64,000 nucleotides of DNA, taken from NCBI RefSeq assembly GCF_000092205.1, contig NC_014216.1, forward strand, positions 1,927,742 to 1,991,741, written 5' to 3'. The DNA comes from Desulfurivibrio alkaliphilus AHT 2. GTDB taxonomy: Bacteria > Desulfobacterota > Desulfobulbia > Desulfobulbales > Desulfurivibrionaceae. Shown one piece after another: positions 1 through 64,000 of this stretch (its first letter is position 1; every line of letters starts with the position of its first letter). Position numbers and translations under genes: made by a program. The notes below the pieces were generated by a model. The model ran no database searches. It was not told the DNA's origin and saw nothing but the letters and a program-made list of their open reading frames with translations.

Positions 1-1693
1 CGAGCCAGGAAATTTCATTATCCTGGCAATAGGCGTTGTTGTTACCCCGTTGACTGCGACCGAATTCATCCCCGGCCAGCAGTAGCGGCACTCCTTGAGA
101 GAGCAACAGAATCACCGCTGCCGTGCGCATCCGCCGCCAGCGCAGGGCCAGCACCGCCTGAGCCGTGGTTTCCCCTTCCACCCCGGAGTTCCAGGAGATG
201 TTGTGATTGTCGCCGTCACGGTTTTCTTCACCGTTGGCCAGGTTGTGCTTGTGGTTGTAGCTGACCAGGTCGCGCAGGGTAAAGCCGTCATGGCTGGTGA
301 TAAAGTTGATGGAATTGACCGGCTTGCGGCCGTTATGGGCATAAAGATCGGAACTGCCGGCGATCCGGGTGGCCAGGGGGGCCACGCTGCCGCTGTGGCC
401 GCAGAGAAAACGGCGCACATCATCGCGGAAACGGCCGTTGAGTTCGGCCCAGCGGTGGTGGGAAGAAAAGGTGCCCACCTGGTAAAGGCCGGCGGCGTCC
501 CAGGCCTCGGCAATAATCTTGGTTCTGGCCAGCACCGGATCCTCGGCGATCTTCTCCACCATGGGCGGGTTGGCCAGCACCTCGCCATTGGTCCCACGGC
601 CCATGATGGAGGCCAGATCGAAGCGAAAGCCATCCACATGCATTTCCACCACCCAGTAGCGCAGGCACTCCATGATCACATGCCGCACCCACGGGTGGTT
701 GCAGTTAACGGTGTTGCCGCAGCCGGAAAAATTAAGATATTCACGAGTGACCGGGTCCAGCAGATAATAGATGGTGTTGTCGATGCCGCGGAAACTGATG
801 GTGGGTCCGTCGGCCCCGCCCTCGGCGGTATGGTTGTAAACCACGTCCAGGATCACCTCGATCCCGGCGGCGTGCAGGGCCTTGACCATCTCCTTGAACT
901 CCCGCACCTGGTTGCCGTTGCGGCCGTTAACCGCGTAAGCGGCCTTGGGGGCGAAAAAGGCCAGCGGCGAGTAACCCCAGAAATTCTTCAACGCCTCGCC
1001 GGTCTCCGGGTTAACCCGGGTGTTTTCCAACTCGTTGAACTCGGCCACCGGCAGCAGTTGCACGGCGGTAATGCCCAGCTTTTGCAGATAAGGAATCTTT
1101 TCAATCAGCCCCCGGTAGGTGCCGGGGTGCTCCACCCCGGAGGAGGAGTGACAGCTGTAACCCCGCACGTGCAGCTCGTAAATAATGCTTTCTTCCAGGG
1201 GGATGTTCAGCGGCCGGTCACCTTCCCAGTCAAAATCGTCCTCGACATACAGGCAGCGGCGTTGAAAGCTGGCCAGTGGGTCGGGACGGCGGCCCTTGCG
1301 GCGATAGGCCACCCCCCAGTCCGAGCCGCCGGTCAGGGCTTTGGCGTAGGGGTCCAGCAGCACGCCTTGCGGCTGAAAAAAGTGCCCCTGCCCCCGGGGA
1401 TCATAAGGGCCCTGCAAACGGTAACCGTAACGCAAGGCCGGATCAAAGTTCTTGATCAGAACATGCCAGACCTCGCCGGTCCGGTTAAATTCCGGGTCCA
1501 GCACCACCTCCGCCAGCGGTTCTTCGGCGTTGGTGCGAAAAAAAACCAGGGAAACCGCCTCGGCATGGCGGGAGAAGAGCGCAAAGTTGTAACCGGCCGG
1601 GGTCCGGCTGAGCCCCATGGGCAGCGGCGAGCCGCAGGAGGTCTGGAATTTGATGGCTGGCTGCCCGCGCTTGCCGGCTGTTTTACCTTTCAT
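1..1693 (-). CDS. glgX: Glycogen debranching enzyme / isoamylase (GlgX family), C-terminus cut by window edge
   Basis: Hydrolyses alpha-1,6 branch linkages of glycogen-type glucans in the cytoplasm. The leftward frame is open from 1693 to the window start. An N-terminal CBM48-like region (about residues 20-110) is followed by a GH13 barrel with all four conserved regions: DVVYNHT near residue 282, GFRFDLAS with the nucleophile Asp near 360, IIAEAWD with the acid/base Glu near 393, and SHDGF near 466. The HNLANGEENRDG stretch is typical of GlgX/TreX proteins. Start choice is ambiguous: ATG at 1693, or in-frame GTG at 1705 just after an AGAGGT motif. It is divergent from a small membrane protein gene 38 bases away. 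The C-terminal part lies outside the window. The family is clear; glycogen versus other glucan specificity is inferred. Confidence 0.93.
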   Translation of the reverse strand, partial: MKGKTAGKRGQPAIKFQTSCGSPLPMGLSRTPAGYNFALFSRHAEAVSLVFFRTNAEEPLAEVVLDPEFNRTGEVWHVLIKNFDPALRYGYRLQGPYDPRGQGHFFQPQGVLLDPYAKALTGGSDWGVAYRRKGRRPDPLASFQRRCLYVEDDFDWEGDRPLNIPLEESIIYELHVRGYSCHSSSGVEHPGTYRGLIEKIPYLQKLGITAVQLLPVAEFNELENTRVNPETGEALKNFWGYSPLAFFAPKAAYAVNGRNGNQVREFKEMVKALHAAGIEVILDVVYNHTAEGGADGPTISFRGIDNTIYYLLDPVTREYLNFSGCGNTVNCNHPWVRHVIMECLRYWVVEMHVDGFRFDLASIMGRGTNGEVLANPPMVEKIAEDPVLARTKIIAEAWDAAGLYQVGTFSSHHRWAELNGRFRDDVRRFLCGHSGSVAPLATRIAGSSDLYAHNGRKPVNSINFITSHDGFTLRDLVSYNHKHNLANGEENRDGDNHNISWNSGVEGETTAQAVLALRWRRMRTAAVILLLSQGVPLLLAGDEFGRSQRGNNNAYCQDNEISWL

Positions 1694-1731
1694 GGTTGTT
1701 TTCACTTACCTCTTAGGCTAAAATTCCGGGC

Positions 1732-1929
1732 ATGAACCGTACCCTGGCTTTGGTCCTGCTGATCCTGATGGCCGTCGTGCTGCTGCACAGCCTCTACTCC
1801 TTTTACCATGGCCGCTTCGGTGAAGCCATGGTCATGTACCCCTTGCTGGTGGTCTGTTACCTGGTTTTCCTCGGGCGCGGCAAATGGAAGCTGAACCGCG
1901 AGGATGACGACCGGCCACCTCAATCATAA
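1732..1929 (+). CDS. Small two-helix membrane protein, unknown function
   Basis: The 65-residue protein has a hydrophobic N-terminal helix (about residues 4-22), a short polar turn, and a second hydrophobic stretch (about 33-46), followed by a charged tail rich in Asp and Arg. No family is recognised. There is no strong ribosome binding site before the ATG. It is divergent from the debranching enzyme gene. Its end overlaps the longest possible reading frame of the hydrolase that follows, but not the preferred hydrolase start at 1961, so the two may be co-transcribed. It could be a chance frame, but the membrane-protein composition and the position argue for a real gene. Confidence 0.55.
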   Translation: MNRTLALVLLILMAVVLLHSLYSFYHGRFGEAMVMYPLLVVCYLVFLGRGKWKLNREDDDRPPQS

Positions 1930-1960
1930 CCGGGCAGCGAACCCCACCGTACCCTTCCTT

Positions 1961-2806
1961 ATGATCCTGCGCATCTTGCTGTCGATCGCGACCATTGCCG
2001 CCCTGAGCTATCTTGGCTTTGGCCTGCTGCTTTTTCTGCTCCAGGAGCGGATGGTGCACCTGCCCCAGGTACCCGGCCGGGAACTGGTGGCCGACCCCGG
2101 CGATGTCGGCCTGGACTGGCACGAGATCGAGATTATCAGTGAAGATGGTTTGCGCCTGCACGGCTGGCACCTGCCCGGACCCTCCGGCGCCCCCACCCTG
2201 CTTTTTTTCCATGGCAACGCCGGCAACATCTCGCACCGGCTCGACTCCCTGCTCCTGTTCCGGCAACTGGGGCTGGAGGTGGTGATCTTCGACTACCGCG
2301 GCTACGGCCGCAGCGAAGGCAGGGCCAGGGAAGCCGGGCTCCACCGCGATGCCCGGGCCGCCGCCGACTGGCTGTTTGATTCGCTGCAGGCCGACCCGGC
2401 CCGGTCCATTTTTTTCGGCCGCTCCCTGGGGGGCTCGTTGGCCGCCAGCGCCGCCAGACACCGGCCGCCGGCGGCCCTGATCCTGGAGTCCACCCTGCTA
2501 TCCGCCCAGGCCGTGGCCGCCGATCTTTATCCTTTATACCCCACCCGCCTGCTTACCCGCCTGCAGTACGATACCGGCGCTTACCTGGCGGAAGTGGCCC
2601 GGCCGGTGTTGATCATCCACAGCCCCGACGACGAGCTGATCCCCTATCGGCATGCCGAAGAACTGGCCCGCATCGCCGGCCCGCGCGGTGAACTGCTGAC
2701 CATCCGCGGTGGCCACAACCATGGTTTTCTGCTCAACCAGGAGCTCTATCTCGATGGCCTGCAGAGCTTCATCCACCGTCACCTGCCCCCGGCAGAGAAG
2801 CCGTGA
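1961..2806 (+). CDS. Membrane-anchored alpha/beta hydrolase (BEM46/YfhR-like)
   Basis: Predicted serine hydrolase tethered by an N-terminal transmembrane helix (about residues 2-22). Catalytic features are an oxyanion-loop HGNAG near residue 83, a nucleophile elbow GRSLGG with Ser near 155, an acid in SPDDELIP near 222, and the histidine in GGHNHG near 251. Length (281 residues) fits the BEM46/YfhR-like branch. An in-frame ATG at 1904 would add 19 polar residues ahead of the membrane helix, so the ATG at 1961 is preferred. The substrate is unknown. The gene faces a leftward gene across palindromic element PE1. Confidence 0.85.
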   Translation: MILRILLSIATIAALSYLGFGLLLFLLQERMVHLPQVPGRELVADPGDVGLDWHEIEIISEDGLRLHGWHLPGPSGAPTLLFFHGNAGNISHRLDSLLLFRQLGLEVVIFDYRGYGRSEGRAREAGLHRDARAAADWLFDSLQADPARSIFFGRSLGGSLAASAARHRPPAALILESTLLSAQAVAADLYPLYPTRLLTRLQYDTGAYLAEVARPVLIIHSPDDELIPYRHAEELARIAGPRGELLTIRGGHNHGFLLNQELYLDGLQSFIHRHLPPAEKP

Positions 2807-2909
2807 CTAGAGCGATGATGATACTTCTTTCCCAGCGGCGCTCAGCCCTGTCGGTATCTGGCCGGCGCCATTTGGATGGGCACAGCGATAGGCTTTATCC
2901 CCAGCGGCC

Positions 2910-2953
2910 GTAACTGATCACGGGATACCCCCTGCGTGACGATCTTCCAAGGA
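2910..2953 (+). repeat. Companion module A, copy 1, beside PE1
   Basis: A stretch of about 44 bases beginning GTAACTGATCACGGGATACC and ending TTCCAAGGA lies immediately before palindrome PE1. A nearly identical stretch sits before PE5 at 12933. Its first 15 bases imitate the terminus of the palindrome itself (GTAA.CGATCACGGG), so it may be the remnant of another element. Confidence 0.75.
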
Positions 2954-3063
2954 GTAAGCGATCACGGGGTGCCCCAGATTGCGGCAAGCAGACCGGCGCA
3001 GCGTACACCGGGTACTCAAGGCGGGCTGCTCGCCGCAAGGTGGGGTGCCCCGTGATCGCTTAC
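2954..3063 (+). repeat. Palindromic 3'-end element PE1
   Basis: This is a 110-base imperfect palindrome. The outer arms GTAAGCGATCACGGGG and CCCCGTGATCGCTTAC pair perfectly; inner arms are TTGCGGC and GCCGCAA; the apex is GTAC-N5-GTAC. Read on the minus strand it begins exactly at the end of the small membrane protein gene to its right. The TAA stop of that gene (3060-3062) is part of the element terminus. It lies between convergent genes. Confidence 0.92.
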
Positions 3064-3260
3064 CAGCGGCCGGTTCCGCCGCCCATGTGGCCCATTCCCC
3101 CGAACAGCCCCCCCAGCACGGCAAAAAATAGTGAGGCGAGCAGAAAAATGATGATCATCGCCGGAATCGCGGCCACCGACCATTTCACCATGAAAACCAC
3201 CATGGACCAAAACGGCATGCTGATATCCACCACCACCACTTGATTGCTTTTATTCTCCAT
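3060..3260 (-). CDS. Small membrane protein with Gly-rich tail, unknown function
   Basis: Predicted 66-residue protein starting MENKSNQ. Two hydrophobic stretches (about residues 17-30 and 32-55) are followed by a glycine/histidine/methionine tail (GGMGHMGGGTGRW). The ATG at 3260 is preferred because a GGAGG motif ends five bases upstream; ATG 3263 is too close to it. The stop codon TAA is supplied by the terminus of palindromic element PE1, so the last two or three residues may have been altered when the element arrived. No family is recognised; the His/Met/Gly tail could bind metal, which is only a guess. Confidence 0.65.
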   Translation of the reverse strand: MENKSNQVVVVDISMPFWSMVVFMVKWSVAAIPAMIIIFLLASLFFAVLGGLFGGMGHMGGGTGRW

Positions 3261-3498
3261 CATCGCCTCCAATAAATTAAAATTACCACCCAGTAACAGA
3301 CGCCAAAACGAGCTATCGACGCCTTTCCCTTTGCTTACAGGTTACAGGCTTAATATGCCCAGGCCAAACAAAAGCTTGCTTTGCTGCAAAAGATGCATAT
3401 AATTATCATATGTAAACATAGTCATTGGGTCGGCAAAACCGTGAACCTTTCGTGCCGAACCTTTGTCGCTCACTTAAAGCAAAAAAAAGGAGGCGCAT

Positions 3499-4434
3499 AT
3501 GGGACTGGCAGAGAAACTGGGGGCAGGAGCCCCGACGGAAATCGGAATCGACTGGGATATCACCCCGGCGGACACCTTTGGCATTTTTGAAAGCTGGGGC
3601 GGTAAGTTTCGCGTCCGCAGCAAAAGCGAACGCTATTACTATTTTTATATCGACGGCTGGGCCGATCCGCCCCGCTTGCTGTTCGTGGAGCGGGGGGTAA
3701 AACACGCCCGGATCCTGGCCCACATCATGGCCCCCCAGGAATTGATCGATACCTGCGTGGCCGGCCAGGGCAAGGGGTTGTTGGACAAACATTACGCCAT
3801 CAACGAAGAGTTGAAACAGTGGCTGGTGACCAACGTGCTGGAAGGTGGCCCCCCTTCGCTGGTGGTGCCCCACGTGCCCGTGGAAGAACCGGAATCAATG
3901 GACAGCGGCCTGCCCGGACCGGCAGAGCTGCCCGCTCCGCGGGAGCGCCTGCAACTGCGCCGGACACCGGACTTCGTGGCCGAAGAGGGCATCCCGGAGT
4001 TGCTGGAAAAATTTAACTTTTTCGACGCCCAACGCCGCCCGTCGGGCAGCTGCCGGGCCATGCTGGTGGACAACGGCGACGGGCTGACGGTCAGCGACTT
4101 AAAGGGCGGCACCATGTGGCAACGGGGCGGCTGCGATATCACCAACCATCGCCATGTGGCCGAGTATATCGAGGAACTCAACCAGCAGCATTTCGCCGGT
4201 TACGACGACTGGCGGCTGCCCACCATGGAAGAAGCCCTGGCCCTGCTGGGACCGGAACGCAACCGCAAAGGATTGCTGATCTCCCAGGCATTTTCCCAGG
4301 AACAGCCTTTCATCTTCCTGGCCGATCAGCGCAAACCCGGCGGTTTCTGGTTCATCGACTTCAAGCAGGGCACGGTGTTCTGGGCCTCTGGCACCATCCC
4401 CGGCGGGTTCGGTCGGGCAGTCAGAACCCTGTAG
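3499..4434 (+). CDS. DUF1566 (Lcl-like) C-terminal domain protein
   Basis: A 311-residue protein, probably cytoplasmic as no signal peptide is seen. The N-terminal 120 residues are of unrecognised type (motifs YYYFYIDGWADPP and FVERGVKHARILAHI). A proline-rich linker (about 125-155) follows. The C-terminal part from about residue 195 matches the DUF1566 pattern: GGTMWQRGG, YIEELN, then DDWRLPTMEEALALL near 236, and a closing FWFID...GTVFWASG strand pair. DUF1566 domains are usually found in exported or sensory proteins of unknown function. A strong AGGAGG lies seven bases before the ATG. It is a stand-alone gene, convergent with a HAD phosphatase gene. Confidence 0.75.
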   Translation: MGLAEKLGAGAPTEIGIDWDITPADTFGIFESWGGKFRVRSKSERYYYFYIDGWADPPRLLFVERGVKHARILAHIMAPQELIDTCVAGQGKGLLDKHYAINEELKQWLVTNVLEGGPPSLVVPHVPVEEPESMDSGLPGPAELPAPRERLQLRRTPDFVAEEGIPELLEKFNFFDAQRRPSGSCRAMLVDNGDGLTVSDLKGGTMWQRGGCDITNHRHVAEYIEELNQQHFAGYDDWRLPTMEEALALLGPERNRKGLLISQAFSQEQPFIFLADQRKPGGFWFIDFKQGTVFWASGTIPGGFGRAVRTL

Positions 4435-4459
4435 GTTAGTACCTCTGCTGAACGGTTAC
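4431..4459 (+). repeat. Probable relic of a palindromic 3'-end element
   Basis: Positions 4445-4459 read CTGCTGAACGGTTAC, the exact right terminus of CAGCAG-type elements such as PE3 and PE7. The left side keeps only GTAGG followed by a GTAC. The stop codons of both convergent genes fall inside this short segment (TAG at 4432, minus-strand TAA at 4456), as at full copies. It is read as an internally deleted copy. Confidence 0.55.
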
Positions 4460-5427
4460 GTCAGCCAGCGTGCGACCTGGGGCTGGAAGTGGGCCACCCC
4501 TTCCAGCACCCCAGCGGCGTAGTTGCCGTTCATTCCCATGAAACCGCCGGCGGCGCAGTACAGGGTCTGCGGCCGCCCGGCTTTCTTTACCCGGGCCAAC
4601 GCCTCGGCCCGCACCTCCGGCGGGGCGTTGGCCACCAGCACCGTGTTCAGCTCGCTGGTCAAAACATCCAGATCATTGCCGGAATCACCGGAAAAGACCG
4701 TGTTATGCCGGGCAAAGCCCAGTTGTCGCATGAGAAAACGGATGGCCGCCAGTTTACCGGCCGTCGCCGGCAGCACGTCCAGCAGGCCCAGGTTGCGCTC
4801 TTCATCGACGCTCCAGACCAGGCGGGCCCGCAGACCGGCCTGCTCCAGCCGAGCACCGATCAAGGCCAGCAGTTCCTCACGGTCCTGGTCGGCGATGCCC
4901 CCAGCCACCTCGGCGGCAGAATGGTGGCGGGACGGGCCGGGGCCGGGAGCGGTCGCCGACGGCCATTGCGCCGGGGTGTAATAACTCAGTTTACAGCGAT
5001 TCTGCTTTTCCGGCTCCTGCAGCCGCACCCCTGGCCGGTGGGCCAACACCGGCTCCAGCAGGCCGGCCAGTTCACGGCTGTCCAGCCCTTGCCAGTCGGC
5101 GCTGATCTCTTCATGCCAGGCCAGCCACTCCTGCCAGCCCCGCGCCCCCACCCGGTAAATGGTGGTACCGACATCGCCGATGGCGTAATCCGGCAGCGGA
5201 ATCCCGTACTCGGCCACCGCCGCCGCCAGCAAATCCCGATGCCGGCCGCTGACATAGGCCAGGGTCACCTCCGGCCTGCGGGCCAGGGCATGCAACAGCG
5301 GCCGCGCCTGCGAAGATTCCGGCTGCGCCCCGTTGGGGAGAATGGTCCGATCCAAATCGGAGCAGAGCAGAATAGCCCCCCCACTTGCCCCAACCAACTC
5401 TTCCTGGCCACTGCACATCGCTGTCAT
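4456..5427 (-). CDS. HAD-superfamily sugar-phosphate phosphatase (sucrose-phosphatase/MPGP-like)
   Basis: Cytoplasmic Cof/S6PP-type phosphohydrolase. Motif I is SDLDRT (Asp near residues 23 and 25), motif II is AYVSGR, and the distal acid pair is in FSGDSGNDLDVL near residue 246. The overall order matches sucrose-phosphate phosphatase, which releases sucrose from sucrose 6-phosphate; a related glucosyl- or mannosyl-glycerate phosphatase is equally possible. The frame opens at a GTG at 5460, but ATG 5427 lies downstream of AAGGAG at a fair distance and starts nearer the conserved domain. The TAA stop lies in a relic of the palindromic element. No synthase partner is in the window, so an osmolyte role is inference. 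Confidence 0.78.
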   Translation of the reverse strand: MTAMCSGQEELVGASGGAILLCSDLDRTILPNGAQPESSQARPLLHALARRPEVTLAYVSGRHRDLLAAAVAEYGIPLPDYAIGDVGTTIYRVGARGWQEWLAWHEEISADWQGLDSRELAGLLEPVLAHRPGVRLQEPEKQNRCKLSYYTPAQWPSATAPGPGPSRHHSAAEVAGGIADQDREELLALIGARLEQAGLRARLVWSVDEERNLGLLDVLPATAGKLAAIRFLMRQLGFARHNTVFSGDSGNDLDVLTSELNTVLVANAPPEVRAEALARVKKAGRPQTLYCAAGGFMGMNGNYAAGVLEGVAHFQPQVARWLT

Positions 5428-5665
5428 CTCTTCCCGTTCTCCTTCTTCCCTCCACCTCACAGCTCAGGTCACAGCATGTTCATCTTAACGGCTCAGGCAA
5501 CCGGAAACAAGCCGCTCTTTTGTGCTGGCCCCAGCCCTTTCCCCTTGCCCCACAAGCCAAGATCGGCGATAATGGCGACCGAGCAGTTGAAATGATTTTT
5601 TTCGGCGGAGGGTTTGCCCACCGCCGATTGCAACAAGCAATACACATCGCAACATGAGGCAAAAA

Positions 5666-6652
5666 ATGAAAAAGCAGGGACTGGCGATGCTCCTCATCGC
5701 CTTATTGATGATCAGCGGCCCGCTTGCCGGCCCCGCTAGCGCCGCCGAACAGCCTTTTGAGCAGTGGTTGACGGAATTACGCCAGGAAGCAAAAGGACGG
5801 GGAATCAGCGCCACCACCCTGGATGCCGCCCTGACCGGCATCGAGCCCATTCCCCGGGTGATCGAACTGGACCGGCAACAGCCGGAGTTTACCCTTACCT
5901 TTGTGCAGTACCGGGATCGGGTGGTGCCCCAATCGCGGATCAACATGGGCCGCCGGCTGCTGGAGGAACACCGGGAGTTGCTGACGGAGATCGGCAAGGA
6001 GTTCGGCGTGCAACCCCGTTTCATCGTCGCCCTGTGGGGCATTGAGACCGATTTTGGCCGCATCACCGGCGGTTTTCCGGTTATCAACGCCCTGGCCACC
6101 CTGGCCTACGACGGCCGCCGCAGCAGCTATTTTCGCGGCGAGTTACTTAACGCCCTGCAAATCCTGGATGAGGGGCACATCGGGGTCGACGAGATGAAGG
6201 GTTCCTGGGCCGGAGCCATGGGCCAGAGCCAGTTCATGCCCTCAAGCTTCCTCAACTTCGCAGTGGACTACAACGGTGACGGCCGCCGGGATATTTGGCA
6301 TACCCTGCCCGATGTCTTCGCCTCCGCCGCCAATTACCTGGCCAAATCCGGCTGGCGCGACGATCAGACCTGGGGCCGGGCGGTACAGCTGCCGGCTGAT
6401 TTTGATCGCAGCCTGGCCGGCCTGGAGACCCGCAAGCGCATCGGGCAATGGCAGGAACTGGGGGTTCGCCGCCCCGACGGCTCCGATTTGCCCACCCGCC
6501 AGCTGATGGCCTCGATCATCATCCCCGACCAGGAGAACCACCCGGACATCGCCTTCATGGTTTACGAGAACTTCCGCACCACCCTGAGGTGGAACCGCTC
6601 CAACTACTTCGCCCTGGCAGTAGGACTACTCTCCGACGCCATCGCCATGTAA
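5666..6652 (+). CDS. mltB: Lytic murein transglycosylase, MltB family
   Basis: Periplasmic enzyme that cleaves the MurNAc-GlcNAc bond of peptidoglycan with 1,6-anhydro product formation. A signal peptide spans about residues 1-26 (hydrophobic core LAMLLIALLMIS, then ASA). The SLT_2 domain carries the catalytic Glu in GIETDFGR near residue 126, followed by SWAGAMGQSQFMPSSF and the VDYNGDGRRDIW segment typical of MltB. ATG 5666 is chosen because GAGG lies six bases upstream; an upstream ATG at 5654 would add four residues. The TAA stop (6650-6652) is inside palindromic element PE2. Length fits the MltB family. Confidence 0.92.
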   Translation: MKKQGLAMLLIALLMISGPLAGPASAAEQPFEQWLTELRQEAKGRGISATTLDAALTGIEPIPRVIELDRQQPEFTLTFVQYRDRVVPQSRINMGRRLLEEHRELLTEIGKEFGVQPRFIVALWGIETDFGRITGGFPVINALATLAYDGRRSSYFRGELLNALQILDEGHIGVDEMKGSWAGAMGQSQFMPSSFLNFAVDYNGDGRRDIWHTLPDVFASAANYLAKSGWRDDQTWGRAVQLPADFDRSLAGLETRKRIGQWQELGVRRPDGSDLPTRQLMASIIIPDQENHPDIAFMVYENFRTTLRWNRSNYFALAVGLLSDAIAM

Positions 6653-6758
6653 AACGGGCGGCAGCACCGCACCTTGCGGCGATCAGGACGACTTGCGTAC
6701 CTGGGGTACGCGGCGCCGTCCTGCTTGCCGCAATCTGCGGCAATGCCACCCGTTTTAC
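6649..6758 (-). repeat. Palindromic 3'-end element PE2
   Basis: A 110-base copy in minus orientation relative to PE1, so in sense orientation for the rightward transglycosylase gene whose TAA stop it supplies. Outer termini are GTAAAACGGG and CCCGTTTTAC, inner TTGCGGCGATC and GCTTGCCGCAA, apex GTAC-N5-GTAC. It is the left member of a back-to-back pair with PE3. Confidence 0.92.
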
Positions 6759-6856
6759 CTCCATCCCCGCCATCTTTCGTGCCTTCGCCTTCGCTTGCGC
6801 TCGGCGGCGCTTGACCGGCAAATATGCCTGGTTGCTGAATAATTATTGCTTCAGCG

Positions 6857-6899
6857 GTCAGCGTTCACTAGAGGCACTAACTTACCGGTTTAATGGGCC
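6857..6899 (+). repeat. Companion module B, degenerate copy beside PE3
   Basis: About 43 bases with the core ACTAACTTACCGGTTTAA then GGGCC, ending where PE3 begins. The same module precedes PE6 (15137) and PE11 (36718), and stands alone at 57048. The left terminus here is altered from GTAACCG to GTCAGCG. Confidence 0.7.
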
Positions 6900-7006
6900 G
6901 TAATCGTTCAGCAGTGCCGCAGGTTTGGTCTTGCAGCCAGGCGCAGCGTACATCAGTACGTAAGCCTGGCTGATCGCCCGAAGATGCGGTGCTGCTGAAC
7001 GATTAC
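6900..7006 (+). repeat. Palindromic 3'-end element PE3
   Basis: A 107-base copy of the CAGCAG type: outer arms GTAATCGTTCAGCAG and CTGCTGAACGATTAC pair perfectly. The inner left arm is mutated (GGTTTGGTCTTGC where relatives have GGTTCGGGCAAGC). Its right end is two bases from the TGA stop of the leftward adaptor-protein gene, in sense orientation for that gene. Confidence 0.9.
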
Positions 7007-7008
7007 CT

Positions 7009-8241
7009 TCAGCGCAGGCGGATGCGGGTGCCGTCTTCCAGCTCCCTTGGGGGGTGGACGATTACTTTGTCTCCCTCCTGCAGGCCTTCCAGTAACTGGT
7101 AATAGTGGCCGCCGCGGCGGCCCAGTTCCACCTGGCGCAGGCGGGCGCGGCCGTTGTCCACGGTGAAGACCGCCCAGTTCTCCTGGCCGGACCTGTCCGC
7201 CCGGGCCGATCCATCCTGGCGGGCGGGTAGTCGGAAGGCAGCGGCAGTTGGGAGGCGCAAGACATCCTCGGCCTCCCAGAGCACAAAACGGGCGTTGACC
7301 CGGTAAGCATCCCCCAAACGCTGCCACTGCTCATGCGGGTCGGTGAAATCGGCGATCACCAGCACCCTTTGCTCTTCCACCCCCAGCGCCGACACCTTGG
7401 TAAAACCGCCGGGCTCGATGCGCCGTACCCGGCCGGCCAGGGCCTCCTCCCGGCCCCAGCGGGTGAACCATACCTTCATGCCCGGTTCCAACCGTACCGC
7501 ATCGGCGGAAAGCACATCCACCTCCACCTCCAGGGAGGCGGTATCACCGATTTCCACTATCGGCTCACCAGCTGCCAGCATCCGGCCGCTGATGAAATGG
7601 CGGCGCAGAATGAGGCCATCCACCGGTGAGACCAGCTCGATCACCTTGCCCGCCGCATCTCGCTCCCCGGCATAAGCCAGGGCGCTGCGGGCCGATTCCA
7701 TTTCATGGCGGGCGGTTTGCAGGCGGAAACCGGCGGCGCGCTCCAAGGCCTGCTGCCGGCTGGCCTCGGCGATCATATTTTCCAGCTCACTGGGGGAAAT
7801 CAGTTGCTCCGCCGCCAGCCGGCGGCTGCGCTCCAGTTCGGCGACGGCCAGTTGGGCCGCCGCCGCCAGGGCCTCCTGCTCCCGCCGGGCGACTTCCACC
7901 ACCGCCCTGGCCGCCTCCACCCGGGCTTTGGCCTCGGCCAGCTGACGGGCATCCAGGGGAGGCGCCACCGGGGCTTCCAGCCGCACCACCACCTCACCGG
8001 CCCGCACCCGATCACCGGGCTCCAGCTCCAGCCGCCGGGCTTCAACGGCCAGAGGCGCCGAAAGCAGATAAGAAGCGGCCACCCGGGTGCGCCCCTCCTC
8101 TTCGATAACCTGTTCCATGTAACCCCGGCTTACCCTTTCACGATCCACCAGCAACGGCGTGGGCCGCAAAGCCAAAGCCAGCAGCAGCAAAATCACCAAA
8201 ACCGTTAAAATCGTCCCGTAATACCGTCGCAAAAAGGTCAT
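7009..8241 (-). CDS. HlyD/MacA-like periplasmic adaptor of an ABC exporter
   Basis: Membrane fusion protein predicted to link an inner-membrane transporter to the outer membrane. An N-terminal membrane helix (about residues 8-26) is followed by a lipoyl/barrel-sandwich half (VIEEEGRTRVA), a long Ala/Glu/Arg-rich alpha-hairpin coiled coil (about 85-190), the second lipoyl half (ELVSPVDGLILRR), and a beta-barrel with C-terminal domain ending in KVIVHPP. A frame start within PE4 at 8280 is rejected; ATG 8241 (MTFLRRYY) or 8244 places the membrane helix at the start. It is the third gene of an apparent exporter operon with the permease and ATPase to the right, separated from the permease gene by PE4. 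Substrate unknown. Confidence 0.87.
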   Translation of the reverse strand: MTFLRRYYGTILTVLVILLLLALALRPTPLLVDRERVSRGYMEQVIEEEGRTRVAASYLLSAPLAVEARRLELEPGDRVRAGEVVVRLEAPVAPPLDARQLAEAKARVEAARAVVEVARREQEALAAAAQLAVAELERSRRLAAEQLISPSELENMIAEASRQQALERAAGFRLQTARHEMESARSALAYAGERDAAGKVIELVSPVDGLILRRHFISGRMLAAGEPIVEIGDTASLEVEVDVLSADAVRLEPGMKVWFTRWGREEALAGRVRRIEPGGFTKVSALGVEEQRVLVIADFTDPHEQWQRLGDAYRVNARFVLWEAEDVLRLPTAAAFRLPARQDGSARADRSGQENWAVFTVDNGRARLRQVELGRRGGHYYQLLEGLQEGDKVIVHPPRELEDGTRIRLR

Positions 8242-8268
8242 CATCACCCGCCCGTGATAAAAATTGCC

Positions 8269-8377
8269 GTAAACGATCACGGGGTGCCGCAGGTTGCGGC
8301 AAGCGGGACAGCGAAGCGTACCTCAGTACGTGAGCTGTCCCGATCGCCGCAAGATGCGGTGCCCCGTGATCGTTTAC
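8269..8377 (+). repeat. Palindromic 3'-end element PE4, inside an operon
   Basis: A 109-base copy with perfect outer arms GTAAACGATCACGGGG and CCCCGTGATCGTTTAC, a middle stem GGGACAGC/GCTGTCCC and apex GTAC-N4-GTAC. It lies between two co-directional genes. The TAA stop of the permease gene (8374-8376) is inside it, and the adaptor gene begins 28 bases beyond its other end. Confidence 0.93.
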
Positions 8378-10737
8378 TCGGAGGCTTTTAGGGCTGCTAC
8401 CAGATCAATCCGGTGCAGCAGGCGCCGCACAATCAATCCCGAAAGCAGCGCCGCCACCGCCACCACCAGGGCCGCCAGGGCATAGGTAGAGGTTTCCAGC
8501 ACCAGGGGCACCCGGTACAGATCCGAACGCAACCCCATGGTAAGATACCAGCAGAACAGGCGCCCGATCAACCAGCCCAGGGGAATTCCCAGCACGGTGA
8601 GCAGGGCAAGCTCCCCCAGCAAAATAAAATCGGTTTCCCGTTGCCGCAAACCCAGCACCCTTAAAGAGGCCAATTCCCGGCTGCGCTCGGAAAGGGCGAT
8701 TCGGGCACTATTATACACAATACCAAAGGCGATGCTGCCGGCCAACAAAGAGGTGATAAAACTGAAGGCCAGCACCGTTTCGGCCATGGTTTCCTGAAAG
8801 TTGATAATCGCCGCCAGCCGTTGGCTTACCCCCGCCACCACCGGACTTTCCCGCAAGCGGCGGTTGACCTCATCTTGATATTGCGGGTCCACCAGCAGCA
8901 AGGCGCCGCCAATCACCTCACCTTCGCCCAGGTAACGGTTCAAGGCAGCCATGTCCATATATGCCGCCACCCCGATATGTTCCTGCACCAATCCGGCCAC
9001 CGGCAGCTCCAGCACCCGCCGGCGCCCCTCCAGACTCTCTACCACTACCGGGTCGCCAACCTGCAGGGCCAGAATCTCCGCCAGATAGTCGGTCAGCACC
9101 ACTCCCTCGGGAGGCGGTTTAAGGACGGCCAGTTCGCGGTCCAATACCCGGCGCAAACGGCCATCTGTTTCCAGACCGTGGAGCACGGTACGAAAAGTGC
9201 GATGCTCGTGCCGCAGGCGCACCGGCACCGCCCGTTGCCCTTCCACCGCTGCCACCCCCGGCAGGCCCTGCAACTCGTACAACAACCGGCGGGGGGAGTT
9301 TTCATTGAAGGTTACCGCCAAGTCATAGCGCTGGGCCAGGCCGAATTCCACCCCCATCATGTAATCCGCCGCATCCTGCCAGAAGCTGCCCATCATCATG
9401 ATGGCACAGGCCAGGGCCACCCCGAAGATCGACAGCAGGGCCTTGCCGGGGCGGCGCTCAAAATTACGCAGGATCATCCTGGAAGGCTGATTCAGGAAAC
9501 GCTGCCAACCCAGACGTTCAATGAGCGTCGGCCGATAAACGGGAGGGGTTTCCGGGCGCATGGCCTCGGCGGGAGGCAGCCGCACCGCCCGCCGGACGGC
9601 CCCCAGGGTGCCCAGCAAAGCAGCCCCGAAGGTGACCGCGGCCCCCAGTAGCAGCACTTGCAAGCTCAGGCGATAATCAAGCCGGGGGAAGCGGAAAAAT
9701 TCGGCATACAGCACCGCCAGGGCCTCGCCCAGCCACTGACCGATGATGGTGCCCAGCAGCAGCCCGAAAAAAGTCATCAGCAGCACCAGTTGGCTGTAAT
9801 GCCAACCCACCTGCCAGTGACTGTAGCCAAAGGCCTTTAAAATGGCGATCTGCTCCCGCTGGGTGGCGATAAGGCGGGCCAGGACGACGTTGAGCAAAAA
9901 AGCGGCCACACTGAGGAAAATGGCGGGGAAAACCCGGGCCATCACCGCCAGTTGCTCCAGTTCGGCCTCCAGGTAGCTGTGTGATTGCTGATCATCACGC
10001 AGAATGGCCCCCACCCCCCCGTAAGGCGCCAGCAGGCGATCCAGTTCGGCGATCACCGCCTCCGGCCGGGCCTCCCGCTCCAGGGTCAGCACCACGCTGT
10101 TGAAGGCGCCGTCCAGGTCGAAGGCAGCTGCCAACTGCGAGCGGTTGAGCCAGAGAATACCATAGCGGAGATTGTCGGGATAAAGTTCGCCGGGCTTGAG
10201 CTGATAGATGTGTTCCGGGCTGCCGCCGATCCCACTGACCACCAGTTCCTGCAGGCGACCGTTAAGCACCGCCTGCAGGGGGTCGCCGGGCTTTAAGCCG
10301 TGGGCCTCGGCAAAGGCATCGCTGATCACCGCTTCGCGGCTGCCGGCGGCGGGCAGGGTACCCTGGCGCAGGAACAGGCGATTGAGCTGGGGTTGCGCCC
10401 CGTCGGGCAGGGAGATCAGGCGACCGCTGATGGGATCGGCGAAGTCCCCCACCATCAGGGTGGCACTGCTTTGCAGCCGGGTTTCCGCCAACTGCACCCC
10501 CTCAATGGCGGCCAACTCCGCCGCCAGTTCGTTGGGCGCCCTTTTCAGTTCGGCAAAGACCTCGGCGAAACGGTAATCCCGGTAGAAGGCCTCCCGGCTC
10601 AAACGCAGAGATTCCAACGAAGCCAGCGACATCAGCAAAGTCGCCAGCCCTCCGGCAATCACCACCGCGATGGCCAGGCTCTGCCCCCGCATCTGCCATA
10701 ACTCACGCCATAATTTGCGGTGCAGGGCTTTTCTCAC
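8374..10737 (-). CDS. ABC transporter permease with duplicated FtsX domains
   Basis: Inner-membrane permease of the FtsX/MacB superfamily, 787 residues. An N-terminal helix (about 17-40) precedes a large extracytoplasmic domain (about 45-265), then three helices of a first FtsX domain (about 270-385). A further helix near 440 leads a second periplasmic domain (about 465-655), and three C-terminal helices follow (about 665-775). This duplicated layout fits exporters that extrude lipids, lipoproteins or antimicrobial compounds rather than importers. Start is GTG 10737, preceded by GAGGGAAGG. It lies 51 bases downstream of the ATPase gene. The stop codon TAA is provided by the terminus of PE4. 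Confidence 0.88.
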   Translation of the reverse strand: MRKALHRKLWRELWQMRGQSLAIAVVIAGGLATLLMSLASLESLRLSREAFYRDYRFAEVFAELKRAPNELAAELAAIEGVQLAETRLQSSATLMVGDFADPISGRLISLPDGAQPQLNRLFLRQGTLPAAGSREAVISDAFAEAHGLKPGDPLQAVLNGRLQELVVSGIGGSPEHIYQLKPGELYPDNLRYGILWLNRSQLAAAFDLDGAFNSVVLTLEREARPEAVIAELDRLLAPYGGVGAILRDDQQSHSYLEAELEQLAVMARVFPAIFLSVAAFLLNVVLARLIATQREQIAILKAFGYSHWQVGWHYSQLVLLMTFFGLLLGTIIGQWLGEALAVLYAEFFRFPRLDYRLSLQVLLLGAAVTFGAALLGTLGAVRRAVRLPPAEAMRPETPPVYRPTLIERLGWQRFLNQPSRMILRNFERRPGKALLSIFGVALACAIMMMGSFWQDAADYMMGVEFGLAQRYDLAVTFNENSPRRLLYELQGLPGVAAVEGQRAVPVRLRHEHRTFRTVLHGLETDGRLRRVLDRELAVLKPPPEGVVLTDYLAEILALQVGDPVVVESLEGRRRVLELPVAGLVQEHIGVAAYMDMAALNRYLGEGEVIGGALLLVDPQYQDEVNRRLRESPVVAGVSQRLAAIINFQETMAETVLAFSFITSLLAGSIAFGIVYNSARIALSERSRELASLRVLGLRQRETDFILLGELALLTVLGIPLGWLIGRLFCWYLTMGLRSDLYRVPLVLETSTYALAALVVAVAALLSGLIVRRLLHRIDLVAALKASE

Positions 10738-10788
10738 AGGCCTTCCCTCATAGCTGCCAACTCCAACCGCGACCCGGCCGTTCCCCTT

Positions 10789-11508
10789 TTACCAATGCAG
10801 TTCGCTGGCGGGGCAGGGATTTTCGTTTATTTCAAGCTGGCTGATGCGGCCGTCGCTGACGTGGATAATGCGATGGGCCATGCGGGCGATATCGGCGTTG
10901 TGGGTGATCAGCACGGTGGTGGTCCCCACCTCGCGGTTGATCCGCTGCAATACCTCCAGCACCGCCACCCCGGTGGTGGAATCGAGGGCCCCGGTGGGTT
11001 CATCGCACAGCAGCACCCGGGGGCGCTTGGCGATGGCCCGGGCAATGGCCACCCGCTGCTGTTCACCACCGGAAAGCTGGGCCGGGAAATGATCCAGGCG
11101 CCCTTGCAGGCCCACCAGGCCCAGGGCTTCTTCCGGGCTTAAGGGGTCGGCGGCGATCTCGGTGACAATGGCCACGTTTTCGTAGGCGGTAAGACTGGGG
11201 ATCAGGTTATAGAATTGAAAGACAAAGCCCACCATCTCGCGGCGAAATTCGGTGAGTTCAGCCTCGCCGGCGGCGCCCAGGTCCCGGCCGCCGCAGACCA
11301 CGGTGCCGGCGGTGGGCCGATCCAGGCCGCCCAGAATATTGAGCAGAGTCGATTTGCCGCTGCCGGAGGGACCCAGCAGGACCACCAGCTCTCCCTGGTA
11401 AAGGTCCAGATCCACCCCGTCCAGGGCCCGCACCTCCACCTCCCCCATCCGGTAAACCTTGCACACCCCCCGGGCCTTAAAGACCACTTCTGCGGGCGGA
11501 GCGGTCAC
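10789..11508 (-). CDS. ABC transporter ATP-binding protein, MacB/LolD type
   Basis: Cytoplasmic ATPase that powers the adjacent FtsX-type permease. Visible motifs are Walker [10 protein letters not shown] near residue 46, the Q-loop [11 protein letters not shown], signature LSGGEQQR near 144, Walker [13 protein letters not shown] near 163, and the switch histidine in VLITHN. Length (239) is standard. The start is GTG 11508; a GAGGT motif that overlaps the stop codon of the aminotransferase gene lies eight bases upstream, so the two genes are probably translationally linked. It belongs with the permease and adaptor genes to the left. Confidence 0.93.
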
Positions 11509-11519
11509 CGGGGTCGACC

Positions 11520-12824
11520 TCAGGAAGCCAGATAGCGGCGGATGGAGTCGGCCATGGTCTGGCAGATCATCCGGAAGCGATCCTCGTCGCGCTCCAGCAG
11601 GGTGGTGCGGAACCCCTGGTGTTCGGTGGCAAAGGAACTGAGCGGTACCACGCAGATACCGGTGGAGCCCAGCAGGTAGTAGACAAAGCGCTTGTCCGGC
11701 GAGGTCCCGGGCTGGCTGACCAGGGCCTCCACGTGGTTTTTCACCTCGACATTGTCAATGGGCAGGGTCTGCTTGTGGTTCAGCGCTCCAGGCGCAAAGG
11801 CCACGCTCATGTAGAAGGCGCCGTTGGTCCGGTTGACAATCAGGCCATCCACCTCCTTGAGGATATCGTAGGCGATATTGGAGGCCTTTTCATAGCGGCG
11901 CACCCGCTCTTCAAGATAACCGTTGTACTCCGGGTGGCTGACAATGGCCGGCAGGACCATCTGGGGCAGGGTGGTGGAGCAGACCTCCACCATCTTGGCG
12001 TTGAGAATCGAGGCCACGTACTTCTGGAACATGGGATCCTGGTCGGCATTATAGACCTCGATCCAGCCGCAGCGCGACCCCGGCCAGGGCATCTCTTTTG
12101 AAATCCCGCGCATATTGATGGCCGGCACATCGCCGATCACCTCGCACAGGGGGCGAGTCTTCTGGCCATTGTAGACAATACGCTGATAGACCTCGTCGCA
12201 GATAATAAAGAGGTCGTACTTGCGGGCCAGGGCCACGATCCCGCGCAGGATTTCCTCGGGGTAGACCGCCCCGGTGGGGTTGTCGGGATTGATCAACAGA
12301 ATGGCCGCCACCGCCGGGTTGTACTTGATCCGCTTTTCCAGGTCGTCCAGATCGGGAAACCAGTGGTTGTGGGGATCCAGCCGGTAGGAAACGGGCCGGT
12401 CACCGGCATGGGCCGCCTCACCGGAGGAGTGGGTGGTGTAGCTGGGGGTCGGCACCACCACCCGAGCAGTGCGGCGCAGCAGGCCGTAGACCTTGCTGAT
12501 GGCATCGCCCAGGCCGTTGAAAAAGATGATGTCGTCGGGACCGATCTTGACCCCACCGTGGCGGTTGACCTCGGCGGCGAGGAATTCACGGGTGGACAGA
12601 ATGCCACGGGTGGGGCAGTAGCCATAGCTGGCGTTTTCCATGGCATACTCGGCCACCACCTTTTTCATCCAGTGGGGGATCTCCTCGCCCTTGGCCACCG
12701 GATCACCGATATTTTCCCAGTAGGTCTTGATCCCCAGCTTCTGGAGCTTCTCACCCACCGCCACGATATTACGAATTTCATAGGTGAGTTCACCGGCGCC
12801 AATATGCACAATGTCGGTACGCAT
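11520..12824 (-). CDS. PLP-dependent aminotransferase, class I/II
   Basis: Fold-type I aminotransferase, 434 residues. Typical signatures are [12 protein letters not shown] (substrate/PLP contact), [12 protein letters not shown] (Asp to the PLP ring nitrogen), and the Schiff-base Lys in [15 protein letters not shown] near residue 242. It resembles the aspartate/alanine aminotransferase clade used by anaerobes; the exact amino-donor is uncertain. The frame extends to 12944, but ATG 12824 (MRTDIVHIG) is preferred, with AAGGA about 11 bases before it and the conserved domain starting soon after. It leads the ABC exporter genes, with 11 bases to the ATPase gene. A functional link to export is not evident. 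Confidence 0.88.
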
Positions 12825-12932
12825 GCCCTGGTAGTCCTTCCTGCCTGAATTGTTTTTAAATAAGCTTGCCTTGCTTTGCTTGATCGTAACCGTTCCCACC
12901 AGCCCCCGCAACCGTTCAATTGCCGCCGAGCC

Positions 12933-12975
12933 GTAACTGATCACGGGATACCCCCGCGTGACGATCTTCCAAGGA
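12933..12975 (+). repeat. Companion module A, copy 2, beside PE5
   Basis: Almost identical to the stretch at 2910, starting GTAACTGATCACGGGATACC and ending TTCCAAGGA, with one C fewer in the C-run. It abuts PE5 exactly as copy 1 abuts PE1, so module and palindrome appear to have travelled or been duplicated as a unit. Confidence 0.75.
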
Positions 12976-13085
12976 GTAAGCGGTCACGGGGTGCCCCAGA
13001 TTGCGGCAAGCAGACCGGCGCAGCGTACACCGGGTACTCAAGCCGGGCTGATCGCCGCAAGGTGGGGTGCCCCGTGATCGCTTAC
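12976..13085 (+). repeat. Palindromic 3'-end element PE5
   Basis: A 110-base copy nearly identical to PE1: outer arms GTAAGCGGTCACGGGG and CCCCGTGATCGCTTAC with one G-T pair, inner TTGCGGC and GCCGCAA, apex GTAC-N5-GTAC. Its right end is nine bases past the stop of the leftward citrate synthase gene, and it lies upstream of the aminotransferase gene. Confidence 0.92.
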
Positions 13086-13094
13086 GCCGCAGCT

Positions 13095-14396
13095 TTACCG
13101 TTGGTCGATGGGAACGAAGGGGCGACTCAAGGGCCCGACATAAACCTGGCGGGGGCGGCTGATCCGCCAGGCCGGGTCATCCCACATCTCCTTCCAGTGA
13201 GCAATCCAGCCGGGCAACCGACCCAGGGCGAACATTACGGTAAACATGCTGGTGGGAATGCCGATGGCCCGGTAGATGATGCCGGAGTAAAAATCCACAT
13301 TGGGGTAAAGGTTGCGCTCGACAAAGTAGTCATCCTTCAGGGCCACCTCTTCCAGTTCCTTGGCCAGATCCAGCAGGGGGTCGGAAAACTTCAGATCTTC
13401 CAGCACCTCGTCGCAGGCCTGCTTGATGATCCGGCAGCGGGGATCGTAGGTCTTGTAAACCCGGTGGCCGAAGCCGGCCAGCCGGAAGGGGTCCTTGGGA
13501 TCTTTGGCGCGTTCCACGTACTGGCGGTAATCGCCGCCGCTTTCGTGAATGCTCTCCAGCATCTCCATCACCGCCTGGTTGGCCCCGCCGTGCAACGGCC
13601 CCCAGAGGGCGCTGATGCCGGCTGAAACCGAGGCATAAAGGTTAACCCGGGCACTGCCCACCATCCGCACCGTGGAGGTGGAGCAGTTCTGCTCGTGGTC
13701 CCCGTGCAGGATCAACAGCTTGTTCAGGGCCGCCACCACCTTGTGGTTGATCTCGTAGGGCCGCACCGGTGAGTCGAACATCATGTTGAGAAAGTTGGCG
13801 CAGTAGGAAAGATCATGCCGGGGGTAAACCACCGGATGCCCCAGGGATTTTTTGTAGGAAAAAGCGGCAATGGTACGCACCTTGGAGACCAGCCGGGCGG
13901 ACATCCGGTCGATGTTCTCCAGCGGATTTTCGGTCATCTCCGGGTAAAAGCTGCACAGCGAGTTAACCATGGAGGAGAGAATCGCCATGGGGGGGCTCTT
14001 GGGCGGGTAACTGTCGAAAAAGCGGATCATGTCCTCGTGGATCATGGCGAAATCGTTGAGCATCTGGCTGAACTCGTTGAGCTCGTCGCGGGTGGGCAGG
14101 CTACCGTGATCCAACAGGTAAGCCACCTCGACAAAGGTGCAGTTCTCCGCCAGCTCGGCAATATCATAACCGCGATAGCTCAGCACGCCACGCTCGCCAT
14201 CGAGGTAGGTGATGTTGCTGATGCAGGAGCCGGTATTGGCATAGCCGCTGTCGAAGGCAACATATCCGGTTTGGGCCCGCAGGGAGCGAATGTCGATGGC
14301 CTTTTCCCCTTCGGTGCCGACAATCACCGGCAGCTCATGGACTTTCCCGTCGATTTTCAGTTCGGCTTTCTCGCCGGTATAATAGTTATGTGGCAT
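13095..14396 (-). CDS. gltA: Citrate synthase (type II)
   Basis: Condenses acetyl-CoA and oxaloacetate to citrate, in the cytoplasm; in an anaerobe this serves 2-oxoglutarate synthesis or acetate oxidation. The 433-residue length and N-terminal beta-rich segment (LKIDGKVHELPVI) mark the hexameric type II form of Gram-negatives. Active-site elements are SISALWGPLHGGANQAV (His near 265), GFGHRVYK (His near 306), and NVDFYSG (Asp near 367). ATG 14396 has AAAGGA nine bases upstream. A good sigma-70-like promoter precedes it. The gene is divergent from thiE. Confidence 0.96.
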   Translation of the reverse strand: MPHNYYTGEKAELKIDGKVHELPVIVGTEGEKAIDIRSLRAQTGYVAFDSGYANTGSCISNITYLDGERGVLSYRGYDIAELAENCTFVEVAYLLDHGSLPTRDELNEFSQMLNDFAMIHEDMIRFFDSYPPKSPPMAILSSMVNSLCSFYPEMTENPLENIDRMSARLVSKVRTIAAFSYKKSLGHPVVYPRHDLSYCANFLNMMFDSPVRPYEINHKVVAALNKLLILHGDHEQNCSTSTVRMVGSARVNLYASVSAGISALWGPLHGGANQAVMEMLESIHESGGDYRQYVERAKDPKDPFRLAGFGHRVYKTYDPRCRIIKQACDEVLEDLKFSDPLLDLAKELEEVALKDDYFVERNLYPNVDFYSGIIYRAIGIPTSMFTVMFALGRLPGWIAHWKEMWDDPAWRISRPRQVYVGPLSRPFVPIDQR

Positions 14397-14432
14397 AACT
14401 TAAATTCCTTTGTATGGTTAACAGAATCCGTT

Positions 14433-14461
14433 ATTTTAACGTCGCCGACGGCAGTTTTCAA
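14433..14461 (-). promoter_or_regulatory. Predicted sigma-70-type promoter of gltA
   Basis: On the minus strand, TTGAAA (14461-14456) is separated by 17 bases from TAAAAT (14438-14433), about 37 bases before the gltA start. Both hexamers are one base from consensus. Confidence 0.6.
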
Positions 14462-14495
14462 GCTGAAAGCCGACACTTTGACATCAGGAGATTTT

Positions 14496-15140
14496 ATGAG
14501 CACTTACCAGCAGCGATTGCAAAAGTTTATCGAGGAAGCAACCCTCTACCCGGTTTCTTGTGAGAAACTGGCCATGGGACGCAGTGACCGCCAGTGGCTG
14601 GAGGCGGTGCTGGCGGCCGGGGTCAAGATCGTGCAGTTGCGCGACAAGGAGGCCGACGGCCGTACCCTGCTGGGCAAGGCCAGGATGTTCCGGGAACTCA
14701 CCCGGGCCGCCGGAGCCCTGTTGATCGTCAACGACCGCCTGGATGTCGCCCTGCTGAGCGAAGCCGATGGAGTTCATCTGGGCAACGACGATCTGCCCTG
14801 CGAGGAGGTGCGCCGCTATGCGCCGGAGCTGCTCATCGGAGTTTCCTGCAACCGGGAGGAAGAGGCCGCCAGCGCCGAAGCGCGTGGTGCTTCCTACTAC
14901 AACATCGGCCCGCTCTTTCCCACCGGCACCAAGGAAGAACCCCGCGAGGTGCTGGGCATTGATGCCATCGCCCGCTTCTCGCGCCACTCCCCGCTGCCCT
15001 TCACGGTCATGGGCGGCATCAAAAAGCATCACCTGCCGGACTTGCTGGCCGCCGGGGTAAAAAGACCGGCGGTGGTCACCGCCCTGACCCAGGCCGCCGA
15101 CATCTCCGCCGAAGCAAAAGAGTGGCTGAGCTACTTGTAA
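14496..15140 (+). CDS. thiE: Thiamine phosphate synthase
   Basis: Couples HMP pyrophosphate with the thiazole phosphate to make thiamine phosphate. Conserved family segments are VQLRDKEADG, VNDRLDVALLSEADGVHLG (pyrophosphate/Mg site), YNIGPLFPTGTKEE, TVMGGIKKHHL, and VVTALTQAADI. The 214-residue length is normal. The frame is open far upstream, but ATG 14496 is preferred because AGGAG lies six bases before it and the family begins there. No other thiamine gene is near. The stop codon TAA lies in companion module B. Confidence 0.92.
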   Translation: MSTYQQRLQKFIEEATLYPVSCEKLAMGRSDRQWLEAVLAAGVKIVQLRDKEADGRTLLGKARMFRELTRAAGALLIVNDRLDVALLSEADGVHLGNDDLPCEEVRRYAPELLIGVSCNREEEAASAEARGASYYNIGPLFPTGTKEEPREVLGIDAIARFSRHSPLPFTVMGGIKKHHLPDLLAAGVKRPAVVTALTQAADISAEAKEWLSYL

Positions 15141-15179
15141 CCGTTCACCAAGGGTACTAAACTGCCGGTTTAACGGGCC
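15137..15179 (+). repeat. Companion module B, copy beside PE6
   Basis: 43 bases beginning GTAACCGTTCACCA and containing CCGGTTTAACGGGCC, directly abutting PE6. Its GTAA supplies the TAA stop of thiE, so the module, like the palindromes, can sit exactly on a gene end. Confidence 0.78.
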
Positions 15180-15286
15180 GTAAGCGAACAGCCGTGCCGC
15201 AGGTTCGGGCAAGCAGCCAGGCGCCGCGTACCCCTGTACGTAAGCCTGGCTGATCGCCCGAAGATGCGGTGCGGCTGTTCGCTTAC
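15180..15286 (+). repeat. Palindromic 3'-end element PE6
   Basis: A 107-base copy with perfect outer arms GTAAGCGAACAGCCG and CGGCTGTTCGCTTAC, inner arms GGTTCGGGC and GCCCGAA, a middle stem GCCAGGC/GCCTGGC and apex GTAC-N4-GTAC. The right end lies two bases from the TAG stop of leftward hflC. Convergent gene gap. Confidence 0.93.
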
Positions 15287-15288
15287 AG

Positions 15289-16221
15289 CTACTTGATGGT
15301 TTCCAGGTAGCGGTAGATCGGCGACTCGGTGGTCAGGACCAGGCGGGTGTTGCCCGCCAGGGTCTGCTGGTAGGTCTCCAGGGTTTTATAGAAACGGTAA
15401 AACTCCGGATCCCGGCTGTAGGCCTCGGCATAGATCCGGGCCGCTTCGGCGTCGGCCTCACCGCGCAGGGTCTGGGCCTCGCGGGAGGCGTTGGAGCGGA
15501 TCTCCATCAGGTCGCGCTCCATCTTACCCAGGATCTCGGCCTTGCTGCCCTCACCCCGGGAGCGCAGGTCGGCGGCGATTCTTTTACGCTCGGAGATCAT
15601 CCGGTCAAAGACCCGGCGCTGCACGGTATCGATGTAGTTGACCCGGCGCAGCATCACGTCCACCAGCTCGATGCCGTACTGGGCCACCACCTCGGCAGCC
15701 CGCTCGTGGATCATGTTGGTGATCACGTCCCGCCCCAAAGAGACATGCTCGATCTCCGCCGGCTCCAGCATACTTACCCGCATGGTGTGCGGCTCCCAGT
15801 CGGAGCTGCGAATAAATTCCACCAGGTTGTTCTGGTTGACGAAGTCGCGCACCGTACCGTCGATAATCGCATCCAGCACGTTTAACGCCTGGGTTTCGTT
15901 ATGCACCGACTGCATGAACTGCAGGGGGTCTTTGATCCGCCAGCGGGCGGTGGCGTCGATATGGACAAAGGTTTTGTCGCGGGTGGGAATCTGGTTGGGG
16001 TCCCCGTCCCAGGTGAGGATCCGTTTGTCGAAATAGGTCACATCCTGGACGAAGGGGAGCTTGAACTGCAAGCCGGCCTCGGTGACCGGCTCGCCCACCG
16101 GGCGACCGAACTGGGTAACCACCGCCTGCCGGTCCTCGGGCAACACATAAATCCCGTTGGCCACCACCAGGCCCAGAACGACGATAACTGCAATCAGGGC
16201 GATACGAACTATATTTTTCAC
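15289..16221 (-). CDS. hflC: HflC, prohibitin-family regulator of FtsH protease
   Basis: Membrane-anchored SPFH-domain protein that, with HflK, forms a cage around the FtsH protease. An N-terminal transmembrane helix (about residues 5-24) and SPFH core beginning VLPEDRQAVVTQFGRP are followed by an Ala/Glu/Arg-rich helix (ASREAQTLRGEADAEAARI) and the conserved YSRDPEFYRFYKTLETYQ region. Length 310 is typical. It lies 38 bases downstream of hflK, so it forms an operon with it. Confidence 0.95.
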   Translation of the reverse strand: MKNIVRIALIAVIVVLGLVVANGIYVLPEDRQAVVTQFGRPVGEPVTEAGLQFKLPFVQDVTYFDKRILTWDGDPNQIPTRDKTFVHIDATARWRIKDPLQFMQSVHNETQALNVLDAIIDGTVRDFVNQNNLVEFIRSSDWEPHTMRVSMLEPAEIEHVSLGRDVITNMIHERAAEVVAQYGIELVDVMLRRVNYIDTVQRRVFDRMISERKRIAADLRSRGEGSKAEILGKMERDLMEIRSNASREAQTLRGEADAEAARIYAEAYSRDPEFYRFYKTLETYQQTLAGNTRLVLTTESPIYRYLETIK

Positions 16222-16259
16222 GAAAGCCTCCGCTTTAGCTTAACCGTTTTCTTTGCCGC

Positions 16260-17354
16260 TCAGTTGCCGACCTTAGCGCCGCCGCCCAGATTGAGCAGGG
16301 GCAGCAGGGATTTTTGTTCCCGGTCGATGACCACCACCTCTTCCACCTGGGGCAGCACCTCTCGCATGGTTTCAAGGTAGAGCCGCTGGCGGGTAACTTC
16401 AGGGGCCCGAGCGTATTCATCGAGCAGGGAGGTAAAGCGGGCGGTCTGCCCCACGGCCTCGTTGACCCGTTCCACCTTGTAACCGTGGGCCTCTTCCACC
16501 ATCCGGCGGGCATCACCCCGGGCCCGGGGAACTTCGCGGTTATAAATCTCTTCGGCCTCGTTGATCAACCGCTGCATGTCCTGATCGGCCTCGTTGACCT
16601 CGTTGAAGGCGGGCTTGACCGGCTCCGGCGGGTTGACGTCCTGCAACTGCACGGTGATGACCTGGATCCCGCTTTCGTAACGATTCAGGGTTTCCTGCAG
16701 TTCCCGGGCCATGGCGTCGGCCAGGATGGCCCGGCCGTCGAGCACCGCGTCAAAGTCCATGTTGCCCACCAGGCGGCGCAGGGTCATCTCGCTGACATCG
16801 CGGACGGCCGGGGAAATATCACGCACCCGGAAGAGGAAATGGTAAGGGTCGGAAACCCGGTACTGGACCACCCACTCCATGTCGATGACATTACGGTCAC
16901 TGGTGAGCATCAACGACTCCCGGGTGTAGCCTTCCTTCTGGTACTGGGTACGATCGGCCACCCGGCGGGTGCGGAACCCGAACTGCTCTTTCCGCACCGA
17001 TTCCATGTCCACCTTGTGCACCACATCCACCAAGGGAATCTTGAAGTTCAAGCCAGGCAGGGTGGTGGCGTAATAAGCACCCAGACGCAGCACCACCCCC
17101 TGCTCGCCGGGCCGGATGGTGTAGAATGATGAAGCCAGCAGAAAGACCACCAGGATCATCCCGATCACCCCGGCGATCAGGCCGGGGTTGAAGCCGGGGG
17201 TCCGGGAACCGTCGGAGCCTCGATCACCGCCGCCCCCCTGGCCACCGCCTTCAAAAAAATTTTTAATCTTCTGCACCAAAGCCGCCAGCTGCTCTTCCGG
17301 CGACTGACCGCCCTTGCGCTGACCCCAAGGGGGTTGCTGATTGTCCCATGCCAT
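16260..17354 (-). CDS. hflK: HflK, prohibitin-family regulator of FtsH protease
   Basis: Partner of HflC. The cytoplasmic N-terminus begins MAWDNQQPPWGQR and continues with a Gly-rich stretch (about residues 40-60). One membrane helix follows (about 63-83), then the SPFH domain (TIRPGEQGVVLRLGAY through VQLQDVNPPEPVKPAFNEV) and a helical C-terminal part with PRARGDARRMVEEAHGYK. These features are diagnostic of HflK. It is the first gene of the hflK-hflC operon; upstream (to the right) lie a strong hairpin, PE7 and the tRNA-Leu gene. Confidence 0.95.
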   Translation of the reverse strand: MAWDNQQPPWGQRKGGQSPEEQLAALVQKIKNFFEGGGQGGGGDRGSDGSRTPGFNPGLIAGVIGMILVVFLLASSFYTIRPGEQGVVLRLGAYYATTLPGLNFKIPLVDVVHKVDMESVRKEQFGFRTRRVADRTQYQKEGYTRESLMLTSDRNVIDMEWVVQYRVSDPYHFLFRVRDISPAVRDVSEMTLRRLVGNMDFDAVLDGRAILADAMARELQETLNRYESGIQVITVQLQDVNPPEPVKPAFNEVNEADQDMQRLINEAEEIYNREVPRARGDARRMVEEAHGYKVERVNEAVGQTARFTSLLDEYARAPEVTRQRLYLETMREVLPQVEEVVVIDREQKSLLPLLNLGGGAKVGN

Positions 17355-17467
17355 AAAAGCCGTCCTTTTAAAAATCCGGTTTAACTGGTAGTCGGTAACT
17401 AAATCAAAACTGCCGCAAGCTGCTAGTTTGCCTTATTTCACCGAACGCTTCAACCCTTATTTGCCGA

Positions 17468-17503
17468 CAAGCCTCCCGGGTCGCTTCCACCCCGGGAGGC
17501 TTG
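17468..17503. terminator. Strong GC-rich inverted repeat upstream of hflK
   Basis: CAAGCCTCCCGGG and CCCGGGAGGCTTG form a perfect 13-base stem around a 10-base loop. There is no T-run on the hflK side. It could be a terminator of transcription coming from the tRNA side or an unrelated hairpin; it is not a copy of the palindromic family. Confidence 0.4.
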
Positions 17504-17545
17504 CAACCGCCAACCATGACCAAGAAGCTGCTGAATCAAAAGGCC

Positions 17546-17653
17546 GTAAACGTTCAGCAGTGCCGCAGGTTCGGGCAAGCAGCCAGGCGCAGCGTACCCC
17601 CTGTACGTAAGCCTGGCTGATCGCCCGAACCTGCGGCACTGCTGAACGTTTAC
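17546..17653 (+). repeat. Palindromic 3'-end element PE7
   Basis: A 108-base copy with perfect outer arms GTAAACGTTCAGCAG and CTGCTGAACGTTTAC and longer inner complementarity (GCCGCAGGTTCGGGC against GCCCGAACCTGCGGC, fully paired here). It is downstream of tRNA-Leu, beyond the tRNA terminator, in sense orientation for that RNA gene, and upstream of hflK. Confidence 0.93.
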
Positions 17654-17738
17654 GGAGGCTTGGCTTGACTTTTTGCCGGAAGCTCATTAGAAAGCGCTCA
17701 CCCGGCACCGGCCCGGCAAACCCTGCCGCAGGGGCCAC

Positions 17739-17772
17739 AAAAAAAGCGCAACCCCGAAGGATTGCGCTTTTA
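17739..17772 (-). terminator. Rho-independent terminator of tRNA-Leu
   Basis: On the minus strand GCGCAA and TTGCGC form a stem around a loop containing CCTTCGGGG, followed by a run of seven T. It lies about ten bases past the tRNA 3' end. Confidence 0.8.
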
Positions 17773-17781
17773 TCGTCTTGC

Positions 17782-17868
17782 TGGTGCCGAAGGGGAGACT
17801 CGAACTCCCACGGGGGAACCCCCACTAGACCCTGAACCTAGCGCGTCTACCAATTCCGCCACTTCGGC
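17782..17868 (-). tRNA. tRNA-Leu (anticodon CAG)
   Basis: The 87-base minus-strand RNA starts GCCGAAGTGGCGGAATTGG and ends CTTCGGCACCA, with an encoded CCA tail. The seven-base acceptor stem GCCGAAG/CTTCGGC pairs, the D-arm GGTAGACGC is that of leucine tRNAs, the anticodon loop is TTCAGGG giving CAG, and a long class II variable arm (GTGGGGGTTCCCCCGT) is present with GTTCGAGTC in the T-arm. A near-consensus promoter and a terminator bracket it. Confidence 0.97.
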
Positions 17869-17888
17869 AGCACCGTTGAAGAGGCGAT

Positions 17889-17916
17889 AATATAGACGGC
17901 CGGGCTTTTTTGTCAA
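17889..17916 (-). promoter_or_regulatory. Promoter of tRNA-Leu
   Basis: On the minus strand TTGACA (17916-17911) and TATATT (17894-17889) are 16 bases apart, 20 bases before the tRNA 5' end. The -35 is perfect and the -10 is one base from consensus. Confidence 0.75.
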
Positions 17917-18022
17917 GCTAAATCGGACAAACTTATCGAAAGCTGTCCGATTTCAACGGAGCTAACGTAACAACAATTAGTTGCCGCACCCCGGCGGTAC
18001 TTGCAAACAACGGATTACCACC

Positions 18023-19003
18023 ATGCCCATGAAAATTTATACCAGCCTGGATCAGATTCCCGCCCCCTTCCCCCACGCCTGCGTGACCATCGGCAACTTC
18101 GATGGGGTGCACATGGGCCACCAGCAGCTGTTCAACACGGTCAGCGACTTGGCCCGCCGCCACCGGGGCACCGGAGTCGCCATCACCTTCGAACCCCACC
18201 CTTTGCAGGTGGTGCGCCCGGAAATCGGCATCAAGCTGATCTCCACCTACGAGCAGAAAGTTGAACTGATCTCCATGGCCGGTATCGACGCCCTGCTGGT
18301 GATTCCCTTCACCCAGGAATTCGCCGCCATGGACGCGGAACAGTTTGTCGACCAGGTGCTGGTTGGCACCCTGGGGGTCCGCGAGCTGGTGGTGGGCTAC
18401 GATTACGCCTTCGGCAAGGGCCGGCGGGGCGATGCCGATTTCCTGGAAGCCTGCGGCAAGAAGCAGGCGTTCACCGTGCGGGTGATTCCCGCCTTCAAAG
18501 TGGACGGCATGGTGGTGAGTAGCAGCAAGGTCCGCGAGCTGGTGGCGGCAGGGCGGATGGAGGACGTCACCAAGCTGCTGGGCCGCTACTACCAGATGCG
18601 CGGGGTGGTGCAGGTGGGCAAGAAACGGGGCGGCAGCATCCTGGGCTTTCCCACCGCCAACCTCAGCCTCAACGAGCATGACCTCTGCCCCAAACACGGG
18701 GTTTACGTCACCCAGGTGGTATACGGCGGCAAATGCTACGGCGGGGTGCTCAATATCGGCTACAACCCCACCTTCGCCGACAGCAAGCTGGCGGCGGAAA
18801 CCCATATCTTCGACTTCAACCAGGATATCTACGGCCAGCCGATCAAGATCAACCTGCTCAAACACCTGCGCGGCGAGCGCAAATTCAGCGGCCCGGAAGA
18901 ACTGGCGGCCCAGATCGCCCGTGACGTAACCGAGGCCAAAGAGGTGCTGGCCGCCGCCGAGGAAGAATTCTGGCTCTACTGCGCCGAAAAATTCAATGAT
19001 TAG
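18023..19003 (+). CDS. ribF: Bifunctional riboflavin kinase / FAD synthetase
   Basis: Phosphorylates riboflavin to FMN and adenylylates FMN to FAD. The N-terminal FAD synthetase part has VTIGNFDGVHMGHQQL (nucleotidyltransferase HxGH-type motif) and YDYAFGKGRRGD. The C-terminal kinase part has GSILGFPTANL (the PTAN motif) and the closing LRGERKFSG segment. The length of 326 residues is usual. Start ATG 18023 (MPMKIYTS) is preferred over an upstream ATG at 17981 because the family starts here; no strong ribosome binding site is seen. The TAG stop is directly followed by PE8. An opposite-strand open frame of 362 codons is a shadow. Confidence 0.94.
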   Translation: MPMKIYTSLDQIPAPFPHACVTIGNFDGVHMGHQQLFNTVSDLARRHRGTGVAITFEPHPLQVVRPEIGIKLISTYEQKVELISMAGIDALLVIPFTQEFAAMDAEQFVDQVLVGTLGVRELVVGYDYAFGKGRRGDADFLEACGKKQAFTVRVIPAFKVDGMVVSSSKVRELVAAGRMEDVTKLLGRYYQMRGVVQVGKKRGGSILGFPTANLSLNEHDLCPKHGVYVTQVVYGGKCYGGVLNIGYNPTFADSKLAAETHIFDFNQDIYGQPIKINLLKHLRGERKFSGPEELAAQIARDVTEAKEVLAAAEEEFWLYCAEKFND

Positions 19004-19111
19004 GTAATCGTCCAGCAGCACCGCATCTTGCGGCGATCAGTCCGGCTTGCGTACCTGGGGTACGCGGCGCCGAACTGCTTGCCGCAACCTGCGGTGCTGC
19101 TGAACGATTAC
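19004..19111 (-). repeat. Palindromic 3'-end element PE8
   Basis: A 108-base copy in sense orientation for ribF and starting at the base after its TAG stop. Outer arms GTAATCGTCCAGCAGCACC and GGTGCTGCTGAACGATTAC differ at one position; inner TTGCGGCGATC and GCTTGCCGCAA; apex GTAC-N5-GTAC. It lies between convergent ribF and argJ. Confidence 0.92.
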
Positions 19112-19158
19112 CTGACGATTTAAGGCCGTTCAAATTGGGCTGTCAGGTTTTGGGCCTT

Positions 19159-20370
19159 TCAGGTGCGGTAGTCGGCGTTGATCTTTACGTAGTCGAGTGA
19201 CAGATCGCAGGTCAGGTAGTGGGCGGCGGCGGGGCCGGCCTTAAGCTTGATGGTGAGGGTAAACTCGGGGCGGCGCAGCACTTCGGTGGCCCTGGCTTCG
19301 GCTTCCGCTCCCAGGCCCACCCCGGCTTCGACCATCGGCACGTCGTCAAAGGCGATGCTTACCTGCTCGGGGTCAAATTCGGCCCCGCTGCGCCCCAGGG
19401 CGGCGATGATCCGGCCCCAGTTGGCATCCTCGCCGAAGAAGGCGGTTTTTACCAGGCTGGAGTTGGCAATGGTGCGGGCCGCTGCCCGGGCCTGAAGTTC
19501 ATCGGCGGCCTGCTCCACCCGAACGGTCACCAGTTTGGTGGCCCCTTCCCCGTCGGCGACGATCCGGCGAGCCAGTTCCAGGCAAAGATCATCCAGTTGC
19601 TGCTGAAAAAGGCTTTGCGCCTCGGAGCCTGCCACCAGCGGCGGGGCTCCGGACCTGCCGTTGGCCAGCAGCAGTACCGTATCGTTGGTTGAGGTATCAC
19701 CGTCGATGCTGATCCGGTTAAAAGAGGCCTCCACGCTCCGCTTGAGCATGGCCCTCAGCAAATCGGGCTCGACGGCGGCATCGGTGAGGATGAAGCAGAG
19801 CATGGTGGCCATGTCCGGCATGATCATCCCCGCCCCCTTGGCCACTCCGGCCAGGCGTACCTCCACCCCGCCCAGATCGCAGCGGCGGGCGGCGGTTTTA
19901 GGTACCGTATCGGTGGTCATCATGGCCCGGGCCACAGCATCAAGTCCCGATTGCGCCGCATCGCCAGCCGAGGCAGGCTCACCGGCCAGGGCGACCTGCA
20001 GCTTGGGGATACCTCGCCGGAAGCATTCAATATCCAGAGGCATGCCGATAACCCCGGTGGAGGCCGGCTGTACCAGCTCCTCCTCAACCCCCAGGGCATC
20101 GGCGGCCATAGCCGCACAGAGGCGGGCATTGAGCAAGCCGCCGTCCCCGGTGCAGGCGTTGGCAATACCGGAGTTGACCAGGATAGCCTGGGCCCGGCCA
20201 CCGCTCAGCCGCCGGCGCCCCAGCATTACCGGGGCGGCCTGCACCCGGCTGGTGGTAAAGACCCCGGCGGCAGCAGCCGGCACCTCGCTGACGATCAGCC
20301 CCAGATCAAGCCGATCCTTGCCCCGGATGCCAGATTTGACCGCCGCCGCTTTAAAACCTCGTACGTCCAC
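19159..20370 (-). CDS. argJ: Bifunctional ornithine acetyltransferase / N-acetylglutamate synthase
   Basis: Arginine biosynthesis: transfers acetyl from N-acetylornithine to glutamate. It is made as one chain that self-cleaves before a threonine; here the site is DMATML near residues 186-189, giving alpha and beta subunits. Other family segments are GVFTTSRVQAAPV, NSGIANACTGD, STGVIGMPL, and ISIDGDTSTNDTV. Start is GTG 20370 (MDVRGFKAA). It follows the chemoreceptor gene by only a few bases and probably shares its transcript, though they are functionally unrelated. Whether it is mono- or bifunctional cannot be told from sequence; a separate short N-acetylglutamate synthase candidate at 24825 hints that it may be mainly an ornithine acetyltransferase. 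Confidence 0.95.
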   Translation of the reverse strand: MDVRGFKAAAVKSGIRGKDRLDLGLIVSEVPAAAAGVFTTSRVQAAPVMLGRRRLSGGRAQAILVNSGIANACTGDGGLLNARLCAAMAADALGVEEELVQPASTGVIGMPLDIECFRRGIPKLQVALAGEPASAGDAAQSGLDAVARAMMTTDTVPKTAARRCDLGGVEVRLAGVAKGAGMIMPDMATMLCFILTDAAVEPDLLRAMLKRSVEASFNRISIDGDTSTNDTVLLLANGRSGAPPLVAGSEAQSLFQQQLDDLCLELARRIVADGEGATKLVTVRVEQAADELQARAAARTIANSSLVKTAFFGEDANWGRIIAALGRSGAEFDPEQVSIAFDDVPMVEAGVGLGAEAEARATEVLRRPEFTLTIKLKAGPAAAHYLTCDLSLDYVKINADYRT

Positions 20371-20372
20371 CG

Positions 20373-22040
20373 TTAAAAATCCTCAAAATCATCATCGTCC
20401 AACGGAAAAATCTCGTCGATGTTCTTCTTCTTCGCCGGGCGGTTGCCCTCGCCGGCGGCCTTACTGCTTCCCGCCAGGCCGGCGGCCCCGGCACCTGCCG
20501 CCGTTTTTTTGCCGACCGGGCCGGGCAGGGCCCGGCGCGCAGTCGGCCGGCTGGCCGCTCGGCCGCTTCCACCACCGGTGGGCGGGCGCTTAAGCTGCCC
20601 TCCCGGAGCCGCATCGACGGCAAAAATACTTTCGTCAATGCCGCCAATGGCCCTGATCATCCGGCGTACCATCTCCTGCAACACCGCCGACTGAGCGCTC
20701 AACTGTTCGGAAGCCGAGGCCGATTCCTCAGCGGTGGCGGCGGTTCGCTGGATCACGGTATCAATTTCCAACACCGCTGAGTTCACCTGCGCCACCGCCT
20801 TGGACTGTTCAGCGGATGACTCGGCAATCTCCCGGATCAGGGTGGAGATCTTGCCGATGGACTCGGTGGTGGTTTTGAAGCTGCCGCTGGTTTCATCGAC
20901 CAGCGACGAGCCACTCTGAATCTTGCCCACCGTGCCGTCGATCAGGCTGGAGGTATTCTTGGCCGCTTCAGCCGCCCGCATGGCCAGATTGCGCACCTCA
21001 TCGGCCACCACCGCAAAACCGGCCCCGGCCTCGCCGGCCCGGGCCGCCTCCACCGCCGCATTCAAGGCCAGCAGGTTGGTCTGGAAGGCAATTTCGTCGA
21101 TGGTCTGGACAATCTTCTGGGTCTCGGCGCTGGCCCGGGAAATCTCCTGCATGGAGGTCACCAGGCGCTGCATGGATGCTTCAGCCCCGCTGATCACCCG
21201 GCCGGCCTCATCCATCAGGCTGTTGGCCTGGCGAATATTGTCGGCATCCTGCTGGGTCATGGATGTCACTTCTTCCAAGGAGGCGGAGATCTCCTCCACC
21301 GAAGCGGCCTGCTCGGTGGAACCCTCGGCCAGGCTCTGACTGGAGGAGGAAACTTCGTTGGCGGCAGCAGCCACCTGGTTGGCCCCTTCCGCCAACTCCC
21401 GGCCGACATTGCCCATCACCGAAGTCAGCCCGCGATAGGTCAGAAATCCAATGGCACCGGCAAATAAGGCCGCCAGGGCCAAGGAACCGGCCACCACCCG
21501 AGAGCTTGTCCGCATGGTTGTGCGGGCCGTTTCCTCCCGGCTGCGCACCTCATCAGTGGTTTCCGCCCGGATTTCACCCAGCAATCCTTGCACTCCCTGC
21601 AGGGCCGGGACGCTTTGCCGGGCATAAATCCTGGCCGCCTCCCGGCGGTCGGCGGCCTGCTCAATGGCCACCGCCGTTTCATGCAACTCCCGGTGGGGCT
21701 GCTCAATTCTGGCCAGCAAGGGGGCCAGGCTGGGCACCAACTGCTCCGCCTGCCGCCGGCCCTCGCCGTAATACCAAAGCCCGAAGCCGCAGCGCCGGTA
21801 ATCGGTCTCCACCTCCAGCCGGACAGCCTGTTCATCTTCAATGAAATCCCGCACCCGGTCTGCCCAGATCAGATGATCCACTTCCCTTTGGGTAAGCTCC
21901 CCATCCAGTTGCAGTCCAGTGACAATTTCATCACTCTGCTGCTGCATGCTGCGCACCGCCAGACTGTTACCTAACCCGACGAACACCATCAGCAGGATAA
22001 TCAGTCCGAAGCCACCGAGAATTTTTTGCACGATTGTCAT
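20373..22040 (-). CDS. Methyl-accepting chemotaxis protein with CZB-like sensor domain
   Basis: Transmembrane chemoreceptor, 555 residues. The first membrane helix spans about 8-30 and the second about 182-203. Between them is a helical sensor with VDHLIW (His56), CGFGLWYYG (Cys84) and [10 protein letters not shown] (His116, His120), the residue pattern of the zinc-binding CZB domain, here in the periplasmic position. The cytoplasmic part carries the signalling hairpin tip [21 protein letters not shown] and helical methylation regions. An Ala/Gly-rich linker leads to a C-terminal acidic tail ending DFEDF, which fits the aromatic-x-x-aromatic pattern of CheR-tethering pentapeptides. ATG 22040 is preferred to an upstream start (22157); AAAGGAG is 11 bases before it. 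Zinc, or a redox or hypochlorite cue, is an inferred ligand. Confidence 0.93.
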
Positions 22041-22208
22041 ACCGTTAACCGCTCCTTTCCGCTTTTGGCTCGTACACGGCGGGAAAGCCGCTACCATGGC
22101 AGGCGCAAGCGCCACCCTCTTACGCTGGTCAATACAAGCGTCAGGGTTTATTACCATAAAGTTAACAGTGATAACAATTATTTCAGCCCAAATACCCTGG
22201 TTTTTTTA

Positions 22209-22234
22209 TCAAAAACACCACTTTGTAGTGGCAA
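22209..22234 (-). terminator. Probable terminator of secA
   Basis: On the minus strand CCACT-ACAA-AGTGG is followed by TGTTTTTG and a second A/T run, about 13 bases past the secA stop codon. Confidence 0.5.
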
Positions 22235-22243
22235 CGACATTCG

Positions 22244-24787
22244 CTATTGCCGGCCGCAACAGCGTTTATGTTTTTTGCCGCTGCCGCAGGGGCACGGTGC
22301 GTTACGTCCCACTTTGTCACCCTGCCGGGTTACCGGCTGGCGAGCCCCGGCCTCGGCTCCTCCTTCTCCACGGCTCAACTGCATGGGCTGCCGGCGGTTG
22401 CGCTGCTGGGACTCCAGCTCTTCAACATCGTCACTTCTGACCAGCCGGACCCGGAACAGGGTGCGCACCGTCTGCTCCTCCATGCGGTCGATCATCTCCC
22501 GGAACATTTTGAATCCTTCCCGTTTGTACTCGATCAGCGGGTTTTTCTGGCCGTAGCCGCGCAGGCCGATGCCCTCCTTGAGGTGATCCATGTTGAGCAG
22601 ATGTTCCTTCCAATGGCTGTCTACCATTTGCAGCAGCAGGAGCCGTTCCAACTGACGCATGTTGTCGGCCCCAATCTCCTCCTCCCGCTCCTGGTAACGT
22701 TTTTTAACCAACTCCAGCAGCCGGGATTCCAGCTCGGCGGCGTTAAGCTCACTTTTGGCCGCCTCGTCCCAATCCAGGGGGAAGAAGAAAAGATCATTGA
22801 CCCGCTCTTCCAGGGCCGACCAGTCCCAGTCCACCGAGGGGATATTGGCGTCCCCGATGTCGGCGGCCAGGGCCTGCACCTGCTCGGTGACCATCTCCGT
22901 GACTGCTTCCTTGAGGTCGCTGCTCTCCAGCAGCTCCCGTCGCTGGCCGTAAATCACCTCCCGCTGCTTGTTCATGACATCGTCATATTCCAGCAGGTGC
23001 TTGCGGATCTCGAAGTTGTGGCCTTCCACCTTGCGCTGGGCGTTTTCTATGGCCTTGCTGATCATGTTATGTTCAATGGGCTCATCCTCTTCCATGCCCA
23101 GCCGGTCCATGATCCCGGAAATTCGATCGGAGCCGAAGACCCGCAGCAGGTCGTCCTCCAGGGAAAGGAAAAAGCGCGAGGAACCGGGGTCGCCCTGGCG
23201 TCCGGCCCGGCCCCGGAGCTGGTTGTCGATCCGCCGCGACTCGTGCCGGCTGGTGCCCAGAATATGCAGCCCGCCCAGGCCGGGCACGCCCTCGCCCAGC
23301 TTGATATCGGTACCCCGGCCAGCCATGTTGGTGGCGATGGTCACCCTTCCCTGCTGGCCGGCCTCGGTCACAATCTCCGCCTCTTTGGCGTGCTGTTTGG
23401 CGTTGAGTACCGAATGGGGAATTTTTTCCTTCTTGAGCAGGCCGGAAATCTTCTCCGAAACATCGATGCTCACCGTGCCCACCAGCACCGGCCGCCCCTC
23501 CTGGTGCAGCTCCTTGATCTCCCGCACGATGGCCCGGTACTTGGCGGCCAGGGTCTTGTAGATGGCATCCGGGTGATCTTCCCGGACCATCGGGTGATGG
23601 GTGGGAATCACCACCACGTCCAGGTTGTAGATCTTTTTGAACTCGGCCGCCTCGGTGTCGGCGGTACCGGTCATGCCGGCGAGTTTTTCGTACATGCGAA
23701 AATAATTCTGGAAAGTCACCGATGCCAGGGTCTGATTCTCCCGCTCCACCTTGACCCCTTCCTTGGCCTCCAAAGCCTGGTGCAGGCCGTCGCTGAAGCG
23801 GCGGCCGGTCATGGCCCGGCCGGTGAATTCATCAACAATCACCACCTGGCCGTCGGCCACCAGGTAGTCCACGTCCCGCTTGAACAGCACGTGGGCCTTG
23901 AGGGCCTGGTTGAGATGGTGGAGTTGCTCAATGTTGCGCGGATCATAAAGGTTTTCCACCGCCAGCAGTTCCTCGCCCAGGGCCACCCCATCCTCGGTTA
24001 AGGAGACCGAGCGGGCCTTTTCGTCGACGGTGTAATGCACCTCGGGCTGAAAGCGGGGGATCAGGGTGTTGACCTTGACATAGAGGTCGGTGGAGACATC
24101 GGCGGGCCCGGAGATGATCAGCGGGGTACGGGCCTCGTCGATGAGGATGCTGTCCACCTCGTCGACAATGGCGTAATGGGGAGGGCGCTGACAGAAATCA
24201 TCCAGGCTGAATTTCATGTTGTCACGCAGGTAATCGAAGCCGAACTCGTTATTGGTACCGTAGGTTACATCGGCGGCGTAGGCCTCCTTGCGGGCGGCAT
24301 CGTCGACCCCGGGGATCACCACCCCGACGGTGAGCCCCAGAAAGTTGTAGAGCCGGCCCATCCATTCGGCGTCCCGGCGGGCCAGGTAATCGTTTACCGT
24401 TACCACGTGGACGCCGCGGCCGGTCAGGGCGTTTAAGTAGACCGCCAGGGTGGCCACCAGGGTCTTGCCCTCACCGGTTTTCATTTCGGCGATCTTGCCC
24501 TGGTGCAGCACAATGCCGCCGATGAGCTGGACATCGAAATGCCGCATCGACAGCACCCGGCGGGAGGCCTCCCGGACCACGGCAAAGGCCTCGGGAAGCA
24601 GATCGTCAAGGGTGGCCCCCTGCTCCAGGCGCTCCCGGAACTCGACGGTTTTGGCGGCCAGGGCGGCGTCGTCCAGGGGGGCGATCTCGGGTTCCAAAGC
24701 GTTGATCCGCTCCACCATGGGCTGCAGGGACTTCAGCACCCGCTCATTCTGGCTGCCGAACAATTTTTTCATTACTTTTAACAACAT
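22244..24787 (-). CDS. secA: SecA, preprotein translocase ATPase
   Basis: Motor that drives unfolded preproteins through SecYEG. The 847-residue protein has Walker [10 protein letters not shown] near 103, [16 protein letters not shown], Walker B in [18 protein letters not shown], the second helicase half ([28 protein letters not shown]), and the C-terminal zinc motif [13 protein letters not shown] that binds SecB/phospholipid. AAGGAG is eight bases before the ATG. It ends the leftward run from alr, 37 bases after the GNAT gene. No SecM-type leader is seen. Confidence 0.98.
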
Positions 24788-24824
24788 CGGGCAATCTCCT
24801 TAGGCACCAAAAAATGGCACCGGC

Positions 24825-25349
24825 TCACTCCCCGGCCTCCCAGATCAACGATTCTTCGTTGCAGTCCGGGAACATCGGGCAGTTGATACAGTCGCTCCAT
24901 ACCTTGTGGGGCAACTCGTTTTTGTCGATGGGGCGAAAGTTTATCTTTTTAAAAAACTCCGGCTGGTAGGTCAGGGTAAAGACCCGGGAAATGCCGAAAT
25001 TACGGGCCTCATCCAGGCAAGCCAAAACCAGGGCCCGGCCGACCCCGCCCTGCTGGAAGCTTTCCGCCACCGCCAAAGAGCGGATTTCGGCCAGGTTCTC
25101 CCAGCAGATATGCAACGAGCAGACCCCCAGCACCTGCCGGTCGTTATCGGCGGCCACCGCCACCTTGAAGTCCCGGAGGTGATCGTAAAGGGAACTGAGC
25201 GAACGGCCCAGCAACAGATTGCGGCCGGCAAAAAACTGCAGCAGGGCGTAAATGGCCCGCACATCATCCATGCGGGCGGCCCGCACCACAAATGGGAGGG
25301 CGGGGCCGTGGGCCCGCTTGCCGGCGGTCTGGAATTGTTCAGCCATCAT
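24825..25349 (-). CDS. GNAT acetyltransferase, probable short-form N-acetylglutamate synthase
   Basis: A 174-residue acetyltransferase with the acetyl-CoA loop in FQQGGVGRALV and the IRSLAV strand. Its C-terminus (PHKVWSDCINCPMFPDCNE) has a three-Cys cluster that I associate with the short ArgA-like N-acetylglutamate synthases of Geobacter/Desulfovibrio-type bacteria. That would give it the first step of arginine synthesis, consistent with argJ and argS nearby, but the substrate is inferred. The start codon at 25349 (MMAEQ) overlaps the TGA stop of the upstream small membrane protein gene, so translation is coupled; a longer frame to 25460 is not used. Confidence 0.8.
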   Translation of the reverse strand: MMAEQFQTAGKRAHGPALPFVVRAARMDDVRAIYALLQFFAGRNLLLGRSLSSLYDHLRDFKVAVAADNDRQVLGVCSLHICWENLAEIRSLAVAESFQQGGVGRALVLACLDEARNFGISRVFTLTYQPEFFKKINFRPIDKNELPHKVWSDCINCPMFPDCNEESLIWEAGE

Positions 25350-25561
25350 CACCAATATCTCCCCTGGTTTGCCTGCAGCATGTTGGTACCGATGGTACTT
25401 CCCTCGGGCAGCAGCGCCAGAATACTCTGGCCGGCCCACAGGCCCAGCAGAAACATCCACAGAAAAATACAGAACACCACCACCGCCAGACTGAACAGGC
25501 CACCCCAGCCCAATTCCACCCTGACCACCGTCTTCTTTTTGCCCCGTCGCGCCGCCGCCAT
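25349..25561 (-). CDS. Small single-pass membrane protein downstream of argS
   Basis: A 70-residue protein: a basic N-terminus (MAAARRGKKK), one long hydrophobic segment (about residues 19-46), then a short periplasmic tail ending NQGRYW. In related organisms argS is often followed by a SPOR-domain membrane protein whose N-terminus looks like this; here no SPOR domain is present, so it may be a shortened relative. The stop overlaps the start of the acetyltransferase gene. Function unknown. Confidence 0.7.
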   Translation of the reverse strand: MAAARRGKKKTVVRVELGWGGLFSLAVVVFCIFLWMFLLGLWAGQSILALLPEGSTIGTNMLQANQGRYW

Positions 25562-25597
25562 ACCGTTTGGTTACTCCCGCTGTTCGGTTACCATCGC

Positions 25598-27265
25598 CTA
25601 CATACTTTCCGGGGCGCTGACCCCGATTAACTGCAGACCGTTGGCAAAGACCACCCGCAGGGCCCGGGCCAGGGCCAACCGCGCCTGGCTCAACGCTAAA
25701 TCCTCACCCACGATCCGGTGGCGGTTGTAATAGCCATGGAATTTGGCGGCCATATCCTGGAGGTAAAAAACCACCCGGTGGGGCTCTAAAGCCCCGGCAG
25801 CACTTTCCAGCAGGGACGGCAACCCGGCCATGGCCTGCAGCAGATCAAGCTCTTCGGCCTGCTCCAAACGGGAAAAATCGATCTCTTCCGCCGCCGCCGG
25901 CACCACGCCCTTTTCCCGGGCCTGGCGCTCAATACTGCAGAGCCGGGCATGGGCATACTGCACGTAATAAACCGGGTTTTCCTGGCCCTCCTTGGTGGCC
26001 AGATCAAGATCGAACTCCAACTGGCTGTCGGCCTTGCGCATCAGAAAGAAAAAGCGGGCCACGTCTGCCCCCACCAGATCCAGCAACTCGTCGACGGTGA
26101 CGAAGGTCGCCTTGCGGGTGGACATCTTCACCTGCTGACCCTCGCGCATCAGGGTGACAAACTGGTGGATCACGGTGGTGACCTTGCCGGAATCGTACCC
26201 CAGGGCTTCCAGGCCGGCCATCACATCCGGCACCGTGGCGATATGGTCGGAACCCAGCACATTGACCAGCCAGTCATAGCCGCGCCGCATTTTTTCCCGG
26301 TGATAGGCAATATCCGGCAGGCGATAGGTGGGCTCACCGCTGGACTTGATGATCACCCGATCCTGCTCCAGACCAAACTCGGTGGTCTTGAACCAAACCG
26401 CCCCGTCCTGGTCGTAAACCAGCCCTTTGTCGCGCAGGCTGGCCACCACATCATCCACCAGGCCTTGCTCGTAGAGGGTGTGTTCGTTGTAGTAATGGTC
26501 GAACTTGATCCCCAGGCGGGCCAGGGTGGCGTTGATGTCGGCGAAGATCACCTCTTCGGCCTTTTTGGTGAAAGGCAAATGATCGGGAGCATCCTTCAAG
26601 GCCTCACCCTGTTCATTTACCAGGGCCTGGGCGATCTCCCGAATATACTCACCCTGGTAACCGTCTTCCGGGAAATCACCGGAGCGGCCCAGCAACTCCA
26701 GGTAGCGGGCCTGCACCGATTCCCCCAGCACCCGCATCTGGCGGCCGGCGTCGTTATAGTAGTATTCCCTGGTCACCCGGTAGCCGACGGCGGTAAGCAA
26801 GCGGGCAATGGCATCCCCCAGCACCGCCTGGCGGCCGTGGCCGACACTTAAGGGACCGGTGGGGTTGGCACTGACAAATTCCACCAGCACCGAGCGCCCT
26901 TCCCCGCTGTGACCCCGGCCGTAATCCTCGCCCCGGGCCAGCACGGCCGGCACAACCCCCTGCCAGACCTCAGGCTTGACAAAGCAATTGACAAAACCCG
27001 GCCCGGCCACCTCCACCCGCGCGAACAAGTCACCGTTGTTGGCGGGATCACTGAGCAGCCCCACCAGGGCCTCGGCGATCTCCCGTGGCTTGCGTTTTTC
27101 CCGGCCGGCGACCACCATGGCCAGGTTGGTGGCAAAATCTCCCTGCCCGGCCCGCTTGGGCTCCTCCACCGCGTAACCGCCGGCGGCGGCCGCAGTCCAT
27201 AAGTCACGTTCAACGCCCAAGGCGAAACAGCGGTCAACGGCCGCCTGCACCCGTGTCCTGATCAT
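25598..27265 (-). CDS. argS: Arginyl-tRNA synthetase
   Basis: Class I aminoacyl-tRNA synthetase, 555 residues. The HIGH-like signature is SANPTGPLSVGHGRQ. The KMSK position is KMSTRKATFV, a form common in ArgRS. The C-terminal DALR anticodon-binding domain is seen in the VVFYLQDMAAKFHGYYNRHRI region. The N-terminal additional domain has FATNLAM. It lies 25 bases downstream of alr in the same leftward run. Confidence 0.97.
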   Translation of the reverse strand: MIRTRVQAAVDRCFALGVERDLWTAAAAGGYAVEEPKRAGQGDFATNLAMVVAGREKRKPREIAEALVGLLSDPANNGDLFARVEVAGPGFVNCFVKPEVWQGVVPAVLARGEDYGRGHSGEGRSVLVEFVSANPTGPLSVGHGRQAVLGDAIARLLTAVGYRVTREYYYNDAGRQMRVLGESVQARYLELLGRSGDFPEDGYQGEYIREIAQALVNEQGEALKDAPDHLPFTKKAEEVIFADINATLARLGIKFDHYYNEHTLYEQGLVDDVVASLRDKGLVYDQDGAVWFKTTEFGLEQDRVIIKSSGEPTYRLPDIAYHREKMRRGYDWLVNVLGSDHIATVPDVMAGLEALGYDSGKVTTVIHQFVTLMREGQQVKMSTRKATFVTVDELLDLVGADVARFFFLMRKADSQLEFDLDLATKEGQENPVYYVQYAHARLCSIERQAREKGVVPAAAEEIDFSRLEQAEELDLLQAMAGLPSLLESAAGALEPHRVVFYLQDMAAKFHGYYNRHRIVGEDLALSQARLALARALRVVFANGLQLIGVSAPESM

Positions 27266-27290
27266 GGTTGGCTCTATTCCTCAATAATAT

Positions 27291-28433
27291 TTAACTCAAC
27301 GGGGTGTAAAGCCGCTGATTCATGGCGCCTATCCGGCACAAAAGCTCATAACTGATGGTTCCGTGCCAGTCGGCCAGTTCATCGGCCCCGATAAACTCCT
27401 CACCCTGGCGACCGAGAAAAACCGCCTCATCACCGGCCTGCACCGCCGGCAACGCGCTGACGTCGGCCATGCAGGCGTTCATGCAGATGGTGCCCAAAAT
27501 CGGCACCCGGCGGCCACCCAGCAATACCTGGGCCCGGCCGCTGACGCCCCGGGGGTAACCATCGGCATAACCCACCGGCAGCACCGCCAGGCGGGTGGGA
27601 GCGGGGGTTACATAGCGGTGGCCGTAGCTGATGCCGTAGCCGGCGGGCAGCATTTTTACCTGCAGCACCCGGCTGCGCAGACTCATGGCCGGCTGCAGGG
27701 CCAGGCCCGCAGCGGCAAGTTCCACCGGCAAAGGGGAATAACCATAAAGGCTGATCCCCGGCCGCACCAGATCTCCATGTGCCCAGGGAAAGCGAAGCAG
27801 GGCGGCCGAATTGGCCATGTGCAGCAGCGGCCGCGCCACCCCCGCCGGCGGCAGGCAGACCGCTCCTCCGGCCTGCAGCAGTTGCCACTGCTCCCGGCAG
27901 CGCGTTTCCGCGCCGGGCACATCGGCCAAAGGGAAATGAGACATCATACCGGCCAGCCGCAAGCCGGGCAAGCCGGTAATAATCGCCGCCAACCGGGTAA
28001 GATCGGCAGGGGCCACCCCGAAGCGGCCCATCCCGGCATCAAGCTTCAGGTGCACCCCCACCTGCCGGCCCCGATCGGCAGCCAGGCGAGATAACGCCTC
28101 CAGGCCGTCGGCGGCAAAAACCACCGGACTCAGGCGGTACTCAACCACCTCGGCCGCCTCCCGGGGGTCAAACCCAAGCAGCAGCACCACTTCCCCGTCA
28201 AGCCCGGCGCGGCGCAGCCTGATCCCTTCTTCCAGGGTACCCACCCCGAAACAGTCGGCGCCGGCCCCGGCAAAGGCACCGGCGGCCGCTTCCAGCCCAT
28301 GGCCGTAAGCATCGGCCTTAACCACCGCCATGATCCTTATCCCCGGCGCCACCCGGGATCGTACGGCCTCATAGTTGACCCGCAGGGCCTTAAGGTCGAT
28401 CTCCACCGCATTGTAAGAGGCCGCGCCGATCAT
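27291..28433 (-). CDS. alr: Alanine racemase
   Basis: PLP enzyme interconverting L- and D-alanine for peptidoglycan. The Schiff-base Lys lies in MAVVKADAYGHG near residue 36, and the catalytic Tyr in GISYGHRYV near 268. Other conserved parts are DAGMGRFGV, RPGISLYGYSP, VGYADGYPRG, and ICMNACMADV. Start ATG 28433 overlaps the TGA of the upstream membrane-protein gene (ATGA), so a longer frame up to 28724 is not used. Length (380) is normal. Confidence 0.96.
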   Translation of the reverse strand: MIGAASYNAVEIDLKALRVNYEAVRSRVAPGIRIMAVVKADAYGHGLEAAAGAFAGAGADCFGVGTLEEGIRLRRAGLDGEVVLLLGFDPREAAEVVEYRLSPVVFAADGLEALSRLAADRGRQVGVHLKLDAGMGRFGVAPADLTRLAAIITGLPGLRLAGMMSHFPLADVPGAETRCREQWQLLQAGGAVCLPPAGVARPLLHMANSAALLRFPWAHGDLVRPGISLYGYSPLPVELAAAGLALQPAMSLRSRVLQVKMLPAGYGISYGHRYVTPAPTRLAVLPVGYADGYPRGVSGRAQVLLGGRRVPILGTICMNACMADVSALPAVQAGDEAVFLGRQGEEFIGADELADWHGTISYELLCRIGAMNQRLYTPLS

Positions 28434-28864
28434 ACCACTCGCCTGCGATACCACTGGCCCCAGAACAGTCCGCTGGCCAGCAGCAGTGCCGCGCCCACCG
28501 CCAGGTAAACCAGGGCCACCCAGACTTCCGGCAGGCCAAAGCTGCGCAGCACCCGCCCGGAAACCATCATCAGCGCCACCAGCCCCCACATCTTCAGGGA
28601 ATAAACCGCCCCCAGGCAGGCGTTTTCCTGCAACGACAGGATCCGGACAATATTTTTCCGGGCCGAAGGAATCAGCATGAAATAAGCTTTCAAGGCCCCG
28701 ACGGCCAGGGCCGCCACCGGCCACCAGAGGGCGCCGTCACCGTAGAGCAGCGCCCCCCTGACCAGCAGGTAGAAGCCGATAAAGCTCCAGAGCACTGCGG
28801 CCAGCAGCAGATGGGCCTGCACCGAGGCTCCGGGTTTAAAGCGCTGCGCGGCGTTGGCGAACAT
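28430..28864 (-). CDS. Four-helix membrane protein, unknown function
   Basis: The 144-residue protein has hydrophobic segments at about residues 17-37, 46-67, 85-105 and 112-134, with basic loops (PSARKNIVRIL between helices 2 and 3) and a basic C-terminus YRRRVV. No family is recognised. It overlaps alr by four bases (ATGA) and is the first gene of the run through argS to secA. A terminator for the ferredoxin gene lies just upstream. Confidence 0.75.
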   Translation of the reverse strand: MFANAAQRFKPGASVQAHLLLAAVLWSFIGFYLLVRGALLYGDGALWWPVAALAVGALKAYFMLIPSARKNIVRILSLQENACLGAVYSLKMWGLVALMMVSGRVLRSFGLPEVWVALVYLAVGAALLLASGLFWGQWYRRRVV

Positions 28865-28904
28865 GATTTAGAGGGCAGGGCCTCCCGGCAGGGTTATCAA
28901 ACAA

Positions 28905-28940
28905 GAATAGGCATATCCCGCCTCGGGGATATGCCTATTC
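28905..28940 (-). terminator. Rho-independent terminator of the ferredoxin gene
   Basis: GAATAGGCATATCCC and GGGATATGCCTATTC form a perfect 15-base stem with a six-base loop. On the minus strand it is followed by TTGTTTGAT. It starts about 30 bases after the ferredoxin stop and could act in both directions. Confidence 0.75.
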
Positions 28941-28971
28941 TGCAACAGTTTGCACCAGGGTTCAGGCTACA

Positions 28972-29157
28972 TTAAACCTCGGTTACGGTGATGGCACCTT
29001 CCGGGCAAACCTCAACGCAGGTTTCGCAACCCAGGCACTCATCAACGTTGACGGGATCAGCCTTGCCGTCGACCATCTCGAAAACCTGAGCCGGGCAGGC
29101 GTTTACGCACTCTTCATCACCGCTGCACTTGTCCTTGTCGACATCAACTTGCCACAT
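28972..29157 (-). CDS. 7Fe/8Fe ferredoxin with Asp in place of one cluster cysteine
   Basis: A 61-residue two-cluster ferredoxin, a cytoplasmic electron carrier. The C-terminal binding motif is complete (Cys41, Cys44, Cys47, Cys51-Pro). The N-terminal motif reads Cys11-Ser-Gly-Asp14-Glu-Glu-Cys17-x3-Cys21-Pro: the second Cys is Asp14. The same numbering and Asp14 occur in Desulfovibrio africanus ferredoxin III, where the first site holds [3Fe-4S] that takes up a fourth metal. A similar [3Fe-4S]/[4Fe-4S] interconversion is expected here. A GGAGG sits before the ATG, with a promoter upstream and a strong terminator downstream, so it is monocistronic and probably well expressed. Confidence 0.93.
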   Translation of the reverse strand: MWQVDVDKDKCSGDEECVNACPAQVFEMVDGKADPVNVDECLGCETCVEVCPEGAITVTEV

Positions 29158-29185
29158 GATTCTTTCCTCCGTGTTAACAATAATT

Positions 29186-29214
29186 ATAATAAGTTAAATA
29201 CAGGCCCGAAGCAA
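29186..29214 (-). promoter_or_regulatory. Predicted promoter of the ferredoxin gene
   Basis: On the minus strand TTGCTT (29214-29209) and TATTAT (29191-29186) are 17 bases apart, within an AT-rich tract before the GGAGG site. An overlapping TATAAT begins three bases further on. Confidence 0.5.
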
Positions 29215-29365
29215 ATTACCTTAAGGCATAGGCGGGAAGCTGCGCCCAAGGCTCCACCTCCAACCTGTTCTCTTCGAGTCATCAATTTCCGACACTTTTC
29301 TCTAATGCACCGACTTTTTTTTGTCAACATAAAAGCGGCGGCTACCCAGACGCTGCCGCGGCAAC

Positions 29366-29394
29366 GTAACCAATCACAGGGCTGGACCAACGGG
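29366..29394 (+). repeat. Variant companion module beside PE9
   Basis: Begins GTAACCAATCACAGGG, like a palindrome terminus, and ends at the PE9 boundary. It is shorter than modules A and B and only its first half resembles module A. Confidence 0.5.
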
Positions 29395-29503
29395 GTAAGC
29401 GGTTACAGGGTGCCGCAGGTTGCGGCAAGCGAGACGGCGAAGCGTACCTCAGTACATGAGCCGGCTCGATCGCCGCAAGATGCGGTGCCCTGTAACCGCT
29501 TAC
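29395..29503 (+). repeat. Palindromic element PE9, exceptional position
   Basis: A 109-base copy with perfect outer arms GTAAGCGGTTACAGGG and CCCTGTAACCGCTTAC, inner TTGCGGC and GCCGCAA, apex GTAC-N4-GTAC. Unlike all others it is not at a gene end: it lies between divergent genes, 79 bases before the 29583 start codon. Confidence 0.93.
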
Positions 29504-29582
29504 GCGGCAACTGTTGACCGGGGCGGGCAAATAAGGTAGCCTGCCCAAGTTAACATCGGATGAACCGGGAGAACAAAAATAA

Positions 29583-29930
29583 ATGAGCAAAAAAAATAAA
29601 AATAAGAACAAGGGCCCGAGCGCCGAGAAATCGGAAGAGGCGATGATCGGCGGCCTCATTGAAGGCAGCCCCGAGGCGGTCGGCGTGGCGGTGCTGCGCC
29701 TGGCCTGCGGCTGTCGCAAGATGGCGGCGGTGGACAAAACCGGCGAACCAGCCAGCAAGGTGGTCATTTACCGCGATAACGCCCTGAACGTCTGCCAACA
29801 GTGCCAGGAAGACAACGGGGCCTTCGTTCGGGTGCAGGAGTCCTTCATTCACTGGATCAACCCCGCGCCGGCGGCGGAGGAGCAGCAAAAGATCCGGGAC
29901 AAAGTTTTCGGCACCGTCACCACGCACTGA
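29583..29930 (+). CDS. Small Cys-containing protein, unknown function
   Basis: A 115-residue protein with a Lys/Asn-rich N-terminus (MSKKNKNKNK). Four cysteines are arranged as Cys42-x-Cys44 and Cys71-x2-Cys74, suggesting a small zinc site; between them are strands such as KVVIYRDNALNVC. No family is recognised. It lies four bases ahead of a ParA/MinD-like ATPase gene, so the two are very likely co-expressed and perhaps act together. A GGGAG sequence lies 11 bases before the ATG. Confidence 0.75.
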   Translation: MSKKNKNKNKGPSAEKSEEAMIGGLIEGSPEAVGVAVLRLACGCRKMAAVDKTGEPASKVVIYRDNALNVCQQCQEDNGAFVRVQESFIHWINPAPAAEEQQKIRDKVFGTVTTH

Positions 29931-29934
29931 CCCG

Positions 29935-30906
29935 ATGCCAAAGCTCGGCAGCAGACCAGTCATGCTTCCCGTCGCCAGCGGCAAAGGCGGCGCCGGCAAA
30001 AGTATTTTCGCCGCCAGCCTGGCCATTGCCCTGGCCCGCCAGGGGGCCAGAGTGGTGGCGGCGGATCTCGACTTGGGCGGCTCCAACCTGCACACCTACC
30101 TTGGCCTACCCAACACCAACCCCGGGGTGGGCGATTTCCTCAAACAGCAGCGGCAGGAACTGCGGCAACTGCTGATACCAACCCCCTTTGACAACCTGCG
30201 CTTTCTGCCCGGTGACGGCAAAACCCCTTTCATGGCCAACATCCCCAGCAAGCAGCGTTTTCTGTTGCTGAGCCAGCTGCAGCAATTGCCGGCGGATTAT
30301 GTCATCATCGACCTGGGCGCCGGCTCGGCCCTCAACACCATGAACCTTTTCGGCCTGGCCAAAAACGGCATTGTCATCACCACCCTGGACACCCCGGCGA
30401 TGATGAACGCCCTGGTTTTCCTCCGCAACTTCATGTTCGCCAACCTCATCAGCCTCACCGCCCACCAGGCCCCCATTAAAAAGGATCTACTGGCGGCTTA
30501 CCGCCGCTCTGCCGACGGGACCAACCTGACGGTGGCGGAGGCCTACCGGCTGATCGAACAGCGCGACCCCCTGCTGGCCCGGGAAACCAGGAAGCGCTGC
30601 GGGTCGTTTTGCCCCCGCCTGGTTTACAACATGGCCGACGAAGCTGAAGAGCTGCAGGTGGCCGGCCGCATCGAAGGAACCATGAAAAAAAATCTCTCGC
30701 TGCAGTGCTCCACCCTTGGGCTGCTGTTCCATGACCCGGCGGTGCGGCAGGCGGTGAGAAAAAACCGGGTCTTTCTGCAAAGCCGCCCCGACACTCCTTA
30801 CGCCCGCGGCCTGGCGGCCATCACCCAACGCATCCTGCACCCCCCCGCCACCGCCCCCACCCTGAAGGAACTGGTCAGCGAGGCAAAAACCCACCAATCC
30901 CGATAA
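29935..30906 (+). CDS. ParA/MinD-family ATPase (FlhG-like)
   Basis: Deviant Walker-A P-loop ATPase of the SIMIBI class, 323 residues. The P-loop is SGKGGAGKS (about residues 15-23), with ADLDLGGSNLHTYLG as switch I region and VIIDLGAGSALNTMN as Walker B. The C-terminal part (from about 190) with FCPRLVYNMAD resembles MinD/FlhG-type proteins that sit on membranes or place flagella and other polar structures. Neighbours do not identify the cargo. It is probably an operon with the preceding 115-residue protein gene. It ends 66 bases before PE10, with a GC-rich hairpin between. Confidence 0.85.
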   Translation: MPKLGSRPVMLPVASGKGGAGKSIFAASLAIALARQGARVVAADLDLGGSNLHTYLGLPNTNPGVGDFLKQQRQELRQLLIPTPFDNLRFLPGDGKTPFMANIPSKQRFLLLSQLQQLPADYVIIDLGAGSALNTMNLFGLAKNGIVITTLDTPAMMNALVFLRNFMFANLISLTAHQAPIKKDLLAAYRRSADGTNLTVAEAYRLIEQRDPLLARETRKRCGSFCPRLVYNMADEAEELQVAGRIEGTMKKNLSLQCSTLGLLFHDPAVRQAVRKNRVFLQSRPDTPYARGLAAITQRILHPPATAPTLKELVSEAKTHQSR

Positions 30907-30929
30907 TCGAACACAGTCCCCCACCGAAT

Positions 30930-30950
30930 CGCCGCCGCAAAGCGGCGGCG
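30930..30950. terminator. GC hairpin between convergent genes
   Basis: CGCCGCCGC and GCGGCGGCG form a perfect nine-base stem with a three-A loop, 23 bases after the ATPase stop codon. There is no T-run, so termination is uncertain. Confidence 0.35.
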
Positions 30951-30972
30951 TGAGGCGGCGAAAGGCAAAAAG

Positions 30973-31082
30973 GTAAGCGGTTACAGAGTGCCCCGAATTG
31001 CGGCAAGCAGACCGGCGCCGCGTACCCCAGGTACGCAAGCCGGTCTGATCGCCGCAAGGCGGGGTGCTATGTAACCGCTTAC
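30973..31082 (+). repeat. Palindromic 3'-end element PE10
   Basis: A 110-base copy with outer arms GTAAGCGGTTACAGAG and TATGTAACCGCTTAC, pairing for 12 bases and then drifting, inner TTGCGGC and GCCGCAA, apex GTAC-N5-GTAC. The minus-strand TAA stop of cobB (31079-31081) is inside its right terminus. Confidence 0.92.
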
Positions 31083-32488
31083 CGCCAGGAGGAGGCCCGG
31101 GCTACCAGGGCCGGAGCCCACTCCGGGGTGCCCAGGGCGTGGATGTGGGTATAAAGGGCCAGCACATTGCCGGTGGTAAGACCGTCATGGCCGTCGCGAA
31201 AGCCGACTCCCCGGGCCATGGTCAGGGCCAGGGCGGCCGGTTCAATGGCCGCCTGCTCCACCGTGGAATAACGGAACTCATGGCCCCGGAGCTCCGTGCC
31301 GGGGGCATAGAACGGATTTTCCCGCTCCACCCGCAACACCGTGTAACCATGGGCCTGGGGTTTGCGCGACAGCCCGAAACGCACCGGAAAAACTCCCGCC
31401 AGGGGGTATTCCCGGCCATCCAGCACCATGGCCTCGCCCAGGTAGATCAAACCGCCGCATTCGGCGTAAATGGGCAGGCCGGCCGCCGCCGCCCGCCGCA
31501 CCGATTCCCGAAAGGAGCGGTTGGCAGCCAGCCGCGCCGCCGAGGTTTCCGGAAAACCGCCACCGATATACAGGGCATCAAGGTCAGCCGGCAGGGCCTC
31601 CGCCTCGAGAGCGTTGATGGGCACCAGCTCGGCCCCGGCCGCCCGCAGGGCTTCCAGGTTATCGGGGTAGTAAAACTGAAAGGCGGCATCCAGCAGGTAA
31701 CCGATTTTCACCGGTGAATTGGCCGCAAGCGGCGGCTCCGGGGGCACGCCGCCGGCCGATGTCTCCGGCATCCCCCCTTGCGGCTGCTTGCCCATGAGGG
31801 CAATAATACGATCCAGATCAAGTTTTTGCTCCGCCTGGTCGGCCATCTCTGCCACGGCCCGCCCGGCCTCGCCATGCTCCACGGCGGGCGTCACCCCCAG
31901 GTGCCGCTGGGGAAAAAAGTCACGCCGGCTGCGGGGTATGGCCCCCAGCACCGGCAGGCCGGCGTAGCGTTCCACTGCCTGGCGGACGATACTCTCATGC
32001 CGCGGGCCTCCCACCCGGTTAAGCACCACCCCGGCAAACTCCAGCCCGGGGTCGAAATGACGGCAGCCCAGCACTTGTGCCGCCACGGTACGGGTGGTTT
32101 TGGTGCAGTCCACCACCAGCAGGACCGGCACCTTGAGCAACCGGGCCAACTCGGCGCTGCTGCAGCTCCCCTCAACATCAACCCCGTCGAACAGACCCCG
32201 GTTGCCTTCCAGCACCGCCAGTTCCGCTCCGGCTCGATGAACGTCAAACGAGGCCTGGATTACCGACGCCGGCATCAGGTAGGGGTCGAGGTTGTAACAG
32301 GGCCGCCCGGCGGCCAGGGCCAGCCAGCCGGCATCGATATAATCAGGGCCCTTTTTAAAGACCGCCGGCCGGTGCCCACGCCGCCGCAGGGCCGCCGTCA
32401 ACCCCACCGCCACCACACTTTTACCGCTGCCGCCGGCCAGCCCGGCCACCAGCAGCCCCCCAGCTCCTGTTTGTTGCTGTTCCGTCAT
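31079..32488 (-). CDS. cobB: Cobyrinate a,c-diamide synthase
   Basis: ATP- and glutamine-dependent amidation of the a and c side chains in anaerobic corrinoid synthesis. The N-terminal DTB-synthetase-like ATPase has GLAGGSGKSVVAVGL and FKKGPDYIDAGW, and the middle has EGNRGLFDGVD. The C-terminal class I-type amidotransferase has YIGGGFPE and the nucleophile Cys in YAECGGLIYLG, with a late GHEFRYS. Length 469 fits CbiA/CobB. ATG 32488 is preferred (GGAG nine bases before it) to the frame start at 32509. The stop lies in PE10. No other cobalamin genes are in the window. Confidence 0.93.
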   Translation of the reverse strand: MTEQQQTGAGGLLVAGLAGGSGKSVVAVGLTAALRRRGHRPAVFKKGPDYIDAGWLALAAGRPCYNLDPYLMPASVIQASFDVHRAGAELAVLEGNRGLFDGVDVEGSCSSAELARLLKVPVLLVVDCTKTTRTVAAQVLGCRHFDPGLEFAGVVLNRVGGPRHESIVRQAVERYAGLPVLGAIPRSRRDFFPQRHLGVTPAVEHGEAGRAVAEMADQAEQKLDLDRIIALMGKQPQGGMPETSAGGVPPEPPLAANSPVKIGYLLDAAFQFYYPDNLEALRAAGAELVPINALEAEALPADLDALYIGGGFPETSAARLAANRSFRESVRRAAAAGLPIYAECGGLIYLGEAMVLDGREYPLAGVFPVRFGLSRKPQAHGYTVLRVERENPFYAPGTELRGHEFRYSTVEQAAIEPAALALTMARGVGFRDGHDGLTTGNVLALYTHIHALGTPEWAPALVARASSWR

Positions 32489-32577
32489 TACGCTTCTCCA
32501 CCGCTCCAAGCGATTATGTAAAGGCTTCCAGATAACAGCCCCACCTTACCCGCTTCAGCGCACCCCGCTACTTTTTT

Positions 32578-32605
32578 TTGACCTGTGCCCCGGGCTATGT
32601 TATCT
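32578..32605 (+). promoter_or_regulatory. Possible promoter of the TPR/HEAT operon
   Basis: TTGACC (32578-32583) and TTATCT (32600-32605) are 16 bases apart, about 64 bases before the ATG at 32669. Both hexamers are imperfect. Confidence 0.35.
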
Positions 32606-32668
32606 TTTTTGGTTTTGACCGCCAGCCACAAAAAATCAATGCCTTACTTACCCCATAAGGAAACCATC

Positions 32669-33307
32669 ATGTCTGAAAAGGTTGAGAATCAGGAACAGTT
32701 AAACAAAATCATTGCCGAGCTGGAACAGAAATGTGCCGACAAGCCCGAAAACGTTCCGGCCCACCACCATCTGGCCCTGGTGTACCGCAAAGCAGGCCGC
32801 ATCGACGACGCCATCCGGGAGCTGGAAAAATGCCTGGAGCTGGATGAACAATCGGTGGAAGCATACATCAACCTGGGCGCCATTTATTTTGAGCAGGGCA
32901 ACCTGGACCAGGCTTTGGCGGTCAACCTCAAAGCCGTAAAGGTGTTGCCGGAAATGTCCCGGGCGCACAACAACATCGGCCTGATCAAGCAGCAGCAGGG
33001 CGATGCCGCTGCCGCCATCGCCGCCTATGAAGAAGCGGTGCGCCACGACCCCAAGCTCACCAATGCCTGGGTCAACATGGCCTCCTGCCGGATCATGGCC
33101 GGCGATTTCGAACAGGCGCTGCAGGCGGCCAAAGAGGCGATCAAGCTCGCCCCCGACTTCGGCATGGCCTATAACAACCAGGCCGTGGCCCATTACTACC
33201 TGGAGCAGTACCGGGAAGCCAAAGAGGCTGCCGCCAAGGCGCAGAGCCACGGCTACCAGGTGGACCCGCGTTTCCTGCAAGCCCTTGAAGAAGCCCAGAG
33301 CGCATGA
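32669..33307 (+). CDS. Tetratricopeptide repeat protein
   Basis: A 212-residue, mostly helical protein made of about five TPR units (for example AHHHLALVYRKAGRIDDAIRELEKCL, given here only as part of repeat 1, positions 27-53; then similar units every 34 residues). Predicted cytoplasmic scaffold, no signal peptide. ATG 32669 is chosen because AAGGA lies just upstream; a frame start at 32585 would add an unlikely leader. Its stop overlaps the next gene's start by four bases, so it is first in a three-gene operon with the zinc-ribbon/HEAT protein and a second TPR protein. Confidence 0.88.
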   Translation: MSEKVENQEQLNKIIAELEQKCADKPENVPAHHHLALVYRKAGRIDDAIRELEKCLELDEQSVEAYINLGAIYFEQGNLDQALAVNLKAVKVLPEMSRAHNNIGLIKQQQGDAAAAIAAYEEAVRHDPKLTNAWVNMASCRIMAGDFEQALQAAKEAIKLAPDFGMAYNNQAVAHYYLEQYREAKEAAAKAQSHGYQVDPRFLQALEEAQSA

Positions 33308-34404
33308 AACAACAGCAGATAAAGACCCGGCCCCACTGCCCCTTCTGCGGCGATGAAGTTGCCCAGCCCCAGGATCAGGACCAGCGCAAGCTGGGGGAGT
33401 TCAAAGTCGGCCACTGCCAGTGCGGCGCGGTCTACGCCTGTGACGCCACCGGCCACAATATCGGTTCGGCGATGATCGAAGCCCTGGTTTACGCCTGTAA
33501 CGACGACTGGGAACTGGCCTGGGAGCTGCTGCCGGACCAGGACTATCTCACCGGTAGGGTGGAAAGCTACGACGAGATCACCCACCAGATCCTGGAGCAG
33601 CGCCACCTGGACGGCCGCTATGTCCGCGGCGTGCTCTACTTTGTGCGTTTACAGAAGGAAATCACCGAGATCGCCCAGCAACGGGCCGAGCAAAAGAGGG
33701 ATTACCTGCCCCCCGTGGAACCGGAACGCGACCCGGCCCGCCCTCGGCAACGGGCCGACAAAAAAGAGGTGCAACGCCTGGCCCTGGCCGGCGACATTGA
33801 CGGCCTGGTGGCTCTGACCTTCGATGATGTGCGCACCTTGCGTTTTCTCCAGCGCCTGCTCTACACCCCCGATGACGATCAGCGCTGGTGGCTGGCCCAC
33901 GTTATCGGCCAGGTATGTGCCCGGGTGGCCACCCGCCAGCCCGGGGTGGTCAGCGACCTGCTCCATCGCCTCTTTGATGCCAGCAGCGATTCCGCCGCCG
34001 CCAACTGGGGGCTGGTGGAGACCATGGGTTCGATCATCGCCGCCCGGCCGGATATCTACGGCGCCTTTGCCCGCCACCTGCTGCGCTACATTAACCACGT
34101 CAGCACCCGCCCCCTGGTGCTCTGGGCCTTGGGGACGGTGGCCGCCAGGCGTCCGGACCTGGTCCGGGCCAACCAGTTTTACCAGTTATTCAATCTACTC
34201 AACGACTCCGACCCCTTGGTCCGGGCCCTGACCATCAGGCTGCTGGGCCGGGCCGGGGCCCGGGAGGTCGGCGAGCGCCTGCAGGCGCTCAGCCGGGAGC
34301 AGACCCCGGTGACCATTTACGAAGAAGGACGACCCCAAACCATCACCGTCGGCGATCTGGCCGCGGAGGCACTCAAGATGACAGAGAAGGTGGAACAAGC
34401 ATGA
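33304..34404 (+). CDS. Zinc-ribbon plus HEAT-like repeat protein (DVU0298-like)
   Basis: A 366-residue protein. Two Cys pairs near the N-terminus (CPFCGDE and HCQCGAVYAC) form a likely zinc ribbon. From about residue 150 it is all-helical with HEAT/PBS-lyase-like units (TFDDVRTLRFLQRLLYTP, LLHRLFDASSDSA, DPLVRALTIRLLGRAG). The layout resembles the DVU0298-type proteins of sulfate-reducing bacteria; I make that link from memory and not with certainty. It overlaps both neighbours by four bases (ATGA), so three proteins are made in step: a probable complex. Function is not known. Confidence 0.75.
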   Translation: MKQQQIKTRPHCPFCGDEVAQPQDQDQRKLGEFKVGHCQCGAVYACDATGHNIGSAMIEALVYACNDDWELAWELLPDQDYLTGRVESYDEITHQILEQRHLDGRYVRGVLYFVRLQKEITEIAQQRAEQKRDYLPPVEPERDPARPRQRADKKEVQRLALAGDIDGLVALTFDDVRTLRFLQRLLYTPDDDQRWWLAHVIGQVCARVATRQPGVVSDLLHRLFDASSDSAAANWGLVETMGSIIAARPDIYGAFARHLLRYINHVSTRPLVLWALGTVAARRPDLVRANQFYQLFNLLNDSDPLVRALTIRLLGRAGAREVGERLQALSREQTPVTIYEEGRPQTITVGDLAAEALKMTEKVEQA

Positions 34405-34970
34405 GCACCGACATCGACCAGGAACAGCAACAACCCAAAAGCCAGGCCCAGCAGGACTACGAGGAGGGCCTGGAAAAGATGAAGAACAAGGCGCTACCCC
34501 TGGCGGCGGCGGCCTTTCACAATGCCCTGCTGGGTTTTGAAGAGGCGGGCGACGAGGCCGGGGTGGCCCGGGCGGTAACCAAGCTGGCGGAAATCTGCCT
34601 GCTGCGGGAAGAATACCCCAAAGCCCTGGAGCACCTGCAACGGGCCCTGACCATCTGCCGGGCGGCCAACGATCATCTGAGCGCAACCTACCTGGAAAAA
34701 CAGCTCTTTTACACCAACATCGCCCTGAACAACCAGGAACGGGCCCTGAATCTAGGCCTGGACCTGCTGGCCGCCTACCAGGATTACAACAACCCCGCCG
34801 GGGCGGTGGAAATTCTGGAAAAATTAGCCGAGGTATACCTGGCCGCAGGCAACCGGGAAAAGGCGGCCGAATGCCTGCGCACCGCCGCCGGCATCCATAA
34901 AAGCTTCAAACATCAACGGGCGGCCCAGCAAATGCTGGATCAGGCCGAAACCCTGCTCAGACAATCGTAA
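34401..34970 (+). CDS. Tetratricopeptide repeat protein, second of the operon
   Basis: A 189-residue helical protein. After a Gln/Asp-rich N-terminus (about 1-17) come four TPR-like units (LPLAAAAFHNALLGFEEAG, YPKALEHLQRALTI, QERALNLGLDLLAA, REKAAECLRTAAGI). It has no signal peptide. It overlaps the zinc-ribbon/HEAT gene by four bases. Its TAA stop lies in a 23-base mini-palindrome shared with the stop of the convergent tatC. Confidence 0.85.
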   Translation: MSTDIDQEQQQPKSQAQQDYEEGLEKMKNKALPLAAAAFHNALLGFEEAGDEAGVARAVTKLAEICLLREEYPKALEHLQRALTICRAANDHLSATYLEKQLFYTNIALNNQERALNLGLDLLAAYQDYNNPAGAVEILEKLAEVYLAAGNREKAAECLRTAAGIHKSFKHQRAAQQMLDQAETLLRQS

Positions 34971-34988
34971 TCGGGCTTGGCGCTTTAC
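34966..34988. repeat. Mini-palindrome, possible collapsed 3'-end element
   Basis: The 23 bases start GTAATCG and end CGCTTTAC, the terminal signatures of the palindromic family, with only CCAAGCC-type sequence between. Both convergent genes use the terminal TAA as stop codon (34968-34970 and, on the minus strand, 34985-34987). Confidence 0.45.
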
Positions 34989-35724
34989 GCTTCCCGGGCC
35001 TGGTGGCCACCGAACCATCTGACCATGATGATGCTGATCTCGTAGAGAACGATCAAGGGGCCGACCATCAGCAGTTGGTTGACCGCGTCGGCGGTGGGGG
35101 TGAGCATGGCGGCGATGATGAAGGCCAGCAGGATGGCATAACGGCGATGGCGGGCCAGGAAGGGCGCATCCACCACCCCCAGCCGGGCCAGCATAACCAT
35201 CAGCACCGGCAATTCGAAGATCAGCCCGAAGGCGATGAGCAGGCGCAGCGAAAGCCCGAAATACTCGCTGACCCCGGGCATGGTGGCCAGGTATTCGTGG
35301 GAATAACCCACCAGGAAACGGAAAGCGGGTGGAAAAATAACAAAATAGGCAAAGGCCGCGCCGGCCAGGAAGCAGAGCACGGAAATGACGGTAAAAGGGA
35401 GCACCACCCGCTTTTCATGGTGGTAAAGCCCCGGCGCGACAAAGCTCCAGAGCTGCCAGAAAATCACCGGCGAGGCCAGCAGCAGGGCGGCGGTAAAGGC
35501 TACCTTCAGATAAAAAAAAACCCTTCCTGGTAAGAGGTGAAGATCAGGGTGCTTTCCGGCGGCAGAACGGCAAACAGCGGCGCGAAGAACCAGTGCCCGA
35601 TGGGCTCGGCAAAACTGTAGGTGGCCACGAAGCAGACTCCCACCGCGATCATGGAACGCACCAGGGCCCGACGCAAATCGGTCAGGTGCTCGGTGAGGGT
35701 CTGCGACTGAAAGGTCTCTTCCAT
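34985..35724 (-). CDS. tatC: TatC, reading frame broken at a run of nine T
   Basis: Core membrane subunit of twin-arginine translocation, but split. The first frame (35724 to 35506) gives MEETFQSQTLTEHLTDLRR, a first helix, and FTSYQEGFFF, then Ile and a stop. The remaining TatC from YLKVAFTAALLLASPVIFW to the end (34985) is in the -1 frame. The switch falls at a tract of nine T (minus strand; A run at 35512-35520). One extra T, or a -1 slip, would restore the canonical junction EGFFFYLKVAF. Everything else is intact, including six hydrophobic helices and FVAPGLYHHEKR. So this is a very recent mutation, a sequencing error, or a slippage-decoded gene. A second, intact tatC is at 57081. It has no tatA/B next to it. 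Confidence 0.85.
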
Positions 35725-35797
35725 AACCCGGCCATATTAACGCCACCGACAACCATGGTCAAGCACTTACCCGCAACTTTGCAGCACACTTCTATCA

Positions 35798-36685
35798 ATG
35801 CATGACGAGCTTTTACAAAATGCCGGCTTCCAGGCCGGGCGGCAACTGCTCCAGCGCCCCTTGCTGCCTCTGGTGCGCCTGGTACACCTGCTCTACCTCA
35901 CCGGCCCCTTCGGCAGCCTGGAAGAATTGCTCGCCGAACTCAACGAACCGCTGACCACCGCCGGCATCTCCTATGAGCACCCAGCCGAACTGCTGGCCCC
36001 CTTTTTGGCCGTCCTGAAACCGCTGGAAGGGATCAAAAAACCGGCCCCGGCAACCCCCTCGATTACCGTGCTGGATGACCAGGACCAACCCCTGCCGACC
36101 ATGGAAGCCCTGGCCATGCTGGTTAGCCAGCAGGTTATGGAGCAGGAACTGGAGACGATCAACAGCCTGCTCTGCGGCCCCTGCCGGTGCAGCCTCTGTT
36201 GCACCGGCCCGGGGGGCGAGATGCAGCAGCTTTTTTTTGAAATTCCTTTGCGTGCCGAAGAGGTGGCGGCCATGGCACTGCCCCGCATCGACACCCCGGC
36301 CAGCCGCTCGTCGGACAGCAGCAGCGACCCTCCCCTTACGATTGAAAACCGTCCTTTTTATCAGCACCCTCCGGCTGTCTACCACTGGCGCGCGGGCTGG
36401 AGCATGATCCTGCCCCGCGGCAGCCGCTGCCCCCAGCTTGATGATCAAGGCGGCTGCCGAATTTACCCGCAACGGCCGCAGGTCTGCCGCCGACCCCAGA
36501 TTTTTGCCTATGTGGTGGAGGCCGTCGACCGGCGGCAAACGCCGGAAGACACCGAGGTTTACCGGGCTCAGGATAAACTGCTGGCGGTCTGGGACTGCCC
36601 TTATGTCAAGCTGTTGCAGGATGAGATCGCGACCTTTGCCCAAGCCGCCGGCCTGGAGCCGGTTTTCCGCAGCAACAAAAATTAG
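35798..36685 (+). CDS. YkgJ-type cysteine-cluster protein
   Basis: A 295-residue protein with the CxxxC-type cluster of the YkgJ/UPF0153 zinc- or iron-binding family. The first group is Cys126, Cys129, Cys131, Cys134, Cys135, and the second is in GSRCPQLDDQGGCRIYPQRPQVCR. The N-terminal 120 residues are helical and Leu-rich and not characteristic. The domain between the groups holds a Ser/Asp-rich insertion (SRSSDSSSDPP). Metal binding is likely; the biochemical role of the family is not settled. It is divergent from tatC and convergent with the cyclo-ligase gene across PE11. Confidence 0.82.
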   Translation: MHDELLQNAGFQAGRQLLQRPLLPLVRLVHLLYLTGPFGSLEELLAELNEPLTTAGISYEHPAELLAPFLAVLKPLEGIKKPAPATPSITVLDDQDQPLPTMEALAMLVSQQVMEQELETINSLLCGPCRCSLCCTGPGGEMQQLFFEIPLRAEEVAAMALPRIDTPASRSSDSSSDPPLTIENRPFYQHPPAVYHWRAGWSMILPRGSRCPQLDDQGGCRIYPQRPQVCRRPQIFAYVVEAVDRRQTPEDTEVYRAQDKLLAVWDCPYVKLLQDEIATFAQAAGLEPVFRSNKN

Positions 36686-36717
36686 CCTACCCGCCCGGCG
36701 GCCGAGTCACCATCGGC

Positions 36718-36760
36718 CTAACCGTTCACCATGGTTACTAACCTACCGGTATAACGGACC
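36718..36760 (+). repeat. Companion module B, copy beside PE11
   Basis: 43 bases containing ACTAACCTACCGGTATAACGG and abutting PE11; the terminus reads CTAACCGTTCACCA where the copy at 15137 has GTAACCGTTCACCA. Confidence 0.72.
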
Positions 36761-36868
36761 GTAAGCGAAAAGCCGTGCCGCAGGTTCGGGCAAGCGGCCA
36801 AGCGCAGCGTACCCCCTGTACGTAAGCCTGGCTGATCGCCCGAAGATGCGGTGCGGCTGTTCGCTTAC
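36761..36868 (+). repeat. Palindromic 3'-end element PE11
   Basis: A 108-base copy close to PE6: outer arms GTAAGCGAAAAGCCG and CGGCTGTTCGCTTAC (one mismatch), inner GGTTCGGGC and GCCCGAA, apex GTAC-N5-GTAC. Its right terminus contains the minus-strand TAA stop (36865-36867) of the cyclo-ligase gene. Confidence 0.92.
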
Positions 36869-37566
36869 CGATCGGCCTGTTCCCTTATTTGCCACAGGGG
36901 GGTGATGCGCCGAATACGCACCGGCGGCAACTGCTCCCAATGTATTGACCAGCGGCCAGGCTTGTCGGCCGGCCGGCAGGGGGTGAGCCCGGTCTCGTCC
37001 AGGCGCTGATCGGCCTGGACATCCCAGGGCTCAATGGGCAGGTTTTGTGCAACGTCGCCGGCCGCCGCCACCACCGTCACGTTGGCCGCCAAGGCGCCGG
37101 TGGCGGCCAGAATGGCAGCCGCCAGGTCGAAAAACCCTTTACCGTCGCCCAGCATCGTTCCCCGGCGGTCCACCGCCAGGGCTTCGGCCACCAGCAGGCT
37201 TACCTGCAGGTCGGCCAGCCGGGCGGTGGCGAGTTTCCGGCCATGCTGCAACATCCCTTTGGGGCTTACCGCCTGGGCCAGACGGCCGAAATTGATGGTA
37301 TACGGGGAGAGGAGATAAAAACCGTCGTGGAGCGAAGGGGCCGGCATCAGCAAAGCTTTGCCGTCCAGCAACAGATTGATCCGGAGCTGCTTGAGCAGGG
37401 GAGACGGCGAGACAAAAACACACTGGGCCCGCCGGTAGGGCTCAAAGGAACGCAAGTGCTGGGCCAGCCGACCGCTGAGAACCGCTGGTAAAGCCTGATA
37501 GCGGGAACGCAGCGCCTTTTTGGCCGCCCCCGGGGTCGTTAAGCTAGAGTCCGGATTTGGCGGCAT
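36865..37566 (-). CDS. 5-formyltetrahydrofolate cyclo-ligase family protein
   Basis: Predicted to convert 5-formyl-THF to 5,10-methenyl-THF with ATP. Family features are an early basic helix (AAKKALRSRYQAL), the QCVFVSPSP strand, and the ATP-site GTMLGDGKGFFDL, where typical members have a G-x-G-K-G-[YF]-[YF]-D signature. A C-terminal extension (residues about 195-233) is unusual. The start at 37566 overlaps the 3' end of the carboxypeptidase gene by 23 bases; a later start is possible. The stop is provided by PE11. Confidence 0.82.
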   Translation of the reverse strand: MPPNPDSSLTTPGAAKKALRSRYQALPAVLSGRLAQHLRSFEPYRRAQCVFVSPSPLLKQLRINLLLDGKALLMPAPSLHDGFYLLSPYTINFGRLAQAVSPKGMLQHGRKLATARLADLQVSLLVAEALAVDRRGTMLGDGKGFFDLAAAILAATGALAANVTVVAAAGDVAQNLPIEPWDVQADQRLDETGLTPCRPADKPGRWSIHWEQLPPVRIRRITPLWQIREQADR

Positions 37567-38641
37567 TGCTAAGTATGGTCAGGGACGCCACCGAGCCCCC
37601 TGCCGGCCCCCGCTGGGTGAAAGCTGCATCCACCGGGGCGGCGGCCACCATGGTGCCGTCACGCAGTTGCCTGAACCCGTATTCCACCAACTGGCCGACA
37701 TCTTCCCACATGGTGTCGCTGCCCATCAGGGCCACAATTAACTCCTGGTTGCCGCGCTTGAACTTGCCCACGTAAGTTTGGCGAGCCGCCCTGGTAAAGC
37801 CGGTCTTACCACCCTCCGCCCCGTTGATCTGCCACAGGGCCCGATTGTTGGTGCGCAGGGTCTGGCCGAAATTGGTGGAGGCGCTGGTGGTACCGAGCCG
37901 GCGGGCAAACTCCGGATTCTGCATGGAGCGATGCAAAATGATTGCCAGATCCCGGGCCGTGGACTGCTGGCCGCGGGCGGTAAGGCCGTTGGAGTTGTGG
38001 ATCACGGTATTGGTGGCCCCCATGGCTCGGGCCTTGCTGGTCATCAATCGGGCAAAGGCCGCTTCACTTCCGGCAATCCGTTCCGCCAGGGCCACGGAGG
38101 CATCGTTGGCGGAGCTCAACAGGGTCGCATTGATCAGATCACCGGCTCGATAAGAGCGTCCAGCCTGGAGATAAATCTTGGAACGGGGCATTCTCGCCGC
38201 CCGGGCGCTGGTGGACACCAACTCTTGATCCCGCAGCGACTGCATGGCGATCAGGGCGGTGACTATCTTGATGGTGCTGGCCGGCTGTCGCGGCTGATCG
38301 GGGTTTAAAGCAAAAAGCAGGCGCCCGGTGGTGGGATCGACCACCACGGCGCTGCGGGCCGTGATTCGCTGTTCCAGCAGGGCCGCATCACGATTGAGAC
38401 CGGCCCGACCGCCCCCGCCGGGAGGGCTTTTGACCAGCTCGACATCATCCGGGCACAGGACCACTCGGGACGACGTCGGCGCTGAGCTTACCGAGCCATT
38501 TGAACCCTGGGCCACCGCGGCGGCACCAGGTGAGGCCTTGTGAATGGTGGTCAACACCTGACCGGCCTGCACCCCCTGGCCTGGCCAGGCAAGCAGCAGA
38601 CTGCAACACAGCAGAACCTGCAGGGCTCCGGCGATACGCAT
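37544..38641 (-). CDS. dacA: D-alanyl-D-alanine carboxypeptidase (peptidase S11)
   Basis: Penicillin-binding protein that trims the terminal D-Ala of peptidoglycan stem peptides; secreted. The signal peptide (MRIAGALQVLLCCSLLLAW) ends near residue 26. Catalytic motifs are SxxK STIK (Ser122), SxN SAN in LLSSANDAS, and KTG in GGKTGFT. About 365 residues, with a Ser/Gly/Pro-rich spacer (40-80) before the catalytic domain. ATG 38641 has GGAG seven bases upstream; a frame start at 38755 is rejected because it would bury the signal peptide. No C-terminal amphipathic anchor is evident. Confidence 0.92.
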   Translation of the reverse strand: MRIAGALQVLLCCSLLLAWPGQGVQAGQVLTTIHKASPGAAAVAQGSNGSVSSAPTSSRVVLCPDDVELVKSPPGGGGRAGLNRDAALLEQRITARSAVVVDPTTGRLLFALNPDQPRQPASTIKIVTALIAMQSLRDQELVSTSARAARMPRSKIYLQAGRSYRAGDLINATLLSSANDASVALAERIAGSEAAFARLMTSKARAMGATNTVIHNSNGLTARGQQSTARDLAIILHRSMQNPEFARRLGTTSASTNFGQTLRTNNRALWQINGAEGGKTGFTRAARQTYVGKFKRGNQELIVALMGSDTMWEDVGQLVEYGFRQLRDGTMVAAAPVDAAFTQRGPAGGSVASLTILSNAAKSGL

Positions 38642-38901
38642 CCGCTCTCTCCGTGCTTTTGCTTGAAAAACCCTTACATCCCCTGTTAATAGTGAGGATG
38701 CACCTCCTTGATACTGGTCTTTAAGAGCTATAGAGAAGAGATCGGCAAAAATCAAGGAAAAAATTAAAGGTTTTTTCTATCGGCCCGTTTTTTCTTGCAT
38801 AAACAACATAGCCAAAAACAGAACCCCCCACTACATCTCGTGTTTGGCCGATCAGCCACCACAATATCTAGGCCTGATCGGGGTTTTCAGAGGATCTCGC
38901 C

Positions 38902-39507
38902 ATGGCCGACATTTTTTTCGCTTCCCTGTGCTGCCGACATGCGCTGTTGACCTGCTGGTTGCTCCTGACCCCCGCCGGAGCAGTCCATGTAAGCTTTTCA
39001 GCCGGCGACCATCAGCGCGCCATGGCCAAACTGCTGACCGCTGCTCCCAAAACCATAATCCCACCGGCCACGGGAACTAATCTCGGGGACCGCTCACCGG
39101 CTTTTTATCGCCGTCTTCCACCCACACACCCGGCCATCAGGGCCGGAGCGGAACAGACAAGGAGCGAGATTCTGGCCTATCTGGACGGCAGGACAACGGA
39201 CCTTGTGGCGCCGGCGCTATCCCCCTTTCTGCTGGCGGGAACCCCTTTTCAACAAAGGGTGTGGGCCCGGTTAAGCCTTATTCCTTACGGAGAGACCTGT
39301 ACCTACGGAGAAATCGGCACTGCCTTGGGAAATCGGCACCTGGCCAGGGCCGTGGGTGCGGCCTGCGGAGCCAACCCCTGCCCTTTGCTGATCCCTTGCC
39401 ACCGGGTGGTGGCGGTCAACGGCCCGGGAGGTTTCAGCGGCGGGGGATTGGCAATCAAGAAAAAGTTACTGGCTCTGGAAGGTACAGTTGCAAAAGAGAG
39501 GCCTTAG
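38902..39507 (+). CDS. ogt: Methylated-DNA-[protein]-cysteine S-methyltransferase
   Basis: Suicide DNA-repair protein removing alkyl groups from O6-guanine. The acceptor Cys166 is in LLIPCHRVVAVNG, with FQQRVWARLSLIPYGETCTYGEIG (helix-turn-helix and Tyr/Arg finger region) before it and GGLAIKKKLLALEG after. The N-terminal ribonuclease-like part is poorly conserved and Leu/Cys rich. AGAGGA is seven bases from the ATG. It is convergent with the cheB end of the chemotaxis operon. Confidence 0.92.
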   Translation: MADIFFASLCCRHALLTCWLLLTPAGAVHVSFSAGDHQRAMAKLLTAAPKTIIPPATGTNLGDRSPAFYRRLPPTHPAIRAGAEQTRSEILAYLDGRTTDLVAPALSPFLLAGTPFQQRVWARLSLIPYGETCTYGEIGTALGNRHLARAVGAACGANPCPLLIPCHRVVAVNGPGGFSGGGLAIKKKLLALEGTVAKERP

Positions 39508-39570
39508 CGGATCAAAGGCCCCGCTGGCGCTACGATGCATCAGGGAGTTAGCGGGAGGAGGGGGCGGCGG

Positions 39571-40620
<1,050 letters not shown>

Positions 40621-40709
40621 TCATCGGTTCTGATTGCATGTCTTAAAAGGGGCAGTTTTTCGAGGCTGCCCGGTGAATGTACGTCCGGCCATTTTTAAAC
40701 TGGCAGTTA

Positions 40710-41168
40710 TCACTTGCTGAACACGACCCACAATGAGCCGAAGTCGGTATTAAAAAGCAGCACCCCGGGTTGCTCAAGCAACTCTCGCACGGAAAATTCA
40801 TCCAGCAGATGAGCCTCCGGGATGTGCAGCCTGGCCTCGCCGCCCGGGTCAACCCGGCCCAGCAGACTGCCCACCGCCATATTGGCGGTTTCCTTGGCCG
40901 TATCCAGCATCTGCGCCTCACTGACCTCGCCTTCGTCGACCCCGAGAAAGTTCATGGTAATATTGCGCGCCAGGCGCCGGGGCAGACAGAGGGTAAAACT
41001 CCCTGATTCAGGGCCGTGATAGGCGATATTGGCCTGGATGTAATCATCATCGCCACTGAACGCCGCAGCGCCAGGCAACTCATCGATGGGCTCAAGGAAG
41101 GTAAAAAACATGGTTTCGAAAACCTCGCTGAAGGTATCGTAGATCATTTGCCGGAATTGCTCATCCAT
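40710..41168 (-). CDS. cheX: CheX-like chemotaxis phosphatase
   Basis: A 152-residue protein predicted to dephosphorylate CheY-P. It has the CheX/CheC-type helix DTAKETANMAVGSLLG, containing the ExxN signature, and the surrounding alpha/beta fold (GSFTLCLPRRLARNITMNFLG). No CheZ or CheC is present in the operon, so this is the likely signal terminator. AAAGGA lies ahead of the ATG. It lies between cheY and cheB. Confidence 0.8.
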   Translation of the reverse strand: MDEQFRQMIYDTFSEVFETMFFTFLEPIDELPGAAAFSGDDDYIQANIAYHGPESGSFTLCLPRRLARNITMNFLGVDEGEVSEAQMLDTAKETANMAVGSLLGRVDPGGEARLHIPEAHLLDEFSVRELLEQPGVLLFNTDFGSLWVVFSK

Positions 41169-41200
41169 GGGAAGATCCTTTGGCTTGGGTTAAGGCGGTT

Positions 41201-41641
41201 TTAAAAATCCATCCCATCATCGTCGGCGGCCGGCTGAGAGGGTGTCTCAATCTTGTGCTGAAAGGCCTTTTCCAGCACATCATACAAAATGCTTTTGATG
41301 GTCTCGGGCTGAAAGGGTTTTTTAACATAACCGTCCACCCCCAACTGCCTGGCTTCGTCCATGCGGGCAGCGCTGGACTCGGTGGTGATGAAGACCACCG
41401 GAATATGCCGGAATTCCTCGTGCTGCTTCACCGTCGAAAGCAACTCCATCCCGCCCATAACCGGCATGTTGATATCGGAGAGAATCACATCGACCCACTT
41501 GTTTTCCAGAATTTCCATGGCCTCTTTGCCGTGTGCCGCATCAAAAAACTCGCCCACCGGCACCCCGGCCATTTCCACGGTTTTCTTGATCACCACCCGC
41601 ATGGTCGCAGAATCATCCGCCACCAGAATGTTAAATGCCAT
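41201..41641 (-). CDS. cheY: CheY-type response regulator
   Basis: Single receiver domain: acidic pocket VADDS, phospho-acceptor Asp56 in DVILSDINMPVMGG, Thr in VFITTESS, and Lys in GYVKKPFQPETI. A 25-residue tail (IETPSQPAADDDGMDF) follows the domain. It carries the signal from CheA to the flagellar switch or another output. It lies 32 bases upstream of cheX. AAAGGA precedes the ATG. Confidence 0.92.
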   Translation of the reverse strand: MAFNILVADDSATMRVVIKKTVEMAGVPVGEFFDAAHGKEAMEILENKWVDVILSDINMPVMGGMELLSTVKQHEEFRHIPVVFITTESSAARMDEARQLGVDGYVKKPFQPETIKSILYDVLEKAFQHKIETPSQPAADDDGMDF

Positions 41642-41799
41642 TATCTTTTCCTTTTACCACGGGTTGTTCTCAACAGCTTCCGGCCGCCCGGAAACCATTT
41701 GGCCACTGCGCGCCCCCTGCAACACGCAATGCCGGCACTGCACCGGGCCGCCCCCAAAAGACGGACCGATTAAAAAATCCAGAACCGCCGGCCGAATCG

Positions 41800-42645
41800 C
41801 TATAGCCGCAGCAACTCCTCAGCCTGCTCCAGTTCCTCCAGCAGGCTGACCATGGCCAAATCCAAGTGCGGCTGGCTGATGCCAAAACGGCGCAGGCCTT
41901 CGCCCTTGAGCCTGGTGGCCAGGCCGTCGGCCCCCACGCCAATGCCGGCGGAAATCACCAGGGCATTGCTCAGTGCCACCAGGGCGGTCAAAGGTTCTCC
42001 AGCCAAGGCCTCGGGGTCGTGATGCAGCTGTACTGCTCTTTGCATCTCATCGGGAAAATCCCAGCGCTTCAGGATCATTCCTCCCAGTTCGGCATGGGTG
42101 ATGCCCAGGATATCTTTTTCCGCCTCCACAAACGAGGCCTTCTCCTGGGTGACCTTGGCCATAATCAGCTCAAAATCATCGGAAACGAAACTACTTAAAA
42201 AACGTTTGCCGATATCATGAAGCAGGCCGGCGGTAAAAGCGGTGCCCGGCTCCACCTCCTTGATCTTCCCCACCAGGTGTTTGGCCAGCACCCCCACCGC
42301 CACTGAATGGCGCCACAGCTCCCCCTGTTCCAAGGCATAGCCGGCCCCCACCTCTCCCTTAAAATAAGCGGCACTGCTGCTGGCGACAATGATTTCCTTC
42401 AAGGGCTCATGGCCGATCATCACCAGGGCTTCGTTGAGCGAGGAAACCTTCCTGGCCAGGCCGTAATAGGGTGAGTTGCAGATCTTGAGCACGTTGGCGG
42501 TGATCACCTGATCATACTGGATCACCTCGGCCAGGGTTTTGGCCTCCACCTCAGGGTCGGTCAGCAACTCCATAACCCGCCGAGCCACCTTGGGAAAGGG
42601 TTGCACGAACTCTATCAAGTTTACAATTTCTTCAACTCTGCTCAT
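41800..42645 (-). CDS. HDOD domain signalling protein
   Basis: A 281-residue HDOD protein, related to HD-type phosphohydrolases but generally lacking a full metal site. Signature segments are FPKVARRVMELLTDPEVEAKTL, LKICNSPYYGLARKVSSLNEALVMIG, and AFTAGLLHDIGKRFL, with HAELGGMILKRW. It overlaps cheD by four bases (ATGA), so it is a true member of the chemotaxis operon rather than a bystander. HDOD proteins often connect signal transduction to motility or cell-cycle control; the partner here is unknown. Confidence 0.9.
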   Translation of the reverse strand: MSRVEEIVNLIEFVQPFPKVARRVMELLTDPEVEAKTLAEVIQYDQVITANVLKICNSPYYGLARKVSSLNEALVMIGHEPLKEIIVASSSAAYFKGEVGAGYALEQGELWRHSVAVGVLAKHLVGKIKEVEPGTAFTAGLLHDIGKRFLSSFVSDDFELIMAKVTQEKASFVEAEKDILGITHAELGGMILKRWDFPDEMQRAVQLHHDPEALAGEPLTALVALSNALVISAGIGVGADGLATRLKGEGLRRFGISQPHLDLAMVSLLEELEQAEELLRL

Positions 42646-43121
42646 AGTTCGAACTCTCCCCGCCCGGAAACCTTCAGCATGGTCCGCCCGGTACCCACCT
42701 CGATGCTGACGGTGCGGTTGCCGGACTCGCCGACATCTTCGGCGGTCACCATGATCTTATTTTTCCAGAAAATCTTCCGCAGCACCGCATAATTACGCTT
42801 ACCGATATTAAAAATACCGGAACTGTCCATAATTTGCGACCCCCCTACCACTTTTACCACCAGACGGCTCTTGGTCGCTCCGTACTTATAAGTCTCTTTG
42901 AACAACCGGGGGATGCCGGTATCGGCAAACATGAAAGGTTTAAGCTGGGCCTTCTCCTTGTCCAGGGAAGAGTCGGGCAGCATATAATGGAGCATACCGG
43001 CGACCTTGGCCACCGGGTCCCAGATCACCACGCCGATACAGGAACCCAACGAATAGGTGATCAACACATCCTCAGGATTGTTGCTCACCTTCATATCCGA
43101 AATACCAACCACGATTTTCAT
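42642..43121 (-). CDS. cheD: CheD, chemoreceptor glutamine deamidase
   Basis: Deamidates glutamines in chemoreceptors and can stimulate CheC/CheX-type phosphatases. The catalytic Cys is in YSLGSCIGVVI and the His in GMLHYMLPDS; the KVVGGSQIMDSSG segment is also typical. Length 159 is normal. AGGTGG precedes the ATG. Its stop overlaps the HDOD gene start. Confidence 0.93.
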   Translation of the reverse strand: MKIVVGISDMKVSNNPEDVLITYSLGSCIGVVIWDPVAKVAGMLHYMLPDSSLDKEKAQLKPFMFADTGIPRLFKETYKYGATKSRLVVKVVGGSQIMDSSGIFNIGKRNYAVLRKIFWKNKIMVTAEDVGESGNRTVSIEVGTGRTMLKVSGRGEFEL

Positions 43122-43227
43122 GCCACCTGGATCCTCTCACCCCCCTCAGGGCTTGCCACCATCGGTTCGCGCCCGCTGTTTATGTTATGCTCTTCTGCTC
43201 TGATTTATTGCCGGTCCGGCGCCCCGC

Positions 43228-44088
43228 TCAACCTGCTTTCCGGTAAACCGTGGAAGCCGCCGGCACAAAATTGTGCTTCAAGCTGGAAATACTCTCCGAG
43301 TGCCCGATAAACAGGTACCCCCCGGGAGCCAAAGATTGATAAAATTTGTTAACCAACTGCTGCTGGGTCTCCCGGTTAAAATAAATCATTACGTTACGGC
43401 AGAAGATAATATCCAGCGAGCCGTTCCAGGGAAACTGGTCCATCAGATTGAAACGCTCAAAACTGATGCGCCGGCGCAGGGCATCCTTGATCCGCACATG
43501 CCCGGCCGCCCGCCCCTGCCCCCGTTGAAAATATTTTTTAAGGTAGTTCTTGGGCACCTTGACCACCCGGTCCATGGGATAAACACCCCGCTGGGCGTGG
43601 GCCAACACCCTGGTGGAGATGTCGGTGGCCATGATCCGGTAACCCCAACCCGGCTGCTGTTCAAAAAAATCTTCGGCCACCAGGGCGATGGTATAGGGTT
43701 CTTCGCCGGAAGAGGAGGCTGCCGACCAGATAACCACCTCCTTTTTGCCGTTGCGGCGGGCCACCAAGTCCGGCAAGGCGTGGTCGGCCATGAACTCAAA
43801 ATGACTGTTTTCACGAAAAAAACTGGTAAAGTTGGTGGAGACGACGTCGATCATCTGCACCAGCTCTTCACCGCTGGTGTCGTGGACCACGTGGTTATAG
43901 TAGTCGCTGAAACTGTCAATCCCCAGGGCGCGCAATCGCTTACCCAGGCGGGCGTTGAGCAGTTCTTTCTTTTCCGGCTTAAGGTAAATCCCGGCCTTTT
44001 CGTATACCAGGGCGCTGAATTTCTGGAACAACGCGTCGGTGAGCTGGGTTTTGCGCAGGCTGCGGTTATCGTAGTAATTGGCTGTCAT
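43228..44088 (-). CDS. cheR: CheR, chemoreceptor glutamate methyltransferase
   Basis: SAM-dependent methylation of chemoreceptor glutamates. The N-terminal helical domain (LFQKFSALVYEKAGIYL, RLGKRLRALG, TNFTSFFREN) precedes the Rossmann domain with WSAASSSGEEPYTIAL (SAM site), MATDIS, DIIFCRNVMIYF and GYLFIGHSES. ATG 44088 is used, since a longer frame (44172) would overlap cheW. The chemoreceptor at 20373 has an aromatic C-terminal tether that could recruit this enzyme. Confidence 0.94.
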   Translation of the reverse strand: MTANYYDNRSLRKTQLTDALFQKFSALVYEKAGIYLKPEKKELLNARLGKRLRALGIDSFSDYYNHVVHDTSGEELVQMIDVVSTNFTSFFRENSHFEFMADHALPDLVARRNGKKEVVIWSAASSSGEEPYTIALVAEDFFEQQPGWGYRIMATDISTRVLAHAQRGVYPMDRVVKVPKNYLKKYFQRGQGRAAGHVRIKDALRRRISFERFNLMDQFPWNGSLDIIFCRNVMIYFNRETQQQLVNKFYQSLAPGGYLFIGHSESISSLKHNFVPAASTVYRKAG

Positions 44089-44119
44089 GCAGGTTGCCGC
44101 CGGCGGAGCAGGGCCGGTC

Positions 44120-44641
44120 TCACATCTCCTCGAACTGGCGCAACAGACCTTCGCCAACAACCCGATCAACATCGAGAAGAATCTTGACCTCGCCTTTCAC
44201 CTTGGCCATCCCCAGGATATTATCACTCTCGGAGGATGATCCCATGGAAGGGGGAGGTTCTATCTCCGAGCCGGCGATATTCACCACTTCAGAAACCGAA
44301 TCGACCACCATCCCGACCTGCACGGCACTGTTGCGCCCCTGCACCTCAACCACAATGACACAGGTCCGCTCGTCATACGCCTTGGCCGCCATACCGAATT
44401 TTAGCCGCAGGTCCATCACCGGAATCACCCGGCCACGCAGGTTGATCACCCCTTTTATGTAGGGCGGAGTGTGCGGCACCGCAGTGATCTCCATCACCCC
44501 GATGATCTCCCGGACCTTCAAGATCCCGACCCCGTACTCCTCGTTGGCCAGAGTAAAGGTAAGGTACTTGCCGGCCAGCTCACTGACCCCCTGCAGGCCC
44601 TCGCCGGCCCGCCTGTCTGTTTTTTCCGCCGCTAATGTCAT
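44120..44641 (-). CDS. cheW: CheW, chemotaxis coupling protein
   Basis: Scaffold linking chemoreceptors and CheA. The SH3-like pair of subdomains is visible from residue 25: YLTFTLANEEYGVGILKVREIIG, given as positions 26-48, then PPYIKGVINLRGRVIPVMDLR and a later VKGEVKILLDVDRV. A 24-residue charged N-terminus precedes it. A GGAGGAG lies directly before the ATG. It lies 50 bases downstream of cheA. Confidence 0.93.
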   Translation of the reverse strand: MTLAAEKTDRRAGEGLQGVSELAGKYLTFTLANEEYGVGILKVREIIGVMEITAVPHTPPYIKGVINLRGRVIPVMDLRLKFGMAAKAYDERTCVIVVEVQGRNSAVQVGMVVDSVSEVVNIAGSEIEPPPSMGSSSESDNILGMAKVKGEVKILLDVDRVVGEGLLRQFEEM

Positions 44642-44677
44642 GTCTCCTCCTCTTAATGCAACAGGTTATCGGCGCTG

Positions 44678-44689
44678 GTAAACGGTTAC
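44678..44689. repeat. Possible empty site of the palindromic element
   Basis: The 12 bases GTAAACGGTTAC equal the two termini of the palindromic family joined at a shared CG. They lie two bases past the cheA stop codon, where a full element would be expected. Confidence 0.35.
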
Positions 44690-44691
44690 AC

Positions 44692-47058
44692 TTATTCTGC
44701 CGCCGAGGCGATTACCCCGGCCAGATCGAGGATCAGCCCAACCCGGCCATCACCCAAGATGGTTCCTCCGGCCACGCCACGCACATCCGACATCCCGCCC
44801 AGGTTTTTGATCACGACTTCTTCCTTGCCCAACAACTCGTCCACCATCAGGGCACGGCGGCGGCCTTCATTCTCCACCACCACCACAATGGCTTCGCAAG
44901 GGTCGGTATGGGTCGGGTTCTCAACGCCGAACAGCTTGTAAAGCCGGATCACCGGCAGCAGCTCGCCCCGCACCAGCAACGACTCCCCGCGCCCGTGGAC
45001 GGTGTTGTAATTCTTGCGCTCGGGCTTCATGGATTCCTGAATGGCGGTGGTGGGGATGATATAACGCTCGCTGCCCACCCGCACGATAATACCGTCAATG
45101 ATGGCCAAGGTCAGCGGCAGGCGAATGGTAAACAGCGACCCCTTGCCGGGCTGGCTTTGCACTTCAACCTTGCCGCGCAACTTTTCCACCGCTTTTTTAA
45201 CCACATCCATGCCCACCCCCCGGCCGGAAACATCGGTGATCTGGTCGGCGGTGGAAAAGCCGGGCATGAAGATCATATTGTTGAGTTCATGGTCGGAGAG
45301 GTTGTCGCCGGGCTGAACCAGACCCCGGCTTTCCGCCTTTTTCCTAATTTTAACGGTGTTGAGCCCTTCCCCGTCATCCTCGATCTCAATGACCATGTTG
45401 CCGCCCTTCTGGTAGGCGCGCAGGCTGACCTTGCCGGTGGGCGTTTTGCCATGCTTGACCCTTTCATCGGGGGGTTGAATGCCGTGATCCACCGAGTTGC
45501 GCATCATGTGCACCAGGGGATCATAGATGGAGTCCACCATGTTGCGGTCAATCTCGGTGTCCGCCCCTTCCATGACCAGGTTCACTTCCTTGCCGCTTTT
45601 CTTGGAGAGATCGCGAACCAGGCGGATCATCTTGTCGAAGGTCTGCTTGATGGGCACCATTCGCATGGACATGGCGGTGTGCTGCAGATCGGAAGTGATC
45701 CGGCTGAGCTGGGAAAAATCCTTGATCAGCTTGGGGTCGGCGATCTTGGCCACCAGCGGATTCTGGCGCACCAGCGATTGCATGATCACCAGCTCGCCCA
45801 CGGCATTGACCAGGGCGTCGAGTTTCTCAACATCCACCTTGATGGAAGCCCCCATTTTTTTCCGGGGGGTAGCCTGGCCATTGGCGGCGGCCGGAGCGGG
45901 GCTTTCGCCGCCCTGTGGCCGCCCTGCCCCGGCCGGGGCTGGCATCGCGGCTTCGGGGGCTGTTGCCGGTTCAGCCGCGCCAGCGGAAGAGGACTGGGCT
46001 TCCCCGCCGGCAGGAACTGCCGCTGCAGCCGGCGCTCCGGTGGCGGCGCCGGCCGCTGCTGTGCCGGTTGCTGCCACGGGGGCCTCCGGAGCGCTGGCGG
46101 CCGGACTTTTTCCCTCTTGGAGGGTCTGGATATGCTCGAGTTGGGAGGTTATATCCAGATCCTGGTAGTACTCCGGGCCGTTTTCCAGCACTTCCTTGAT
46201 ATTTTCCACCATGCTCCGGAGCGTATCGCCAACGGTCAGGACCAGATCGATGACATCGGAATCCATCTCACGTTTGCCGTTGCGGACATCATCCAGAAGG
46301 TTTTCCGTGGCATGGGCCAGTTTATTGATGGTGCGGAGGTTGAGAAAGCCGGAAACCCCTTTGATGGTGTGAAAAGGACGGAAAATATTATTGACGATAT
46401 CCAGGTCGCCGGGGTTTTGTTCCAACTCCAGGACATTGACCTCAATGCTCTCCAGGTGCTCGAAGGCCTCTTCGATAAAGCCCCCCAGCAACTCCTTGTC
46501 CTGGAGGAAGTCCGGGACGCCCCCCCCCACGGCCGGCGCTTGCTCCAAGGCGGGTGCCGGCGGTGCTTCTGGCGACACCTCCGCCGGGGCTTCAGCCGCC
46601 GCGCCAGGTTCCTTATCTTGGGCCGGCAAGGATTCCATCGGGGTCGCCTCTTGGGCCGGTTCCTCGGCCAGGGACTTGTCGCCACCCAGCAGGTCGGCAG
46701 CCGTAACGGGGTACCCGGCCTCGCTAAGATGCTGGGCAAAAGCGGCCACCCCGGCCTCATCCATATCGCTTCCCTTGCGGACCGCCTCCTGGATCTGGGT
46801 GATGGCCTTGCCCAGCAACTCATAATTTTCCGCCGAGTCAGACAGCTCGCCCATGATCATCCGCTCCAGGGCGGATTTGAAGGCATGGGCCATGGCATGA
46901 AGGACCGGCAGATTGGCCGCCTCGCCTTCAGTGGCCAGCAGATCCTCCGCCGCCGCCAGCAAATCACCCACCACCGAGAGATCACCCGGCTCGACCATGA
47001 GAATTTTCACGGCCATATCATCGAGAATTTTACTTACCGCATTTTCATCCTGGGACAT
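44692..47058 (-). CDS. cheA: CheA, chemotaxis sensor histidine kinase
   Basis: Autophosphorylating kinase that feeds CheY and CheB, 788 residues. The order of parts is: an N-terminal helical region of HPt-like look but without the His-x-x-Lys-Gly motif (about 1-110); an Ala/Pro/Glu-rich linker; the true HPt domain with phospho-His in FHTIKGVSGF; a long Ala/Pro-rich linker (about 320-410); the dimerisation helices (KLDALVNAVGELVI); the ATPase domain (HMMRNSVDHGI, DDGEGL, GRGVGMDVVK); and a CheW-like domain to the end. ATG 47058 (MSQDENAV) is preferred to 47115. It is first gene of the chemotaxis operon. Confidence 0.95.
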   Translation of the reverse strand: MSQDENAVSKILDDMAVKILMVEPGDLSVVGDLLAAAEDLLATEGEAANLPVLHAMAHAFKSALERMIMGELSDSAENYELLGKAITQIQEAVRKGSDMDEAGVAAFAQHLSEAGYPVTAADLLGGDKSLAEEPAQEATPMESLPAQDKEPGAAAEAPAEVSPEAPPAPALEQAPAVGGGVPDFLQDKELLGGFIEEAFEHLESIEVNVLELEQNPGDLDIVNNIFRPFHTIKGVSGFLNLRTINKLAHATENLLDDVRNGKREMDSDVIDLVLTVGDTLRSMVENIKEVLENGPEYYQDLDITSQLEHIQTLQEGKSPAASAPEAPVAATGTAAAGAATGAPAAAAVPAGGEAQSSSAGAAEPATAPEAAMPAPAGAGRPQGGESPAPAAANGQATPRKKMGASIKVDVEKLDALVNAVGELVIMQSLVRQNPLVAKIADPKLIKDFSQLSRITSDLQHTAMSMRMVPIKQTFDKMIRLVRDLSKKSGKEVNLVMEGADTEIDRNMVDSIYDPLVHMMRNSVDHGIQPPDERVKHGKTPTGKVSLRAYQKGGNMVIEIEDDGEGLNTVKIRKKAESRGLVQPGDNLSDHELNNMIFMPGFSTADQITDVSGRGVGMDVVKKAVEKLRGKVEVQSQPGKGSLFTIRLPLTLAIIDGIIVRVGSERYIIPTTAIQESMKPERKNYNTVHGRGESLLVRGELLPVIRLYKLFGVENPTHTDPCEAIVVVVENEGRRRALMVDELLGKEEVVIKNLGGMSDVRGVAGGTILGDGRVGLILDLAGVIASAAE

Positions 47059-47181
47059 GGTTATTCTCGGTTCCGTTAGTAATCGGCGGCACGGCCGATG
47101 GGCAGCCAGCAACATTTATTGATTTAAACCGGCCTCACCTACGCATAGTGCCCAAAAGACGCGACAAAGACAAGCTTTTTC

Positions 47182-48912
47182 TCATTCATTATCAAAAAGC
47201 TCAGGATTGCCGACGGCCTCGCTCCGTTCCCGTAACTCCTTAAGCAGGCCGGGGGCCAGCCCTTCCAGATAATCTTCCACCGAAGCCAGGTTGTCCATGA
47301 CCCGGTCAATGATGTCACTGTCGGGATAACGGCTGATGATGCGGCGCAGCAATTGCCATGATTCCCCGGCCAGTTCGACCGCCTGCTCCGGTTCATCGCT
47401 GCGGCGGGCCCGAACAAAAAGGGAGGCCGCCTGCCGCCGCAGCTCGGTGGCTGCTTCGCGCGCGGCCTCGGCCATGCGCTGGCGAGCCTCTTCCCGGTAT
47501 TCGCTTTCCAGCAGGCGGGCAAAAAGGGTAATCGCTTCATCGTATTGCCCCAGGCCCAGCAGCCGATTAGCCTCTTCCCATTGAATGGACAGGGCCTGCT
47601 GTTCCAACTGTCGGCGCCGCTCCGCCGCCACCCGGCGGGACTCTTCGGCCTCCGTCAGCATTTGGCGAACCTGGCCCTCCTGCTCCCGACTAAGGTTTTC
47701 ACGCAAAAGCGCCCCCAACACAGCCACGGCTTCATCGAAAGCGCCCTCTGCCAGCGACTCTTCCACCCGGCCCAATTGCCCGGCAAACCAGGCCTGGGAC
47801 TGCCGCTCAACCTCATCGGCCAGCAGGCGGGCCCTGAAAGTCAGGATGCCGGCCGGGAAGCGTTCCTCCAGGCGCTGCATGCGCTGCTGCATGCCGGCCG
47901 GAATGGCCCGACCATCGAAAAGCACCGCATCTTCCAGCAATGCCATAAACAGCGAGCGCTCTTCCCGGCTGGCTGGAATTTGACCGCGCAACAAACGCAA
48001 CTGATCATCCACCCACTGCCGCTGTTCTTCCGCCGCCGCATAGCGGGCAGCTATTTGCTCATACTGACTGAGGGCCTCATCGGAACGCCCGGCGACCAGC
48101 AGCAGATCACCCCGCAACCGGCTTACGGCGGAGGTGTCCATCATCGCCACCGCCATGGCTTTTTCCTGTTCAGCCAGCAAGCTCAATGCAGGATCCCTTT
48201 CCCCGGCCCGGAAAAGAGCCAGGCTGATTTCCTGCAACAGGGCAAACGGCAGGATGCGGTCGGGATAAATCCAGCGCCACTCTTCCAGGGTTTGCCGCAC
48301 TTCCGAGGCTTTGCCCCGGCTGGCATAGTGCTGCAAAACGGCCTGCAACTGCTCGGAGGCCACCTCGTGAAACTGATCCAGCCGGGCCGCCACCGTTTTT
48401 TTAGCCAGCCGGTGATAGGTACCGCAATCTCCGGCCACAAACTCCCGGTCGGCCCGGTAAGCCGTGCTCAAAGCGGCAACCGCACCGCTCCAGCTGCCGC
48501 CGGCTTCCCACTCCAAATCGCGCAGCTTTTCCCGGGCCAGCTCAAAGTCGTCCGCCACCTGGTCAAGCTGGGCCAGGCACTGGCTCCAGCCGGCTGGCCA
48601 CTGCTCCCTGGGGACCAGTTCGGCCAGGGCGGTGGCAAGCTGGTGCCACTCCTGCCGTTTGGCCTGATAGTAAGCCAGCCGGGGGGTCAGGTTTTGCTCT
48701 TCCGCCGCCACAAAGCGCAGCAGTTCATCCGGATCGAAATCGGGACGCACTGTCGGCGGCGGCTCTTCCGGCTCCGGCAAGGGCTCGGCCACCGGTCGCG
48801 GCTCCACTTCCGGCACCGGCATCGGCACTGCCACCGGCGGCGGCTTGGCACAGCCAAACAGGGTAAAAACTCCCAGCAACAACAATCCGTAAAGGTATTT
48901 TTTCGGCAACAC
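47182..48912 (-). CDS. Lipoprotein with TPR-like helical repeats
   Basis: A 576-residue predicted lipoprotein: basic start MLPKKY, hydrophobic core, lipobox LFGC with Cys21, then a Pro/Glu-rich spacer (about 22-60). The rest is helical with TPR/Sel1-like features (GRSDEALSQYEQIAARYA, LGQYDEAITLFARLLESEY) and a coiled-coil-prone ESRRVAAERRRQLEQQ segment. This organisation suits an outer-membrane assembly or peptidoglycan-associated factor, but no function is assigned. Start is GTG 48912, preceded by GGGGAG; TTG 48909 is an alternative. It lies between the PBP and chemotaxis genes. Confidence 0.8.
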   Translation of the reverse strand: MLPKKYLYGLLLLGVFTLFGCAKPPPVAVPMPVPEVEPRPVAEPLPEPEEPPPTVRPDFDPDELLRFVAAEEQNLTPRLAYYQAKRQEWHQLATALAELVPREQWPAGWSQCLAQLDQVADDFELAREKLRDLEWEAGGSWSGAVAALSTAYRADREFVAGDCGTYHRLAKKTVAARLDQFHEVASEQLQAVLQHYASRGKASEVRQTLEEWRWIYPDRILPFALLQEISLALFRAGERDPALSLLAEQEKAMAVAMMDTSAVSRLRGDLLLVAGRSDEALSQYEQIAARYAAAEEQRQWVDDQLRLLRGQIPASREERSLFMALLEDAVLFDGRAIPAGMQQRMQRLEERFPAGILTFRARLLADEVERQSQAWFAGQLGRVEESLAEGAFDEAVAVLGALLRENLSREQEGQVRQMLTEAEESRRVAAERRRQLEQQALSIQWEEANRLLGLGQYDEAITLFARLLESEYREEARQRMAEAAREAATELRRQAASLFVRARRSDEPEQAVELAGESWQLLRRIISRYPDSDIIDRVMDNLASVEDYLEGLAPGLLKELRERSEAVGNPELFDNE

Positions 48913-48945
48913 TTATCTCCCCCCGGGCGAACTAAACGCCTTGGC

Positions 48946-49055
48946 GTAAGCGGTCACAGGGCACCCAAGGTTGCGGCAAGCAAGACGCTGATGCGTACAG
49001 TAAGTACGTAAACCGGCTCGATCGCCGCGACCTGCGGTGCCCTGTGACCGCTTGA
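48946..49055 (+). repeat. Palindromic 3'-end element PE12
   Basis: About 109 bases, diverged: outer arms GTAAGCGGTCACAGGG and CCCTGTGACCGCTT, with the final AC replaced by GA; inner TTGCGGC and GCCGCGA; apex GTAC-N5-GTAC. It lies between co-directional genes, about ten bases past the PBP stop and upstream of the lipoprotein gene. Confidence 0.88.
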
Positions 49056-49063
49056 TGTTAAAA

Positions 49064-52000
49064 CTATTCGGTGTAGCGCCAGTAAGGTTCAAAGAAACGC
49101 TCCAGCACCAATTCTCCGGGCCCGTCAGGATTGCCGAAGGTGGTGATTTTAGCGCCATCCCGAGCTTCCGGCCGCTCCCGGTTCGGATTTCTGCTTACCA
49201 CACCGCCGCGGCCGGCTTCAACCGGAATCTCTATTTGAGCCAGAGCAGGATAGCGCACCGGCACCCTCTCCTGCCCGGAAAAAGCCAGATCCTCCAGGTC
49301 CAGGCCGGCGGCGTAAGCGCCATGCCGGTAAACGGCCTCGGCCAGCCGGGCCCAGACCGGCATGGCCCCGGCCCCGCCGGTGACCCTGGTCACCCCCTGC
49401 ACCATGGGCCGATTATCATCGTACCCCACATAAACGGCCAGGGTATGTCCACGCCCCAGGGAAAAATGATCGCGTTCTCCGGGGCTTGGCAAATAGCCGG
49501 CAAAGGCGGCATTAAGGTAGCGGTTGGCGGTACCGGTTTTACCAAAAAGCGGGACCGCCAGGTCAAGCTCCGCCAGAATCTCCTGGCGGCCGGTGTCGGT
49601 GCTTTGCAGGCGCATCTGGTTGGTGGCGCTGCGACCGGTGCCATGCTCCATGGTATTGTAAAGAATATCGCTGACCGCCAGGGCGATCCGGGGGCTGAAA
49701 ACCCGCCGCTGGGTCCGCTGGGGCTCATAGATCACCTTGCCGTCGCTGGCCTCGATTCTTTTGATAATGGCCAGTCCGCCACCGTCCACCCGGGGGGCGT
49801 TCAGCGATAGCCGGCCGTCCTGGAACGACTCATAAATTCTGCCCAGCTCCAGCAGACTTATGGCGTTGGATCCCAAGGGGAAAGAAAGCACCGGGTCCAA
49901 ACGGCTTTCCACCCCCAGTGCCCGACTCAGCCCCACCAGATACTGCAGGGCGGTCATGACCCGAAAATCCCTGATCCGGTAGAGCACCTGCGGGTCATAA
50001 GGGGGGTGAGAGGCCAGGCGCCGATATTCGTCCTCCAGGTATTGCTCCAGCAAATCCAGGGTCTCCACCCGCAAGTGACCATCCAGCAAAACCTCGCCCC
50101 AGAAACGCCGGGGAGCAACCCCGGCGTCGTCCGGTAACTCGGCCGGCTCCCGGAACTCGACCGGCCGCCAACCGCTCTGCCGCCGCCCTTCGCTGTAAAT
50201 ATAGGCGCCGCTTTTTTCATCCCGGTACAAGCGGCCCGAAGAACGGGACTCGGCCAACTCCGGCTCGTTGGCAATCAGTACCCGCAGGTTGTCCCGCAAC
50301 TCCATGTAACGCAACACATTCTGCTCCAGAATAGCCAGCCTGGTGCGCCCTTCCCGTTGATCCGCCGCCGAACTGCCGGGGGCGAAAAATTCATCCTCAA
50401 CCTCCTCCCGGTAGCGGTCGAAGTTGGCCCCGTAATGGAGTTTTTGTAAAAACTCAAACTCTTCCACCAGGCCATCAAAGAGCAGATCCGGCTCAATAAG
50501 TTCCACTGCCCGGGCATAGGCCGCATTGTACAGAGCGGTACGATCCACCACCACCCCCATCCGATCCCTGATCCGCTGCACGTAAGCCTCCCGGCTTTCA
50601 TGCTGCCCCCGGGCCAGCCCCAACTCCTCGACCAGTTCGGTGAACCTGGCCGGCGACAGATGATCCAGCAAATGGTAAAGTAGCCAGATGCTGGCCAGGT
50701 TTTCCGAGGTAACCCCGGCCCAGCTCATAGAAACCTGCTCATTGCGGATGGCCTGGAACGGCCGGGGGAAATAGGCCTGCTTCTGGTAGGTGAAAACGTT
50801 GCGGCGGTTTTCCAGGGTATCGGCGCTGTTCCAGCCCAGCTGCAGCGCCGCGGCATAGACCAGCGGTTTAATCGCCGAGCCCATGGGCCGGCGGGCGGTT
50901 ACCGCCCGATTGTAATGCAGATTGTCGACCCCACCGACCATGGCCCGCACCACCCCCTCCTGCAGGGCCAGCACCCCCCCCTGCAGCTCCGGATATTTCT
51001 CCAGGTTCAAGCGCAGTTCGCCATCCGCCCGCCGCTCGCGCACGCTCACGTAAACCAGATCGTCCTGGTTCAGCTGGGCCAGCAACCGGGCCAGGTCAGC
51101 GGCGGTGGCTTCCGGCCAGTGGCGATTGGGCTGACGAAAATGAGCCAGCGGCTGGAGCAGGTTAAACAGGCCGGCCCGATCAAGGTAAGCCGGTGGCGGC
51201 GCTTCCCCCACCGGAGACCTGGGGCCGGCCAGATCCACCCTGACCTCCGGGTTGCGCTCCGAGCCTTCGATGGCGGTTATGCGGCCCACCATGAAAGGGG
51301 CCGGCTGCTGCCGCCAGTCACCGCCCCGGGGCAGCTCGGCATAGACCTGCTGCAAAGCCTGGTGATCGTAGCCCAGCAGGCGGGTATCAAGCCGGGAAAG
51401 CTCCGCTTGCAGCGCATGGTGGCCCTCGTTCTGCAGATCGCCATCCACCGTGGTGATGACCCTGATCCCGGAAGTCGCCACGTTGTCGATCCCGTGTCGA
51501 CTTAAAGCCTCCACCACCTCCGGCTCGCTCAACCCTTCCCGGACCAGGTCCAGCAGGGTGTTCAAGGCATAGGCCATCCGGCCACGATTAAAGGGAATCT
51601 CCTGCCCGCGCACGGCCGCCAGTTGCTGTTCATCCAGGTAGTTTTGCCGGTACATCTGCTCCAGCACGTAGCCGGTCCGCTGCCGGGCTCGCCGGCGGGC
51701 CCGCTCTTCACGTTCCTCATCGCGCTGGATAAAGGGATTGTAATGATTCGGCCCCTTAACACTGCCGGCAATAAAGGCGCTTTCCAGCAGGTCGAGCTGC
51801 TCCACCGGCTTGTCGAAAAAGTACCGCGCCGCCATCCCCAGCCCCCGGGCATTACCGCTGACAAAAAACTGATTGGCGTAAAATTCCAGGATATCTTCTT
51901 TTTCGTAATGATACTCCAATCGCAGGGCGTAGAGCAGCTCCCGCAGTTTGGACGCCAGCGAACGATCCCGCCGCTCGAACAGGTTCTTGGCGGTCTGCTG

Positions 52001-52375
52001 GGTGATGGTGCTGCCCCCCTGCACCACCCGCCGGGCCTTGATATTGGCCAGGGCGGCCCGGGCCACCCCGGTGAAGTCGATCCCGTAGTGGTCAAAAAAG
52101 GAGCTGTCTTCAGCGGCCACGATGGCGTGGACAAAACTCTCGGGAATCTGCTCAAAATGGACATACTGGCGATGGGCCTGCTCAAAAAAGACCCCCACCC
52201 GGCGGGCGCCGTCCCGGTAATACACCGGGCTCTCCATGGCCAGGATTTTTTCAATATTTTCCCGGCTGATCTCCTCGCCCGGGCTGATCACCACCAGCCA
52301 GAACAGGGTCGCGGCGATCAGCAGCAGGGAGGTGACCCCCCCCAGCAGCGAGGTATAAAAGATTTTTTTCAGCAT
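49064..52375 (-). CDS. Class A penicillin-binding protein with enlarged transpeptidase domain
   Basis: Bifunctional peptidoglycan synthase. A membrane anchor (about residues 8-30) leads to the GT51 glycosyltransferase with catalytic Glu89 in VAAEDSSFFDHYGID, GGSTITQQTAKNLF, and ANQFFVSGNARGLG. The transpeptidase has Ser500 in GSAIKPLVYAAAL, the SxN-type SEN at 557-559, and KTGTANRYLN at 946. At 1103 residues it is much longer than PBP1a-type enzymes; the extra length is mainly a charged insertion of about 200 residues between the SEN and KTG motifs (about 600-850). No convincing ribosome binding site is seen. It is divergent from mltD, another wall enzyme. Confidence 0.93.
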   Translation of the reverse strand: MLKKIFYTSLLGGVTSLLLIAATLFWLVVISPGEEISRENIEKILAMESPVYYRDGARRVGVFFEQAHRQYVHFEQIPESFVHAIVAAEDSSFFDHYGIDFTGVARAALANIKARRVVQGGSTITQQTAKNLFERRDRSLASKLRELLYALRLEYHYEKEDILEFYANQFFVSGNARGLGMAARYFFDKPVEQLDLLESAFIAGSVKGPNHYNPFIQRDEEREERARRRARQRTGYVLEQMYRQNYLDEQQLAAVRGQEIPFNRGRMAYALNTLLDLVREGLSEPEVVEALSRHGIDNVATSGIRVITTVDGDLQNEGHHALQAELSRLDTRLLGYDHQALQQVYAELPRGGDWRQQPAPFMVGRITAIEGSERNPEVRVDLAGPRSPVGEAPPPAYLDRAGLFNLLQPLAHFRQPNRHWPEATAADLARLLAQLNQDDLVYVSVRERRADGELRLNLEKYPELQGGVLALQEGVVRAMVGGVDNLHYNRAVTARRPMGSAIKPLVYAAALQLGWNSADTLENRRNVFTYQKQAYFPRPFQAIRNEQVSMSWAGVTSENLASIWLLYHLLDHLSPARFTELVEELGLARGQHESREAYVQRIRDRMGVVVDRTALYNAAYARAVELIEPDLLFDGLVEEFEFLQKLHYGANFDRYREEVEDEFFAPGSSAADQREGRTRLAILEQNVLRYMELRDNLRVLIANEPELAESRSSGRLYRDEKSGAYIYSEGRRQSGWRPVEFREPAELPDDAGVAPRRFWGEVLLDGHLRVETLDLLEQYLEDEYRRLASHPPYDPQVLYRIRDFRVMTALQYLVGLSRALGVESRLDPVLSFPLGSNAISLLELGRIYESFQDGRLSLNAPRVDGGGLAIIKRIEASDGKVIYEPQRTQRRVFSPRIALAVSDILYNTMEHGTGRSATNQMRLQSTDTGRQEILAELDLAVPLFGKTGTANRYLNAAFAGYLPSPGERDHFSLGRGHTLAVYVGYDDNRPMVQGVTRVTGGAGAMPVWARLAEAVYRHGAYAAGLDLEDLAFSGQERVPVRYPALAQIEIPVEAGRGGVVSRNPNRERPEARDGAKITTFGNPDGPGELVLERFFEPYWRYTE

Positions 52376-52610
52376 AATTAAAAATACTCGATTTTACTGG
52401 TTGGTGCAGCCGCCACGGAACCGGCCGCAACCGATATCTGCTTGCATATCCGCCGTGAGTCAAGTAAAAAACGGCAGCTTAGGCGCACCGGGCCTGCCCC
52501 CTTGCCCGGCCGGCGTTGCTTAGCACTGACATTATCGTTATTGCTGGTATTACGGAGCAGCAATTATCGTAAAAAGTTTCATCTTTCTATAAGCCAGGAG
52601 ATGTTTTGCC

Positions 52611-54368
52611 ATGCAGTCACCTCCACGCAACTGGGCGGTAGCGGCCACCGCCACGACCGGTTTTTCCACCAGGCGGCCGGCTCGACCACACCCCGGTGGC
52701 CTGATCCTGCTCGCCACCCTGCTCGGCCTGATAGCCGGACTGGCCGGCTGCACCACCGGCAAAGTAGCCCCCACCGCCCAGGAGCACCACCAGCCCCCTG
52801 TCGTTGCTTTCCAATACACCATCCCGGCGCCGCCGCCAGACCCGTCGCTCCATGATGAGGCCGGCGAACTGACCCCGGCCGAGCCGGACCAGTTTCTGGA
52901 GGAAGAGCTGGCCCGGTTTGAAGCGCTGGGCGACTGGGACCCCGCCGCAGACTCCGAGGAAGAAATCAACGACACCGTTTATGACTTCCCGGTGGTGATG
53001 AACAAGCATGTCGAATTTTACCTGGACTACTTCCAGAACGACCTGCGGATCACCTTTGAGCGCTGGCTGGCCCGCTCCGGCCGTTACGTGCCGATGATCC
53101 GGGAAAAGCTCCGGGAAGCCGGGCTGCCAGAGGATCTGGCCTATCTGCCGATGATCGAAAGCGGCTACAGCCTCACCGCCTATTCCCGGGCTCGGGCAGT
53201 GGGCCCCTGGCAGTTCATGGCACCCACCGCCCGCCAGTACGGCCTGGCCATTAACGACTACCTCGACGAGCGCCGTGACCCCATCCGCTCCACCCAGGCC
53301 GCCATCAACTTTTTAGGTGACCTTTACGAAGAGTTCGGCTGCTGGCACCTGGCAACAGCCGCCTACAACGCCGGCGGCGGCCGCATTCGCGGAGCCATGC
53401 GCCGTTTCAACAGCGACGATTTCTGGGAGATCTCGCGGAACAATCATCTGGCCCTGGAAACCCGGCATTATGTGCCCAAATTGATCGCCGCCATTATTAT
53501 CGCCAAAAACCCGGAAGAGTATGGTTTCGACAATATAGCATACGACGAACCTCTGCGCTACGAAACCCTGCAGGTTCCCCGCTGGACGGCCCTGGAGGCG
53601 GTGGCCCTGGCCGGCGACTTTGAACTGGATGAATTGCACGACCTTAACCGCCAGTTGCGGCGCCTGGTCACCCCGCCGGAGCAGGCCAATTACACCCTGC
53701 GCCTGCCGCAGGGCAGCAAGCAGCAGGTGGCAGCCAAACTGCCCCGGGTTCGGGCGGTGGCTGAAGTCGAGTACCGGACCCACGTGGTCCGTCGCGGCGA
53801 CACCCTCACCGGTATCTGCAACCGCTACAACATCAACAAAACCACCTTGCTGAAGGCCAACAGCCTGCGCTCGGAACAACTGATTATCGGCCAGCGCCTG
53901 CGGATACCGACTCAGAAAACCGCCTACGTCCTGCTGCCTGAAGGGGCCGACCCCCAACAGGCCGGACTCACCGGGGCCGGCCCCGACGGACTGGTACTGC
54001 ACAAAATCAAGCCCGGGGAATCGATGTGGGTTATCGCCCGGCGCTACGGGGTCAGCATCGACACCCTGGCGGCCTGGAACGACATCAGTGATCCCCGCCG
54101 GATCAGAGCCGGCCAGCAGCTGGCCCTCTACCTGAAGCCGGCCCCGGGAGAAAAGCCGGTCCTGGCGGCCAGCGGGAGCAAGCAGCCCGCCGGCGAGCAG
54201 TCACAGCCCGAGGTTACCTACTACCAGGTCCAGGGCGGCGACACGCTCTGGTCCATCGCCCGCAAGTTCCAGACCACCGCCGAGATGATCCGCCAGTGGA
54301 ACCAGCTCAACGGCGACTTGATCCATCCCGGCAAAAAGCTGCTCATTCGGCTCGCCGAGTTGCGCTAA
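52611..54368 (+). CDS. mltD: Membrane-bound lytic murein transglycosylase D with three LysM domains
   Basis: Outer-membrane lipoprotein that cleaves glycan strands. A long basic N-region precedes the hydrophobic core and lipobox LAGC (Cys47). The goose-lysozyme-like SLT domain has catalytic Glu183 in PMIESGYSLTAYSRA, then GPWQFMAPTARQYGL and TAAYNAGGGRIRGAM. Three C-terminal LysM peptidoglycan-binding modules follow (about 385-430, 453-500, 528-575; for example HVVRRGDTLTGICNRY and YYQVQGGDTLWSIARKF). AGGAG precedes the ATG. The 585-residue length fits the family. It is followed after 16 bases by an SDR gene. Confidence 0.95.
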   Translation: MQSPPRNWAVAATATTGFSTRRPARPHPGGLILLATLLGLIAGLAGCTTGKVAPTAQEHHQPPVVAFQYTIPAPPPDPSLHDEAGELTPAEPDQFLEEELARFEALGDWDPAADSEEEINDTVYDFPVVMNKHVEFYLDYFQNDLRITFERWLARSGRYVPMIREKLREAGLPEDLAYLPMIESGYSLTAYSRARAVGPWQFMAPTARQYGLAINDYLDERRDPIRSTQAAINFLGDLYEEFGCWHLATAAYNAGGGRIRGAMRRFNSDDFWEISRNNHLALETRHYVPKLIAAIIIAKNPEEYGFDNIAYDEPLRYETLQVPRWTALEAVALAGDFELDELHDLNRQLRRLVTPPEQANYTLRLPQGSKQQVAAKLPRVRAVAEVEYRTHVVRRGDTLTGICNRYNINKTTLLKANSLRSEQLIIGQRLRIPTQKTAYVLLPEGADPQQAGLTGAGPDGLVLHKIKPGESMWVIARRYGVSIDTLAAWNDISDPRRIRAGQQLALYLKPAPGEKPVLAASGSKQPAGEQSQPEVTYYQVQGGDTLWSIARKFQTTAEMIRQWNQLNGDLIHPGKKLLIRLAELR

Positions 54369-54384
54369 AGCAGGGGATTATCCG

Positions 54385-55224
54385 GTGCCCACGAAGCCCT
54401 CTTTAACCGGCAAAACCGCCCTGGTGCTGGGGGCCAACCGGGGCATCGGGCGCTGCCTGGCCCTGGAACTGGCCCGGCGGGGGGCTACGGTGATGGCTGG
54501 AACTTACGACTGGCCGGCCGACACCGCCTCATTAACCCGGCAACTGCAAGAGTTGGGCTCCCAACACCGGGTGCTCACCGCCGACCTGCAAACAGCGACG
54601 GCGGTGGAGGAGTTTTTCACCACCCTCCGGCAGCACTGTTCCACCCTTGATTTCCTGATCAACAATCTGGAACGCGGCGGCATGCCGGTGGTGCACGGAC
54701 CCTATACCGAACAGCAGTGGGACCTGGAGATCAACACCACCCTTAAGGCCAAGTGGTGGGTGATGCGCCAGGCCCTGCCGCTGCTGCAAAAAACGGCCCG
54801 CCACCGGGACCCGGCGGCGGTGGTGGTAATCTCCTCCATCGCCGGGCAGGTAGGCCGCAGCGGCCCCGCCGGGTTGATCTTCAACGACGCTTATGCCGCC
54901 GCCAACCGGGCCCTGGCCTCCTTCACCGCTACCTGGGCCCGGGAAGGGGCCCCCACGGTGCGGGTCAACGAACTGATGCTGGGCCTGATCAAAACCCGCC
55001 ACGCCGAAGAAACCCGGGGCTGGGGCTTGCTGTCGGAAGAACAGCGCCGGACCCTGCACGACCACACCCTGCTGGGCCGCAGCGGCGATCCGGAGGAAGT
55101 GGTTAAAGCAGCCCTTTTCCTGCTGACTGAAGCCACCTACATGACCGGCTCCACCCTGCGCCTGGACGGCGGCTACCTGCTGGGCGGAGAGAGGGTGCCC
55201 CCCATGCCTCCGGGCATCCTGTAA
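54385..55224 (+). CDS. SDR-family protein with Asn at the catalytic Lys position
   Basis: A 279-residue short-chain dehydrogenase/reductase. The Rossmann part has LVLGANRGIG (about 14-22, NAD(P) loop) and NNLERGG where most have NNAG. The catalytic region keeps Ser150/151 (VVISSIAG) and Tyr170, but reads Tyr-Ala-Ala-Ala-Asn174 instead of Tyr-x3-Lys. The C-terminus has the common MTGSTLRLDGGYLL. Loss of the lysine suggests weak or altered chemistry, or a binding role. The start is GTG 54385. It probably shares a transcript with mltD. The stop is inside a truncated palindromic element. Confidence 0.87.
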   Translation: MPTKPSLTGKTALVLGANRGIGRCLALELARRGATVMAGTYDWPADTASLTRQLQELGSQHRVLTADLQTATAVEEFFTTLRQHCSTLDFLINNLERGGMPVVHGPYTEQQWDLEINTTLKAKWWVMRQALPLLQKTARHRDPAAVVVISSIAGQVGRSGPAGLIFNDAYAAANRALASFTATWAREGAPTVRVNELMLGLIKTRHAEETRGWGLLSEEQRRTLHDHTLLGRSGDPEEVVKAALFLLTEATYMTGSTLRLDGGYLLGGERVPPMPPGIL

Positions 55225-55260
55225 AGGCACAGCAGCACCGCATCTTGCGGCGATCGGACC
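55221..55260 (-). repeat. Truncated palindromic element (half copy)
   Basis: About 40 bases, in sense orientation for the SDR gene: GTAAAGGCACAGCAGCACCG then TCTTGCGGCGATCGGACC. These match the first third of PE15, then stop exactly where PE13 begins. The missing part is not found beyond PE13, so it is a deletion and not a simple nested insertion. It supplies the SDR stop codon. Confidence 0.8.
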
Positions 55261-55367
55261 GTAACCGTTCAGCAGTGCCGCAGGTTCGGGCAAGCAGCCA
55301 AGCGCAGCGTACCCCTGTACGTAAGCTTGGCTGATCGCCCGAAGATGCGGTGCTGCTGGACGGTTAC
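55261..55367 (+). repeat. Palindromic 3'-end element PE13
   Basis: A 107-base copy with outer arms GTAACCGTTCAGCAG and CTGCTGGACGGTTAC (one G-T pair), inner GGTTCGGGC and GCCCGAA, apex GTAC-N4-GTAC. It ends five bases from the stop of the leftward 90-residue protein gene and abuts a truncated copy on its left. Confidence 0.92.
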
Positions 55368-55372
55368 GCTTG

Positions 55373-55645
55373 TCAGGGCTGTTCTGCGGCCCAGGCGGGA
55401 ATCTGGTGGAGGATCAGCTCCACCGCCTTGGCCTTGAGTTCGTCCTCTTTTTTGGGCAGGGACCCTTCCTTGGCTGCCAGTTCGGCCATGATCTCCTCGG
55501 CGTCGAACCAGCACAGCTCCCGCTCGTTTTTATCGTACACGGTGAGCACCCGCCGATCCGGTTCATGAATATGCTCTTCCTCCATCACCGCCCCCACCAG
55601 TTTCAACGCCTCTTCATAGGGTAAAAAACTCACTTCCTCACTCAT
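55373..55645 (-). CDS. Small acidic protein, unknown function
   Basis: A 90-residue, soluble, Glu-rich protein (MSEEVSFLPYEEALKLV; HEPDRRVLTVYDKNEREL; KKEDELKAKAVELIL) with alpha/beta pattern and one Cys. No family is recognised. AAGGTGAGG lies just before the ATG. It has its own transcription unit, divergent from the radical SAM gene and convergent with the SDR gene across PE13. Confidence 0.65.
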   Translation of the reverse strand: MSEEVSFLPYEEALKLVGAVMEEEHIHEPDRRVLTVYDKNERELCWFDAEEIMAELAAKEGSLPKKEDELKAKAVELILHQIPAWAAEQP

Positions 55646-55771
55646 CGCCTCACCTTTTTATTGGTTTATGTTAATCTGGTTTGTTTTTTGGTCACCACAT
55701 TAGCCACCCGGCAGGCTTACCGCCTGGGCCAGACAGTTGCGGGAAAAGCCAAAGCCGGATATGTTGCCGCC

Positions 55772-56812
55772 ATGACAGCACATACCTCCAATCACCGGGC
55801 CCGAACCCTGTTTTTTCAACCCGGCGAACGCAATATCTTTTTTCACCTGCTCACCGGTTGCAACCTCAGTTGCCGGCACTGCTACATCAACCCCGACCAG
55901 CACGGCCGCGGCCCGGTCTCGCGCCATGAACTGATGCAATGGCTGGAGTTGTTCGCCACCCCAAATCAGGAAAGCAACCTTATCTTTCTGGGCGGCGAAC
56001 CCACCCTCCATCCCGATCTGGTCAGCGGCGTACGCCGTGCCCGGGAGCTGGGCTACCGGGGGATCACCATCGACACCAACGGCTACCTGCACCACAACCT
56101 GCTGGCCCGACTGGCGCCCGACGAAGCGGTGCTGAGCTTCAGTCTGGACGGCCCCACACCGGAGATCAACGACCCCATCCGGGGGGCGGGGGTTTTTGCC
56201 ACCTGTACCGCCAACCTGCAGCAGGCGGTTGCAGCGGGCTTTGATGTCAGTCTGATCTTCACCGCCAGCCGGATGAACATCGACCACCTGGCGCAAATGC
56301 CGGCCCTGCTTGAAAAACTGGGGTGCCGCCGTTTTTTTATCCAGGTCATCGGCATCCGGGGCAAATCGGCCCGGCCGACCGACTCCCCAACCAGGCCGCA
56401 AACGGAGCCGGTTCTACAACTCAGCCCCGAGCAGTGGCGGGAAATCGTGCCACAGGTGGCGGCAGACGCCGCCGCCCGGGGGATCAGGGTTATCTACCCC
56501 AAGGTTTACCTGGAGGCCGGCGAGCCCTTCCAGTGCGCCGGCTTACAGCAACAGAGCTACTTTATCTTTCCCAACGGCCGGGTTTACCTCTGCCCGCTGT
56601 GCGAAGATTTCCCCCTGCATGCCTGGCAGATTGAAAACGGTCGCCTGGTCCCCAACCCCGGCCTCACCGAGAGGCAGCTTTTCACCCTGGAGATCGCCGA
56701 AGGCTGCGTGATGAACAAGCTGCTCCAGCCCGGCAACATCGACTATGACCCCCAGGGCCGCCCCCGCCACCGCATCTCCTGCTGCCTGCTCAAACAAGAA
56801 GTACAGCCGTAA
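55772..56812 (+). CDS. Radical SAM protein with Cys-rich C-terminal domain
   Basis: Iron-sulfur enzyme using S-adenosylmethionine radical chemistry. The [4Fe-4S] motif is Cys30-x3-Cys34-x2-Cys37 in TGCNLSCRHCYINPD, followed by the SAM-contact GGEPTLHPD. The C-terminal region has SPASM-like cysteines (FQCAGL, YLCPLCED, EGCVMN, ISCCLLK), suggesting one or more auxiliary clusters. The overall type is that of peptide- or protein-modifying SPASM enzymes, but no precursor peptide is visible nearby and the substrate is unknown. ATG 55772 is preferred to a frame start at 55661. The TAA stop is inside PE14. Confidence 0.85.
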   Translation: MTAHTSNHRARTLFFQPGERNIFFHLLTGCNLSCRHCYINPDQHGRGPVSRHELMQWLELFATPNQESNLIFLGGEPTLHPDLVSGVRRARELGYRGITIDTNGYLHHNLLARLAPDEAVLSFSLDGPTPEINDPIRGAGVFATCTANLQQAVAAGFDVSLIFTASRMNIDHLAQMPALLEKLGCRRFFIQVIGIRGKSARPTDSPTRPQTEPVLQLSPEQWREIVPQVAADAAARGIRVIYPKVYLEAGEPFQCAGLQQQSYFIFPNGRVYLCPLCEDFPLHAWQIENGRLVPNPGLTERQLFTLEIAEGCVMNKLLQPGNIDYDPQGRPRHRISCCLLKQEVQP

Positions 56813-56917
56813 GTGATCGCGGGGCACCCCACCTTGCGGCGATCAGCCCGGCTTGCGTACCGATGTACGCGGCGCCGGGCTGCTTGCCGCAATCTGGGGC
56901 ACCCCGCGACCGCTTAC
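56809..56917 (-). repeat. Palindromic 3'-end element PE14
   Basis: A 109-base copy in sense orientation for the radical SAM gene, whose TAA (56810-56812) it contains. Outer arms GTAAGTGATCGCGGGG and CCCCGCGACCGCTTAC pair with two G-T/A-C differences, inner TTGCGGCGATC and GCTTGCCGCAA, apex GTAC-N4-GTAC. Confidence 0.92.
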
Positions 56918-57047
56918 CCGCTTACTCATTTGGATTATCGTCACGTGCGGGGTGTGCCGTAATCAGTTCCAGCAAAGACGTTTGGCCCCCACCCCCTGGC
57001 CACAACCAACTGCCTGGAACTTTCCTTGCCCGGAACACCACTCCTGC

Positions 57048-57090
57048 GTAACCGCTCACCAGGGGTACTAACTTACCGTTTTAACGGGCT
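57048..57090 (+). repeat. Companion module B, solitary copy
   Basis: About 43 bases beginning GTAACCGCTCACCA and containing ACTAACTTACCGTTTTAACG, with no palindrome next to it. The minus-strand TAA stop of the tatC gene (57081-57083) lies within it. Confidence 0.72.
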
Positions 57091-57809
57091 CCGCCGGGGG
57101 GGGCAAAGATTTTGCCGATTAAAATCCCCGCTTCATACAGCAGGCAAAGCGGCACGGCCAGCATGAAGGCGGCCACCGGGTCGCCGGCCACCAGCAGCAG
57201 GGAGATAATGATCATCCCGATATAGGACCAGGTCCGGTAGCGCACGAAATAATCAGCGGACACCAATTCCAGCCGGGTGGCCATGACCATCAGGAAGGGC
57301 AGCTCAAAAGCCAGGCCGAAGGCCAGGGAACTGCGCACCACAAAATTAAGATAGGGCGCCAACTTGAGGTGGGGATGAATTTGCTCGGTGGCAAACCAGA
57401 GCAGAAAAACCAGCAACTGCGGCAACACCACAAAGTAGGCAAAGAGTGCCCCGCCGGCAAAGAGCAGAAAACCCCACAACGCCACCTTGATCGCCACCAC
57501 CTTTTCCCGGCGGTGCAACCCCGGGGCGACAAACATCCACACCTGATAAACCGCCACCGGCAGAGCCAGAATCACCCCCAGCAACAGGGACAACTTCAGG
57601 TAACTGAGCAGGGCCTCGGGAAGAGCGGTGTAGACCAGCCGGCTGAGTTCGGGGTCGATCCGCACCAAAGGGCCGGAAAGATGGCGAACCAGATCTTCGA
57701 CAAACCAGTAAACCACGGCACTGGCCAGCACGATCGCCCCGATAACGGTGAGCAGACGCCGCCGCAACTCCCGCAGGTGGGGAGTAAAGTGAGAGGCCAG
57801 GGCGCTCAT
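57081..57809 (-). CDS. tatC: TatC, twin-arginine translocase core subunit (intact copy)
   Basis: Six-helix membrane protein that recognises twin-arginine signal peptides. The conserved N-terminal HLRELRRRLL, FVAPGLHRREK in the second loop, FAYFVVLPQLLVFLLWFA, and FGLAFELPFLMVM are all present. Length 242 is normal. It overlaps tatB by four bases (ATGA). A second tatC with a broken frame is at 34985, about 35% identical by eye over its central helices. The stop codon lies in companion module B. Confidence 0.94.
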   Translation of the reverse strand: MSALASHFTPHLRELRRRLLTVIGAIVLASAVVYWFVEDLVRHLSGPLVRIDPELSRLVYTALPEALLSYLKLSLLLGVILALPVAVYQVWMFVAPGLHRREKVVAIKVALWGFLLFAGGALFAYFVVLPQLLVFLLWFATEQIHPHLKLAPYLNFVVRSSLAFGLAFELPFLMVMATRLELVSADYFVRYRTWSYIGMIIISLLLVAGDPVAAFMLAVPLCLLYEAGILIGKIFAPPGGAR

Positions 57810-58180
57810 GAACCCGCAGAGGCTTTCGGCGGCGGGTCACCTTCGTCGCCGGCCACCGACTCATCATCGGCAGCAGCGCCGGACTCGGCATCGGCGGCCT
57901 CGCCCTGCTCCACCCCCGCTTCCCACCCGGTATAGGCCTTTTCCGCCTGTTGCTGTTCATCGGTGGTCAAGCGGGGCAAGGGCTTTTCCAGATCCCGGCT
58001 CCAGCTGTCGACGTCGCCGACCTCCTGTTCCACGTTCTCCTGCAATTCCTGGACGGCCTTTTTCAACTCCAGCACGCCGCGGGCGATGGATTTGGCCATT
58101 TCAGGCAATTTGTCGGGGCCCACCACAATCAGGGCCACGGCCAAAATTATCAGCAGTTCAGGCAAACCAATGCCAAACAT
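57806..58180 (-). CDS. tatB: TatB-like twin-arginine translocase subunit
   Basis: One N-terminal transmembrane helix (about residues 4-21, FGIGLPELLIILAVALIVV), the hinge VGPDKLPEM, an amphipathic helix (AKSIARGVLELKKAVQELQ), then an acidic, Ala/Glu/Asp-rich tail. The VGP-x-x-LP hinge and length (124) favour TatB over TatA. No separate TatA is in the window. It is co-transcribed with tatC. Confidence 0.88.
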   Translation of the reverse strand: MFGIGLPELLIILAVALIVVGPDKLPEMAKSIARGVLELKKAVQELQENVEQEVGDVDSWSRDLEKPLPRLTTDEQQQAEKAYTGWEAGVEQGEAADAESGAAADDESVAGDEGDPPPKASAGS

Positions 58181-58298
58181 AGAGTTCTGTCCGGAAGCAA
58201 AGCGAAATTATCATCAAGCAAGAATAAGCACGTCGGGAGCAATCTACGGCAGAGCCCGGCCGCTGTCAAGTTATCCGGCTGCACGCCTTTTCTGGCGA

Positions 58299-58327
58299 TT
58301 GACTTTTGGGGGGGCGTTGGCTATGTT
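58299..58327 (+). promoter_or_regulatory. Predicted sigma-70-type promoter of purA
   Basis: TTGACT (58299-58304) and TATGTT (58322-58327) are separated by 17 bases, about 70 bases upstream of the purA start codon. Confidence 0.6.
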
Positions 58328-58360
58328 GCCTACGTTTGCGCGCTGTGGCGCAACGGTTAA

Positions 58361-59798
<1,438 letters not shown>

Positions 59799-59814
59799 CT
59801 TTGGCAATGAGTCG

Positions 59815-60528
59815 CTATTTTGGTACCTGGCGGGCTCCTTTGAGGACTTCGGACATGTCTTCGGCCATCACCGCCAGCATGTTGGGCAGGGGGGGAGCGC
59901 CCCGGGAGGGGCGGATGGGGGGCAGGGAGAAAGATTCCCTGATCCGGTTCCAGGTGCCGACATCGTGGTGATCCACCGGCTGGTCCATGGCCTGGGCGAT
60001 ATGCCAGACGGTGTTGCCGCTGTGGACATTGATCAGGCGTATGGACATTTCCGCCCTTGCCCCTCCCAGCTCGGTGGCATCCAAGGCCCGGTGCAGGCGC
60101 CCGGCCAGCACCAGGTCGACGCCGGCCTGGCGGCCCTGAGCAATGGCATCTTCAAAGTCGCCGTAAGGGCGGCGGCTGGTCACCACCCGCGGAAACACTT
60201 CCTTGGCCAGCAGAACATCCCGAAACAGGGCGGCCAGGGCCTCCCCCTGCGCCGCTTCATGATTGGCCGGCACCCTGAAGGGCAGCACCCCCACCGTGGC
60301 CTGACGATAATGGCCGGGTTCCGCAGGGTGCAGATAAACCACCGGCGCCCCTTTGACCGGCGGCACGTAAATACTGCCCGGTTGCTGCTGCTTGGCGCCA
60401 CAGGAGGCCAACAGCAAAACCAGCAGCAAAGCGCAGCCCAGCAGCCGTAACGGCTGGCCAGACAACCCCCGGCCGATGCCGCCGCCTTGTTCCTCCCAGG
60501 CGATGCTCTCAAATTTACTTTTTTTCAT
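59815..60528 (-). CDS. Lipoprotein, last gene of the FlgO-like cluster
   Basis: A 237-residue predicted lipoprotein: lipobox LASC with Cys43, preceded by an unusually long N-terminus (an internal TTG start near residue 22 would give a normal signal peptide). The mature part has ATVGVLPFRVPANHEA, a Lys/Arg region, and VLAGRLHRALDATE plus MSIRLINVHSGNTVWH; such a pattern is seen in penicillin-binding-protein-activator/CsgG-like periplasmic folds, where a strand pair VLPF and NTVW recur. The start overlaps the previous gene by four bases (ATGA). Precise function unknown. Confidence 0.78.
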   Translation of the reverse strand: MKKSKFESIAWEEQGGGIGRGLSGQPLRLLGCALLLVLLLASCGAKQQQPGSIYVPPVKGAPVVYLHPAEPGHYRQATVGVLPFRVPANHEAAQGEALAALFRDVLLAKEVFPRVVTSRRPYGDFEDAIAQGRQAGVDLVLAGRLHRALDATELGGARAEMSIRLINVHSGNTVWHIAQAMDQPVDHHDVGTWNRIRESFSLPPIRPSRGAPPLPNMLAVMAEDMSEVLKGARQVPK

Positions 60529-61172
60529 CGCTCGTACCCCGAAAGCCCGACATCCTGCAGTCCCTCTACCCGGTGCCGGCCCATGGTCGTGCCCTCTTGC
60601 AACAGATGATCAATGGCCGGTGAACGCTGGATTTCCATCCCGGCCACCGACAGCACTGTCCGGGAGGCGGCGTCCACCAAGCGCAGGTTAACGATCACCG
60701 TCTGCCGGGTTAACGAATAGGTGCCCGCCACCACCGCATGGGCCTCATGGGCCCGGGCCAGCCGTGAAACGTCGCGGGAAAGCACCAGTTCACCGCCGGG
60801 GTCGCGGAAGATCAAGGCCTCCGCCTTGCGCACCTCCTCCACCGCGAAACCGCGTCGGAAGAGCTGGGTGGCCAACGACTCGCTCAGGGTCCGCCCGAAG
60901 CGGCTGGAGTTGTCCAGGTTATCGAGGTCCACCAGGGAGGTCAGGATCAACCGGGTGCCGCCGGGTTGCCCGCCCCGGCGGTAATTGCCCACCAGTTGCC
61001 CGGCCAGATCTTCACTGATCCCGAAAAAATCCGGGCTGATCACTGAAATGGTGGCCCCGGTGTGCACCGGCCGCGGCTCCGGCTCACTACTCCTGAAACC
61101 ACAGCCCCCCAAAACGAGCAGCAACACGCCCGCAAAAGCGGCCCAACACCCTTGTTTGACTAACTTTTTCAT
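60525..61172 (-). CDS. FlgO-like lipoprotein
   Basis: A 215-residue lipoprotein: signal ending LGGC (Cys24). The mature part resembles the FlgO domain: LTSLVDLDNLDNSSRFGRTLSES (positions about 79-101, with LA-x-QLFRRGFAVEEVRK), then SRDVSRLARAHEAHAVVAGTY and NLRLVDAASRTVLSV. FlgO-type proteins in Vibrio are outer-membrane flagellar accessory factors. The next gene upstream encodes a paralogue. AAGGAA precedes the ATG. The stop overlaps the next gene's start. Confidence 0.82.
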   Translation of the reverse strand: MKKLVKQGCWAAFAGVLLLVLGGCGFRSSEPEPRPVHTGATISVISPDFFGISEDLAGQLVGNYRRGGQPGGTRLILTSLVDLDNLDNSSRFGRTLSESLATQLFRRGFAVEEVRKAEALIFRDPGGELVLSRDVSRLARAHEAHAVVAGTYSLTRQTVIVNLRLVDAASRTVLSVAGMEIQRSPAIDHLLQEGTTMGRHRVEGLQDVGLSGYER

Positions 61173-61196
61173 GGTTACGTTCCTTCCGCCGCACCG

Positions 61197-61973
61197 CTAA
61201 TTTTGCTCATAAAAATCCCGCACCGGTACCTGCGCCACCGGCCGCCGCGGGCTTTCTTCATCGGCCAGCAGGGTACTGAGTTCCCGACTCATGTCAAAAT
61301 CCCGACGGGCCGAAGCCAGCACCCGGTTGTCACGGTTGCGCAACACCCGCAGATCCACCAGCAGCCGCTTCCCGGTCACGGTATATGTGCCCACCAGAAC
61401 CGCCTGGGCCTCCTGGACGAAAGAAAGTTCGTCCATATCACGGGATAAGCCGTACTCGCCGTGCCGATCTTTTATCAGCATGGCCGGGGTTTTGCGCACA
61501 TCCACCACCGCCAGGCCGGCCTGCTGCAACTCGCCCAGCAGCCGCTCCCCCAGCAGCCGCCCGAAAGAGGAAGTGGCGTAAAGATCCCGCAGGTTCACCG
61601 GGGTGCTGACCGCCAGGGTATAGCCCTCACGCAACTCCTCCCGGCCGGAGGCCAGCAGATCGGCCACCATGGCGCGCAAGACCCGGTCCGTCAACCCCCA
61701 CTCCGGTGGCAACCCGACCACTCCCTCAGCGGGCTCAACCTCATCCTGCCGGGCAGCCTGGCGGGCCAGCTCCTCGGGCGAAAAAACCCGGCCGGTGCGA
61801 TAGACATAGTCGGCGGGAATTTCATGGGGATAATTATAGTGGTAGTAATTGTGGGGCACCTCCACGGCGGCGGCGGAGCCCGCCGCGGTATGGTCGCCCA
61901 CCGCCGAGCCGGCATAACCGCCGAGGAGCAGGCCGGCGGCCAGCAGGCCCAAACCTTTTTTCTGCAGTGTCAT
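61197..61973 (-). CDS. FlgO-like secreted protein, paralogue
   Basis: A 258-residue exported protein with a signal peptide (LGLLAAGLLLGGYAGSA, no lipobox Cys). Residues 40-80 include a Tyr/His-rich run (VPHNYYHYNYPHE). The C-terminal half is a FlgO-like domain: TPVNLRDLYATSSFGRLLGE, LQQAGLAVVDVRKTP, SRDMDELSFVQEAQAVLVGTY, DLRVLRNRDNRVLAS. It shares that order with the neighbouring lipoprotein. The frame opens at TTG 61994; ATG 61973 is preferred because GAGGT lies seven bases ahead (ATG 61976 is the alternative). Confidence 0.82.
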   Translation of the reverse strand: MTLQKKGLGLLAAGLLLGGYAGSAVGDHTAAGSAAAVEVPHNYYHYNYPHEIPADYVYRTGRVFSPEELARQAARQDEVEPAEGVVGLPPEWGLTDRVLRAMVADLLASGREELREGYTLAVSTPVNLRDLYATSSFGRLLGERLLGELQQAGLAVVDVRKTPAMLIKDRHGEYGLSRDMDELSFVQEAQAVLVGTYTVTGKRLLVDLRVLRNRDNRVLASARRDFDMSRELSTLLADEESPRRPVAQVPVRDFYEQN

Positions 61974-62005
61974 CATTTTGACCTCACCAGGCAAAATTTA
62001 CCGTC

Positions 62006-62344
62006 TTACGGCTCAAAAGGATTAAAACTGTACTCCCGATAAACCGGCTCCAGACCTTGCCAGGCCGGGCCAAATTCAGCGGTCATGGGATTGTCGTCCC
62101 TGCCGGCCATTTCCCGGGCGGTCGGACCGGCCGGATAAACCACTGGCACCACGCTTTTTTCTTCCTCCTGCTGGCCGAACCTCAGGAAAGAGGGGCGCTT
62201 GTCAGCTTCCAGCAATGTTGACCGCAACCCCGCGCAACCGGCGGTCAACAGCAGCAACAGCATTACCACTATCAATACCAGCCCGGCCAGCCCCCTGCCG
62301 GTCAACTTTGTCGGCCAGGCAACGACTTTTCTCCAGTGCAACAT
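62006..62344 (-). CDS. Small lipoprotein, first gene of the FlgO-like cluster
   Basis: A 112-residue lipoprotein: basic N-region, long hydrophobic core (LAGLVLIVVMLLLLLTAGC), Cys37. The mature part is short (75 residues) and mostly disordered, with VVPVVYPAGPTAREM and YREYSFNPFEP. No family is recognised. AGGAGGTGG lies directly before the ATG. It is the first gene of a four-gene leftward operon of lipoproteins. Confidence 0.75.
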   Translation of the reverse strand: MLHWRKVVAWPTKLTGRGLAGLVLIVVMLLLLLTAGCAGLRSTLLEADKRPSFLRFGQQEEEKSVVPVVYPAGPTAREMAGRDDNPMTAEFGPAWQGLEPVYREYSFNPFEP

Positions 62345-62579
62345 CTTCCACCTCCTTTTGCGGTCCCGGCCGGGCGGCAGATATTGCCGCCCGCAGCACC
62401 AACCTTACGGTCACCGGGAGATATTGCAGATTCCATGCCAGGCCGCAAAAACGACCAGACTGAAATAGCCCTTTACCTCCCGGCCATGATCAGTTATATA
62501 TTTATGGTTTGGCGGCGGGGTGCCGCCATGAGTTAAGCACGCGAATCATGTCAAGTTTCTTGACCGGGAGGAAGCAGTT

Positions 62580-62864
62580 ATGGCGAGGATCACCGTGGAA
62601 GATTGCCTGCAGCAGATCGGCAATGAAAATCGTTTTGCCCTGATTCACCTGGCGGTGGAGCGGGTCAAACAGCATCGCCAGGGAGCACCCTTTCCCGAAC
62701 GCTGCAAGAACAAGGAAATTGTTTGCACTTTGCGGGAAATCGCCAACGGCATGGTTAACTTCGACAATGTTCGGGGCTTGAAAAAACAACTGCAGGAACA
62801 AGCCGCGGTCACCGTCGACCAGGAAGCCGACACGCCCCCCGCGGCACCAGCCGCCGAAGCATAA
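62580..62864 (+). CDS. rpoZ: RNA polymerase omega subunit
   Basis: Small RNA polymerase subunit that folds beta-prime and can bind ppGpp. MARITVEDCLQQIGNENRFALIHLAVERVKQ matches the family start (residues 1-31), with the RFALIHLA core and a later NKEIVCTLREIANG. 94 residues, with an Ala/Pro tail. GGGAGG lies eight bases before the ATG. It is about 95 bases ahead of dnaJ. Confidence 0.92.
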   Translation: MARITVEDCLQQIGNENRFALIHLAVERVKQHRQGAPFPERCKNKEIVCTLREIANGMVNFDNVRGLKKQLQEQAAVTVDQEADTPPAAPAAEA

Positions 62865-62958
62865 CCCCGGGGCAAGCGGTGCAGGGTCTACCCCGTGAGC
62901 GCTTCCCCAAAACTTCGCCAAAGATTTCCACAGCGTTATGGTAAACCGGCAGCAAAGC

Positions 62959-64000
62959 ATGGACATTGATTACTACCAGACCCTGGGGGTTTCTTCCAAT
63001 GCCTCCCGGGAGGAAATCAAAAAGGCCTACCGCAAGCTGGCCCTGAAGTATCATCCCGACCGCAACCCCGACGACAAAGAGGCGGAAGATAAATTCAAAA
63101 TCGCCACCGAAGCTTACGAAGTCCTGGGCGACCTGGAAAAACGCAAGATTTACGACCGCTACGGGGTGGCCGGGTTGCGGGATAGCGGCTACAACGGCCC
63201 TGGCGGGTTCGACGATATCTTCAGCGGCTTCAGCGATATCTTTGGTGACCTTTTCGGTTTCGGCGGCCGCCGCGGCCCGCGCAACCACCGGGGGCCGATC
63301 CCCGGCCACGATCTGCGCTACGACCTGAACATCAGTTTTATGGAGGCGATATTCGGCGCCGAGAAGGAGGTCGAAATTCGCAAGCAAGACACCTGCTGGA
63401 CCTGCGAAGGCTCCGGCCTGCGCCCCGGCTACCAGCCGGAAACCTGCACCACCTGTAAGGGGATGGGGCAGGTGCTGCAGGCCCAGGGTCCCTTTCGCAT
63501 CCAGACCGCCTGTCCCCACTGCCGCGGCCAGGGCGCCGTAATCACCGAGCCCTGCCAGGACTGCCAGGGCCAGGGACTGGTTGAACGCCCCCGCAAGGTC
63601 ACCCTGAAAATCCCCGCCGGGGTGGACAGCGGCGCCAGAATGCGGCTGCGGGGAGAAGGCGAAGGCGGCCGCCGGGGCGGGCCGGCGGGAGACCTCTACG
63701 TGATCCTCCACGTCGAGCCCCACAAATTTTTTCAGCGGGAAGGAGACCATATTTTCGCCACCATCCCGGTTTCCTTTTCCCAGGCGGCCTTGGGCTGCAC
63801 CCTGGAGGTCCCCACGGTCCACGGGCCGGAAAAACTAAAAATTCCCGCCGGCACCCAGCCGGGCAAGCACCTGACCCTCTCCGGCAGGGGCGTGCCACGG
63901 CTGCGCGGGAGCGGCAACGGCGACATGATCTGCGAAATCAAGCTGGTGGTACCAGATCGGCTCAGCCGGCGCCAGAAAGAACTGCTGCGGGAATTTGCGG
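62959..64000 (+). CDS. dnaJ: DnaJ co-chaperone, C-terminus cut by window edge
   Basis: J-domain co-chaperone of DnaK. The J domain (residues 1-70) has YHPDRNPDD with the HPD tripeptide. A short Gly/Phe-rich stretch (75-115) follows, then four CxxCxGxG zinc repeats: [24 protein letters not shown] and CQDCQGQG. The C-terminal client-binding domain ([20 protein letters not shown]) runs into the end. No stop codon is reached. ATG 62959 (MDIDYYQ) is the likely start; an in-frame ATG at 62938 would add seven residues. The dnaK partner is not in the window. Confidence 0.95.

Follow-up and report, generated by a model that had tools for sequence, protein, structure and literature searches.

Within the 64,000-nucleotide stretch of the Desulfurivibrio alkaliphilus genome analysed here (the window), a gene of the TatC family, termed tatC2, is divided over two frames of the minus strand, which reads CAG GAA GGG TTTTTTTTT ATC TGA at the point of division. 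The upstream frame (35509–35724, minus strand) starts with an ATG at 35724, encodes 72 amino acids (MEET...YQEGFFFI) when read without a shift, and is closed by a UGA stop codon (35506–35508), the second codon past a run of nine T residues (35512–35520, U9 in the mRNA). This run, the proposed slip site, contains the heptamer U_UUU_UUU and adjoins a GGG glycine codon on its 5′ side (35521–35523). The remainder of the protein is encoded in the −1 frame (34985–35509, minus strand), which reads LKVAF...HQAREA from 35509 over 174 amino acids to a stop codon at 34985, and of which the leucine codon CTG (35507–35509) creates the overlapping stop of the unshifted frame. The two translations matched positions 1–58 and 60–208, respectively, of the Pfam TatC profile (PF00902, profile length 208), with scores of 40 and 181.2 bits against a curated cut-off of 25.1, which places both in the TatC family; adjoining parts of one known protein are encoded in two frames, as in recoded genes. 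An earlier note, made from the letters of the sequence, had described nine T after a glycine codon followed by isoleucine and a stop, had regarded both halves as otherwise undamaged, and had stated that one added T or a −1 slip restores the junction EGFFFYLKVAF. All of this was borne out, as the −1 relation of the frames was confirmed and relatives with the gene in frame encode EGFFFYLK.

A mechanical list of open reading frames gave a 255 aa frame for this region (34985–35752, minus strand), starting with TTG in the −1 frame, the first part of which is not TatC sequence; this suggests that gene callers misread TatC2, and that its automatic annotation may carry the same false N-terminus. The window contains a single T9 run where 0.43 would be expected, and a bare T9 in 64 kb is therefore unremarkable; it is the conservation of the run, not its presence, that is far beyond chance.

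The genome of D. alkaliphilus consists of one contig of 3,097,763 bases and contains three tatC genes, comprising the split gene, an intact gene in the window (tatC1, 242 aa, 57081–57809, minus strand) and one elsewhere in the chromosome; the second tatC mentioned in the earlier note is thus present, but the total is three rather than two. Profile matching also identified a TatA/B-type gene directly before tatC1 (57806–58180, minus strand). No tatA/B neighbour of the split tatC2 was found in the window, where its flanking genes are from other families, with a divergent CxxCxxCC-domain gene located upstream; a relative of the latter was present at 23 of the 60 tatC2 loci searched. A search with PF00902 gave, among the matches listed, four TatC matches in at least 41 of 58 genomes, which fits two halves and two whole paralogues. 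Eight of the genomes have, among the matches listed, the split tatC2 and a whole tatC on a shared contig and strand, separated by ~20–28 kb, and the wider neighbourhood may thus be conserved. Together the halves of tatC2 span the complete profile (1–208) like other TatC proteins (PF00902, TIGR00945), but a split at T9 is absent from family members elsewhere, namely the D. alkaliphilus paralogues and 69 more distant loci.

Among the matches listed in the same search, at least 50 of the 58 genomes (D. alkaliphilus included) had a TatC match without part or all of the N-terminal half. This truncated match began at profile position 44–55 in 47 genomes, and at positions 35, 27 and 19 in G029, G032 and G051, respectively, with the matches in the latter two extended through stop codons. 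The earlier note had proposed to check the length of the run in related genomes, and a first set of 50 loci (our own and those of 49 of 57 relatives) all contained exactly T9, the same −1 relation, and TGA or TAA as second codon past the run. Across the full collection of 199 tatC2 loci, which are not all distinct, since a few repeat named contigs already counted, and which are nearly all from the class of D. alkaliphilus, 190 were shifted at the same codon and nine were in frame; T9 was present at the same site and in the same frame in 187, with the other three shifted loci having T10. This total combines 148 loci (gene found in 148 of 151; 136 with T9, three with T10 and nine in frame) with 51 loci found at 54 further places containing the motif of the site, all 51 combining T9 with the −1 relation and an immediate stop; loci without a TatC match were dropped, three from a set of 80 and three, from G225, G240 and G149, from the 54. 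A distinct set of 133 shifted and eight in-frame loci, from which duplicates and the 51 later loci were left out, served for the codon, folding and tree analyses. At one locus (L060) the run is displaced by one base and is still nine T long.

The DNA motif of the site was present in 213 of 257 genomes of the class, compared with 16 of 257 for a reversed control (hand count of the table). These 257 genomes represent one order, judged from named relatives to be Desulfobulbales, and 15 families, 13 of which have motif matches. A tatC2 gene was confirmed in 178 of the 213 motif-bearing genomes, while the sole motif match was not in tatC in three (G149, G150 and G225) and 32 are unconfirmed. In a sample of 395 genomes from the phylum, the motif was detected in 16/16 members of the class and 8/379 genomes outside it (table count), and no TatC match was found in the 3-kb loci of the four outside hits inspected. 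Among named contigs, the 11 nearest (62–69% identity, with the next at 51%) include ten that are split with T9, such as that of Desulfopila sp. IMCC35006, and one that is in frame, from the cable bacterium Candidatus Electronema aureum. That well over a hundred relatives share the break at this exact place indicates that it is kept by selection, and we interpret the split as an order-wide programmed frameshift, with the full protein probably made by a slip in transcription or translation.

Within the 44 genomes of the class lacking the motif, a full TatC2-type gene was found in ten, and not found in 34, many of which are incomplete. Two of these ten genes are still shifted (L166 with T9 but without a stop at once, and L171 with T10), and the other eight are in frame and all interrupt the run with a C (TTC TTC TTC, TTC TTT TTC, T8 then C, and others), the longest remaining T run being 2–8. 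Relatives with an in-frame, non-homopolymer sequence at this site were named in the earlier note as a case that would speak against programmed slippage; they do occur, at nine of 199 loci (eight distinct), but in scattered lineages that broke the run with a C, a pattern in favour of selection on the run elsewhere. The three T10 runs follow GG and stay out of frame, and there is hence no locus that is switched on by tract length. The T10 form of the motif was present in 5/257 genomes of the class, of which two are among the three T10 tatC2 loci and three are without a TatC match. At the more distant named loci (69), TatC-like sequence continues upstream in the frame of the C-terminal part (established by alignment of the N-terminal part for 30 and by visual reading for 39), and no T run at the site is longer than 7.

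Five of the genomes without a full TatC2 match are 90–99% complete (G038, G048, G039, G065 and G241) and may lack the gene, and a sixth (G076, 97% complete) contained only a TatC2 fragment. The eight distinct in-frame relatives and the near-complete genomes without the gene indicate that tatC2 is dispensable in some lineages. Among the matches listed, G038 (99%) and G048 (93%), both of family f13, show just one TatC, in open frames of 284 and 300 aa, and lack a TatC2; the Tat set may be reduced in these genomes. In a quick tree of 150 proteins (133 shifted, eight in frame and nine outgroup rows), constructed with the junction left out and with 34 of 147 inner branches starred, the frame state changes at least six times, consistent with a single gain at the root of the order followed by about five losses; the deep branches are poorly resolved, and hence the in-frame lineage G034 could instead retain the old state.

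Selection at the site acts on the DNA, beyond what the protein demands, and the slip site is conserved in the manner of recoded genes. Parsimony changes between TTT and TTC numbered 0, 0 and 0 at the three codons of the run, versus 20–40 at 15 other conserved Phe columns, and one codon of the run in L060 is TTA. The Leu codon after the run showed a single change between purine- and pyrimidine-ending forms on the same tree, versus 18–32 at 18 other Leu columns. It is nearly always CTA or CTG, so that the unshifted frame meets UGA or UAA right past the run (at 131 of the 133 distinct shifted loci and at all 51 further loci). CTA alone was used in 69/133 loci, compared with 88/4648 (1.9%) of the Leu codons elsewhere in the same genes, and in 38 of the 51 further loci; this excess suggests a preference for UAA, as the stronger stop, at this position. 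On the other side of the run, the preceding Gly codon is GGG in 99 of the 113 loci of the distinct set with Gly, versus 21% elsewhere and 13% where a T follows, with ten parsimony changes versus 43–58 at eight other Gly columns. Where this residue is Ala, the codon is GCC in 19 of 20 loci, with GCC representing 68% of Ala codons before T elsewhere. When 166 columns were ranked by codon bias, the Leu after the run came first (KL 2.15) and the Gly before it third (1.25), separated by a Ser far downstream (1.39); other high columns were Ser −5 (0.77), Ser +12 (0.91) and the Leu two codons on (0.76), and the high Ser columns are taken as a consequence of serine having two separate codon boxes. The use of GGG was linked in counts to CTC or CTT two codons past the Leu; a test on independent pairs, of which there were too few, was not significant, and descent could explain this link.

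Both halves of tatC2 are under purifying selection. Pairwise omega was 0.017–0.091 for the C-terminal half in 14/14 pairs, and for the N-terminal half it was ≤0.105 in ten of the 11 defined pairs and 0.313 in one, with three pairs undefined. There are 48 invariant columns among 19 C-terminal halves, none of the 148 loci has a stop within the 60 codons before the run, and in 145 of the 148 the C-terminal part stays open over 160 codons or more, with two others cut by contig ends. One locus (L201, in G069) has a stop 73 codons into the C-terminal half with the T9 site intact, and may represent a damaged copy or an assembly fault. No ATG, GTG or TTG was detected in the frame of the C-terminal half from −20 to +1 codons around the junction in the 133 loci, and over the first 40 codons of that half a start codon was shared at any one position by at most 57/133 loci.

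That full-length TatC2 is made is strongly supported by the conservation of the site, and the protein predicted from the slip has the same length as in relatives that have lost the run. The earlier note had proposed that functional TatC is produced from a fraction of transcripts; the conservation strongly supports a slip at the run, but does not settle whether polymerase or ribosome is responsible. We consider the slip likely to be that of RNA polymerase and not of the ribosome, and propose, with reasonable confidence on these comparative data, an order-wide programmed frameshift in which unslipped U9 messages would yield the 72 aa N-terminal fragment, with translation stopping at once after the run, and messages in which RNA polymerase has added one U (U10) would yield the complete TatC, joined through EGFFFYLK. 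Runs of nine A or T, the length present at the tatC2 junction, suffice for slippage by bacterial RNA polymerase, as described in PMC5009743 and PMC1088944. At 121 of 133 loci the run is preceded by GG or CC, mostly GG, and by our own, hypothetical, reasoning such a repeated base would keep a hybrid pair when the RNA realigns one base back; the CC cases add little, as GCC already makes up 68% of Ala codons before T. Together with the precedent for runs of nine, the lack of a conserved ribosomal stimulator and the displaced T9 of L060, the GG/CC before the run leads us to favour slippage by the polymerase. An early stop in the third frame, which would be entered by 8-U or 11-U messages, is absent (median 30 codons), and this counts against it.

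The main alternative is a −1 ribosomal frameshift, in which the tRNA-Phe in the P- and A-sites would re-pair one base back on U_UUU_UUU, resulting in the same EGFFFYLK from an unchanged mRNA. The shifted loci carry the heptamer in frame and have a −1 relation of the two frames, and with Phe-Phe-Phe-Tyr fixed the heptamer would itself demand nine T; as both mechanisms require this length, it is not decisive. In most loci a purine-rich, Shine-Dalgarno-like AGGAGG or AGGAAGGG is located just upstream, but its Glu codon is without codon selection (KL 0.05) and several loci lack the stretch, and it was set aside as a stimulator; its spacing to the run would also be short for a stimulator of −1 frameshifting. 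Downstream windows at 45 of the 133 loci had no excess structure over codon-permuted controls (mean z −0.19 for +9 to +69 and −0.07 for +9 to +100; +0.82 for the D. alkaliphilus site itself), and RNAalifold, applied in sliding windows to 132 loci, did not find a consensus stem close to the run; neither a downstream stem nor an upstream Shine-Dalgarno-like element is conserved as stimulator. Folding around the run was slightly above controls (z −0.78 for −20 to +40 and −0.42 for −60 to 0, standard error 0.16–0.17, 45 loci), which counts for the ribosomal model, and a recurrent hairpin encloses the U9 (−11 to +27, mean pair probability about 0.3–0.4, with GGG opposite CUC or CUU). This hairpin is hard to explain under either mechanism, since its downstream arm would be unmade during a slip of the polymerase and both arms would be melted under the ribosome. 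The GGG/GG preference before the run has no part in ribosomal slippage, which we regard as rather unlikely, though a serious contender.

The other explanations have far lower probability. The sequencing error or fresh, tolerated mutation offered as alternatives in the earlier note could be accommodated by the two other tatC genes in the genome and by its sequencing with 454 and Illumina technology (given in PMC5016858), but both are excluded by the identical split in relatives, with the same site, length and frame in 187/199 loci, selected neighbouring synonymous sites and two conserved halves, and have negligible probability. A pseudogene decaying throughout the order, to which the 34 of 44 motif-less genomes without a full TatC2 match (many of them incomplete) and the early stop of L201 might point, is barely credible given omega values far below 1, the invariant columns and frames that are open in nearly all 148 loci, and is ruled out by the selection seen at codon level. 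A homopolymer in a membrane-protein gene is also reminiscent of phase variation, in which replication slippage would switch between T9 (off) and T10 (on); on/off variation in tract length was not found among the genomes, as none of the 199 loci is in frame by tract length and the nine in-frame genes have interrupted runs, making a phase-variable locus highly improbable. Conservation of both halves could also reflect a two-piece TatC with the second half produced by re-initiation. The absence of start codons near the junction in the 133 loci makes re-initiation unlikely, it would have no need for a fixed T9, and the in-frame relatives encode one chain; this explanation was rejected as very improbable, and the addition of one U by RNA polymerase is retained as the favoured reading.

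The kind of event proposed here is already known from other bacteria. In Shigella flexneri mxiE, a nucleotide added by the polymerase at a U run joins two overlapping ORFs, as described in PMC1088944 and PMC5009743; tatC2 resembles this gene in having two overlapping ORFs at a U run, where the slipped message would give the longer protein, but it encodes a membrane translocon subunit rather than a type III secretion regulator, is order-wide, and has a fixed stop after the run and a preferred GGG before it. The dnaX gene of Thermus thermophilus likewise contains a run of nine identical bases in a chromosomal gene, at which slippage affects about half of the product (PMC1088944, PMC5009743), but there the run is A9 in the sense strand and slippage leads to a shorter product, whereas at the T9 of tatC2 it would give a longer one. 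The tssM genes of Citrobacter rodentium and Yersinia pseudotuberculosis are described in PMC4256274 as encoding a homopolymer-interrupted membrane protein of a secretion apparatus that is rescued by polymerase slippage, with both forms and their ratio reported there as needed in C. rodentium. The run of tssM consists of 11 A, only the C-terminal domain is left off, and two species are named, unlike tatC2, where a T9 is located early in the gene throughout an order. Compared with −1 ribosomal sites of the form X_XXZ_ZZN (PMC4066793), tatC2 shares the in-frame U_UUU_UUU and the −1 shift, but is without a conserved stimulator.

Recoding of tatC was not found in the literature searched, although it may be listed in a supplementary table. 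In the portions of text available for PMC3711429, PMC5009743, PMC4066793 and two Desulfurivibrio papers, the terms tatC and translocase had no match except for one mention of SecA, and translocase had none in those of PMC1088944. The case appears to be unreported, and stands out by its taxonomic depth, by affecting a gene for protein export and by the clear rules that its sequence follows. According to the sections of reviews and scans consulted, productive slippage by bacterial polymerase involves few cellular genes, with insertion sequences forming the largest group; an order-fixed example in a conserved gene of the translocon, apparently lost several times independently, represents a natural experiment on how such a site is built and lost. 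The mechanism is directly testable with the deposited D. alkaliphilus RNA-seq data (SRS1466493 and SRS1466494, as given in PMC5516251).

With regard to function, a fixed rate of slippage would keep TatC2 at a fraction of its transcription, and holding it there may be the purpose of the slip. A more far-reaching version is possible, though we regard it as doubtful: polymerase slippage, at a site that includes the GG before the run and the UAA or UGA after it, could be the order's sole route to one Tat core, and could throttle Tat capacity in either a standing or a condition-dependent manner.

The window also contains a dispersed repeat with a CTTGCGGCGATC...CTTGCGTACC core, of which eight matches were found with up to 3 mismatches (3011–3039, 6673–6701, 8325–8353, 13033–13061, 19027–19055, 31030–31058, 56833–56861 and 59715–59743) and none was expected by chance. 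This repeat is perhaps REP-like, and other repeat families, for example at 17505–17656 and 36720–36871, may belong to it.
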